From positions 1 to 38,518 of the forward strand of contig JAILMY010000212.1 in assembly GCA_024692165.1 (NCBI GenBank): a DNA stretch of 38,518 nt, given 5' to 3'. Source of the stretch: Butyrivibrio sp. (GTDB lineage: Bacteria > Bacillota > Clostridia > Lachnospirales > Lachnospiraceae). The position numbers and the translations under genes were made by a program. Shown here piece after piece: positions 1-38,518 of this stretch (its first letter is position 1; each line of letters opens with the position of its first letter). The notes below the pieces were generated by a model. The model worked only from the letters and a program-made list of their open reading frames with translations. It made no database searches and was not told the DNA's origin.

Positions 1-154
1 TATTCCTCAGATGGATTATGATTCCGTGGAAATGATCCTTGGAGATCTTAAGAAATATAAGCTTCCTAAGGAAGATGAAGCCAAAGTCTCAGAGCTTGGC
101 AAAATGCTCAAAGTATTTGACTGGGAAGGCATGGAAAATCTAATCAGCCAGTAG
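1..154 (+). CDS. C-terminal tail of a cut-off signalling protein, Hpt-associated type
   Basis: Only the last 50 codons are in the window; the reading frame opens at base 2 and stops with TAG at 152-154. The tail (MDYDSVEMILGDLKKY ... DWEGMENLIS) aligns without gaps to the last 45 or so residues of the Hpt protein encoded at 3385-3993 (MDYDAIEFILSEIKGY ... EWEKMSNLLS). It is therefore probably the C-terminal end of a hybrid histidine kinase or another Hpt-bearing protein; that identity is inference because the catalytic part lies outside. The next gene starts 20 bp downstream with its own AGGAGA site, so the two are likely cotranscribed. Confidence 0.75.
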   Translation, partial: IPQMDYDSVEMILGDLKKYKLPKEDEAKVSELGKMLKVFDWEGMENLISQ

Positions 155-174
155 GTTATAAGGAGAGAAAAAGT

Positions 175-933
175 ATGCCCGATAATCGAATGTTAGTAAT
201 TGGAGAAAAGGAGTCATTTATAGTCCGGGTGCTTGTCAGCAAGGCTCAGGCAGCCAAGATAGAATGCGAATTTGTGCCATTTAATGTGAATGAGATAGCC
301 AAAAAGCTTGACGACACAGTTCTCATTACACTGTACATGGACGATGATTATTTGCCCACTGAAGAGATCATACATTTCTTGAAAGACAAGATGGATGAAA
401 AAGGAATGCAGATGATCATCATCGGGGAACAGAGGGATATACAGCATCTTGGTAGTCATATTCCGGAGGATATGATATATACTGTTTTTTCCCGTCCTGT
501 GGACAATGAAAAATATATCAGTACAGTCCAGGACTACATCAAAAAAATGAACTCCGGAGAATTTAAAAAGAGCATTCTTGTGGTGGACGATGATCCCAAT
601 TACCTGGGTCTTGTAAGAGAGTGGCTCAAGGATGATTACAAGGTGTTTATGGTCAACTCCGGACTTCAAGCCATTAAATGGCTTGGAAAAAATAAGGTTG
701 ATCTGATCCTTTTGGATCACGAAATGCCGGTAACCAGTGGCCCACAAGTCCTTGAGATGCTTCGAAGTGATGATGAGACCAAGGTAATTCCGGTCATGTT
801 CCTTACGGGAAAAAGTGACAAGGAAAGCGTAATGGCGGTGGTTTCACTTAAGCCGGAAGGATATTTTTTAAAGACCATTCAGAAGGAAGAGCTTCTGGAG
901 AAGCTTGGAGAATTCTTTATATTGCACAAGTAA
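175..933 (+). CDS. Response regulator with degenerate N-terminal and intact C-terminal receiver domain
   Basis: The 252-residue protein has a canonical receiver domain at residues about 132-250. The acidic cluster is D138-D140, the phospho-acceptor is D181 in the segment LILLDHEMP, and the conserved T211 and K233 are both present. The first 125 residues have the same alternating pattern (hydrophobic strand MLVIGE, YMDDD, MIIIGE, VFSRP) and look like a receiver that has lost the standard aspartate arrangement. There is no DNA-binding or enzymatic output domain, so it probably passes phosphate or docks on a partner. AGGAGA at 161-166 supports the ATG at 175. It sits between an Hpt-type gene tail and an HD-GYP-type membrane protein, with another Hpt protein after that, which fits a phosphorelay. 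Confidence 0.85.
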   Translation: MPDNRMLVIGEKESFIVRVLVSKAQAAKIECEFVPFNVNEIAKKLDDTVLITLYMDDDYLPTEEIIHFLKDKMDEKGMQMIIIGEQRDIQHLGSHIPEDMIYTVFSRPVDNEKYISTVQDYIKKMNSGEFKKSILVVDDDPNYLGLVREWLKDDYKVFMVNSGLQAIKWLGKNKVDLILLDHEMPVTSGPQVLEMLRSDDETKVIPVMFLTGKSDKESVMAVVSLKPEGYFLKTIQKEELLEKLGEFFILHK

Positions 934-963
934 GATGCCTATTGCTGCAGCCCTTAGAAGAGG

Positions 964-3360
964 ATGTATATGTTTGATTTTATCAGGGAACACCAACTGA
1001 ATATCATGCTCCTTTTATGTGGTGCCAGTGGGACTTTAGCGCTGCTTCTTTTTATCACACGGTTTTTGACAAAGCGCAGGAAGTGGGCTCTTATCATTAT
1101 GGAACTTGTGGCTATGTTTTTGCTCTGGTTTGACAGGCTGGCCTATACCTATGCCGGGCACGTGGGTCCGACTGCGTTTTTGATGGTGCGCCTTAGCAAC
1201 TTCATTGTATTCTTTTTAACTCCTACCGTGGTGTTTGGTTTCAATATGTTCATCTGCGATTATCTGACAGATGAAGGCGGCGTAAAGATGCTCCCCAGAA
1301 GGATCAAGGCCGTTTCTTATATTTCCGCTATCGGAATGTTCCTGGCCATAGTATCTGCATTTACCGGTCTATATTACTATTTTGACCTGTCAAATACCTA
1401 TCACAGGGGTAAGGGCTTCCTTATTGCCTACATTATCCCTGTTATCTGTCCACTTGTTCAGTACACGGTGATAAGGCAGTATAAAAAGTCTTTCAGCAAG
1501 CTTATTTATACCTCAATGCTGCTGTACATCTTCTGCCCACTTGTCTGCGGAATAATCCAGATATTTGCCTACGGAATTTCCATAGTAAATATGGCAATGG
1601 TTCTGGTTTCTATCTCCCTGTACATTTTTACCTATATGGATATCAATAACACGGTGGAGAATGCCCATGAGATTGAGATCCAGCACATGCAGGGCCAGCA
1701 GCGCCGTATGTTAAGGCTTTTTGACCAGCTTGCCAAGGCCTTCGTGTCTGCTGTTGAGAAAAAAGATGAATTCACAAAGGGAAATGCGGTCAAAAAGGCT
1801 GAGTATGCAAGAAAGCTTGCCAGACTGAGGGGGAAGAGCGACGATGACTGCAATAAGGCATATTATGCAGCCCTTCTTCACGATGTTGGAATGATCGGAA
1901 TCGATGATGCGATAATCAAGAACGAGATGGATCCCGGCGCCCTTGAAATAGAAGCCTTCAGACAAAAGCCTGTCATCGGAAAAGAGATTTTGTCAAATAT
2001 CACAGAGTATCCGTACCTTAGCATCGGTGCGGCTTACAGCCATGAGAGATACAACGGAACAGGTTATCCCGAAGGACTTAAGGGAGAGGAAATTCCGGAA
2101 ATCGCAAGGCTCGTAGCTGTTGTGGATGCCTATGTGACCATGACCACACCCAAGAGATATCGTGATGCAAAGCCGGATTTCGTGGCCAGGGAAGCTCTGG
2201 TAAAGGGAGCCGGTGAGGAATTTGATCCTGTCTATGCGGATCTTATGGTCAAGATAATTGACGAAGAGAGCAAGGATAAGATCTTTGATGATATCGCTCT
2301 TGTGGAAAAAGAGCTCACCTGCGATGAATATAAAAAGAATGTGGCACTTGGTATTCCTGTTATCCAGAATATCACAAATATAAGCTTTAACTTTGAACCC
2401 TCAAAGGAAACGCCCACCGGATTTTCAGCTCCTTCCATTATTTTGTTTGATTCCTTCGACAGGAGAATCCATGATGATGCAAGAGCTATAAGGGCATATC
2501 ATTACAAGGAGTATGGTGAAATATGGTTTGATAACCACAGTATAACCACAGCTGCCAGGAAGATCGTGGAAACCATGATAGACAGCGATCTTTCAAGAAA
2601 CGATAATGATAAAAACGCCGAGGGCATTGCCACTGCCGGAAGGTATGAAATAACAGCTGTCAAATTTGAAGATCACTTAAAACTTACCATGACTTCTCCT
2701 GATTACAAAAAGGAAGCCATTGTGGCTGTTATGGATGGCTCGTCTTCGGTATATATCGGTCTTACGGGCGAATACTGCAAGCTGACTGATATTTCAATCC
2801 AGCAGACTGATGAGACCATCAACGCAGCAGATATTCCAAGGATTTCCGATGAGATAAGCTACATCAATCATATGGAATCAGATCTGCCAAATGTCCAGAT
2901 AAACCAGACCAGATCCGCATCTACCGAAGGTATAGAAATCAGAAACAAACATACTCTGAATTTTCATACAATGTCATTGCCTGTTGCAGATTTCGTCTGG
3001 AACTGCCCTTATATTGTCATTTTCAGCTCAGATAACGGCAGAATGATGGGCAGAAATTATACGGAATATGTGACAATCAAGCTTAACGGAGAGATTGACA
3101 GAAAAGAAGATGTGGCAGAAAATAACTTCATTATGAAGAGGAAGGATACCTTCCTGGGCTGGGAAAGCTGGAAGGAAAAGAATAAAGAGGGCTTTGAGTG
3201 CGAGATAAACTTTGAACGAAAGGGCAATCGCATAACCACTATCACCGAGAATCAGGGAGTATACGTGGAGAATACTACCATAATCAAAAAAATGCCTGAC
3301 AAGGTGTACGTTGCCATCACCGGTGATCGATGCGCCCTGACTGATATAAGGATCAAGTAA
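964..3360 (+). CDS. Membrane HD-GYP-like protein with two C-terminal repeat domains
   Basis: The 798-residue protein has about seven hydrophobic segments in residues 10-230, a short linker (about 232-255), then an HD-GYP-type domain (about 255-450). H306-D307 (LLHDVG) and the GYP motif G367-P369 in HERYNGTGYP are clear, as is the downstream YRDA element. HD-GYP enzymes hydrolyse cyclic di-GMP. Here, however, the usual HHE reads SHE (S359, H360) and the usual HP before the G..IL helix reads KP, so two expected metal-ligand histidines are missing and activity is doubtful. Residues about 480-798 hold two related beta-rich modules, each ending in a similar phrase (GLTGEYCKLTDISI, AITGDRCALTDIRI). 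An ATG at 970 is better spaced from AGAGG than the one at 964 and may be the true start. It is likely in an operon with its neighbours. Confidence 0.8.
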   Translation: MYMFDFIREHQLNIMLLLCGASGTLALLLFITRFLTKRRKWALIIMELVAMFLLWFDRLAYTYAGHVGPTAFLMVRLSNFIVFFLTPTVVFGFNMFICDYLTDEGGVKMLPRRIKAVSYISAIGMFLAIVSAFTGLYYYFDLSNTYHRGKGFLIAYIIPVICPLVQYTVIRQYKKSFSKLIYTSMLLYIFCPLVCGIIQIFAYGISIVNMAMVLVSISLYIFTYMDINNTVENAHEIEIQHMQGQQRRMLRLFDQLAKAFVSAVEKKDEFTKGNAVKKAEYARKLARLRGKSDDDCNKAYYAALLHDVGMIGIDDAIIKNEMDPGALEIEAFRQKPVIGKEILSNITEYPYLSIGAAYSHERYNGTGYPEGLKGEEIPEIARLVAVVDAYVTMTTPKRYRDAKPDFVAREALVKGAGEEFDPVYADLMVKIIDEESKDKIFDDIALVEKELTCDEYKKNVALGIPVIQNITNISFNFEPSKETPTGFSAPSIILFDSFDRRIHDDARAIRAYHYKEYGEIWFDNHSITTAARKIVETMIDSDLSRNDNDKNAEGIATAGRYEITAVKFEDHLKLTMTSPDYKKEAIVAVMDGSSSVYIGLTGEYCKLTDISIQQTDETINAADIPRISDEISYINHMESDLPNVQINQTRSASTEGIEIRNKHTLNFHTMSLPVADFVWNCPYIVIFSSDNGRMMGRNYTEYVTIKLNGEIDRKEDVAENNFIMKRKDTFLGWESWKEKNKEGFECEINFERKGNRITTITENQGVYVENTTIIKKMPDKVYVAITGDRCALTDIRIK

Positions 3361-3384
3361 TATTTTTGAAACGGATTTAGAATC

Positions 3385-3993
3385 ATGGAAGATAATTTAA
3401 TTGATATTTTAAGCGGCGTTGAGGGCATATCTGTAGCAGATGGCCTTGAGTACTGCGGAAGCACCGCTGCATTCATAAAGTTTATAAAAACTTTTTACTA
3501 CAGCATTGAAAAGAAGGCTCAGGATATCAAAGACGCCTACGAAAGAGGGGATTTTTCAACTTATACCACGAAGGTACATGCGTTAAAGAGTACCTCAAGA
3601 TTTATTGGTGCATCTAAGCTTTCTGAACTTGCTCTTAGGCTTGAAGAAGCCGGAAATGCAGGTGATATCTCTTTTATCAGAGAAAACAATGATAGATTTC
3701 TTGAGCTTTACACAAGTTATATTGACAAGCTCTCAGTTCTGGACAGTGCCGGAAAAACAGCTTCGGATTCAGATGCCGGCAAACCCATATCTGAAGCTGA
3801 GCTTAAGGATGCCTACAGGTCATTGAATGACAGCATCGAGATGATGGACTACGACGCCATTGAATTTATTCTTTCGGAGATAAAAGGCTACAGGCTTTCT
3901 GCAGGAGACAGAAATACCATGGAAAGTCTTGGAAAGCTCCTTGTGAACCTTGAATGGGAGAAGATGAGCAATCTCCTTTCAGGGAAAAACTAA
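3385..3993 (+). CDS. Stand-alone histidine phosphotransfer (Hpt) protein
   Basis: This 202-residue soluble protein has an Hpt four-helix motif in residues about 25-120. The phosphorylatable histidine is H65 in KVHALKSTSRFIGA, followed by the typical LxxLALRLEEAG helix. Hpt proteins carry phosphate between receiver domains in phosphorelays. The C-terminal 60 residues form a separate helical unit homologous to the tail of the gene that is cut by the left edge of the window. It follows the HD-GYP-type gene by 24 bp with only a weak ribosome site, suggesting coupled expression. The receiver protein at 175-933 is an obvious candidate partner. A strong terminator follows 50 bp downstream. Confidence 0.85.
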   Translation: MEDNLIDILSGVEGISVADGLEYCGSTAAFIKFIKTFYYSIEKKAQDIKDAYERGDFSTYTTKVHALKSTSRFIGASKLSELALRLEEAGNAGDISFIRENNDRFLELYTSYIDKLSVLDSAGKTASDSDAGKPISEAELKDAYRSLNDSIEMMDYDAIEFILSEIKGYRLSAGDRNTMESLGKLLVNLEWEKMSNLLSGKN

Positions 3994-4007
3994 ATACAAT
4001 CTGATAA

Positions 4008-4036
4008 TTAACTCAGTGTGACAGTTCTGTGATAAT
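4008..4036 (+). promoter_or_regulatory. Predicted sigma-A promoter for the lipoprotein gene
   Basis: TTAACT (4008-4013), a 17-bp spacer and GATAAT (4031-4036) preceded by TG at -1 spacing (TGtGATAAT, extended -10). The predicted start lies immediately before the 4046-4079 hairpin, so the lipoprotein mRNA would begin with that hairpin. Read from sequence only. Confidence 0.4.
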
Positions 4037-4045
4037 CAGTGGATT

Positions 4046-4087
4046 AAAGTTATTAATGTAATCAAACATTAATAACTTTTTTCTTTT
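4046..4087 (+). terminator. Intrinsic terminator of the signalling operon
   Basis: Perfect 13-bp stem, AAAGTTATTAATG at 4046-4058 and CATTAATAACTTT at 4067-4079, with an 8-nt loop, followed by a T-rich run to 4087. The stem is AT-rich but complete. It closes the 1-3993 operon; it also lies in the leader of the next gene. Confidence 0.75.
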
Positions 4088-4121
4088 TGGATTTTATTTA
4101 ATTGTAGGAGGGAAAACAATT

Positions 4122-4718
4122 ATGAGAAAGACAAACGCAAGAAACGCAATTTCATTGGCACTGGCAGCAGCAATGGCTATGGTGGTCATGACAGGATGCG
4201 GAAGCAAAAGTGCACAGGCAACATCAATTCCTGAGGATCAGATTGCTCTTGAAGCCGAGCCTGCAGTCGGTGCTGTTTCAGAGTCACAGTACACAAGCGC
4301 TGATGGATGGTCAGTAAGATACAACCCTAAAACCTTCATTGTTAACGAAGCTGAGGGAATGACATCTTTTGTTTATATGGGTGAGAGCGCCGGAACAAAC
4401 ATGATCATTGCAACCTATGTAGAGGGAAAAAATGCTGAGGATGCAATTAATGAGATGGCTGAGAGCTATGGCGGCGAGAATCCGTATTTTTCACAGGGAC
4501 CTTTCCCGGGAACAGAGGATGAACCCGGCTACTGGGTATCCTTTGATCCCAACATGGAAGGCTCAGGCAGTTACATGACAGCTTTAGCGCGAAACTATAA
4601 GGAAGGAGCACTTATCTTTGAAGTCAGTGGTCACAATGGTAATGATGAAATGCAGAACATGGAAGTTTCCGATGCTCTTTCACTGGTTATCGACTCGCTC
4701 CAGTTCGAAAACGCGTAA
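4122..4718 (+). CDS. Small secreted lipoprotein of unknown function
   Basis: A 198-residue precursor with a lipoprotein signal: RKTNAR at the N-terminus, a hydrophobic segment at residues 9-22, then VMTGC with the lipidated cysteine at C26. The mature part begins with a short polar linker and continues as one domain of about 140 residues (starting near DGWSVRYNP) that alternates strands and helices, reminiscent of the PsbP/DcrB-like fold; that resemblance is my inference. Role unknown. The start is fixed by AGGAGGG at 4106-4112. It is bounded upstream by a terminator and downstream by a convergent gene, so it appears monocistronic. Confidence 0.85.
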   Translation: MRKTNARNAISLALAAAMAMVVMTGCGSKSAQATSIPEDQIALEAEPAVGAVSESQYTSADGWSVRYNPKTFIVNEAEGMTSFVYMGESAGTNMIIATYVEGKNAEDAINEMAESYGGENPYFSQGPFPGTEDEPGYWVSFDPNMEGSGSYMTALARNYKEGALIFEVSGHNGNDEMQNMEVSDALSLVIDSLQFENA

Positions 4719-4756
4719 TAACAGACTATGGCTATATCTGGATGATGATTAAGGCT

Positions 4757-5521
4757 TTACAGACCCTTGTATTTCTTTGAAAGATACAGCGCCAGGAAGA
4801 ACAAGCCAACCGTCTCTGTCACATGGTAGATTATCGATGTCCACACGATACCAATTTCGCGGCCCATCAGATATACAGTCTGCATTTGCAGGGCGGCGAA
4901 GGACACAAGAAAAACAGCCAGAATGGCAAGAGAGGCAAGCTTAAGGAATCTGTCATTTAAAAAGATTCCTGTCATAACGACACCAAGGAGAATGGCTGAC
5001 AGAATCTCCAGATACTTAAAACCATGGGTCATGTTGTAGAGCATGACAAAGGTTCCGTCGGTCATTCCCTGACCCAGAGAAAGGGCATCCATAAGCATCC
5101 CAATGAATCTTCTGTACATCAAAGATGTGAAAACATAGATGAGTTCAGCGCCCACGAAGATAACGGCCCAAAGCTGAAGGAGTCTGTTAACGGAAGAAAC
5201 AGACAGGGATGCTATATTATCGCCCAGATATTCCTTCTGAAGATCTCCAATCCTGTTTCTTTCTTCTTTGTCAAAGAGAGTGAGATAGTGTTTGAGTTTA
5301 TTCCAGGATAAGTAAAATACAAGAGCAGTGGCAGCAATCTGAATGCAGGAAATGGTTATCTGCAGGTACCATAGCAGGGCATCAAGCATATCAGGGCTGA
5401 GACTGCTGTTTTTTTTAAGAAGAAGGCGAAGTCCACCCTCACAAAGAGCTGCAATGATCTTTATTATTGCTGTTATAAGTATTGTTTTTGACAGAATGTG
5501 GTTTTTAATGTTCAGATACAT
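4757..5521 (-). CDS. Integral membrane protein of unknown function
   Basis: A 254-residue protein with about six hydrophobic spans (roughly residues 12-28, 55-72, 114-134, 165-185, 192-212 and 220-247) and a charged cytoplasmic stretch around residues 76-100 (LFDKEERNRIGDLQKEYLGD). I do not recognise the family. The start is supported by a GGAGAG ribosome site just upstream (about 5525-5533 on the plus strand). It converges with the lipoprotein gene (38 bp apart, no clear terminator in the gap) and diverges from the coiled-coil gene, sharing a promoter region with it. Confidence 0.7.
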   Translation of the reverse strand: MYLNIKNHILSKTILITAIIKIIAALCEGGLRLLLKKNSSLSPDMLDALLWYLQITISCIQIAATALVFYLSWNKLKHYLTLFDKEERNRIGDLQKEYLGDNIASLSVSSVNRLLQLWAVIFVGAELIYVFTSLMYRRFIGMLMDALSLGQGMTDGTFVMLYNMTHGFKYLEILSAILLGVVMTGIFLNDRFLKLASLAILAVFLVSFAALQMQTVYLMGREIGIVWTSIIYHVTETVGLFFLALYLSKKYKGL

Positions 5522-5547
5522 GGTTTCTCTCCATAAGTTCTATACCT

Positions 5548-5599
5548 ATTTTACCAAAAAGAAAATTCTTCTTGCAATTTCTTTTCCCATGTGTATAAT
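5548..5599. promoter_or_regulatory. Overlapping divergent promoters sharing one -35 hexamer
   Basis: The self-complementary hexamer TTGCAA at 5572-5577 can act as -35 in both directions. On the plus strand it is followed after 16 bp by TATAAT (5594-5599) for the coiled-coil gene. On the minus strand it is followed after 18 bp by TAAAAT (plus-strand 5548-5553) for the membrane protein gene. Two polymerases could not occupy both at once. Confidence 0.5.
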
Positions 5600-5607
5600 A
5601 AAAATTC

Positions 5608-5648
5608 GTCGGCAATCAGTCGGCAATTATCCTAAGAGTTCTCTTAGG
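5608..5648 (+). repeat. Direct repeat and palindrome in the 5' leader of the coiled-coil gene
   Basis: GTCGGCAAT occurs twice (5608-5616 and 5619-5627, period 11 bp, about one helical turn), followed by a perfect inverted repeat CCTAAGAG-TT-CTCTTAGG (5631-5648). All lie just downstream of the predicted start of the plus-strand transcript, the usual place for a repressor site; the regulator is unknown. Confidence 0.5.
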
Positions 5649-5743
5649 TGTTTTCCAATTTTTAGTTTAAAGCGTGCATGGTAGATTGCAGGGGCTTTTT
5701 GTCTTCTTTTTTGCTGTGCACAAGAATGCAGAAAGGAAGAGAA

Positions 5744-7357
5744 ATGAAACTAATCAGGAAGAAAAACAGAAAACAAAACACAGGTAAAAATAACAATGGA
5801 GTCATGACTTTGCTTCGAAAGCTTAAGCGTCACGATACAATGGTAGTTGCAGTTGCGGTGGTCATTGCGCTGATGCTCTGCGGCGGCCTTATTTACATCA
5901 GCACTCCTGTAGTGGCGGCGGAGGCCAGGGAAGAGTTTGTAGAGAGCGAAAAGGAGAACAATGAGCTCACCAAGGAACGACTCCAGGAAATCAGGGATTA
6001 TCTTGATAATCTGGACAAGGCGGTTACAAGTAACCAGGAAAGCTTAAGTTCTATTGATAATAAGACCAGCACAGAAAATGAGAAGGTTACAAATAACATA
6101 AACGACAGAGTAACAAAGCTTGACGGAAAGCTTACTGAGGTCCACAGGAACATCGATTCCACCATTACCAGAATCGACAATGTGAAGTCCGAGCTTGATG
6201 CCTCTGATAAGCAGAACACTGAGCAGCTTAAGAAGGATTTTGCCGAGATCGGAACTGAGCTTGAGAGCATTCAGAAGGAATACGCAGATGCCACAGGGCA
6301 GCTTAAGAGCCTTATGAATCAGCTGGGAAAAGAGATCGCTGAGAACTTCGACACTGATTTTGAAAGCTACAACACCGAGGTAAAAAATAAATTCGATACT
6401 GTAAATAACGAAGTTACAAATAAGTTCAAAGAGATCAGTGAGTCCATGAACAGTCAGACCACTACTATCAATAATCTGATTTCCGAGAGTTCCAGTAAAA
6501 ATCAGGAGAATTCCAAGGCTCTTGAGGAAAAGCTGGCAGCAGTTGCAGAGAAACTTGAACAGGTTTTTCAGCGTGTGAGTGAGGGCAAAAAACTTTTGGC
6601 GTCCACCTTACTCACTTATAACGTAACAGTTAGTGAGGATGCTAAATTCCAGCAGATAAGCGATGGAATCAAGGAACTTGGTGATCAGAAAGTGAACAGA
6701 GACGGAGCTATTGCCAGTGCCAAGGCCAGTGCAACACCCGATAAGATAATGGCAGGACAGTCTGTTCAGATTGATGACCTTACAGTAGAAGGAACTGCCA
6801 CAAGTGATGCGGATGCTTCTGCAGGGGATATTTTAATGGGAAAATCGGCCTATGTTAACGGCCAGAAGGTAACAGGAGAGGTCCCTGTAAGAGATCTTGG
6901 CAGCATAGTACTTACTTCATCTAACACGTCTCAGCATTTTGAGGCGGGCTATTATGAGGCCTTTACAGTTACTGCAGATGTATCCACCATGGCAGGTTCC
7001 ATCAAGTTTCAGGTAGGTCATCATCACCTGGGAAATGAAAGATCGGGAAACGGCTGCTATACAGTTGTTGATCAGTCCAGAAGCTGGTCCTGCGGCGAAT
7101 ATGTACATCTCAGCCAAAAGATATGGGTGGACAGCTCAGGAGTCACACAGTACAACATGGAAGGAACCTGCGATAAATGCGGAGCCCATTACAGATTTAA
7201 TCCTGATCATTCGGATACAGTCAGATGCGGTACCGGAGAAACCTATTATCTTTTATCCTGTGGACATGAAGAGGGAGAATTTATTCGTGAAACCGAGGAT
7301 ATAAATGACGTGGCATCCAACGAAAAACTGCTGTCTGCAACCATTACTATGGATTAA
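5744..7357 (+). CDS. Membrane-anchored long coiled-coil protein with tail-fibre-like C-terminus
   Basis: I choose the ATG at 5744 (GAAAGGAAG just upstream), giving 537 residues; in-frame starts at 5678 and 5726 lack good ribosome sites. A basic N-terminus precedes one transmembrane segment (about residues 32-53). Residues about 58-300 form an almost uninterrupted coiled coil (many E/K/Q/N, LQEIRDYLDNLD, repeated NxxTxKF/L phrases). The C-terminal 230 residues begin with KLLASTLLTYNV and ILMGKSAYVNGQKVTGEVP, phrases typical of phage tail or fibre proteins, then a beta-rich part with CxxC and further cysteines (TCDKCG, RCGTG, LSCGH) that may bind zinc. It is likely an extracytoplasmic stalk displaying a small domain. 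No phage genes flank it. Function unknown. Confidence 0.7.
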   Translation: MKLIRKKNRKQNTGKNNNGVMTLLRKLKRHDTMVVAVAVVIALMLCGGLIYISTPVVAAEAREEFVESEKENNELTKERLQEIRDYLDNLDKAVTSNQESLSSIDNKTSTENEKVTNNINDRVTKLDGKLTEVHRNIDSTITRIDNVKSELDASDKQNTEQLKKDFAEIGTELESIQKEYADATGQLKSLMNQLGKEIAENFDTDFESYNTEVKNKFDTVNNEVTNKFKEISESMNSQTTTINNLISESSSKNQENSKALEEKLAAVAEKLEQVFQRVSEGKKLLASTLLTYNVTVSEDAKFQQISDGIKELGDQKVNRDGAIASAKASATPDKIMAGQSVQIDDLTVEGTATSDADASAGDILMGKSAYVNGQKVTGEVPVRDLGSIVLTSSNTSQHFEAGYYEAFTVTADVSTMAGSIKFQVGHHHLGNERSGNGCYTVVDQSRSWSCGEYVHLSQKIWVDSSGVTQYNMEGTCDKCGAHYRFNPDHSDTVRCGTGETYYLLSCGHEEGEFIRETEDINDVASNEKLLSATITMD

Positions 7358-7358
7358 T

Positions 7359-7387
7359 TTGAATTAATTTTTACAGTGCATTAAAAT
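7359..7387 (+). promoter_or_regulatory. Predicted sigma-A promoter for the G3E GTPase operon
   Basis: TTGAAT (7359-7364), 17-bp spacer, TAAAAT (7382-7387). It starts two bases after the preceding stop codon. I see no clear Zur-type palindrome beside it. Confidence 0.45.
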
Positions 7388-7445
7388 GTAGTTTGTTGTA
7401 GTATATATAGCACAGTAAATTTTGACATAGAATGGAGTGATTAAT

Positions 7446-8666
7446 ATGACAAAGATTGATATTATATCCGGATTCCTTGGTGCCGGAAAGACTACTCTTA
7501 TAAAGAAGCTTTTGAAAGAGGCCCTTGCCGGAACAAAGGTTGTTCTTATTGAAAATGAGTTTGGTGAGATCGGAATCGACGGCGGTTTCCTTAAGGAATC
7601 CGGCATAGAGATCACAGAGATGAATTCAGGATGTATCTGCTGCTCACTGGTTGGAGATTTCGAGACATCTCTCAAGCAGGTTATGGATCAGTATGCACCT
7701 GAGCGTATTCTTATTGAGCCATCAGGTGTTGGTAAGCTTTCAGACGTTATGAGAGCAATCCAGAATATCGCCGAGGGCAGCGCAGATATGGAACTCAACA
7801 GCGCAGTTACAGTTGTTGATGTTTCAAAGGCTAAGGTTTATATCAAGAACTTCGGTGAGTTCTTCATCAACCAGATTGAGAATGCTGGTACTATCGTACT
7901 GACAAGAGTTGATAAGGCTGATCAGAAGAAGATCGAGGAGGCTGTAGAGCTTATCCGCCAGCACAATCCTAAGGCAACAATTATTACAGCACCACTTGCT
8001 GATATTACCGGAAAAGAGATCCTTGATACTTTCGAGGGTAACAACGATATTGAGGCTGAGCTTCTTAAGATGGTTATGGAGCAGCAGGAAGAACACCATC
8101 ACCACCACCATCATCATGGAAGCCACAAGACAGTGGCTGAGGATGGCTCTGTTGTATACAGCGCACACCACGACCACGATGAGGACGAGTGCGATGATGA
8201 GGAGTGTGAGTGCCACCATCATCATCACCATGACGAGGATCATGACCACGACGAGCACGAGCATCACCACGACCACGACCACGACCACGACGAGCACGAG
8301 CATCACCACGACCACGACCACGATCACGACCACGACGAGCACGAGCATCACCATCACCACGATCATGACCATGACCACGCAGCTCACGACGTATTTACAA
8401 GCTGGGGCATGGAGACTCCTCTTAAGTATACTAAGGAAGAGCTTGAGTCAATGCTTGGCCAGCTTGAGGATGAGGAGAGATTCGGTGTTGTTCTTCGTAC
8501 AAAGGGCGTTGTTCCAAGTACTACAGGTGAGTGGATCGAGTTTGACTACGTTCCGGGCGAGGCTGATGTCAGAACAGGTGCAGCTGATGTAACAGGTAAG
8601 TTCTGCGTAATCGGTGCTGAGCTCAAGGAAGAGAACCTCGAAAAGCTCTTCCGCAGGTTGGCATAA
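7446..8666 (+). CDS. G3E-family (CobW/COG0523) GTPase with very large His/Asp-rich metal-binding region
   Basis: The ATG at 7446 has GGAGT seven bases upstream; a GTG at 7437 overlaps that site. The 406-residue protein shows all G3E hallmarks: Walker A GFLGAGKTT (residues 9-17), the metal-site motif GCICC (C63, C65, C66), EPSG (91-94) and TRVD (153-156) in the guanine-binding position. These GTPases load or deliver metals such as Zn, Ni or Co. Between the GTPase part and a C-terminal CobW_C-like domain (from about residue 318) lies a stretch of about 100 residues with roughly 45 histidines and many Asp/Glu plus a Cys pair (DECDDEECEC), clearly suited to store or chelate divalent metal. The next gene overlaps its stop codon. 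The metal is probably zinc by analogy, not shown. Confidence 0.9.
   Translation: MTKIDIISGFLGAGKTTLIKKLLKEALAGTKVVLIENEFGEIGIDGGFLKESGIEITEMNSGCICCSLVGDFETSLKQVMDQYAPERILIEPSGVGKLSDVMRAIQNIAEGSADMELNSAVTVVDVSKAKVYIKNFGEFFINQIENAGTIVLTRVDKADQKKIEEAVELIRQHNPKATIITAPLADITGKEILDTFEGNNDIEAELLKMVMEQQEEHHHHHHHHGSHKTVAEDGSVVYSAHHDHDEDECDDEECECHHHHHHDEDHDHDEHEHHHDHDHDHDEHEHHHDHDHDHDHDEHEHHHHHDHDHDHAAHDVFTSWGMETPLKYTKEELESMLGQLEDEERFGVVLRTKGVVPSTTGEWIEFDYVPGEADVRTGAADVTGKFCVIGAELKEENLEKLFRRLA
8250..8372 (+). repeat. 39-bp tandem coding repeat in the His-rich region
   Basis: A 39-bp unit starting GACGAGCACGAGCATCACC and encoding DEHEHHHDHDHDH begins at 8250, 8289 and 8334. The second unit has gained an extra 6 bp (one more His-Asp pair) and the third diverges. 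Slippage or unequal exchange would change the number of metal-binding residues without a frameshift. Confidence 0.85.
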
Positions 8667-9625
8667 TGATCAGGAGGCAAAATTTGAAACCGGTATATAT
8701 TATTAATGGATTTCTTGACAGCGGAAAGACAGATTTTTTCCGCTATACAATAGCCCAGCCCTACTTCAGGACAAAGGGCAAGACCCTTCTCATCGTATGT
8801 GAGGATGGCGAGAATGATTATGAGGAGAAGCTCCTTAAATCTACAAATACTGTTGTTGAGCGAATTGAGGATGAGGCAGACTTTAATCCGGATGCGCTTG
8901 TTGCTCTTGATGCAAAACACAATCCTGAGCGTATTTTAGTGGAATACAACGGAATGTGGAACTTCAAGAACTTAAGGCTCCCTGTAATGTGGAATCTTGA
9001 GCAGCAGATAACTGTTATCGATGCCTCAAGTTTTGAGCTTTATTTCAGTAACATGAAGTCTCTTCTTGCAGAGCAGATCCGTAATTCTGATCTGATACTC
9101 TTTAACAGATGCGATGGAATCGAGGATCTGGCTTCTTATAAGAGAAATGTTAAGGCTATTAACCAGAAGGCAGACATTATTTTCGAGGACAAGAACGGAG
9201 AAGTGGACGTTACTCTTGATGAGGACCTTCCATTTGACTTAAATGCAGATCCTATCGATCTTAACAACTATGGCTATGGCATGTTTTATCTGGATGCGCT
9301 TGACCACGTGGAGAGATATGAGGGTAAAACCGTCAGATTTAAAGGAATGGTACTTAAGCCTGGGGAGTTCCCGGATAACAGATTTGTTCCCGGAAGGATG
9401 GCCATGACCTGCTGCGCTGAGGATATGCAGTTCCTTGGCTTTGCCTGTGAGTATGATAAGGTAGATACTCTCAAGGAAAAAGACTGGGTACTTGTGACCG
9501 CCAAGGTTGAGAAGCAGTATGTGGCTGAATACCAGGGAGAGGGCCCTGTACTTATTGCAAAGTCTGTGGAGAAGACTTCTGCACCTGAGAATCCTGTAAT
9601 TGATTTCTCAAATCCAAACCAGTAA
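8666..9625 (+). CDS. CobW-like GTPase fused to a DUF1980 (TIGR03943-type) domain
   Basis: The start codon overlaps the previous stop (TAATG), so translation is coupled. Residues about 8-190 resemble a reduced G3E domain: a P-loop GFLDSGKTD (residues about 15-23), a strand LLIVCEDGE, LVEYNG in place of EPSG and LFNRCDGIED in place of NKxD; the CxCC metal motif is missing. Residues about 215-300 match the soluble part of DUF1980/YcgQ proteins (VRFKGMVLKP, FVPGRMAMTCCAEDMQFLGF, DWVLVTAKVE), usually encoded beside a DUF318-type permease in metal-responsive clusters. The fusion suggests a role in metal handling with the upstream His-rich GTPase. No DUF318 permease is seen here. Family assignment is good; function is inference. 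Confidence 0.8.
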   Translation: MIRRQNLKPVYIINGFLDSGKTDFFRYTIAQPYFRTKGKTLLIVCEDGENDYEEKLLKSTNTVVERIEDEADFNPDALVALDAKHNPERILVEYNGMWNFKNLRLPVMWNLEQQITVIDASSFELYFSNMKSLLAEQIRNSDLILFNRCDGIEDLASYKRNVKAINQKADIIFEDKNGEVDVTLDEDLPFDLNADPIDLNNYGYGMFYLDALDHVERYEGKTVRFKGMVLKPGEFPDNRFVPGRMAMTCCAEDMQFLGFACEYDKVDTLKEKDWVLVTAKVEKQYVAEYQGEGPVLIAKSVEKTSAPENPVIDFSNPNQ

Positions 9626-9684
9626 TACCCGCAGCAGAGGATAGCTGCTAAAGAAATATAACAAAAATATACTTAAGGGGCGAG

Positions 9685-10596
9685 ATGTTTAATTATATTC
9701 CGATTCAGTGGCTGTTTTTGTTTTATTTATACAGCTTTGCCGGCTGGTGCTGGGAAACTCTATACGTATCAATATTAGAAAAAAGATTTGTAAACAGGGG
9801 CTTTATGAGAGGCCCCTTTTTACCGTTGTATGGGACCTGCGGAATAATGATGCTCATTGTTTCCAGGCCCTATTACGACAATATTCTCCTGCTTTATATT
9901 GCAGGATGCATTGGAGCGACGGCAATTGAGCTCTTTACCGGAGTTTTGATGGAAGTTCTTTTTAAGGTCAGATACTGGACCTATTCTCACAAGAAGTTCA
10001 ATTTTAAGGGCTATATCTGCCTTGAATCTTCCCTTTTCTGGGGAGTTCCTACTGTGGTATTTACCCATTACCTGCAGCTGCCTATAGAAAAAATGATGAT
10101 GATGATACCTTACAGAATATTGTCTGTTGCCACGATTCTTTTGACGGCGTACATAAGCTTTGATTTTGCTGTGGCCTTTAGAACGGCTATTGAGCTTAGA
10201 GATGTTCTTATCTATATGGATAAGGCAAAGACTGAGATGGAAAAGATGCAAAAGCGACTTGAGGTACTCATACAGACCAAGAGTGAAGAGGTCAAAGAGG
10301 GCATTGGCAACAGAATTGACGTACTTACTTCAACTTTGGATAAGACCTTTAGTGCAGCAAAAGAAAAGATTTCGCTTAACCCATCAGCCTATGTCAATGA
10401 GGTTAGAGACGAAATCTTTGAACTTTACACTAAATATAGAATTATAACTGAGCGGTTTACACCAAAACCCGTTAAATCTTTCTTTGAGTGGTACAAGAAC
10501 CGCACACTTCTAGATACTAACATGGAATCAGAGGAGTATAAGGCAAGTCTTGAAGAACTGAAAGAACGAGCTTCCCAAAGCAAAGGAAAAAAATAA
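9685..10596 (+). CDS. CmpB-like putative ABC transporter permease (PF06541 type)
   Basis: A 303-residue membrane protein with about five spans in residues 8-170 and a helical, charged C-terminal tail (residues about 180-303, coiled-coil-like). The beginning (FYLYSFAGWCWETLYVS, then RGFMRGPFLPLYG) is the signature of the PF06541 family, which databases label as ABC transporter permease although transport has not been shown for most members. GGGGCGAG ends one base before the ATG, an unusually close ribosome site. It follows the CobW-DUF1980 gene by 59 bp. Its stop codon is only 3 bp from the stop of lepA on the other strand, leaving no room for a dedicated terminator. Confidence 0.8.
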   Translation: MFNYIPIQWLFLFYLYSFAGWCWETLYVSILEKRFVNRGFMRGPFLPLYGTCGIMMLIVSRPYYDNILLLYIAGCIGATAIELFTGVLMEVLFKVRYWTYSHKKFNFKGYICLESSLFWGVPTVVFTHYLQLPIEKMMMMIPYRILSVATILLTAYISFDFAVAFRTAIELRDVLIYMDKAKTEMEKMQKRLEVLIQTKSEEVKEGIGNRIDVLTSTLDKTFSAAKEKISLNPSAYVNEVRDEIFELYTKYRIITERFTPKPVKSFFEWYKNRTLLDTNMESEEYKASLEELKERASQSKGKK

Positions 10597-10599
10597 TTA

Positions 10600-12408
10600 T
10601 TAGTCAGTATTATCCAGCTTTAAGACGCTGAGGAATGCGGACTGTGGAACCTCCACATTGCCGATCTGACGCATCTTCTTTTTACCCTCTTTCTGTTTCT
10701 CCAGAAGCTTCTTCTTACGGGTAATATCACCGCCGTAGCACTTGGCTAAGACGTCTTTTCTATAGGCCTTAACGGTTTCTCTTGCGATAACCTTTCCGCC
10801 AACGGATGCCTGAATAGGGATCTCAAAAAGGTGCCTTGGAATCTCTTCCTTGAGCTTCTCGCACATCTTGCGGCCTCTTTCATAAGCTCCGTCCTTGTGA
10901 ACGATGAAGGAGAGGGCATCAACCTCTTCTCTGTTAATGAGAATATCCAGCTTGACCAGATCTGATTTCTCGTAGCCCTTAAGCTCATAGTCAAAGGAAG
11001 CATAGCCTCTTGAACGGGACTTCAGTGCATCGAAGAAATCATAGATGATCTCGTTAAGAGGAAGTTCATATTTAAGAATAGCTCTTGTCTGCTCGATGTA
11101 GTCGGTACTGAGGTACTTGCCTCGTCTCTCCTGGCAAAGCTGCATGATAGCGCCAACATAGTCTGTTGTAACCATGATCTCACCGTTAACAATAGGCTCT
11201 TCCATGTATTCAATCTCTGAAGGGTCCGGAAGGTTTGTAGGGTTTGTCAGGTCAAAAGAGGTACCGTCTGTCTTGTGAACCTTGTAAACAACGGAAGGAG
11301 CAGTGGTTACAAGGTTGAGGTCGTATTCTCTCTCAAGTCTCTCCTGAATAACTTCCAGATGAAGAAGCCCCAGGAAGCCGGCTCTGAATCCAAAGCCAAG
11401 GGCCTGTGAGGTCTCCGGCTCATAGAATAAAGAAGCATCGTTGAGCTGAAGCTTCTCCAGAGCATCTCTAAGATCTGAGTAATGAGCGGAATCTGCAGGG
11501 TAAAGACCGCAGTAAACCATTGGCATTACCTTCTTGTAACCCGGCAGTGCCTTACTGCAAGAATTTGCCATATCTGTAACGGTGTCACCTACGCGGGTGT
11601 CCTGAATATTCTTGATAGAAGCGGTAAAGTAGCCAACATCGCCGGCTGAAAGCTCATCACTTGGAATGAATCTGCCGGGGCCGAAATATCCAACCTCAAC
11701 CACGTCAGCTTCGGCATTAGTAGCCATGAATTTAACCTTCATGCCTTTTCTGATAACGCCGTCACGAACTCTGACAAATACGATAACTCCTCTGTAGGAG
11801 TCATAAATGCTGTCAAAAATAAGGGCTGTCAGGGGAGCGGAAGCATCTCCTACAGGTGCCGGTATCTTGTGAACAACTGCCTCAAGGACGTCCTCAATGC
11901 CTAGACCATTTTTGGCAGAAATAAGCGGAGCATCCTGAGCCTCGATTCCGATAACGTCCTCAATCTCATCCTTGACCTCCTGAGGCTGTGCACTTGGAAG
12001 ATCAATCTTGTTGATAACAGGGAAAACATCCAGGTCATGATCCAGAGCCATGTAAACATTGGCGAGGGTCTGAGCCTCAACACCCTGGGAAGCATCTACC
12101 ACGAGAATAGCTCCGTCACAGGCAGCAAGTGACCTTGAAACCTCATATCCAAAGTCCACGTGACCGGGTGTGTCGATCATGTTGAAGGTGTATTCCTGTC
12201 CATCTTTTGCCTTATAGATCATACGAACAGCCTGGGATTTGATGGTGATGCCACGTTCCCTTTCGATATCCATGTTGTCAAGAACCTGGTTCTGCATCTC
12301 TCTTAAGGTAAGAACACCGGTCTTCTCGATCATGCGATCCGCCAGTGTGGATTTGCCGTGATCTATATGTGCAACTATACAAAAGTTTCTGATTCTACTC
12401 TGATCCAC
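10600..12408 (-). CDS. lepA: Elongation factor 4 (LepA), ribosome-associated GTPase
   Basis: The 602-residue protein has the full LepA layout. The GTPase domain shows AHIDHGKST (G1, residues 13-21), DTPGH (79-83) and NKID (133-136); EF-G-like domains follow, and the LepA-specific C-terminal domain is basic ([20 protein letters not shown]). LepA binds the ribosome and affects elongation and initiation, especially under stress. The start codon is GTG (12408-12406), with AAGGAA upstream on the minus strand. It is divergent from rpsT across 249 bp, near hemW, a common neighbourhood in Firmicutes. Length is normal for the family. Confidence 0.97.
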
Positions 12409-12534
12409 AAATAATTCCTTTCTTACATTTATATGACTAAAGTATATGATTAAAGATAAATAATAAACGTGATAGTTTAGTTTGATTTTTTCATTAAGCC
12501 ATATAATAATAACATGAGGCGTACCAAAAATCTA

Positions 12535-12563
12535 TTGACAGTTTATGATTTTTCATCTAAAAT
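12535..12563 (+). promoter_or_regulatory. Strong sigma-A promoter of rpsT
   Basis: TTGACA (12535-12540), 17-bp spacer, TAAAAT (12558-12563): close to consensus, as expected for a ribosomal protein gene. No comparably clear promoter was found for divergent lepA in the same spacer. Confidence 0.75.
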
Positions 12564-12578
12564 ATTTCTACGTATGTG

Positions 12579-12607
12579 GCATTAACTGTCCGTGTCCGGC
12601 TTAATGC
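12579..12607 (+). promoter_or_regulatory. Inverted repeat in the rpsT mRNA leader
   Basis: GCATTAA (12579-12585) pairs with TTAATGC (12601-12607). An alternative partner helix CGTGT/ACACG (12591-12595 with 12610-12614) overlaps it. A structured leader of about 85 nt could serve S20 autoregulation, known in other bacteria; that role is inferred. Confidence 0.35.
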
Positions 12608-12657
12608 GCACACGAACATTTAACAATAATAATAATGACGTGTTATCGGAGGTAATT

Positions 12658-12921
12658 ATGGCAAATATTAAATCCGCCAAGAAGAGAGTATTAGTTAATA
12701 AGAAAAAGGCTGAGAGAAACCAGATGATCAAGTCTGCTGTTAAGACAGAGATCAAGAAGGTTAGAACCGCTATCGAGGCTGGCAACAAGGACGAGGCTGC
12801 TAAGGCACTTCTTGCTGCTACATCAGCAATCGACAAGGCTGAGTCAAAGGGTGTATTCAAGAAGAACACAGCTTCAAGAAAAGTTTCTCGTCTTGCACTT
12901 GCTGTTAACAAGATGGCTTAA
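12658..12921 (+). CDS. rpsT: 30S ribosomal protein S20
   Basis: The 87-residue protein begins MANIKSAKKRVLVNKKK and ends in a lysine/alanine-rich helix (KGVFKKNTASRKVSRLA), diagnostic of bS20, which binds 16S rRNA in the body of the small subunit. The in-frame extension upstream to 12592 is excluded: CGGAGGT at 12648-12654 fits the ATG at 12658 and the length fits the family. It has its own strong promoter and terminator, so it is a single-gene unit between lepA (divergent) and hemW. Confidence 0.97.
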   Translation: MANIKSAKKRVLVNKKKAERNQMIKSAVKTEIKKVRTAIEAGNKDEAAKALLAATSAIDKAESKGVFKKNTASRKVSRLALAVNKMA

Positions 12922-12957
12922 TCTTAACTTACGTAAATATATTCAAATAGCAAATCA

Positions 12958-12991
12958 AACCTCGCATCTTCTCACCGATACGAGGTTTTTT
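12958..12991 (+). terminator. Intrinsic terminator of rpsT
   Basis: AACCTCG (12958-12964) pairs with CGAGGTT (12981-12987), extended by ATC/GAT inside a one-base bulge on each side, followed by TTTT. Confidence 0.8.
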
Positions 12992-13031
12992 GTTGTGTTC
13001 GGACCAAAGTGGACCTGGGGGACGGAGTCAA

Positions 13032-13060
13032 GGGACCATTTCCTATGATATAATGGTTCC
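13032..13060 (+). promoter_or_regulatory. Extended -10 promoter inside an inverted repeat, upstream of hemW
   Basis: TGATATAAT (13046-13054) is an extended -10 sequence without a good -35. It is framed by GGGACCATT (13032-13040) and AATGGTTCC (13052-13060), an inverted repeat matching in 8 of 9 positions. A protein bound to this repeat would cover the promoter. Confidence 0.4.
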
Positions 13061-13119
13061 GACTGATAGGGCAGGATTATGAAGTAATCGTGCCGGGACA
13101 TATTATACGAGCAGGATGA

Positions 13120-14364
13120 ATGTCTATGAAAAAGCAGCTCTCAATCTATGTTCACATACCCTTTTGTGCAAGAAAGTGCCTATATTGTGACTTTCTTTCT
13201 TTTAATGCGGGTATTGACGTGATAGAGAGCTATTTTAATGCCCTGGGAAAAGAGATCGCGCTCTGGGCAGATAAGTTTAAAGATAAGGAATATGAGGTGA
13301 TCTCCGTGTTTTTTGGCGGAGGGACACCAAGCTTTGTGGACGCTGGGTATATAGCGGGAATTCTGGAACTTATAAAAGACAAGTTCATCGTCATGGAAGA
13401 TGCAGAGATCACGATTGAAGCAAATCCTGCATCAGCCATGTATGAGAAGCTTTTGGCATATCGAAAGGCCGGCATCAACAGGCTCAGCATCGGAGCCCAG
13501 TCCTTAAACGACGAGGAGCTGAAAAGGCTGGGAAGACTGCACGATAGCAGGATGTTTTTTGAAACCTTTGAGAATGCAAGGAAAGCGGGCTTTGACAATA
13601 TAAACATTGATATAATGAGTGCGCTGCCGGGGCAGAGCCTTGATTCATATCTTGGCACCGTAAAAAGGGTGACAGAGCTAAGGCCGGAGCATATTTCCGC
13701 CTACAGCCTTATTGTTGAGGAGGGAACGCCCTTTTTTGACATGGACCTGGATCTTCCCGACGAGGAGACAGACAGGGAGATGTATCACAAGACCTTGCAA
13801 ATACTCTCCGAGTGCGGATATCATAGATATGAGATTTCAAATTATGCTCTGGGAAAAGAGTATGAGTGTCGCCACAATAAGATTTACTGGCAGAGGGGCA
13901 ACTACCTTGGCGTAGGGCTTGGAGCTGCTTCTATGGTGGAGAACCGGCGCTGGAGCAACTTAAGAGACATAGAAAGATATGTGGGTGCTCTCTATGATAT
14001 TCAGTTAAGTGCCGGAAGTGAAGGTGCTTTAGCCGGAAGTGAGGGTGATTCAGGCAAAAATAGGAAGATTTGTAGAGACATTTTAGCACCTGACGCTTTA
14101 GGAATATGCGAAAATATCGAGGATCTTTCCCTGAATTCCCAGATGGAAGAGTTCATGTTCCTGGGGCTTCGCCTTACGGAAGGCGTGAGCATAAAGAGGT
14201 TTAAGGAGCTCTTTTCCCTGGAAATAAGAGATGTTTACGGACAGGTCATTGATAAATATGAGAAGATGGCTCTTTTAGAGGAAGACGGCAATTATTTGAA
14301 ACTAACTGAAAAAGGCCTTGATGTGAGCAACACGGTAATGGCCGATTTTATACTGGAGGATTAA
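13120..14364 (+). CDS. hemW: HemW, radical SAM heme chaperone (HemN-like)
   Basis: The 414-residue protein has the radical SAM cluster C16-C20-C23 (PFCARKCLYCDF), the SAM-binding FFGGGTPS and the HemW-type C-terminal QMEEFMFLGLRL. It lacks the extra HemN features, and HemW proteins are heme-binding chaperones rather than coproporphyrinogen oxidases. It is longer than usual (about 380) because of an insert of about 30 residues near residues 297-335, which begins with a duplicated seven-residue unit (AGSEGAL/AGSEGDS). Either ATG 13120 or 13126 could be used; GCAGGA lies just upstream. It is two bases from pepF, so cotranscribed. Confidence 0.92.
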   Translation: MSMKKQLSIYVHIPFCARKCLYCDFLSFNAGIDVIESYFNALGKEIALWADKFKDKEYEVISVFFGGGTPSFVDAGYIAGILELIKDKFIVMEDAEITIEANPASAMYEKLLAYRKAGINRLSIGAQSLNDEELKRLGRLHDSRMFFETFENARKAGFDNINIDIMSALPGQSLDSYLGTVKRVTELRPEHISAYSLIVEEGTPFFDMDLDLPDEETDREMYHKTLQILSECGYHRYEISNYALGKEYECRHNKIYWQRGNYLGVGLGAASMVENRRWSNLRDIERYVGALYDIQLSAGSEGALAGSEGDSGKNRKICRDILAPDALGICENIEDLSLNSQMEEFMFLGLRLTEGVSIKRFKELFSLEIRDVYGQVIDKYEKMALLEEDGNYLKLTEKGLDVSNTVMADFILED

Positions 14365-14366
14365 AA

Positions 14367-16166
14367 ATGGCAGAAACATTAAAAAAGAGAAGTGAGATTT
14401 CGGAGAATCTTAAATGGGATACATCACTTATTTTTGCATCTAAAGAAGAGATGTTTAAAAAGCTCGATGAGTGCATGGAGCTTAGCGAAAGCATTGAGAA
14501 GAAGTATAAGGGAAAGCTTACAAGCAAAAAAATAATAAACGAGTGTCTTGAGGAATATGCAAAGTTCCTTGAGGGCATTGACCATGTTTCAAACTATACA
14601 TCCCTGAATGTGTCTGTTGATTATACAGATGCGGATGCCCAGAATACGGACTCTGTGGCTACCAGCAGGTACATGGAAGGGTATAGCAGGCTTTCTTTTA
14701 TTGACAGCGAGATCGCAGATGCGCCTATGGACGTGATAAAAGAGGCACTGGAGATCACGGCTATAGGTAAGACCTATCTTGAGGATGTTTTAAGAGGAAA
14801 GCCTCACAGACTCAGCGCTGAGACTGAGGCTGCATTTATTTCTCTTTCAGAGTCTTTCGAGGCGCCCTACAGGCTCTATGAGCAGACAAAGCTTGCAGAT
14901 ATGAAGTTCCCTGACTTTGAGGTGAATGGAGTAAAGCACCCTCTCGGATATTCTCTTTTTGAGGATAACTATGAATATGAGAAGGACACTGATATCCGCA
15001 GGGCTGCATTTAAAGCTTTTTCTGATAAGCTTAAGGATTACATGTACACAACTGCTGCTGAGTACGGAGCACATGTGCGCACTGAGAAGATCCGTTCAAA
15101 GCTGGAAAAATTCGACAGCGTTTTCGATTATCTGCTCTTTAACCAGAAGGTTACAAGGCAGATGTATGACCGACAGATCGACCTTATCATGGAAAAGCTC
15201 TCTCCTCATATGAGAAAGTACGCAAGACTCCTTAAAAAGGCCAATAACCTGGATAAGATGACCTATGCGGACCTTAAGATAGCCCTGGATTCTGAGTATG
15301 ACCCAAAGGTAACAATTGAGGAGTCCAAGAAGTACATTCTTGACGGTCTTTCAATAATGGGCCCTGAGTATCAGGCTATGTTAAAAGAGGCTTATGAGAA
15401 GAGATGGATCGATTTTGCCCAGAATATAGGAAAGTCCACAGGTGGCTTCTGTGCAAGTCCTTACAGGAAGGGATCATTCATTCTTTTGTCCTGGAATGAC
15501 AGAATGAGTGATGTCTTTACCCTGGCCCATGAGCTGGGACATGCAGGACACTTCTATTCCTGCAACAAGACTCAGAGCATCTTTGACACCAATGTTTCAC
15601 AGTACGTGGTGGAAGCTCCTTCAACCATCAATGAGCTTTTGATGGCAGAATATCTCAAGAAAAAGAGCGGAGATGACAAGAGATTCCGCAGATGGGTTCT
15701 CTCTGCGCAGATTTCAAATACCTATTATCACAACTTTGTTACTCATCTTCTTGAGGCAGCTTATCAGAGAGAAGTCTACAGGATCGTGGACAAGGGCGAG
15801 GCTGTACCTGCTGAGAAGCTTAACGAGATCTTTAGAGGCGTTCTTGAAAAGTTCTGGGGAGATGATGTGGAGCTCACAGACGGATGCGAGCTTACCTGGA
15901 TGCGCCAGCCCCACTATTACATGGGACTTTACTCCTACAGTTACAGCGCAAGCCTTACAATCGCAACTCAGGTCATGAAGAGGATACTCGGTGAAGGCCA
16001 GAGTGCTGTTGAGGATTGGAAAAAGACTCTTGCTGCCGGCTGCACAGTAGATCCAATCGGCTTTGCAAAGATGGCTGGTGTTGATGTAACTACTGACGCA
16101 GCGCTTCTCGACACCATAGATTACATCGGCGGAATCATTGATGAGATCGAGACTTTGATGGACTGA
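14367..16166 (+). CDS. pepF: Oligoendopeptidase F (M3B zinc metallopeptidase)
   Basis: The 599-residue protein matches PepF in length and order: an N-terminal helical domain, then the catalytic zinc motif HELGH (H388, E389, H392) in TLAHELGHAGHFYS, and a third-ligand glutamate in the downstream region VEAPSTINELL. The enzyme cleaves peptides of roughly 7-17 residues in the cytoplasm. GGAGGATT at the end of hemW is its ribosome site. It is in an operon with hemW before it and a nucleotidase gene 12 bp after it; the functions are unrelated, a housekeeping grouping. Confidence 0.95.
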   Translation: MAETLKKRSEISENLKWDTSLIFASKEEMFKKLDECMELSESIEKKYKGKLTSKKIINECLEEYAKFLEGIDHVSNYTSLNVSVDYTDADAQNTDSVATSRYMEGYSRLSFIDSEIADAPMDVIKEALEITAIGKTYLEDVLRGKPHRLSAETEAAFISLSESFEAPYRLYEQTKLADMKFPDFEVNGVKHPLGYSLFEDNYEYEKDTDIRRAAFKAFSDKLKDYMYTTAAEYGAHVRTEKIRSKLEKFDSVFDYLLFNQKVTRQMYDRQIDLIMEKLSPHMRKYARLLKKANNLDKMTYADLKIALDSEYDPKVTIEESKKYILDGLSIMGPEYQAMLKEAYEKRWIDFAQNIGKSTGGFCASPYRKGSFILLSWNDRMSDVFTLAHELGHAGHFYSCNKTQSIFDTNVSQYVVEAPSTINELLMAEYLKKKSGDDKRFRRWVLSAQISNTYYHNFVTHLLEAAYQREVYRIVDKGEAVPAEKLNEIFRGVLEKFWGDDVELTDGCELTWMRQPHYYMGLYSYSYSASLTIATQVMKRILGEGQSAVEDWKKTLAAGCTVDPIGFAKMAGVDVTTDAALLDTIDYIGGIIDEIETLMD

Positions 16167-16178
16167 GGGAATTGGGGA

Positions 16179-16772
16179 ATGAATTACAACTTTTTTGCAC
16201 TGATATCCAGAATGAAATATATCAACAGGTGGGCTCTTATGCGCAACACCAGGGAGGAGAACCTCTGCGAGCACTCCATGGAGGTTGCCATGATTGCTCA
16301 CGCTCTTTGCACCATAGGAAATGTGCGCTACGGCAAGAATCTTGATGCCAATAAGGCCGCACTTATAGGGCTCTATCACGATGCTTCAGAAATTATCACC
16401 GGGGATATGCCCACACCGGTAAAATATTACAACGATGAGCTCAAGCAGGCCTACAAGCAGGTGGAGGCAATTGCCGACGATAAGCTTCTTGAAAAACTTC
16501 CTGATGATCTTCGCCCATCCTTTGAGGCAATCTTTAAGCCGGAAGATACCGAGGATGAGAGATATATGAGAAGGCTGGTCAAGGCTGCGGACAAGCTCTC
16601 AGCACTTATTAAGTGCATCGGGGAGATGAATGCCGGCAACGGTGAATTCAGAACCGCCAAGGAGAGCACAGGAAAGGCTATAAGGAGCCTGTATCCTGAG
16701 CTTCCTGAGGTTGTGGACTTCGTCAACGAGTTTTTATCATCCTATGGCAGCACACTGGATGAACTCACCTGA
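16179..16772 (+). CDS. YfbR-like HD-domain 5'-deoxynucleotidase
   Basis: A 197-residue soluble HD protein. The metal site can be read directly: H32 in CEHSMEVA, H67-D68 in LYHDASEI and D138 in KAADKLSAL, with the YfbR signature TGDMPTPVKYY. E. coli YfbR removes phosphate from deoxynucleoside 5'-monophosphates and helps in nucleotide salvage; the same reaction is expected here. It follows pepF by 12 bp with a GGGAATTGGGGA-type ribosome site. I do not assign the E. coli symbol because orthology was not tested. Confidence 0.88.
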   Translation: MNYNFFALISRMKYINRWALMRNTREENLCEHSMEVAMIAHALCTIGNVRYGKNLDANKAALIGLYHDASEIITGDMPTPVKYYNDELKQAYKQVEAIADDKLLEKLPDDLRPSFEAIFKPEDTEDERYMRRLVKAADKLSALIKCIGEMNAGNGEFRTAKESTGKAIRSLYPELPEVVDFVNEFLSSYGSTLDELT

Positions 16773-16781
16773 GAAAGATAA

Positions 16782-16973
16782 GTGTTTAGCTCTTTGAATG
16801 TAATAGCTATCAGAATTGTATCAGCAAGAGTTGAGGGCTTTGCATTTATATATTTCTCAAATGCAGAGGTTCTTCAGGAGGTTCAGACTCCTGAAAACAT
16901 CTCTTCAGCACAAAGAAGGCTGAGCAGTAAATACAATCTGCGGATTGCTTATGAAAATTTAATAAAAAAATAA
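16782..16973 (+). CDS. Possible small protein, 63 residues
   Basis: An open frame starting with GTG at 16782 and ending directly before the terminator at 16977. From about residue 10 on (IRIVSARVEGFAFIYF ... NLRIAYENLIKK) the codon choice (GAG, CAG, AGA, CTT) resembles the neighbours, and the composition looks protein-like. No ribosome site is convincing, no other start is better, and I do not recognise the product. It might be the end of the operon or an eroded remnant. Otherwise 16773-17112 holds only the terminator and the pilT promoter. Confidence 0.35.
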   Translation: MFSSLNVIAIRIVSARVEGFAFIYFSNAEVLQEVQTPENISSAQRRLSSKYNLRIAYENLIKK

Positions 16974-16976
16974 GAA

Positions 16977-17025
16977 TCGGACACTTTGCGAAAACTAGAG
17001 CTTTTGCGGAGTGTCCGACTTTTTT
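16977..17025 (+). terminator. Intrinsic terminator of the hemW-pepF operon
   Basis: TCGGACACT (16977-16985) pairs with AGTGTCCGA (17010-17018); inside, TTGCGAAAA can pair with TTTTGCGG through wobbles, giving a near 18-bp hairpin, followed by TTTTTT (17020-17025). Confidence 0.85.
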
Positions 17026-17041
17026 GAGATATGTATTCGCG

Positions 17042-17070
17042 TTGATTTTTTATCGCTTAAGCACCATAAT
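17042..17070 (+). promoter_or_regulatory. Predicted sigma-A promoter of pilT
   Basis: TTGATT (17042-17047), 17-bp spacer, CATAAT (17065-17070), 43 bp before the pilT start codon. Confidence 0.5.
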
Positions 17071-17112
17071 TAATGAACGGGACGTTTTTATTCATCTTAA
17101 GGAGATTTTGCT

Positions 17113-18174
17113 ATGTCAGTGATCCAGGATATTCTTAGTAAGGCAAAAGAGCAGGGAGCATCAGACGTTCATGTAACAGTCGGACTTCCTCCCAAAATGC
17201 GTCTTAACGGCAAACTGATTCCCATGGAAGAATTTGGCAAGATGCTGCCTCCCGATACTTTGGCCATTGCCGATGAGATCATGAATGACAAGCAACGGGA
17301 AAAGCTGGAAGAAAACGGACAGCACGATATGTCTTTTTCCATCCCCGGTGTAGGAAGATACAGACTTAATGTGTTCAAGCAGCGTGGATCTATCGCCATG
17401 GCTTTCCGTGTGGTTGCATCGGAGATTCCTTCCGCTGAGAGTTTGGGAATTCCTGAAGCTGTTTCAGCTCTTTATAGGAAAAAAAGAGGACTGGTGCTGG
17501 TTACAGGTCCTACCGGAAGCGGTAAGTCTACAACACTGGCATCCATCATTGATACAATAAATAACAACAGGGAAGCTCATGTAATTACCCTTGAGGATCC
17601 TATTGAGTTTACATATCAGCATAGAATGTCCATTGTTAATCAGCGAGAGATCGGCACGGATTCAAATTCCTATGCCAATGCCTTGAGAGCGGCTCTTCGT
17701 GAGGACCCGGACGTTATCCTAGTGGGCGAGATGAGAGATCTGGAGACCATCAGTACCGCTATTACAGCGGCTGAGACCGGACACCTGGTTCTTTCTTCTG
17801 TACATACCATCGGAGCCAGCAACACCGTGGACCGACTTATCGATGTTTTCCCGTCTCATCAGCAGCAGCAGATCAGAATCCAGCTGGCCAGCGTTCTTGA
17901 GGCGGTAGTATCACAGCAGCTTATCCCTGCCACTGACGGAGTATCCAGAATAGCCGCCTTTGAGGTCCTTCAGGTTAACAGTGCTGTAAGAAACCTTATT
18001 CGTGAAGGAAAGTCCCACCAGCTGCTGACAGTAATGCAGACCAACAGAAAGCTTGGCATGATCTCCATGGATGACGCAATTTTGGAACTTTACAAAGAGC
18101 AGAGGATCACAAGAGAAATGGCGATTCAGTTTGCTCAGGATCCGGATACTATGCAGATGAAGATGCTTCGATGA
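17113..18174 (+). CDS. pilT: PilT-type twitching/retraction ATPase
   Basis: The 353-residue hexameric secretion-type ATPase has Walker A GPTGSGKST (residues 132-140), the Asp box TLEDPIEF, Walker B VILVGEMRD and the His box GHLVLSSVHT. The PilT-specific C-terminal AVRNLIREGK segment is also present. It lacks the long N-terminal domain of PilB. PilT powers retraction of type IV pili. AAGGAG lies upstream of the ATG. It stands alone between its own promoter and terminator with no pilin, PilB or PilC gene in this window, so its partner machinery must be elsewhere, or it serves another motor. Confidence 0.9.
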   Translation: MSVIQDILSKAKEQGASDVHVTVGLPPKMRLNGKLIPMEEFGKMLPPDTLAIADEIMNDKQREKLEENGQHDMSFSIPGVGRYRLNVFKQRGSIAMAFRVVASEIPSAESLGIPEAVSALYRKKRGLVLVTGPTGSGKSTTLASIIDTINNNREAHVITLEDPIEFTYQHRMSIVNQREIGTDSNSYANALRAALREDPDVILVGEMRDLETISTAITAAETGHLVLSSVHTIGASNTVDRLIDVFPSHQQQQIRIQLASVLEAVVSQQLIPATDGVSRIAAFEVLQVNSAVRNLIREGKSHQLLTVMQTNRKLGMISMDDAILELYKEQRITREMAIQFAQDPDTMQMKMLR

Positions 18175-18267
18175 CCTTGGCAAAATAGCGAAAAATCGGT
18201 AAAAAATTTAGTGGTTGTCAACTTTAAAGTCTTGAAGTAAAATCATTTAGTTGATGTAGTAAAATGC

Positions 18268-18308
18268 ACTGGAGTGCTGATTGAAATTTATCAGCACTCC
18301 GGTTTTTT
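18268..18308 (+). terminator. Intrinsic terminator of pilT
   Basis: ACTGGAGTGCTGAT (18268-18281) pairs with ATCAGCACTCCGGT (18290-18303) with one G-T wobble, followed by a T run. Confidence 0.9.
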
Positions 18309-18377
18309 ATGTAATGAGAAATTGATATGTTACCGGCTGTATTTGCCGGGATTATCTACCTAAATCGGAGTTATTTT

Positions 18378-19748
18378 ATGAAAGAAAGAGAATCAATCGG
18401 CAGTAGATTAGGATTTATCCTGTTATCGGCAGGATGTGCCATAGGAATTGGAAATGTATGGAGATTTCCGTATATGGTGGGAGAAAACGGCGGCGGACTT
18501 TTTGTTATCGCTTATGTGGTATTTCTCCTGGCACTGGGTGTGCCTATCATGACAATGGAATACGCCATCGGACGAGCAAGTCGTGTAAGTATTTTATCGG
18601 CTTACAAAATGCTTGAACCAAAGGGCTCGAAGTGGCATATGTTCGGATATTTTGCCATCGCCGGCAACTATCTTCTGCTTATGTTTTATTCCGTTGTTTC
18701 AGGTTGGATCCTCAGATATTTTGTCATGGAGGTCATGGGTGCTTTTGACAATAAGACTCCTGATGCAATTTCGGCCATGTACGGCGAGATGATGGAAAGC
18801 CCGGTCACGCTGATTTTCTTTATGGCAGTTACAATGGTGATCACAATTACCGTAACTTCCATGGGACTTCAGAAGGGTGTTGAGAGAGTGACCAAAATCA
18901 TGATGATAGCTCTTATAGTTATCATGGTATTTTTGGGGATCAGATCCCTGACCCTGCCAAATGCGGCAGAGGGAGTAAAATTCTACCTGATGCCAAACGT
19001 TGATAATATCAAAAAGGTTGGTCTTGGAAATGTGCTTTACGGTGCCCTGAATCAGAGTTTCTTTACCCTGAGCCTTGGTATCGGCAGCATGGAGATATTC
19101 GGAAGTTATATCAAGAAGGAAAAGAGCCTTTTAGGCGAGGCACTTTTAGTTGCTGGGCTTGATACTTTCGTAGCCATCGTTGCAGGTCTTATCATAATCC
19201 CTGCATGCTTTGCCTACGGAGTTGCCCCTGACAAAGGACCAAGCCTTATTTTCCTGACCCTGCCCAATGTGTTTACTTCCATGAAGGGCGGAAGAATGCT
19301 GGGAAGTCTCTTTTTCCTGTTCATGTATTTTGCAGCTCTTTCAACTATGATCGGTGTGTTTGAAAACGATGTCAGCTTTTCTATAGATCTTTTTGGAAGC
19401 GACAGGAAGAAAGCTGCCCTCATTGCAGGAATTGTGATAACACTTGGCTCAGTTCCGTGTGCTCTTGGATTCAACGTATGGAGCAGCTTTGAGCCACTTA
19501 AGGCAGGAAACGTGATCATGGATTTGGAGGACTTTATCGTAAGTAACCTTCTTCTTCCGATTGGCGCCCTTATAAGCTGTCTTTTCTGCACCTGCAGATA
19601 CGGATGGGGCTTTGACAAGTACATGGCAGAGGTCAACAGCGGCACAGGACTTAAGATAAACAAGTCCTTTAAATGGTACTTTATGATCGTTCTTCCTGTA
19701 ATACTGGTGTTCCTTGCTGTTTATGGACTTATTAGCTACTTCAAATAA
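18378..19748 (+). CDS. Neurotransmitter:sodium symporter (SNF) family transporter
   Basis: I choose ATG 18378 (CGGAG upstream, start MKERESIGSRLGF), giving 456 residues; the longer frame from 18327 lacks a ribosome site. The first helix has the family signature GCAIGIGNVWRFPY followed by ENGGG, which forms the substrate and sodium site. About eleven hydrophobic spans follow, the number typical of bacterial members (LeuT/TnaT/MhsT group). Substrates of bacterial members are usually amino acids; the specific one cannot be read here. Single gene, flanked by terminators on both sides. Confidence 0.92.
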   Translation: MKERESIGSRLGFILLSAGCAIGIGNVWRFPYMVGENGGGLFVIAYVVFLLALGVPIMTMEYAIGRASRVSILSAYKMLEPKGSKWHMFGYFAIAGNYLLLMFYSVVSGWILRYFVMEVMGAFDNKTPDAISAMYGEMMESPVTLIFFMAVTMVITITVTSMGLQKGVERVTKIMMIALIVIMVFLGIRSLTLPNAAEGVKFYLMPNVDNIKKVGLGNVLYGALNQSFFTLSLGIGSMEIFGSYIKKEKSLLGEALLVAGLDTFVAIVAGLIIIPACFAYGVAPDKGPSLIFLTLPNVFTSMKGGRMLGSLFFLFMYFAALSTMIGVFENDVSFSIDLFGSDRKKAALIAGIVITLGSVPCALGFNVWSSFEPLKAGNVIMDLEDFIVSNLLLPIGALISCLFCTCRYGWGFDKYMAEVNSGTGLKINKSFKWYFMIVLPVILVFLAVYGLISYFK

Positions 19749-19778
19749 TCCGGATATCATATAGGATGAATAGTATTG

Positions 19779-19819
19779 ATCCCGGTCTTCGTAAATCTTG
19801 CGGAGACCGGGATTTTTTT
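19779..19819 (+). terminator. Intrinsic terminator of the SNF transporter gene
   Basis: ATCCCGGTCT (19779-19788) pairs perfectly with AGACCGGGAT (19804-19813), followed by seven T. Confidence 0.9.
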
Positions 19820-19859
19820 ATCTCCAATAATTCGAAATGTTCATGACATAAATTCGTGC

Positions 19860-19889
19860 TTGCCAAGGACAAAATGATTGTAGTAGAAT
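19860..19889 (+). promoter_or_regulatory. Possible promoter of the comM-dprA operon
   Basis: TTGCCA (19860-19865), 18-bp spacer, TAGAAT (19884-19889). This would leave an mRNA leader of about 130 nt containing a small hairpin (GCAGA/TCTGC near 19931-19945). Confidence 0.35.
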
Positions 19890-20025
19890 AGCCAAGTCGA
19901 ATTTGTCTATAAATCAATATTTTTATGAATGCAGATTTCTCTGCAGAAATTCCCAAATTTTTTTGGAATACGTTAGTTTACGGCACGCAGCCTTTTTGCG
20001 CGCTTTTGGATTTGAAAGGAAAAAT

Positions 20026-21597
20026 ATGATCAGTTCAGTAGTATCAGGGGCTGTTCATGGCATTTCATCCTATCTGATGCAGATTGAGGTGGATATGTCT
20101 GACGGCCTGCCTGGATTTAATATGGTTGGCTTTTTAAGCAGCGAGGTCAAGGAGACAATACACAGGGTCAAGGTGGCCATCAAGAATAACGGCATCAAGC
20201 TGCCACCTTCAAAATTTACAATCAATCTGTCTCCGGCGGATATCAAGAAGGAAGGAGTCATTGTGGACCTGCCGGTGGCGGTTGGTATCCTGGTGGCCAT
20301 GGGTGAAATCAGGGAAAAGAGCCTTGAAGGCACGCTAATCCTTGGAGAACTGGGCCTTGACGGGGATGTGAAGCACATTAAAGGAACACTGCCCATTGTG
20401 CAGAAGGCCAAAGAGAGCGGGTTTAAGACCGTTATCCTTCCAAGGGCCAATGCCAGAGAGGGAGCGGTTATTGACGGCATCAGGATTATAGGGGTTGAGA
20501 CTCTTGGCGAAGTTATCGCATACCTTGGAGCGGAAGATGACAAGGAGAAAGACCTGCTGATACCCCCTACAAGGGTTGATATAGGAGCTCTTTTCAGGGA
20601 TGTGGAAGTGGAGCAGACCAAGGAGGATTTTGCCGATATCAATGGTCAGGCAGCAGTTAAAAGAGCTGTGGAGATAGCAGCGGCAGGCTTCCATCACATT
20701 TTGGTGGTTGGACCTCCCGGATCCGGAAAGAGTATGGTAGCCAAGAGAATCCCAACAATTCTGCCACCACTTTCTGTAAATGAAAGCCTTGAGGTTTCAA
20801 CAATTTATTCTGTAGCCGGAATGCTGGGGGAGAACGATTCTCTGATAACAAAAAGGCCCTTTGTAGCTCCCCATCACATGATAACTGAAACGGCTCTTGT
20901 TGGAGGTGGACAGGTCCCAAGACCCGGAGTTATTTCCCTGGCTCACAGGGGAGTTCTTTTCCTTGATGAAATGCCTGAATTTCCCAGGGCCAAGCTGGAT
21001 ATGCTTCGTCAGCCCATCGAGGATCGAAAGATAAACATTGTCAGGAGTCGTGGCAACTTCACTTATCCTGCGGACTTTCAATTAGTAGGGGCCCTGAACC
21101 CTTGTCCCTGTGGCTATTTTCCGGACAGAAACAAATGTAAATGTACACCAAACGAGATCAGAAGATATCTTGGAAGAATATCGGGGCCAATTCTGGACAG
21201 AATCGATATCTGTATCGAGGCTCCGAGGGTTGATATCTCCGATCTTACAGAGAAGACCAGGAGTATAAATGAATCCAGTGCCACTATTAGGAAGAGGGTC
21301 ATGCGGGCCAGGGAGATCCAGGAAAAGAGATTTGCCGGAACGGAGCTTAAGTTCAACAGTGAGATGTCACCGAAGGATATCAGGAAATACTGCAAACTTG
21401 GTCCAAGGGAGGAAAGCTATTTGGAGGATGCTTTTTGCAGAATGGAGCTTAGCGCCAGGGCCTATCACAAAATACTCAGGGTGGCCAGGACCATCGCGGA
21501 TATTGACGGATCGGAAAATATTCAGCAGATTCATCTGTGTGAAGCACTTAGTTACCGGCTTACAGATGGCAAATACTGGCATCAAAATGAAGAATGA
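20026..21597 (+). CDS. comM: YifB/ComM family Mg-chelatase-like AAA+ ATPase
   Basis: ATG 20026 follows GAAAGGA and gives 523 residues; the 41-codon extension upstream is AT-rich and lacks a ribosome site. The N-terminal ChlI-like domain carries the start SSVVSGAVHGISSYLMQIEV. The AAA+ core has Walker A VVGPPGSGKSM and Walker B VLFLDEMPEF, followed by a cysteine cluster (NPCPCGYFP, NKCKC) and DRIDICIE. ComM is a branch-migration helicase that promotes integration of transforming DNA in Vibrio; in Firmicutes the role is inferred. It is 45 bp from dprA, a functionally matching partner. Confidence 0.92.
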   Translation: MISSVVSGAVHGISSYLMQIEVDMSDGLPGFNMVGFLSSEVKETIHRVKVAIKNNGIKLPPSKFTINLSPADIKKEGVIVDLPVAVGILVAMGEIREKSLEGTLILGELGLDGDVKHIKGTLPIVQKAKESGFKTVILPRANAREGAVIDGIRIIGVETLGEVIAYLGAEDDKEKDLLIPPTRVDIGALFRDVEVEQTKEDFADINGQAAVKRAVEIAAAGFHHILVVGPPGSGKSMVAKRIPTILPPLSVNESLEVSTIYSVAGMLGENDSLITKRPFVAPHHMITETALVGGGQVPRPGVISLAHRGVLFLDEMPEFPRAKLDMLRQPIEDRKINIVRSRGNFTYPADFQLVGALNPCPCGYFPDRNKCKCTPNEIRRYLGRISGPILDRIDICIEAPRVDISDLTEKTRSINESSATIRKRVMRAREIQEKRFAGTELKFNSEMSPKDIRKYCKLGPREESYLEDAFCRMELSARAYHKILRVARTIADIDGSENIQQIHLCEALSYRLTDGKYWHQNEE

Positions 21598-21642
21598 ATG
21601 GCTCTATGGGAACACAAGCGTTAAGAAATGAAAGGAAGTTTT

Positions 21643-22815
21643 ATGAATGAAATAACAGAAAATCAGTATGCCCACTGGCTGTTTAATTTAAGCGGCTTTG
21701 GGAATACGACTATAGATAAGCTGCTCAGTACCGGTCTTAGCTGCAGTGAAATATATGAGAATAAGGGAAAGGAATTTGCCGGAATCCTGACCTCCAGGCA
21801 GATTAAGACCTTTGATGAAACGAAGCATATATGGAATTTCGAAAAGGAGGCAAAAAAGCTTGCGGATAAAGGTATTATCTTTGTGCCTAGGATAGATGAG
21901 CGTTTTCCGGATAAACTCAAAAATATCCTTAACGCTCCCTTTGCTCTGTATCTTAAGGGGGAGCTTCCAAATCCGTCAAAGCCGTCTGTTGCCATTATCG
22001 GAGCCAGGATGTGCTCTGAATACGGGAGATATATGGCCCGGAATTTTGGAAGAGGACTGGCCCTCGCAGGGGTACAGGTCATAAGCGGAATGGCAAGAGG
22101 GATTGACGGAGTCAGTCAGAAAGCAGCGCTGGCAGCCGGGGGAAAATCCTTTGGAATAGTGGGAAACGGAGTGGATGTATGCTATCCGGAGGAAAATATT
22201 GATATCTATGAGGAGCTTTGCTGCAACGGCGGTGTGATCTCAGAATTTCCACCGGGAACTATGCCAAAGGCCAGTTTTTTTCCCATGCGTAACAGGATTA
22301 TCAGTGGTCTTGCGGACATTATTCTTGTTATTGAGGCCAGGGAGAAGTCCGGAACCCAGATAACTGTAGATACTGCCCTTGAGCAGGGAAGGGAGGTTCT
22401 GGCTGTTCCCGGAAGAGCCACTGACAGACTCAGCGACGGCTGTAATCTTATGATCAGTCAGGGCGCAGGAGTGGCACTGGATGTACAGGATGTGCTGGAT
22501 CGCATTCACGTAATTGAGGGTGAAAATGAAGAAAAGATTACTGCCAGCGCAACAACAAAGTTTTCTCCCAGTGAAAGCGCAACAACTGAAAATGCTGCCG
22601 AAGAGATTCTCGCAAATGGAGGAGTGGAGCGAACTTTGGAAGACCACATCCTTGAGATCCTCGATGTAATCCCACTTTCAACGTCATATATAATGGAAGA
22701 GCTTGAAAAGAGGAATGTGGATGTGACAGTGCCGACTCTTCTCATGACTTTGACAGAAATGGTTTATAAAGGATTGGTTTCGCAAAACGGAGCATATTTC
22801 CTCAAAGCATCATAA
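21643..22815 (+). CDS. dprA: DprA/Smf DNA-processing protein, RecA loader
   Basis: AAAGGAAG at 21631-21638 fits the ATG at 21643 (390 residues) better than 21628. An N-terminal SAM-like helical region is followed by the Rossmann-type DprA core with AIIGARMCSEYG, VISGMARGID, EFPPGTMP and FFPMRNRIISGL. A C-terminal winged-helix domain (residues about 325-390) lies behind a variable linker. DprA binds incoming single strands and loads RecA during transformation. Cotranscribed with comM. The stop codon is followed by the 371-bp regulatory spacer of the sugar operon, without an obvious terminator. Confidence 0.94.
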   Translation: MNEITENQYAHWLFNLSGFGNTTIDKLLSTGLSCSEIYENKGKEFAGILTSRQIKTFDETKHIWNFEKEAKKLADKGIIFVPRIDERFPDKLKNILNAPFALYLKGELPNPSKPSVAIIGARMCSEYGRYMARNFGRGLALAGVQVISGMARGIDGVSQKAALAAGGKSFGIVGNGVDVCYPEENIDIYEELCCNGGVISEFPPGTMPKASFFPMRNRIISGLADIILVIEAREKSGTQITVDTALEQGREVLAVPGRATDRLSDGCNLMISQGAGVALDVQDVLDRIHVIEGENEEKITASATTKFSPSESATTENAAEEILANGGVERTLEDHILEILDVIPLSTSYIMEELEKRNVDVTVPTLLMTLTEMVYKGLVSQNGAYFLKAS

Positions 22816-22861
22816 ACCGGAAAGACTATCGAAATATCGTTAAAAACGTCGAAAAATGGCT

Positions 22862-23159
22862 GTTTTACGGTAAAACGATTACCAAATTACGGATTCCAAA
22901 TTGTAAAAGCTTTACCGCGCAAAATTTGCACATTTAAAATCGCCGCAAGCGCAGTAATCGCCTGTTTTAGCGTGTGCACCCGATTGCGCAAAACGTTTCC
23001 GGTAACGCTACCGAAAACGTTACCGGCGAAAAAGTCAATGTGAAAGATGCACAAAATCACGTACGTTATATCATACATTATGCTTTATTGACAAAAAAAT
23101 GCACAAAGCATATGCTTTTAATTAGAGCAACCGTTTGCGCAAATTGTTGCGCAGCGCAA
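22862..23159 (+). promoter_or_regulatory. Multi-operator control region of the sugar operon
   Basis: No credible gene lies between 22816 and 23186. The spacer holds a perfect palindrome GTTTTAC-G-GTAAAAC (22862-22876) and two copies of AAAACGTT(T/A)CCGG (22990-23002 and 23014-23026, 24 bp apart), within which CCGGTAACG (22999-23007) pairs with CGTTACCGG (23018-23026). TTGCGCAA also occurs at 22984-22991. Downstream of the promoter are TTTGCGCAAA (23134-23143) and TTGCGC-A-GCGCAA (23147-23159). LacI-family proteins bind symmetric sites with central CG, and a LacI-type gene lies in this operon, so at least some are probably its operators. Confidence 0.6.
23088..23116 (+). promoter_or_regulatory. 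Sigma-A promoter of the sugar operon
   Basis: TTGACA (23088-23093), 17-bp spacer, TATGCT (23111-23116). The predicted start near 23123 puts the two GCGC palindromes at about +11 to +36, a classic repressor position, and the AAAACGTT repeats about 100-130 bp upstream. Confidence 0.65.
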
Positions 23160-23186
23160 TGAATCATTTTTTATGGAGGAATAAAA

Positions 23187-24518
23187 ATGAAAAAGAAATT
23201 GGTATCTGTTTTATTATCAGCTGCTATGGGCGCTTCTCTTCTTGCAGGATGCGGAGCACAGGAAGCAGCAGAGACAGCACAGGATGCAGCTGAAACAGTT
23301 CAGGAAGCTGCAGAGACAGTTCAGGAAACTGCTACAGAAGTTGCAGAGACAGCTCAGGAAGCAGCTGAGGAGATCACAGACTATGGCACAGGCGAGATCA
23401 AGGTCTGGGTTGCTGATAACGTAGTGGATTTCACAAAGGGTGAGATCGACCAGTTCATGGCTGAGAACCCACAGTTTGCCGGCTACACAGTAACAGTAGA
23501 GGCTGTTGGTGAAGGTGATGCAGCAGGAAACATGATCACAGACGTTACGGCTGGTGCCGATATCTACGGATTCGCACAGGACCAGACAGCAAGACTTGTT
23601 GCAGCAGGTGCTCTTGAGGAGGTTGCTCCTGAGAACGTTGATGCAATCAAGAACGATAACGCAACAGGCGCAGTTGTAGCTGCTACAGTTGGTGATACAC
23701 TTTATGCTTATCCTATGACAGCAGATAACGGATATTTCCTTTACTATGATAAGAGTGTTGTAACAGATCCTTCTACACTTGAGGGAATTATTGAGCAGTG
23801 CGAAGCAGCAGGCAAGAACTTCTACATGGATCTTACAGGCTGGTACCAGGTAGCTTTCTTCTTTGGAACAGGCTGCACACTTACATTTGATTCAGACAAC
23901 GATGGTAACTTCACAGGATGCACAATGGACTACGATTCAGATAAGGGTCTTGTAGCTCTTAACGAGATGATCGAACTTGCTGGTTCTAAGTCATTCCAGC
24001 CTGGTTCTTCAGCAGGTGATGCTGTAAACTATGCAGCAATTATCGATGGAACATGGGATGCTGGAACAGTTAAGGATTTCCTTGGCGACAACTATGCATG
24101 CGCTAAGCTTCCTACATTCACAGGTTCTGATGGAAAGACATACCAGATGAGCGGCTTCAACGGATGTAAGCTCCTTGGTGTTAAGCCTCAGGAAGATGAG
24201 AACAAGCTTGCAGTATGTGATGCTCTTGCACAGTACCTTACAAGCGAGAAGGTTCAGCTTGACAGATACAATGCAGTTCAGTGGGGTCCTTCAAACCTTA
24301 AGGCTCAGTCAGACAGCGCTGTAAAGGCTGACGAAGCTCTTTCAGCTCTTTCAGAGCAGTTTGCTTACACAATTCCTCAGGGTCAGTATCCTGGTGACTA
24401 CTGGTCAAACGCAGAGGCTCTTGCAGGCGATGCACAGACAAAGCTTCAGGGCGCTTCAGAGGATGATGTAAAGGCAGCTCTTAAGAGCTTCCAGGATACA
24501 GTATCTGCACTTAGGTAA
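23187..24518 (+). CDS. Sugar ABC transporter substrate-binding lipoprotein (MalE/GanS type)
   Basis: A 443-residue lipoprotein precursor: signal MKKKLVSVLLSAAMGASLLAG with lipidated C22, then a linker of about 40 residues built from seven-residue repeats (AAETVQE and variants), then a family 1-type binding protein domain (from GEIKVWVADNVVDF; ADIYGFAQDQ; ADNGYFLYYDKS; C-terminal PQGQYPGDYWSNAE). It captures an oligosaccharide outside the membrane and delivers it to the permeases. GGAGG lies upstream of the ATG. Codon choice is strongly biased, as in highly expressed genes. The permeases, regulator and GH35 enzyme downstream suggest galactose-containing oligosaccharides, by analogy with the gan operon of Bacillus subtilis. 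Confidence 0.92.
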   Translation: MKKKLVSVLLSAAMGASLLAGCGAQEAAETAQDAAETVQEAAETVQETATEVAETAQEAAEEITDYGTGEIKVWVADNVVDFTKGEIDQFMAENPQFAGYTVTVEAVGEGDAAGNMITDVTAGADIYGFAQDQTARLVAAGALEEVAPENVDAIKNDNATGAVVAATVGDTLYAYPMTADNGYFLYYDKSVVTDPSTLEGIIEQCEAAGKNFYMDLTGWYQVAFFFGTGCTLTFDSDNDGNFTGCTMDYDSDKGLVALNEMIELAGSKSFQPGSSAGDAVNYAAIIDGTWDAGTVKDFLGDNYACAKLPTFTGSDGKTYQMSGFNGCKLLGVKPQEDENKLAVCDALAQYLTSEKVQLDRYNAVQWGPSNLKAQSDSAVKADEALSALSEQFAYTIPQGQYPGDYWSNAEALAGDAQTKLQGASEDDVKAALKSFQDTVSALR

Positions 24519-24520
24519 TC

Positions 24521-24596
24521 ACTTGGCGAGGTTTTTTCGAGCCTAGTGTACTACCTAGTTCTGGCGAGCACGAAGTGCGAGAGCAGAACTTCCTTG
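24521..24596 (+). repeat. Tandem-hairpin intercistronic element, copy A
   Basis: Hairpin I: ACTTGGC (24521-24527) pairs with GCCTAGT (24541-24547) with one T-T mismatch, enclosing GAGG, a T run and CGA. Hairpin II: GTTCTG (24558-24563) pairs with CAGAAC (24584-24589); an internal loop of GCGA opposite GAGAG leads to the inner stem GCAC/GTGC closed by a GAA triloop. The tail TTCCTTG is at 24590-24596. Lies between the binding protein gene and its terminator hairpin. Confidence 0.75.
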
Positions 24597-24615
24597 GAAA
24601 TAAAGGAAAATTAAT

Positions 24616-24648
24616 ACCGGCAGGAGCTTTGCCTTCTGCCGGTTTTTT
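24616..24648 (+). terminator. Terminator or attenuator hairpin between binding protein and permease genes
   Basis: ACCGGCAG (24616-24623) pairs with CTGCCGGT (24636-24643), followed by TTTTT. Partial termination here would give more binding protein than permease, as is common in such operons. Confidence 0.8.
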
Positions 24649-24671
24649 AAAAAACAAGTGGAGGAATCTAC

Positions 24672-26066
24672 ATGAGTAACGCGTCTGAGAAAAAAAGTAA
24701 TTCTGTCAGCACCTTCTTTTCTGCAGTAGGAAATATATTCAAGGTGATTGGAACTACTTTTGTTAATGGGGATTGGAAAACCAAGATATCCTATTTGATC
24801 ATGGGATTTGGTCAGATTGCCCGCGGCCAGTTTTTACGAGGCGGCGCTTTTTTGGCGATTGAGGCTTTATTTATATGGTTTGTATCAACTTTTGGAGGTA
24901 AGTATCTCTCCAAGCTCGGTACTTTGGGTACCATTGAAACTTATAAGAAAAACAGAAAGACAGTTTATGGAGACAACTCCTTCCTTATCCTTCTGTTTGG
25001 ACTTTTGACATTGTTCTTTATCCTGTTTTTGGTAATATGCTGGTATTTGAACATCAAGGATAACGCCAAGGAAGAGGAACTTATAAAGGCAGGCAAGAAG
25101 CTGCCCGGAAGTAAGGCGGATTTTCTTTCACTGTTTGATAATAATTTCGATAAAACACTTTTGGCTCTTCCGGTTACAGGCGTATTTATTTTCACCGTTT
25201 TGCCAATTGTTTTTATGATATGCGTCGCATTCACCAATTACGATGCTACCCACCAGGCACCCTCAAAGCTCTTTACCTGGGTTGGTTTTGCCAACTTTAA
25301 AAATCTGTTTTCTTTTGCGTCAGGTGGCTTTGGTAGTACTTTTGTCAGCGTTCTTATCTGGACTTTGGTCTGGGCGCTGCTGGCAACCTTCATCGATTAT
25401 TTCCTTGGCATCGCTGTTGCCATGCTTATCAATAAAAAGGGCATAAGATTTAAGAAGTTCTGGAGAACATGCCTTGTTATGACAATTGCTGTTCCTCAGT
25501 TCGTAAGTCTTTTGTATGTTTCAAAGATGTTTGATAATGCCGGAATTATCAACGGTACATTGATGAAGCTGGGAATTATCCAGAGTGCGATTCCTTTCTG
25601 GACAAATCCTACTCTGGCTAAGATCACAATAGTAGTAGTAAATATCTGGATTGGTATTCCATACCTGATGCTGATGGCTACAGGTCTTCTCATGAATATT
25701 CCTGCAGATCTTTACGAAAGCGCCAGCATTGACGGCGCAACACCATGGCAGATGTTCAGACACATCACAATGCCATATATGCTTTTTGTTACAGGACCTT
25801 ATCTTCTTAGTTCATACACAGGAAACCTTAACAACTTCAACGTAATCTATCTTTTGACAGGTGGTGGACCAAAGTCCATGAGCTATGCCGGAGGCGCCGG
25901 TGGTACAGACCTTCTGGTTACATGGCTCTATAAGATGACCATCAACGATACGGATTACAAGATGGCTGCGGTTATCGGTATCATGGTATTCATAGTTACA
26001 GCTTTGATATTCATGAATGCATATAACTTCCTGCCTTCAATCAAAGATGAGGAGGGATTCCAATAA
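24672..26066 (+). CDS. Sugar ABC transporter permease (MalF/GanP type)
   Basis: A 464-residue protein with an N-terminal extension of two spans (SYLIMGFGQIARGQFLRGG is characteristic of Firmicutes GanP/MdxF-type permeases), then about six spans of the transport domain. The ATPase-contact EAA loop reads ESASIDGATPWQMFRHITMP. The start is fixed by GGAGG ten bases upstream. Its stop overlaps the next start (TAATG), so the two permeases are made in equal amounts. No ATPase subunit is encoded in the operon, so a multi-task MsmX-like ATPase elsewhere is expected. Confidence 0.94.
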   Translation: MSNASEKKSNSVSTFFSAVGNIFKVIGTTFVNGDWKTKISYLIMGFGQIARGQFLRGGAFLAIEALFIWFVSTFGGKYLSKLGTLGTIETYKKNRKTVYGDNSFLILLFGLLTLFFILFLVICWYLNIKDNAKEEELIKAGKKLPGSKADFLSLFDNNFDKTLLALPVTGVFIFTVLPIVFMICVAFTNYDATHQAPSKLFTWVGFANFKNLFSFASGGFGSTFVSVLIWTLVWALLATFIDYFLGIAVAMLINKKGIRFKKFWRTCLVMTIAVPQFVSLLYVSKMFDNAGIINGTLMKLGIIQSAIPFWTNPTLAKITIVVVNIWIGIPYLMLMATGLLMNIPADLYESASIDGATPWQMFRHITMPYMLFVTGPYLLSSYTGNLNNFNVIYLLTGGGPKSMSYAGGAGGTDLLVTWLYKMTINDTDYKMAAVIGIMVFIVTALIFMNAYNFLPSIKDEEGFQ

Positions 26067-26941
26067 TGGCAAGAGAGAGTTCAATGAAAAGAAAACGAGC
26101 AGTCAGTAACTTTTTTGGCTATGTTGCTCTTATAATCATTACCATAATCTGGCTCTTCCCCTTTGTGGGTCTGGTCCTTGGAAGTTTTCGTTCCTATGAC
26201 GCAGCTGTTGAGTACGGCGGAATCGTAGATTACGTAATTCCCAAGCATTTTTCACTGGATAACTACAGGTTCGTCCTGGGCGGAGAGACCAATTACCTTA
26301 GATGGTATGGAAATACAGTAATAATTGCATTCTTCGTAGCTCTTTTCCAGATGATCATTATCCTCTGTGTAAGTTATGCACTGAGCCGTATGAGATTCGC
26401 AGGAAGAACTGCACTTATGAGATTCTGGTTTGTACTTGGAATGTTCCCGGGCTTCCTTACAATGATCTGTCTGTACTTCCTGTTAAAGGAGATGGGACTT
26501 ACCCAGGCAGGCGCTATCAAAGGTCTTATCCTGGTATCTGTAGCCAGCTCCGGTATGGGCTACTACGTATGTAAGGGATATTTCGATACAATTCCCAAGG
26601 CTCTCGACGAAGCTGCAAGAATTGACGGCGCTTCAAGAGCAAGAGTATTTTTCGAGATGATCCTTCCAATCAGTAAGCCTATCATCATTTATGCAGCTCT
26701 TGTTGCATTCATGGCTCCTTGGAATGACTATATCTTTGCTTCATATATCGCATTTGGTCATGATGCAAGCTACAACGTAGCTGTATCAATGTACAGGTGG
26801 ATGAACACCGGTGACTATCAGGGTTACTTCACCAGGTTCTGCGCCGGCGGTGTTCTGGTTGCTATACCGGTAACCTTGCTGTTTATGTTCCTGCAGAAGT
26901 ACTATGTCGAAGGTGTTACCGGCGGAGCAGTAAAGGGCTGA
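26066..26941 (+). CDS. Sugar ABC transporter permease (MalG/GanQ type)
   Basis: A 291-residue protein with six predicted spans and the EAA loop DEAARIDGASRARVFFEMIL followed by P, the hallmark of CUT1 inner-membrane partners that pair with a MalF-type subunit. The N-terminus (FFGYVALIIITIIWLFPFVGLVLGSF, in two parts) and the C-terminus (KYYVEGVTGGAVKG) are typical. Translationally coupled to the upstream permease. It is followed by two copies of the tandem-hairpin element rather than by a terminator. Confidence 0.94.
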   Translation: MARESSMKRKRAVSNFFGYVALIIITIIWLFPFVGLVLGSFRSYDAAVEYGGIVDYVIPKHFSLDNYRFVLGGETNYLRWYGNTVIIAFFVALFQMIIILCVSYALSRMRFAGRTALMRFWFVLGMFPGFLTMICLYFLLKEMGLTQAGAIKGLILVSVASSGMGYYVCKGYFDTIPKALDEAARIDGASRARVFFEMILPISKPIIIYAALVAFMAPWNDYIFASYIAFGHDASYNVAVSMYRWMNTGDYQGYFTRFCAGGVLVAIPVTLLFMFLQKYYVEGVTGGAVKG

Positions 26942-26943
26942 GA

Positions 26944-27016
26944 GAACCCGGCGAGGTATTATCGAGCCGAGGTTCGAACGTCTTACGGCGAGCGAAGCGA
27001 GAGCGTAAGTTCCTTG
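26944..27016 (+). repeat. Tandem-hairpin intercistronic element, copy B1
   Basis: Hairpin I: GAACC (26944-26948) and CGGC (26949-26952) pair with GCCG (26066-offset bases 26966-26969) and GGTTC (26971-26975) around one bulged A, enclosing GAGG, TATTAT and CGA. Hairpin II: CTTACG (26982-26987) pairs with CGTAAG (27004-27009) with the same GCGA/GAGAG internal loop and a minimal GC-GAA-GC tip. The tail TTCCTTG is at 27010-27016. Confidence 0.75.
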
Positions 27017-27023
27017 TGGTAGC

Positions 27024-27098
27024 ACTTGATGAGGTTTCGCACGAATCTGGTGTGAAAGTGTTCTGGCGAGCGCGAAGCACGAGAGCAGAACTTCCTTG
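27024..27098 (+). repeat. Tandem-hairpin intercistronic element, copy B2
   Basis: Hairpin I: ACTTGAT (27024-27030) pairs with ATCTGGT (27045-27051), including a T-T mismatch at the same place as copy A, enclosing GAGG and CGA. Hairpin II: GTTCTG (27060-27065) pairs with CAGAAC (27086-27091); the inner stem GCGC/GCAC has one C-A mismatch and a GAA triloop. The tail TTCCTTG is at 27092-27098, and its CCTT could pair with the GAGG ribosome site of the next gene. Confidence 0.75.
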
Positions 27099-27122
27099 AT
27101 ATTACAATTTGAGGACGTGGCA

Positions 27123-28121
27123 ATGTCTGACGAAAAGATTACAATTGAAGACGTGGCCAAAGCTCTTGGCATTTCCAAGACCACTGTCTCCCGGGCAATT
27201 TCCGGAAAGGGCAGGGTCGGAAGTGAAACAAGAGAAAAGGTCATGGAATTCATAGAAAAACATAATTACAGACCTAATGTCTCTGCAAAGGCTCTGGCTT
27301 CACAGCGCACCTACAATATTGGTGTGGTGTGGCCCGATGATTACAGCGCTGTGGATCTTCCTTTTTTTCAGCGCTGCATGATCGGAATGACGGAGGTTAC
27401 CTCCGGTGTCGGAGTGGATATTCTTATATCTCTTATTGCGGGGGATGATATTTCGGGGTTAAAAAGACTTGTTGAAAACCGCAAGGTTGATGGAATTATT
27501 CTCACCAGAACACTGGTGGAGGATATACCGGCTGCATATCTTAAGAATAGCGGACTACCTTTTGTGGTAGTGGGCAAGAGCAATGACCCGGAGATAATAT
27601 CTGTGGACAACGATAATTTCGGTGCCTGCAGAGAACTGACATCGATTCTTATTGCCAAAGGGCTTAAGAGACTGGCGCTTATAGGTGGCTCAACTAACCA
27701 CATAATCACTCAGACGCGGTATGAAGGTTACGCAGCTGCCTTTAAGGATGCCGGGCTTGCCATCAACAAGTCCCTGGTTTATTTGGATGTTGAGAGCACC
27801 CAGAGGATATCCGGTATACTGGATGAGCTGCTGAAAAAGAACGTGGATGGAGTCATCTGCATGGACGATTCACTGGCAGGTGAAGTGATTGCAAGGTGCA
27901 GAGAAAAACACATAAAGATCCCGTCTGACCTGAGGGTTGCATCCTTCTACAACAGTTCACTTCTGGAGGGAACTGTTCCTTCTGTTACGAGCCTCAACTT
28001 CAATGACAGAAATCTTGGAGCTGTTGCGGCAAAGACTCTTTTATCCATGGTCGAAGGCAAGGATACCGAGAGTCAGAAGCTCAAGAACTACGAGGTTGTC
28101 CTTAAGGACAGCACTAAATGA
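27123..28121 (+). CDS. LacI-family transcriptional regulator of the sugar operon
   Basis: ATG 27123 with GAGGA at 27111-27115 gives 332 residues; the upstream TTG at 27096 lies inside the repeat element and is rejected. The helix-turn-helix is at residues about 7-26 (TIEDVAKALGISKTTVSRAI), the hinge NVSAKALA at 52-59, and the periplasmic-binding-protein-like effector domain starts near residue 65 (YNIGVVWPDD). It likely represses the operon in the absence of its sugar, as GanR does in Bacillus. Located within the operon after the permeases; candidate operators lie at 22862-23159. Confidence 0.93.
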   Translation: MSDEKITIEDVAKALGISKTTVSRAISGKGRVGSETREKVMEFIEKHNYRPNVSAKALASQRTYNIGVVWPDDYSAVDLPFFQRCMIGMTEVTSGVGVDILISLIAGDDISGLKRLVENRKVDGIILTRTLVEDIPAAYLKNSGLPFVVVGKSNDPEIISVDNDNFGACRELTSILIAKGLKRLALIGGSTNHIITQTRYEGYAAAFKDAGLAINKSLVYLDVESTQRISGILDELLKKNVDGVICMDDSLAGEVIARCREKHIKIPSDLRVASFYNSSLLEGTVPSVTSLNFNDRNLGAVAAKTLLSMVEGKDTESQKLKNYEVVLKDSTK

Positions 28122-28148
28122 ATTATGGAATAGTTAGATGAATAAAAA

Positions 28149-28210
28149 GAGACCGTGTATTTTTCACAAATGAATGGTCTTTGTGAAAAGTATCCGGTCT
28201 CAAGTTTTTT
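28149..28210 (+). terminator. Double-stem terminator directly before the GH35 gene
   Basis: Outer stem GAGACCG (28149-28155) with CGGTCTC (28195-28201); inner stem TTTTCACAAA (28161-28170) with TTTGTGAAAA (28180-28189); T run 28205-28210. The GH35 start codon is only 17 bases beyond, so the hairpin lies in its leader and could act as an attenuator. Confidence 0.75.
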
Positions 28211-28227
28211 AGAAAACGGAGAATATT

Positions 28228-30372
28228 ATGAAAATAACGGAGAGTTCGCAGCTGGGATTTGATAATGTGAGCATTCTTGTGGATGGCAAGAGATGGTTCC
28301 CCATGATGGGAGAGATGCACTTTAGCAGATATCCCAAGGAAAACTGGGAGCAGGAGCTTTGCAAGATGAAGGCCGGGGGAATAGACATTGTTTCTCTGTA
28401 CGTTATCTGGATCCACCACGAGGAGATTCACGGAGAGTTTGATTTTTCCGGGAACAGATGCCTTAGGGATTTCCTTGAAACGATTAAAAAGTGTGGACTG
28501 TACAGTATCTTAAGGATCGGCCCCTGGGCCCATGGCGAAGCCAGAAACGGAGGTTTTCCGGACTGGCTCCTTGAGGATGCAAAAGAGAATGGGTACGAGG
28601 TAAGAACAGATGCGCCAAGGTATCTTGAGCATGTGAGAAGATTTTATGAAAAGACTTATGAACAGGCGAAGGGATACTTTATTAAGGACGGTGGTCCTGT
28701 TATCGGCATTCAGATAGAGAATGAGTATGGACACTGCGGTGGGAAAAACGGAGATGAAGGCGAGCAGCATATGAAGACTCTTCTTGCTATGGCAAAGGAG
28801 ATTGGCTTTGTTACTCCTATCTATACAGCCACAGGCTGGGGCGGAGCTGTCACCGGCGGAATGCTTCCTGTTATGGGAGGATACTGCGAAGCCCCTTGGG
28901 ACCAGAGACTTACAGAGATCGAACCCAGTGGAAATTACATTTTCACAAGGGAGAGAAATGATCACAATATCGGATCAGACCACGGCCTTGGAGCAGGCAT
29001 TACCTTTGATATGGATAAGTTCCCATTCCTTACAGCTGAGCTGGGAGGCGGACTTCAGGTAACTCATCACAGACGTCCCATAGCATCCGGCACAGATACA
29101 GCAGCAATGACCATGGTAAAGCTTGGCAGCGGAGCAAACCTTCTTGGTTACTACATGTACCACGGCGGCACCAATCCAAAGGGAAAACTCACAACTTTGC
29201 AGGAGACAAGAGCAACCGGGTATCCCAATGATCTTCCTGCCTACTCCTATGATTTCAACGCTCCCCTTAGAGAGTTTGGGCAGATGGAGGACACCTATAG
29301 AGAGGTGAGACTTCTTTCCACATTCATCCATGATTTTGGAAATGACCTCTGCGATATGGCTTACACAGAGCAGCCCGGTAATCCTCTTAAACCCGATAAT
29401 CTGACGAGCCTTCGCAGCGCTGTCAGATGCAAGAAAGAAGGTTCTTCCAGCAGGGGGTATCTTTTTGTCAACAACTACCAGAGAAGATACCAGATGGCGC
29501 AGCACAAGGCGGTAGAGCTTAAGGCCTACGCTGAGGATGGCAAGACTGTTCTGGCGAAGTTCCCGGCCAGGGATATAAATAACGGCGACTTTTTCTTTTA
29601 CCCATTTAATATGCCTATAGGGAACGCAAGGGTAATGGTGGATGCAACTCCGCTATGCATTCTGGATAATGGCGATGGCCACAGCACCTATGTGTTCTAC
29701 AAAAGCGCTGCGCAGGCAGAAGCTACCATCAACGCAGATGGCGATCTTGATGGCAATAAGATTATCATTATAACCAGGGATGAGGCACTGCACTCCGCTA
29801 AGGTAATGATCGGCGGCAAGGAGCACCTGATCATTTCAGATGCTGAGCCTGTCACCAAGGCTGACGGCAGTGTAAGTCTTATGTTTGCAACAGATAAGGC
29901 ACAGAGTCTCACCTTCAGAATATGCCCGGCACTTCCCAAAGCGCCGGAGGGCTTTTCCAAGGTTGATACAGATTCTGAAGGCTTTGAAGTATATGAGAGT
30001 ATCAGGCATTTCTCAAATGACGGGCAGGTCAACCTGACTGAGGAAGATTTTGGCTTATATGCCATTTCCGTTAAGGAACTTAACCCTGAGGCTAATGAAG
30101 TCTATATGCTCATGGACTATGTGGGAGATTGCGCAAATTTCTGCATCGGTAAAGAGATTGCCACTGACAGTTTTTATACAGGACAGCTTTGGGAGATCGG
30201 TCTTAAGAGATATTGCCGCGGGGAGCTTGAGGCTAAAGTGCAGATAAATCCTCTTTTGGAAGAAGATAAAGAGAAGATATATCTGCAAGAATGGCCTGAA
30301 ATGCAGAATGGAAAGGCCTGCAGCTTAAGAGGTGCACGTCTTTTGACCCAGTATGATGTGAAAATAAGCTGA
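28228..30372 (+). CDS. Glycoside hydrolase family 35 beta-galactosidase, cytoplasmic
   Basis: A 714-residue enzyme without signal peptide. The N-terminal TIM barrel holds the GH35 signature GGPVIGIQIENEYG (E164, E166; the second is the expected proton donor) and a likely nucleophile E271 in LTAELGGG. The YxxHGGTNPKG segment (MYHGGTNPKG) is also typical. The C-terminal 350 residues are beta-sandwich-type domains. It removes terminal beta-galactose from oligosaccharides. With the CUT1 transporter and LacI gene it forms an import-and-hydrolysis unit; in the B. subtilis gan operon the equivalent enzyme is GH42. The ribosome site is CGGAGAA. Its transcription must pass the terminator hairpin just upstream or start before it. 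Confidence 0.92.
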   Translation: MKITESSQLGFDNVSILVDGKRWFPMMGEMHFSRYPKENWEQELCKMKAGGIDIVSLYVIWIHHEEIHGEFDFSGNRCLRDFLETIKKCGLYSILRIGPWAHGEARNGGFPDWLLEDAKENGYEVRTDAPRYLEHVRRFYEKTYEQAKGYFIKDGGPVIGIQIENEYGHCGGKNGDEGEQHMKTLLAMAKEIGFVTPIYTATGWGGAVTGGMLPVMGGYCEAPWDQRLTEIEPSGNYIFTRERNDHNIGSDHGLGAGITFDMDKFPFLTAELGGGLQVTHHRRPIASGTDTAAMTMVKLGSGANLLGYYMYHGGTNPKGKLTTLQETRATGYPNDLPAYSYDFNAPLREFGQMEDTYREVRLLSTFIHDFGNDLCDMAYTEQPGNPLKPDNLTSLRSAVRCKKEGSSSRGYLFVNNYQRRYQMAQHKAVELKAYAEDGKTVLAKFPARDINNGDFFFYPFNMPIGNARVMVDATPLCILDNGDGHSTYVFYKSAAQAEATINADGDLDGNKIIIITRDEALHSAKVMIGGKEHLIISDAEPVTKADGSVSLMFATDKAQSLTFRICPALPKAPEGFSKVDTDSEGFEVYESIRHFSNDGQVNLTEEDFGLYAISVKELNPEANEVYMLMDYVGDCANFCIGKEIATDSFYTGQLWEIGLKRYCRGELEAKVQINPLLEEDKEKIYLQEWPEMQNGKACSLRGARLLTQYDVKIS

Positions 30373-30433
30373 TTTGCGATATTTACGCAATTTCATAAAA
30401 CATTTATGTTAAAAAATCTAAATTTGCATTATA

Positions 30434-30474
30434 ATAGTGTTATCGGAAGTTTGCGCTCCGATAGCACTATTTTT
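30434..30474 (+). terminator. Terminator of the sugar operon
   Basis: ATAGTGTTATCGG (30434-30446) pairs with CCGATAGCACTAT (30458-30470) with one G-T wobble, followed by TTTT. A TATAAT at 30430-30435 overlaps its 5' edge, so a weak promoter for the next gene may share this site. Confidence 0.85.
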
Positions 30475-30496
30475 GTGTTACTTGAGGATTCATGTT

Positions 30497-30742
30497 ATGA
30501 ACGATGCACTTACAATGACATATTCCGCCATAGTTACCGACAAGGACCAGAAGAAAATCGTCCGGGTGCAGTTTGAAAGACAAGCGGACTTTGCAGAAGG
30601 TCTTTTACCGGATTGTAAGATCGTATCCAAAAAGGGCTTCTCAGAGGAAGAGATACAGCAGCTTGAGACCTACATGCAGGCAAATCTCGAAGATATTATG
30701 AGCAAAGCAAAGATTATCAGCAATCCACTAAAGTGGTTGTGA
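30497..30742 (+). CDS. Small conserved-looking protein, 81 residues, unknown function
   Basis: ATG 30497 has GAGGA eight bases upstream; the frame continues upstream to 30437 but through the terminator hairpin. The protein (start MNDALTMTYSAIVTDKDQ) is soluble and charged, with strands in the first half (IVRVQFERQADFAEGLLPDC) and a long helix in the second (SEEEIQQLETYMQANLEDIM). I do not recognise it. It precedes the two 7TM-EAL genes by 24 bp and may be cotranscribed with them. Confidence 0.75.
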   Translation: MNDALTMTYSAIVTDKDQKKIVRVQFERQADFAEGLLPDCKIVSKKGFSEEEIQQLETYMQANLEDIMSKAKIISNPLKWL

Positions 30743-30766
30743 TTTCCCACATTCCGGAGGGGCTGG

Positions 30767-32719
30767 GTGTTATATAATTACTACTTTGATATCTGTGCAA
30801 TCTGCATATTGTCGACCATAGCCATTACCTCACTGTCAAGGCGACTTGTTCCGGCCTACAGGCAGAAGGCCTTTGGCTGGCTTCTTGTTGCTATTTTTGC
30901 GGCTACGATATTCGAGCGCGTGGAGACACTGTTCCAGATGAATCCTTATGATGCAGCCTGGTTCCCTACTGCCGAAAAGATAGCAGGGTCCGGATATTTC
31001 ATAGCCCATATGGGTGCGGCACTGGCTTATTTTGCATATATTATGGCGGTGCTGGATATTTACGTAAGCTACAAGGAAGTCAGGAGCTTCGTTTCAGTTT
31101 TTTTGAGTTTTCTTATAGGCGTGTTGCTGGTTGTTATCAACTGGTTTAATCCTATCCTTTTCCACTATGATCAGGCTGGAATCTATCACAGAGACAAGTA
31201 TATGTTCATATGCTACGTGCTGGCTTTCTATTATCTGGGTAGCGCGTTGTATCTGCTTCTTAGGTATAATCATCTGATGCGTCTTAAAACCAGAGCCATT
31301 GTTTCCGGATATGGGGCATTTGTATTTATTGGTATTGTGTTGCAGTTTCTTTATCCATCGCTTCTTGTTGAGAATTTCTGTAATGCCATCAGTGCAACGC
31401 TGATCTATATCACTCTTCAGAATCCCAGCGAGATGGTGGATGAGACCCTGAATATCCTCAATCGCCGGGCTTTTAACGAGAGCCTTGATATGAGCATCAG
31501 GAGAAAAAGCACTAAATTTACCATTTTTGTGACCATAGATAATATCAGAGCCCTGAGTTCCGAGATTGGTTATGCCCAGTCCCAGAGCGTGCTTAAAAAT
31601 ATTGCCAAGTACCTTAAACACTCAGGAATGAAAGAATACAGGATCCATACCTATGCCTACAGATACGGTGAGTATATTTTTGCCGTGACTGTTCACAGCA
31701 AGAACGAGAATATGGTCAGGACACTTATGGAAAAAATTGCCAAAAGACTTCATGAGCCCTGGAACAGCTCCGGAATGGCCATCAGGGTTGAGGGACATCT
31801 TTTCCTGATGAGATATCCTGAGGATTTCAATACTCTTGCTGAGCTCATGAACAAGGTGGAGGCTATTTATGAGAATATAGCTGACCAGCAGGATATGATC
31901 ATTGATGCCTCTGAGTTTGGATTTAGCGAAGTCAAAAGGGATAAGGACTTCGATGTTCTTGCCAGAGAAAACCTGGAAAACAAGTCCGTTGTCATCAAGT
32001 ACCAGCCTGCTTTATCAAAGATTTACAAGATAAATTACAATGCGGATGTCATCGCCTTCTTTAAGGACGGGAATGGCAAGGAAGTGGATATGAGAAAACA
32101 TATTCCGGATATCCATGCGACTCAGTCCCTGCTTGATACGGATGAGTATGTGTATAGAAGAGCTGCCAGGGCTCTTTCCTTCTGGAACGCAGGAGACAAG
32201 CACGGCAAATACAGAGCAATTGTAGGTCTTTCCCAGGGCGAGATCGCCAAAAATGACTTCGTCCGCAGGATAAAAAAGATCCTGAGGGAAGAGAGGGCGG
32301 AGGCCTCCTGGATAAGCCTTAAGCTAACCGAGACAACCGTAACAACAATGAACAGTATCGCCGAGAGAAACCTAAAGCTCATGGGCGAGCTTAACAGCTA
32401 CATCATAGTGGACAAGTTCGGAAGCGGCTACGGTGATCTTCACAGGATTTTGTCCCTGCCTGTTCAACAGGTAAATATTGATATTTCTGTTCTCAGGGCA
32501 GCTATGAAGTCAGATCAGATGAAGCTTGTTGCCCGAGGAATCGTTAATCTGTTCCATGACGTCAGCATTTTCGTAGGTGCAACGGGAATAAGCACCAAGG
32601 AAGATCAGGAAATAGCAGAAGAACTTGAGTGTGATTTCCTTATGGGAGATTATATGTGCCCTCCTATGGTCGACAGTTCTTTTGTAAAGCATATAGATGC
32701 ATATTTTGAAGAAGGGTAA
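30767..32719 (+). CDS. 7TM receptor with degenerate GGDEF and degenerate EAL domain
   Basis: GTG start with a strong GGAGGGG site (30755-30761). The 650-residue protein has about seven spans (residues 5-215), then LQNPSEMVDETLNILNRRAF leading into a GGDEF-type fold without the GGDEF motif, then an EAL-type fold (about 405-650). Ungapped comparison with the next gene shows the catalytic residues lost: EAL reads DVI (427-429), the first E of FEITET is K, DDFGTGYS reads DKFGSGYG (D549, K550), and AEGVET reads ATGIST. It should not hydrolyse cyclic di-GMP but could bind it or a partner. Three bases separate it from the intact paralogue, so the two are made together. Confidence 0.85.
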   Translation: MLYNYYFDICAICILSTIAITSLSRRLVPAYRQKAFGWLLVAIFAATIFERVETLFQMNPYDAAWFPTAEKIAGSGYFIAHMGAALAYFAYIMAVLDIYVSYKEVRSFVSVFLSFLIGVLLVVINWFNPILFHYDQAGIYHRDKYMFICYVLAFYYLGSALYLLLRYNHLMRLKTRAIVSGYGAFVFIGIVLQFLYPSLLVENFCNAISATLIYITLQNPSEMVDETLNILNRRAFNESLDMSIRRKSTKFTIFVTIDNIRALSSEIGYAQSQSVLKNIAKYLKHSGMKEYRIHTYAYRYGEYIFAVTVHSKNENMVRTLMEKIAKRLHEPWNSSGMAIRVEGHLFLMRYPEDFNTLAELMNKVEAIYENIADQQDMIIDASEFGFSEVKRDKDFDVLARENLENKSVVIKYQPALSKIYKINYNADVIAFFKDGNGKEVDMRKHIPDIHATQSLLDTDEYVYRRAARALSFWNAGDKHGKYRAIVGLSQGEIAKNDFVRRIKKILREERAEASWISLKLTETTVTTMNSIAERNLKLMGELNSYIIVDKFGSGYGDLHRILSLPVQQVNIDISVLRAAMKSDQMKLVARGIVNLFHDVSIFVGATGISTKEDQEIAEELECDFLMGDYMCPPMVDSSFVKHIDAYFEEG

Positions 32720-32722
32720 ATA

Positions 32723-34678
32723 ATGGAAATACTTACCAACCCGCAAAGCCATGATATAGTCTTTTCAATTGCATCTCTCTTGCTTATCTGTGTAACGTTT
32801 ATCATCCACATTTCGGAGGAAAACTACTACAGCAAGCAGAGGTCTGTTTTTGGCGGGATTATTGCAGTAGCTTTCATGATCAATCTGATGGGCCTTCTTC
32901 ATAATATCTATGTTTTCAGTGAACCGGTTGATAAGTTGATAGGATATGAGGTTAACAGATACGTAGTTATTATGGAAAAGATCTTTACCTACATCATGCC
33001 ATTTGTTTCAACCAGGTATGTGATGAGCATTTTCCAGATTGATTCTCAAAGACCCTACAAGAAGGTCATTCTCATAGCTCCGATGCTTTATTCTGTCCTG
33101 TTTTATTTCAGTGGGACTTTTATGGATTTCTTTTTCTACTTTGACCAGGATGGAATGATTAAGTACGTTTATCCTCAGGGAGCTACCGTAAACTTTTCTG
33201 TGTACCTGTATCTGATCTTCTGCCTGTATATGCTGATCAGATATACGAAGACCCTGAGCACGGAAAAGGCCACTGCCATCTGGATATATTTCTTCCTGAT
33301 GATGGCAGGAATCCCTGTCAGAATCATTACAAAGTCCAGTTCTATCTTTGAATTTTGTATTTCAATAGCCCTGCTTCTTTGCGTATACACCTTCCAGAAC
33401 CCCAGTGAGTTTGTGGACAGGATGTCTGGAGCAGGCACAAGAAATGCCCTTACATTTGCTATTTCAACGAATCTTATCCAGAAAAAAGACTTTACGCTCC
33501 TGGGAATTCATATTGACAGGATGTCTGTTGTGCTGGGCGAAAACGGTATGGAGGTTGGCTCTGATCTTTTGGTTCAGATATCTCAGTATCTGCAGCAGCT
33601 GTGCCAGCCGGGAAATCTTTTCTTCCTTGAGCCCGGGGATTATCTCATGCTTTTCCCGAATATTACGCCGGATGAAGCTATTATAGAAAAGACAGAGGAT
33701 CAGATTAAAAAGAGATTCAGAGAGCCATGGATCGTGAGAGGAGAGAGCATAAAGCTCTTTGAGACGCCTTTTGCCCTGGGATTCCCTGAAGAGATTGACT
33801 CAGTTGAGAGATTCGGAGAGGTCAAGGGAGTTCTGGATAAGGCTCTTATGAAACAGAGCAGAGACATAATAAGAATCTCTGATCTTAATATGAAGATCGT
33901 AGAGCATGACAAAAAGATAGACAACATCGTTAAGCATGCTCTTGAAGACGGACTGCTGGAGGTCTTTTACCAGCCAATATATGAACCTAAGACGGGAAAA
34001 TTCTCATCCTGTGAGGCTCTGCTTAGACTTAAGGATCCTCAGCTTGGATTTATTTCACCTGCGATATTCATGCCGATCGCCGAGAGAAACGGCACAATCC
34101 TTGCCATAGACAGGTACGTGCTTGCTTCGGTGTGCGAGATGCTCGCCACAACTGAAGCAAGAATGCTGGGACTTGAATATGTGGAGGTGAATCTTTCGGT
34201 TGTTGACTGTATTCAGGCGAATCTGTCGGAGAACATTCTTAACACATTGCGCAAATATCAGGTAAAACCTGAGGAGATAAACTTTGAGATAACAGAGACT
34301 TATGAGCAGGGTATCACCTCTGTTATGAATGAGAATATTGAAAAACTCAGCGACCTCGGAATCACATTCTCAATGGATGACTTTGGAACAGGTTATTCGA
34401 ATCTTGCCAGAATCGCTACGCTTCCTGTTAAGCTCTTTAAACTTGATAAGAGCATTATTCAGGCTGCCTTTGATTCTGAACTTTCTTATATGGTCATGCT
34501 CAATCTTATAAGGATCATCAAGTCACTGAAAAAAGAGATCGTGGCAGAGGGCGTTGAAACGGGAGAACAGGCCCGTCAGATTATAAAGCTCGGGTGCGAC
34601 CATATTCAGGGCTTCTTCTATGCCCGTCCCCTTCCAAAGGATAAGTTCATTGAATTTTTGAGAGATCACAACGGATAA
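32723..34678 (+). CDS. 7TM receptor with degenerate GGDEF and intact EAL phosphodiesterase domain
   Basis: A 651-residue paralogue of the preceding protein. About seven spans (residues 8-225) are followed by FQNPSEFVDRMSG, a GGDEF-type fold without the GGDEF sequence, and a complete EAL domain: E431-L433 (CEALLRL), VNLS, NFEITET, D552-D553 (MDDFGTGYS), KLDKS, E609 (VAEGVET) and IQGFFYARPLP. EAL enzymes cleave cyclic di-GMP to pGpG, so this protein should lower the messenger in response to a signal sensed in the membrane domain. It starts three bases after the previous stop, with GAAGG as ribosome site inside that gene. Confidence 0.92.
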   Translation: MEILTNPQSHDIVFSIASLLLICVTFIIHISEENYYSKQRSVFGGIIAVAFMINLMGLLHNIYVFSEPVDKLIGYEVNRYVVIMEKIFTYIMPFVSTRYVMSIFQIDSQRPYKKVILIAPMLYSVLFYFSGTFMDFFFYFDQDGMIKYVYPQGATVNFSVYLYLIFCLYMLIRYTKTLSTEKATAIWIYFFLMMAGIPVRIITKSSSIFEFCISIALLLCVYTFQNPSEFVDRMSGAGTRNALTFAISTNLIQKKDFTLLGIHIDRMSVVLGENGMEVGSDLLVQISQYLQQLCQPGNLFFLEPGDYLMLFPNITPDEAIIEKTEDQIKKRFREPWIVRGESIKLFETPFALGFPEEIDSVERFGEVKGVLDKALMKQSRDIIRISDLNMKIVEHDKKIDNIVKHALEDGLLEVFYQPIYEPKTGKFSSCEALLRLKDPQLGFISPAIFMPIAERNGTILAIDRYVLASVCEMLATTEARMLGLEYVEVNLSVVDCIQANLSENILNTLRKYQVKPEEINFEITETYEQGITSVMNENIEKLSDLGITFSMDDFGTGYSNLARIATLPVKLFKLDKSIIQAAFDSELSYMVMLNLIRIIKSLKKEIVAEGVETGEQARQIIKLGCDHIQGFFYARPLPKDKFIEFLRDHNG

Positions 34679-34759
34679 GAATTGCATTATTGCTGCATTT
34701 TGGGTATTATTTTGTATTGTAGAATTATTATGCAATTAATTAAGTAAGGATGGTATTTT

Positions 34760-36025
34760 ATGGCATTGATTAAAAAGCCTGTAACAGGCATGAAGGATAT
34801 ACTTCCTGCAGAAATGCAGCTTAGAGATTACTGCATCAGCGTTATCAAGAAAACCTACGCTGAGTTTGGATTTACATCCATTGAGACTCCATGCGTTGAG
34901 TCTTTGGCAAATCTTAACAGTAAGCAGGGCGGAGAAAATGAGAAGCTCATCTTCAAGGTTATGAAGAGAGGCGAGAAGCTTAATCTTGCAGAGGCAAAAG
35001 AGGAGAATGATCTTACAGATTCAGGTCTTCGCTATGACCTTACAGTTCCCCTTGTAAGATTTTATGCAAATCATGCTAATGAGCTGCCTGCACCATTCAA
35101 GGCACTTCAGATGGGAAATGTCTGGAGAGCTGACAGACCACAGAAGGGAAGATATCGTCAGTTCATGCAGTGTGATATCGATATCCTGGGAGAGCCCTCC
35201 AATCTGGCTGAGATCGAGCTTATTCTTGCTACAACAACTACCCTTGGAAGACTTGGATTCAAGGATTTCAAGATTCGTATAAACGATAGAAGACTTCTTA
35301 AGGCTATGGCTGCTTACAGCGGTTTCCCTGAGGAGGATTTCGACAACGTATTCATAACTCTGGATAAGATGGACAAGATCGGTATCGACGGCGTTGCTGA
35401 GGAACTTGCCAAGGCAGGATACTCCAAGGAGAGCATCGACAAGTATCTTGATCTTTTCAGAGCAGCTGAGGGAAAAGAGAATCTGGATGGAATCAAAGTT
35501 ATCGCTGATAAGCTTGGTGACTTCCTTGATGAAGATGTTAGAAGCAATCTCGATGAGATCATTTCCAGTGTTGATACAACAAAGTCAGCTCAGTTTGAAA
35601 TGGAATTTGATCCTACACTTGTACGTGGAATGAGCTATTATACAGGTACTATTTTCGAAGTGGCAATGCCTCAGTACGGCGGAAGCTGTGGCGGTGGCGG
35701 AAGATACGACAAGATGGTTGGCAAGTTCCTTGGCCAGGATACTCCTGCCTGCGGATTCTCAATCGGATTTGAGCGTATCATCATGATCATGATGGATGAG
35801 GGCTTTAAGATTCCGGGAGCCGGCGACAAGGTTGCATTCCTTATCGAGAAGGGCATTAAGGGAGAAAGACTTGCAGAGATCATCGCAGATGCTCAGAAGG
35901 AAAGAGCAGAGGGTAAGCAGGTTCTTGTGGTTCGCATGGCCAAGAACAAGAAGTTCCAGAAGCAGAATCTGAATGATCAGGGCTACGAAGATATAAGAGA
36001 CTTCTATGAGAAGCCATTAGATTGA
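34760..36025 (+). CDS. hisS: Histidyl-tRNA synthetase
   Basis: The 421-residue class II synthetase shows GMKDILP, motif 2 (MGNVWRADRPQKGRYRQF), the histidine-binding segments VRGMSYYTG and GGGGRYDKM, and motif 3 (GFSIGFERI). It charges tRNA-His. The anticodon-binding C-terminal domain is short and divergent (ending FYEKPLD). AAGGATGG lies upstream. The 81-bp leader is too short for a T-box. The stop codon TGA at 36023-36025 overlaps a fragment of the tandem-hairpin element, so the C-terminus may have been reset by an insertion. Close to rhaM, which starts 45 bp downstream. Confidence 0.95.
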   Translation: MALIKKPVTGMKDILPAEMQLRDYCISVIKKTYAEFGFTSIETPCVESLANLNSKQGGENEKLIFKVMKRGEKLNLAEAKEENDLTDSGLRYDLTVPLVRFYANHANELPAPFKALQMGNVWRADRPQKGRYRQFMQCDIDILGEPSNLAEIELILATTTTLGRLGFKDFKIRINDRRLLKAMAAYSGFPEEDFDNVFITLDKMDKIGIDGVAEELAKAGYSKESIDKYLDLFRAAEGKENLDGIKVIADKLGDFLDEDVRSNLDEIISSVDTTKSAQFEMEFDPTLVRGMSYYTGTIFEVAMPQYGGSCGGGGRYDKMVGKFLGQDTPACGFSIGFERIIMIMMDEGFKIPGAGDKVAFLIEKGIKGERLAEIIADAQKERAEGKQVLVVRMAKNKKFQKQNLNDQGYEDIRDFYEKPLD

Positions 36026-36041
36026 GCGTAAGTTCCTTGTG
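36024..36041 (+). repeat. Fragment of the tandem-hairpin element on the hisS stop codon
   Basis: GAGCGTAAGTTCCTTGTG is identical over 18 bases to the 3' end of copy B1 (27001-27018): the 3' half of the outer stem plus the TTCCTTG tail. The 5' stem partner is missing. Confidence 0.7.
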
Positions 36042-36070
36042 AAATAATTTGAAAATTGGGGGAAAAGGGT

Positions 36071-36385
36071 ATGATCAGAAAAGGTTTTAAAATGAAGCTC
36101 TATCCGGGGATGGAAAAAGAGTACGAGAAGAGGCACAACGAGCTTTGGCCTGAGATGCAGCAGATGATCCACGAGCACGGCGGACACAACTACAGCATCT
36201 ATCTCGATCCTGAGACTTTGGTACTCTACGGGTATATCGAAATCGAGGATGAGGAGCTTTGGGCAAAGAGTGCAGATACAGCCATTAACCGCAAATGGTG
36301 GGACTTTATGGCTGATATTATGGAGACTAATCCTGACAACAGTCCTGTTGCTGTGGATCTGCATCCTGTTTTCCACTTGGATTGA
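36071..36385 (+). CDS. rhaM: L-rhamnose mutarotase
   Basis: ATG 36071 gives 104 residues, exactly the length of E. coli RhaM, with the same start MIRKxF and the same features: H22 in RRHN-type KRHNELWPEM (catalytic in E. coli), GGHNYSIYLD, RKWWDFMADIM and NPDNSPV. It interconverts alpha- and beta-L-rhamnose. The frame extends upstream to a TTG at 36056 but the family length argues against it. No other rhamnose gene lies here; it follows hisS and precedes a CorC-type gene, so context does not explain it. Confidence 0.92.
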   Translation: MIRKGFKMKLYPGMEKEYEKRHNELWPEMQQMIHEHGGHNYSIYLDPETLVLYGYIEIEDEELWAKSADTAINRKWWDFMADIMETNPDNSPVAVDLHPVFHLD

Positions 36386-36442
36386 TAGTAATTTGCAAAG
36401 GGTGTAAGGCACCCGGTGCATCAATTTTATAAGGAGATAATA

Positions 36443-37765
36443 GTGAACGTACACTTAACCAGGCTGATAGTGCTTGTGATCCTGGTGTTTCTGTCTTCCT
36501 TCTTTTCATCTGCAGAGACTGCGTTTATGACCGTTAACAAGGTCAAAATGAAGGCTCTTGCCGATGAGGGAAATAAGAGAGCAGCACTGGTCCTTAAGAT
36601 TTTAGAGGACACTCAGAAGATGCTATCAGCGATCCTGATCGGAAACAATATTGTTAATCTTAGCGCATCAGCCCTTATGACTGTATTTGTAACTGAGGTT
36701 TGGGGCAGCTTTGCGGTAGGTATCGGAACCGGAGTGCTTACTCTGGTGGTTCTCATCGCGGGAGAGATCATCCCCAAGACCATAGCCACAGCTTATTCCG
36801 AGAATATGTCTCTGTGGTATGCCAGGACTATAATAGGGCTTATTGCGGTGCTTACACCCTTAAGCTTCATTATCAACGGTCTTGCCTCTTTAATACTTAA
36901 GATTTTCAGGGTTGATATTTCAAGCAGACAGGCCATGACTGAGAATGAGCTCAAGACCTATGTGGACGTAAGCCATGAAGACGGTGTCATTGAGTCCGGA
37001 GAGAAGGAGATCATTTACAACGTATTTGATTTCTCAGATGCCGTGGCAAAGGATATTATGATTCCCAGGATTGATATGTGCTGCGTCAGCTCCGATGCTG
37101 ACTACAGCGAGGTTATGAAGATCTTTAAGGAAGAGATGTACACCCGTATCCCGGTCTATGAGGGCGGAGAGCAGGACAACATCATCGGACTTATCAATGT
37201 GAAGGATCTGATCCTTTTGGAGGATAAAGAGAACTTCAGTATCAAGAATCATCTGCGAAAAGCTTACTATACCTATGAGTACAAGAAGACCGCTGATCTT
37301 CTCATGGAGATGAGGGAAAAGACCCAGAACGTGGCCTTTGTTCTTTCTGAGTACGGAACCTGTGTAGGTATGATCACTTTAGAGGACCTTCTTGAGGAGA
37401 TCGTAGGCGAGATCAGAGATGAGTACGACTCTGATGAGGCTGAGCTTATCAAGCACATCGGTGGCAACAAATATCTGGTTGAAGGCAATATGAAGCTTGA
37501 TGATATCAATGATGCTCTCGGAACTAAGCTTGATTCCGAGGACTATGATTCCATCGGCGGACTTATGATAGAGAATCTGGACAGACTTCCCGGCTACGGA
37601 GAAACAGTAACCCTTGATAATGGCACTACTCTTACTGCAAGGGGTGTTAAGCGCAACAGGATTACCAAGGTTCTTATGTGTGTAAGCGAAGAAGAACAGA
37701 AGAATATGGAAGAGGCTGTGGCGGATAAAGCTCCGGATAAAGCATCTGACAAGACCCTGGAATGA
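36443..37765 (+). CDS. CNNM/CBS-domain membrane protein of the HlyC/CorC family
   Basis: GTG 36443 with AAGGAGA at 36431-36437 gives 440 residues. The N-terminal CNNM domain has about four spans and the motif SSAETAFMTVNKVKMKAL, a GNNIVN segment and GEIIPKT. It is followed by a CBS pair (DIMIPRIDM ... VFVLSEYGTCVGMITLEDLLEEIVGEIRDE, in parts) and a CorC_HlyC domain (YLVEGNMKLDDIND; SEDYDSIGG). The family is associated with magnesium and cobalt transport or export. The last 25 residues (DKAPDKASDKTLE) are a low-complexity tail. Confidence 0.92.
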   Translation: MNVHLTRLIVLVILVFLSSFFSSAETAFMTVNKVKMKALADEGNKRAALVLKILEDTQKMLSAILIGNNIVNLSASALMTVFVTEVWGSFAVGIGTGVLTLVVLIAGEIIPKTIATAYSENMSLWYARTIIGLIAVLTPLSFIINGLASLILKIFRVDISSRQAMTENELKTYVDVSHEDGVIESGEKEIIYNVFDFSDAVAKDIMIPRIDMCCVSSDADYSEVMKIFKEEMYTRIPVYEGGEQDNIIGLINVKDLILLEDKENFSIKNHLRKAYYTYEYKKTADLLMEMREKTQNVAFVLSEYGTCVGMITLEDLLEEIVGEIRDEYDSDEAELIKHIGGNKYLVEGNMKLDDINDALGTKLDSEDYDSIGGLMIENLDRLPGYGETVTLDNGTTLTARGVKRNRITKVLMCVSEEEQKNMEEAVADKAPDKASDKTLE

Positions 37766-37793
37766 TACTTTTATGATGGAATATTTTACTGTA

Positions 37794-37827
37794 TACTATA
37801 TATAGTAAAGAATTTGGTAATATTACC
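37794..37827. promoter_or_regulatory. Two perfect palindromes upstream of the final small genes
   Basis: TACTATATATAGTA (37794-37807) and GGTAATATTACC (37816-37827), each fully self-complementary, lie 26-59 bp before a predicted -35 box. They may be operators; the regulator is unknown. Confidence 0.5.
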
Positions 37828-37852
37828 GATATATATTTTAGGAAAAGTTTAT

Positions 37853-37880
37853 TTGACGACGTTGTATGCCTGTTTATAAA
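37853..37880 (+). promoter_or_regulatory. Predicted sigma-A promoter of the small-gene pair
   Basis: TTGACG (37853-37858), 16-bp spacer, TATAAA (37875-37880), 33 bp before the first start codon. Confidence 0.5.
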
Positions 37881-37913
37881 ATTAGTTTGAAGTATAGGGT
37901 ATAGGAGAAGCTT

Positions 37914-38177
37914 ATGATCTACCAGCCGGACATTGGTTTTTTTGACCGGTACGAGGTTCAAAGTATGGACACTAATGGATTAAGTGCTGAACAGCAGGCA
38001 TTACTTGCCAGTATTATGGGAAAGTCGCCACAGGCAGGAGGAGGTGGCGGTTTTAGTGCGGCACAGGCAGCACCTGCGGCACCGGCAACAGGCGGAGCAC
38101 CGGCAGCACCTGCGGACCCTGGAAAGATGCTTTCACAGGCTGAGATTGATGCGCTCATCGCATCCATGGGAAACTAA
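37914..38177 (+). CDS. Small protein with two FliM/FliN-like N-terminal motifs
   Basis: An 87-residue protein. The C-terminal MLSQAEIDALIASMGN closely resembles the LSQxEIDALL peptide at the N-terminus of flagellar switch proteins FliM and FliN/FliY, which in FliM binds phospho-CheY. A second, looser copy (GLSAEQQALLASIMGK) lies near the N-terminus, and an Ala/Pro/Gly-rich linker of about 35 residues separates them. AGGAGAA supports the ATG at 37914; an internal ATG at 37965 with GAGGT upstream would place the first motif at the very N-terminus, and the 17 codons between use rare-looking codons (CGG, CAA). Function unknown; the motif link is inference. Confidence 0.65.
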   Translation: MIYQPDIGFFDRYEVQSMDTNGLSAEQQALLASIMGKSPQAGGGGGFSAAQAAPAAPATGGAPAAPADPGKMLSQAEIDALIASMGN

Positions 38178-38206
38178 TATATTTCAAATAAAAAGTGAGG
38201 TGAACT

Positions 38207-38506
38207 ATGTACATAGCAATGCAATGCGCTGATAGTAATGGCATGCTAAACACTGAGATCTGCACATTTTATGGAATTAGATATGATACCAGATATCGCT
38301 CAGCTATCCTTTCTACAGAGCATTTAAATCATGACTATGTAATCCCTATGGAAGCAGCCGACTATGAGGATGCCGTTAAACAGATACTTAGTGCTATGGC
38401 TTCCGGAGCTCAAATGATAAATCTTGGCGAGAGTATAGTAAGCAGAGGCAAAAAGGGTGAAGCAAGACAGGTTCAGCCTCAGAAACTTAAGATAACCACA
38501 AACTGA
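38207..38506 (+). CDS. Small protein of unknown function, 99 residues
   Basis: A soluble protein starting MYIAMQCADSNGMLNTEIC with GAGGTGA upstream of the ATG (38207). It appears to have a beta-rich first half (IRYDTRYRSAILSTEH), a helix around EDAVKQILSAMASGAQ and a basic C-terminal tail (GKKGEARQVQPQKLKITTN). I do not recognise the family. It lies 29 bp after the gene with FliM-like motifs, so the two are probably cotranscribed and may work together. The gene is complete within the window. Confidence 0.7.
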   Translation: MYIAMQCADSNGMLNTEICTFYGIRYDTRYRSAILSTEHLNHDYVIPMEAADYEDAVKQILSAMASGAQMINLGESIVSRGKKGEARQVQPQKLKITTN

Positions 38507-38518
38507 TAGATAAAGGTA

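Follow-up and report, generated by a model that had tools for sequence, protein, structure and literature searches.

Palindromic repeats are common, their function is disputed, and the REP sequences of E. coli are the main test case. REP and BIME elements, comprising the GTAG and CGTC superfamilies, are described in the cited passages as short dispersed palindromes of 20-40 bp with alternative complementary stem residues, lying mostly behind coding regions and in some cases within 15 nt of stop codons (PMC3733652, PMC12306157). For E. coli REP, a hairpin no more than 15 nt from the stop is reported to cause stalling, mRNA cleavage and less upstream protein (Liang et al. 2015, cited in PMC12306157). 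BOX, in the account of PMC3049150, is a modular stem-loop repeat composed of boxA, boxB and boxC in variable module number; its ends are inverted repeats, an IS helper has been proposed for it, and 36 CDSs take their stop codon from it. Rickettsia palindromic elements lie in frame within ORFs and encode a recurrent peptide (PMC10969869, PMC2996958; Ogata et al. cited there), while PARCEL consists of tandem palindromic coding repeats that give an amphipathic protein repeat of 25 residues (PMC2996958).

Here we describe a hairpin-pair element present in three copies (A, B1 and B2; Table 1) in a stretch of 38,518 nucleotides from Butyrivibrio sp. (contig JAILMY010000212.1), hereafter the window. 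Our best explanation, in which we have about even confidence as a whole, is that these copies belong to a non-autonomous palindromic repeat family, dispersed in Butyrivibrio and having relatives in other Lachnospiraceae genera, comparable to REP, BOX and the Rickettsia elements, and that its RNA would fold at the stop codon, perhaps insulating neighbouring cistrons. A preliminary, sequence-only reading of the window had described three hairpin-pair copies, and every letter that it gave for stems, loops and tails is found, including GCGAAGC at the tips of B1 and B2. The hairpins it described are real, but the copies are longer than it claimed; hairpin I has the stem described and, overlooked there, an additional outer stem on the far side of a T·T mismatch, and the two hairpins of copy A are accompanied by a third helix, stem 0, which takes in part of the stop codon and had likewise escaped notice. 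The start of the LacI-type gene was placed by inspection at the ATG at 27123 and not at the TTG at 27096 inside the B2 tail.

Table 1. Element copies and neighbouring features in the window
Feature	Coordinates	Strand	Basis or score
Extracellular solute-binding protein gene, 5' of copy A	23187..24518	+	PF13416
Copy A, full covariance-model match, separating binding-protein and permease genes	24507..24596	+	78.1 bits
Copy A stem 0, 5' arm TAGGTA (covers end of last codons and first two stop-codon bases)	24512..24517	+	pairs with 24552-24557
TAA stop codon of binding-protein gene, at copy A stem 0	24516..24518	+	ORF 23187-24518
Copy A hairpin I, stem GGC/GCC	24520..24548	+	sequence inspection, RNAalifold
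Copy A stem 0, 3' arm TACCTA	24552..24557	+	pairs with TAGGTA 24512-24517
Copy A hairpin II, outer stem GTTCTG/CAGAAC	24558..24589	+	sequence inspection, RNAalifold
Copy A tail TTCCTTG	24590..24596	+	sequence inspection
Terminator-like hairpin and T run, 3' of copy A (neighbour, outside the repeat family)	24617..24648	+	fold of 24612-24652, z -4.95
ABC permease gene, 3' of copy A	24672..26066	+	PF00528
Second ABC permease gene, 5' of copy B1	26066..26941	+	PF00528
Copy B1, full covariance-model match, behind second permease gene	26932..27016	+	91.5 bits
TGA stop codon of second permease, within 5' end of copy B1	26939..26941	+	sequence inspection
Copy B1 hairpin I, stem CGGC/GCCG	26944..26975	+	sequence inspection, RNAalifold
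Copy B1 hairpin II, outer stem CTTACG/CGTAAG	26982..27009	+	sequence inspection, RNAalifold
Copy B1 tail TTCCTTG	27010..27016	+	sequence inspection
Copy B2, covariance-model match (model positions 8-84), directly adjoining B1	27017..27098	+	65 bits
Copy B2 hairpin I, stem GAT/ATC	27022..27053	+	sequence inspection, RNAalifold
Copy B2 hairpin II	27060..27091	+	sequence inspection, RNAalifold
Copy B2 tail TTCCTTG	27092..27098	+	sequence inspection
LacI-type regulator gene, 3' of B2	27123..28121	+	PF00356, PF13377

The unit consists of two irregular hairpins and a short linker (84 model positions, approximately 84 nt). Among 16 copies of the window's own genome, 13 of 18 pairs show two-sided changes and pairing holds in 97.2% of 288 cells, as compared with 13-43% when the structure is slid along the same copies. 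In 97 distinct copies, 17 of 18 pairs have changed on both sides and 97.9% of 1649 cells are paired (slid controls, 27-37%); none of 500 shuffles of this set reaches any of five measures, and RNAalifold, unprompted, gives the same two hairpins. The proposal that paired changes reflect a selected structure, to be abandoned should further copies lack significant covariation, is thus borne out by the covariation found in both sets. The T·T mismatch in hairpin I is constant in 90 of 97 rows, as are two tandem G·A steps (GA/GA in 91/97 and 82/97 rows; 12 of the last are gaps), which argues that the pairing is more than mere palindrome correction; the aligned copies demonstrate a paired structure with constant non-Watson-Crick steps. 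The G·A steps were also considered as a kink-turn, an idea dropped because, by eye, they are wrongly spaced for one. At the foot of hairpin II, CGT is followed by the first base of the stem, which changes together with its partner (G-C in 72 and C-G in 15 of 97 rows), and the tail after this hairpin is TTCCTT plus one base in 58 of 97 rows (TTCCTTG 31, TTCCTTA 20, TTCCTTT 7), the remainder being scattered. Folded singly, the three window copies are not unusually stable (z -0.28, -1.47 and -1.11), and the predicted minimum fold contains the full family structure for copy A only, hairpin I alone for B1 and neither hairpin for B2.

Covariance-model matches occur in 54 of the 61 Butyrivibrio genomes searched, with 1-45 per genome, and in 84 of 297 other Lachnospiraceae genomes, where they are mostly weaker. 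The exact tip-plus-tail pattern gave five matches versus none in a reversed-pattern control; with two mismatches the figures were 35 and 26, so this list was largely chance and was therefore filtered. From its 35 matches, 16 rows were retained in an alignment (A2): five had no locus, and 14 of the remaining 30 were judged to be second copies, fragments or matches by chance, nine from context and five (L026, L029, L031, L034, L035) from the match line alone. The same pattern in viral contigs gave 79 stretches, none recognised by eye as an element when read with 30 bases upstream and 15 downstream; these were taken as chance, and a viral origin was set aside. Rfam has no gathering-threshold match in the window, no match at the three copies with E up to 5 (24400-27200), and none covering an element with E up to 1 at 20 loci from other genera. 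The sequence-only reading knew of no named family, in agreement with these searches; since no Rfam 15 model matches, Rfam-based annotation would miss the hairpin-pair family. Among the matches listed in the Butyrivibrio literature (titles and abstract starts; best 20 of 427 and 12 of 342), no description of the family was found.

Strand and stop-codon position were surveyed in 98 copies, the remainder of 105 model matches once identical contexts had been removed; they derive from 82 sources (the own genome, best matches of relatives and named Butyrivibrio records), lean to high scores, and have neighbouring genes called as longest-ORF picks. In 94 of 98 copies the element and its nearest upstream ORF share a strand, and 81 lie between co-directional ORFs, so that the sense orientation and intercistronic position reported for the window hold in the wider sample. 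The two strands are therefore not equally used among the sampled Butyrivibrio copies, as the sequence-only reading had required, but its expectation does not extend to other genera, where matches occur in both orientations (both neighbours on the opposite strand in 9 of 56). What that reading overlooked is the main landmark, the upstream stop codon, which in 74 of 98 copies is no more than 15 nt from hairpin I and in 64 precedes it by 0-7 nt (peaks at 2, 7 and 0 nt); eight of the 74 close stops are positioned inside that hairpin's stem and could reflect misplaced ORF picks. Fifteen nucleotides is also the distance used for REP acting on translation, and a REP-like brake, by which the hairpin would stall the terminating ribosome and lead to mRNA cleavage and less upstream protein, would accord with these 74 copies and with the 15-nt rule in PMC12306157. 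The copies, however, follow genes whose products are often abundant, for instance the binding protein of the window, from which we infer that a strong brake is disfavoured, and we regard this reading as unlikely.

Of 75 upstream proteins 29 are ABC permeases and the remainder are diverse, and the element is found behind and before many kinds of genes. A riboswitch or a regulator specific to sugar operons, as the three copies in one sugar operon and the share of permeases might suggest, is refuted as a general reading by this diversity; with up to 45 matches per genome and a position set by the upstream stop codon, we give it next to no credence. Scarcely more probable is an intrinsic terminator or attenuator: the terminator-like hairpin and T run that would recommend it follow copy A as a separate feature, the 58 copies ending in TTCCTT plus one base have no T run, and most copies, as noted, stand between co-directional ORFs.

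Stem 0, which lies beneath hairpin I and joins the last codons to the linker, has at least four pairs in 24 of 94 copies and a run of only 1-2 pairs in 63. Its mean Watson-Crick run is 2.46 in these 94 copies versus 1.87 +/- 0.08 with swapped flanks, and 3.42 versus 2.11 +/- 0.12 in 52 matches from other genera; five of the six pairs of TAGGTA/TACCTA in copy A were also scored in this survey. Stem 0 is not general in Butyrivibrio, and a stop codon that often falls in the fold is claimed for copies whose stem 0 has at least four pairs. The tail ACTTCCTTA resembles the 16S 3' end. An anti-Shine-Dalgarno role was nevertheless rejected, since the tail pairs no better with the 120 nt that follow it (mean run 5.69) than it does in controls (swapped 5.83 +/- 0.09, shuffled 5.76 +/- 0.08); with its own upstream sequence the mean run is 4.93, versus 5.10 and 5.27 in controls.

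Junctions with related upstream genes bear different versions of the element, remnants or no element. At one junction surveyed in 30 genomes, 15 have no recognised element or remnant; by eye, two (L325, L326) have an unrelated long hairpin in place of hairpin I while keeping hairpin II and the tail, and two (L311, L324) have an overlapping TGATG instead of the element. Between copies at junctions whose upstream proteins are related (at least 55% identity), pair changes comprise 221 two-sided paired, 8 one-sided paired and 13 broken; G·U is very rare (26 of 1649 cells), though it outnumbers A·C on the transcribed strand (26 vs 8). Slow compensatory RNA evolution would leave more intermediates, so whole-copy exchange fits their scarcity better. 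Antisense copies also lie in frame inside at least seven ORFs among the matches listed from 63 genomes, a count that leaves out G060 (a 158-codon open frame, L437, for which the ORF script gave none of 90 aa), G016, where the frame is interrupted by a stop, and the short antisense ORFs of L438 and L439. These copies, a small minority of all, are without exception antisense and in the same antisense frame, giving the recurrent peptide KEV..S..EH..TS, and they keep high model scores (81-99.5 bits) though the mRNA there carries the opposite strand. Their hosts include two metal-chaperone families, CobW- and LarC-type, and one ORF (L398) holds a triple copy. In the one case compared, the element is absent from 10 of 10 aligned orthologs (eleven fetched; L396, a partial match, left out). 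In holding such in-frame antisense copies the family acts like a repeat that is mobile or exchangeable, which revises the sequence-only reading.

The ends of IS200/IS605-type elements are similar in having two imperfect hairpins in a short unit. Recognition as mobile DNA ends by an IS200/IS605 or RAYT (Y1) transposase would suit this likeness and the presence of Y1_Tnp genes in 49 of 63 Butyrivibrio genomes, yet the distribution of Y1_Tnp does not follow that of the element in the genomes compared: G024 (99% complete) has 29 element matches and G033 (100% complete) has 28, both without Y1_Tnp, G041 has eight Y1_Tnp and no element match, and 2 of 30 Y1 loci hold a copy in the flank examined. 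The Y1 transposase was accordingly rejected as partner, and we consider this origin very improbable. Nor was any match to a known mobile-element end, which would have spoken against the sequence-only reading, found in Rfam or for this one transposase family.

A purely selfish palindromic DNA, with copies tolerated behind stops as the least harmful place, no host function, and a fold serving its own spread, for example as a single-stranded DNA hairpin, is a possible reading to which we give appreciable but lesser weight. The varied, decayed or empty junctions, the in-frame copies with their absence from the orthologs compared, the near lack of wobble intermediates and the two orientations in other genera are all in its favour. 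Against it, sampled Butyrivibrio copies outside ORFs are sense and near a stop, where harm avoidance alone would permit antisense copies too, and Y1_Tnp shows no association (G024 and G033 versus G041). On the repeat-family explanation that we prefer, the element probably propagates as other palindromic repeats of bacteria do, and it may act as a separator between adjacent genes of one mRNA. Intercistronic copies would act in mRNA: a terminating ribosome would open the base of hairpin I, together with stem 0 in copies that have it; on its departure the RNA would refold beside or over the stop codon. The refolded pair of hairpins would then impede ribosomes from sliding on to, or reinitiating at, the following cistron and would obstruct exonucleases advancing 3' to 5', which would give two neighbouring genes of one transcript more independent expression.

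A bolder version, tentative and on balance doubtful, would make this an RNA family gated by the ribosome: a mobile cassette of two hairpins, placed in one orientation at stop codons and with the last host codons in the basal helix of some copies, would attain its full fold only without a terminating ribosome and so set cistron coupling; its hairpin modules would be exchangeable, and its opposite strand would repeatedly come into frame in protein linkers, including histidine-rich ones of CobW- and LarC-type proteins. Because the geometry is tight (sense strand, stop 0-7 nt before hairpin I in most sampled copies) and one junction has copies present, altered or absent across 30 genomes, a role at translation termination is directly testable. 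The in-frame copies add a group to Rickettsia, Wolbachia and Methanocaldococcus, those named for such palindromes in the cited passages.

Like REP, the element is dispersed in many copies per genome, has stems with alternative complementary residues and is mostly found behind coding regions; it differs in having two hairpins over 84 model positions instead of a single hairpin of 20-40 bp, in keeping one orientation towards the upstream gene among the Butyrivibrio copies sampled, in lacking GTAG at the hairpin II foot and a constant CGTC tag, and, as regards the GTAG type, in lacking a Y1_Tnp association. The 18-nt hairpin II tip GGCGAGCGAAGCGAGAGC lies inside complementary stems, with at least four flanking pairs, in 15 of 56 non-Butyrivibrio occurrences; among the repeats holding it, those of Bradyrhizobium and Microvirga that start (C)GTCATTCCGG look to us CGTC-type. 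Streptococcus pneumoniae, host of BOX, belongs to another Gram-positive group. By description, BOX shares with the element modular stem-loops in a Gram-positive host, whereas the strand fixation behind stop codons seen here is not described for BOX in the cited parts of PMC3049150. Compared likewise by description, the in-ORF minority resembles the Rickettsia palindromic elements in being in frame with a recurrent peptide, but in Butyrivibrio such copies are exceptional and all antisense, most sampled copies being sense at stop codons; and the triple copy of L398 recalls the tandem coding palindromes of PARCEL, which differ in encoding an amphipathic 25-residue repeat.

The element, about 84 nt of hairpin I, linker, hairpin II and the tail TTCCTTG, lies in the window as copy A, between a binding-protein and a permease gene, and as tandem copies B1 and B2, between a second permease gene and a LacI-type gene; these copies contain all the sequence letters described for them in the sequence-only reading. 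With the hairpin II tip plus tail as search pattern, the own genome (the source of the window) gave five exact matches, against none for the reversed-pattern control, and 35 matches with at most two mismatches, which were sorted by eye because the control was nearly as numerous (26). The 16 copies left form alignment A2, in which standard pairs fill 97.2% of 288 cells and both sides have changed in 13 of 18 pairs; control structures slid by 1-3 columns were 13-43% paired, and RNAalifold, with the alignment as its sole input, drew the identical two hairpins. The covariance model R1 found 31 matches in this genome at E <= 1, 28 of these at E <= 0.005; three fall in the window (see table). A search of Rfam at the three window copies found no family, in keeping with the sequence-only reading, which had named none. 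Taken singly, the window copies show no greater folding stability than shuffled sequences (z -0.28, -1.47 and -1.11), and the case for structure therefore lies in comparison, not in energy.

Coordinates and loci of the element (L, loci; G, genomes)
Feature	Location	Remark
Window copy A	24507-24596	covariance model match
Window copy B1	26932-27016	covariance model match
Window copy B2	27017-27098	covariance model match
Standard-type element at permease junction	L305, L307, L321, L322, L327, L332	six loci
Double hairpin I form at permease junction	L313, L333	two loci
Hairpin I replaced by unrelated long hairpin, hairpin II and tail kept	L325, L326	two loci
In-ORF antisense copy	G028, G019, G005, G049	CobW-type proteins
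In-ORF antisense copy	G005	LarC-type nickel-insertion protein
In-ORF antisense copies, three in tandem	G005	LiaF-type membrane protein

The selected structure first proposed from the sequence is borne out by covariation in A2 and in 97 distinct Butyrivibrio rows of an alignment fitted to the covariance model, where 97.9% of 1649 cells are paired and 17 of 18 pairs show both-side changes; none of 500 shuffles reaches any of five measures. Wobble is rare (Watson-Crick 1589, G·U 26, A·C 8), and in alignment A3 compensated pair changes occur nearly without wobble intermediates, even behind related genes. A T·T mismatch within hairpin I is constant in 90 of the 97 rows, a tandem GA/GA step close to its tip in 91 and a further such step in hairpin II in 82 (12 rows have gaps at that place), and the tail is TTCCTTG, TTCCTTA or TTCCTTT in 58. 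The constancy of these unpaired steps argues against simple palindrome correction in replication.

Positions relative to genes were taken from 98 copies with distinct contexts, a sample biased to high scorers and relying on simple ORF picks, in which the nearest upstream ORF is co-oriented with the element in 94 cases, as expected from the earlier claim that the copies lie on the transcribed strand. Both neighbours share that strand in 81 of these sense copies, 8 have no downstream ORF in the locus and 5 have a convergent one; the other four copies comprise two without an upstream ORF and two flagged as within an ORF, one truly so (L122) and one having a sense stop codon no more than 15 nt away. 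In 74/98 copies, the end of a sense ORF lies at most 15 nt from where the hairpin I stem starts; 8 of these stops fall inside the stem itself and may reflect the wrong choice of ORF. Stop-to-hairpin I distances peak at 2 nt (28 copies), 7 nt (13) and 0 nt (10); the stop codon lies 0-7 nt away in 64 copies and at 17-50 nt in 4, and no sense ORF ends near hairpin I in 20, which include second tandem copies such as B2. Copies that start with GGCTGAGAG often provide the TGA stop themselves, as in B1. Upstream proteins are mixed (ABC permeases 29/75; others include three PNPase-like and three MutS-like), and downstream ones (n = 72) even more so. Within the window, copy A is followed, ahead of the first permease gene, by a terminator-like hairpin and T run (24617-24648), which could tilt expression towards the binding protein and away from the permeases. 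A glycosyl hydrolase family 35 gene (28228-30372) lies downstream of the LacI-type gene, and the operon may handle galactosides.

Only some copies have a third helix below hairpin I, stem 0, in which the last codons pair with the linker. Flank-to-flank Watson-Crick runs average 2.46 in 94 Butyrivibrio copies vs 1.87 +/- 0.08 with swapped flanks, and 3.42 vs 2.11 +/- 0.12 in 52 other-genus matches. Stem 0 reaches at least four pairs, of highly varied sequence, in 24 of the 94 (one, L187:805-863, being a fragment) and in 22 of the 52; 63 Butyrivibrio copies have merely one or two pairs. Stem 0 of copy A, TAGGTA/TACCTA, involves the final sense codon together with some of the stop codon; in the other stem 0 copies displayed the stop codon lies, by eye, mostly at the inner edge of the helix.

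The sequences show a selected fold that, in the sample, is sense-oriented and stop-proximal; from this we infer a role in mRNA. While a ribosome occupies the stop codon, it should also cover the foot of hairpin I and any stem 0, so that full fold and termination would be mutually exclusive; after release, the two hairpins would separate the cistrons and hinder both ribosome passage to the next start and exonucleases coming from the 3' side. A near alternative is a REP-like brake acting on the upstream gene, of the kind that PMC12306157, citing Liang et al., reports for E. coli REP hairpins within 15 nt of a stop codon.

The permease-LacI junction was compared across 30 genomes of the genus, the own genome included, and the covariance model located an element behind the permease in 10 of the 30 loci. 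Judged by eye, only the 3' end is left at L308, L310 and L320 and bits of hairpin I at L316 and L330, and no element or remnant was recognised at the other 15, two of which (L311 and L324) have an overlapping TGATG. Some inheritance of elements is visible, since element identity averages 80% behind related upstream proteins (47 pairs at least 55% identical, some possibly paralogs) vs 73% for unrelated pairs. Behind eight pairs of upstream proteins 95-98% identical, however, elements are just 67-85% identical in six and 91-98% in two. Pair changes between related copies, counted over sequence pairs and not as independent events, were 221 two-sided paired, 8 one-sided paired and 13 broken. Because two-sided changes dominate and wobble pairs are rare, exchange of whole, already paired copies fits the data better than slow point-by-point compensation.

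Copy L122 of the own genome lies antisense and in frame within a 330-residue HAD-type ORF; its 10 aligned orthologs are 19 residues shorter at this site, which is not cleanly empty and holds a short stretch of different residues instead. A peptide search of 63 genus genomes, together with matches of a further search, revealed at least six further ORFs that carry the element antisense and in this same frame. The CobW copies align to two places of a histidine-rich linker where the alignment is uncertain, and the in-ORF copies thus represent four or five independent sites; they retain covariance model scores of 81-99.5 bits. Two antisense frames are open in 50/84 and 52/84 copies vs 39-40% in shuffles, so preference for the coding frame is only moderate. 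In the LarC-type protein (L435), a histidine-rich linker contains the segment encoded by the element together with incomplete repeats of that peptide, possibly a palindrome domesticated as a metal-binding linker. Because of the turnover at junctions, the copies inside ORFs and the occurrence of both orientations in other genera (for 9/56 matches, the ORFs on either side are both encoded opposite to the element), a purely selfish repeat remains a strong rival to a role in mRNA.

A search of 99 genomes of relatives gave matches at E <= 0.01 in 54, namely 54 of 61 from the genus, own genome included, with 1 to 45 matches each, and none of 38 from other families of the order. The family sample has 86/299 matching genomes at E <= 0.01, two of them in the genus and the remainder with weaker best scores, and the class sample 7/291 at E <= 0.001, six of them in the family; samples above 40 genomes were scored with stricter filters, and their counts are therefore lower bounds. 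In the other-genus matches examined, the hairpin I unit is the steadier part and hairpin II is variable, its region at times holding a second hairpin I unit; some copies are arrayed in tandem, repeating about every 91 nt. At L296, L297, L298 and L300, hairpin I units stand about 91-115 nt apart in such arrays. In genome G329 an element (L287, 1501-1582) is located between the 16S and 5S genes of an rRNA operon, to which it is antisense, and those at L367 and L368 resemble it in sequence. At L285, L295, L379 and L380, again in other genera, copies recur in both orientations, flanked by ORFs about 180 and 133 residues long that, from their length, may be ribosomal-protein genes.

Assignment to the REP repeats was dropped after single-hairpin size, a constant tag and transposase association had each been tested: the Butyrivibrio element exceeds a single hairpin, lacks a constant tag and showed no association with the transposase family tested (Y1_Tnp). 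Its 18-nt hairpin II tip GGCGAGCGAAGCGAGAGC is found letter for letter in repeat stems of Bradyrhizobium and Microvirga, preceded there by GTCATTCCGG; these repeats look to us like CGTC-type REP, and the shared tip may reflect either common origin or convergence on a stable tip. Among the matches listed, the tip also occurs in unrelated phyla, partly within complementary stems (L174-L253), with Coriobacteriales Cf509_bin7 repeats and a Curtissbacteria contig as further examples. The Butyrivibrio element works in the manner of REP and BOX repeats and, when inside ORFs, in that of the Rickettsia palindromic elements (RPE).
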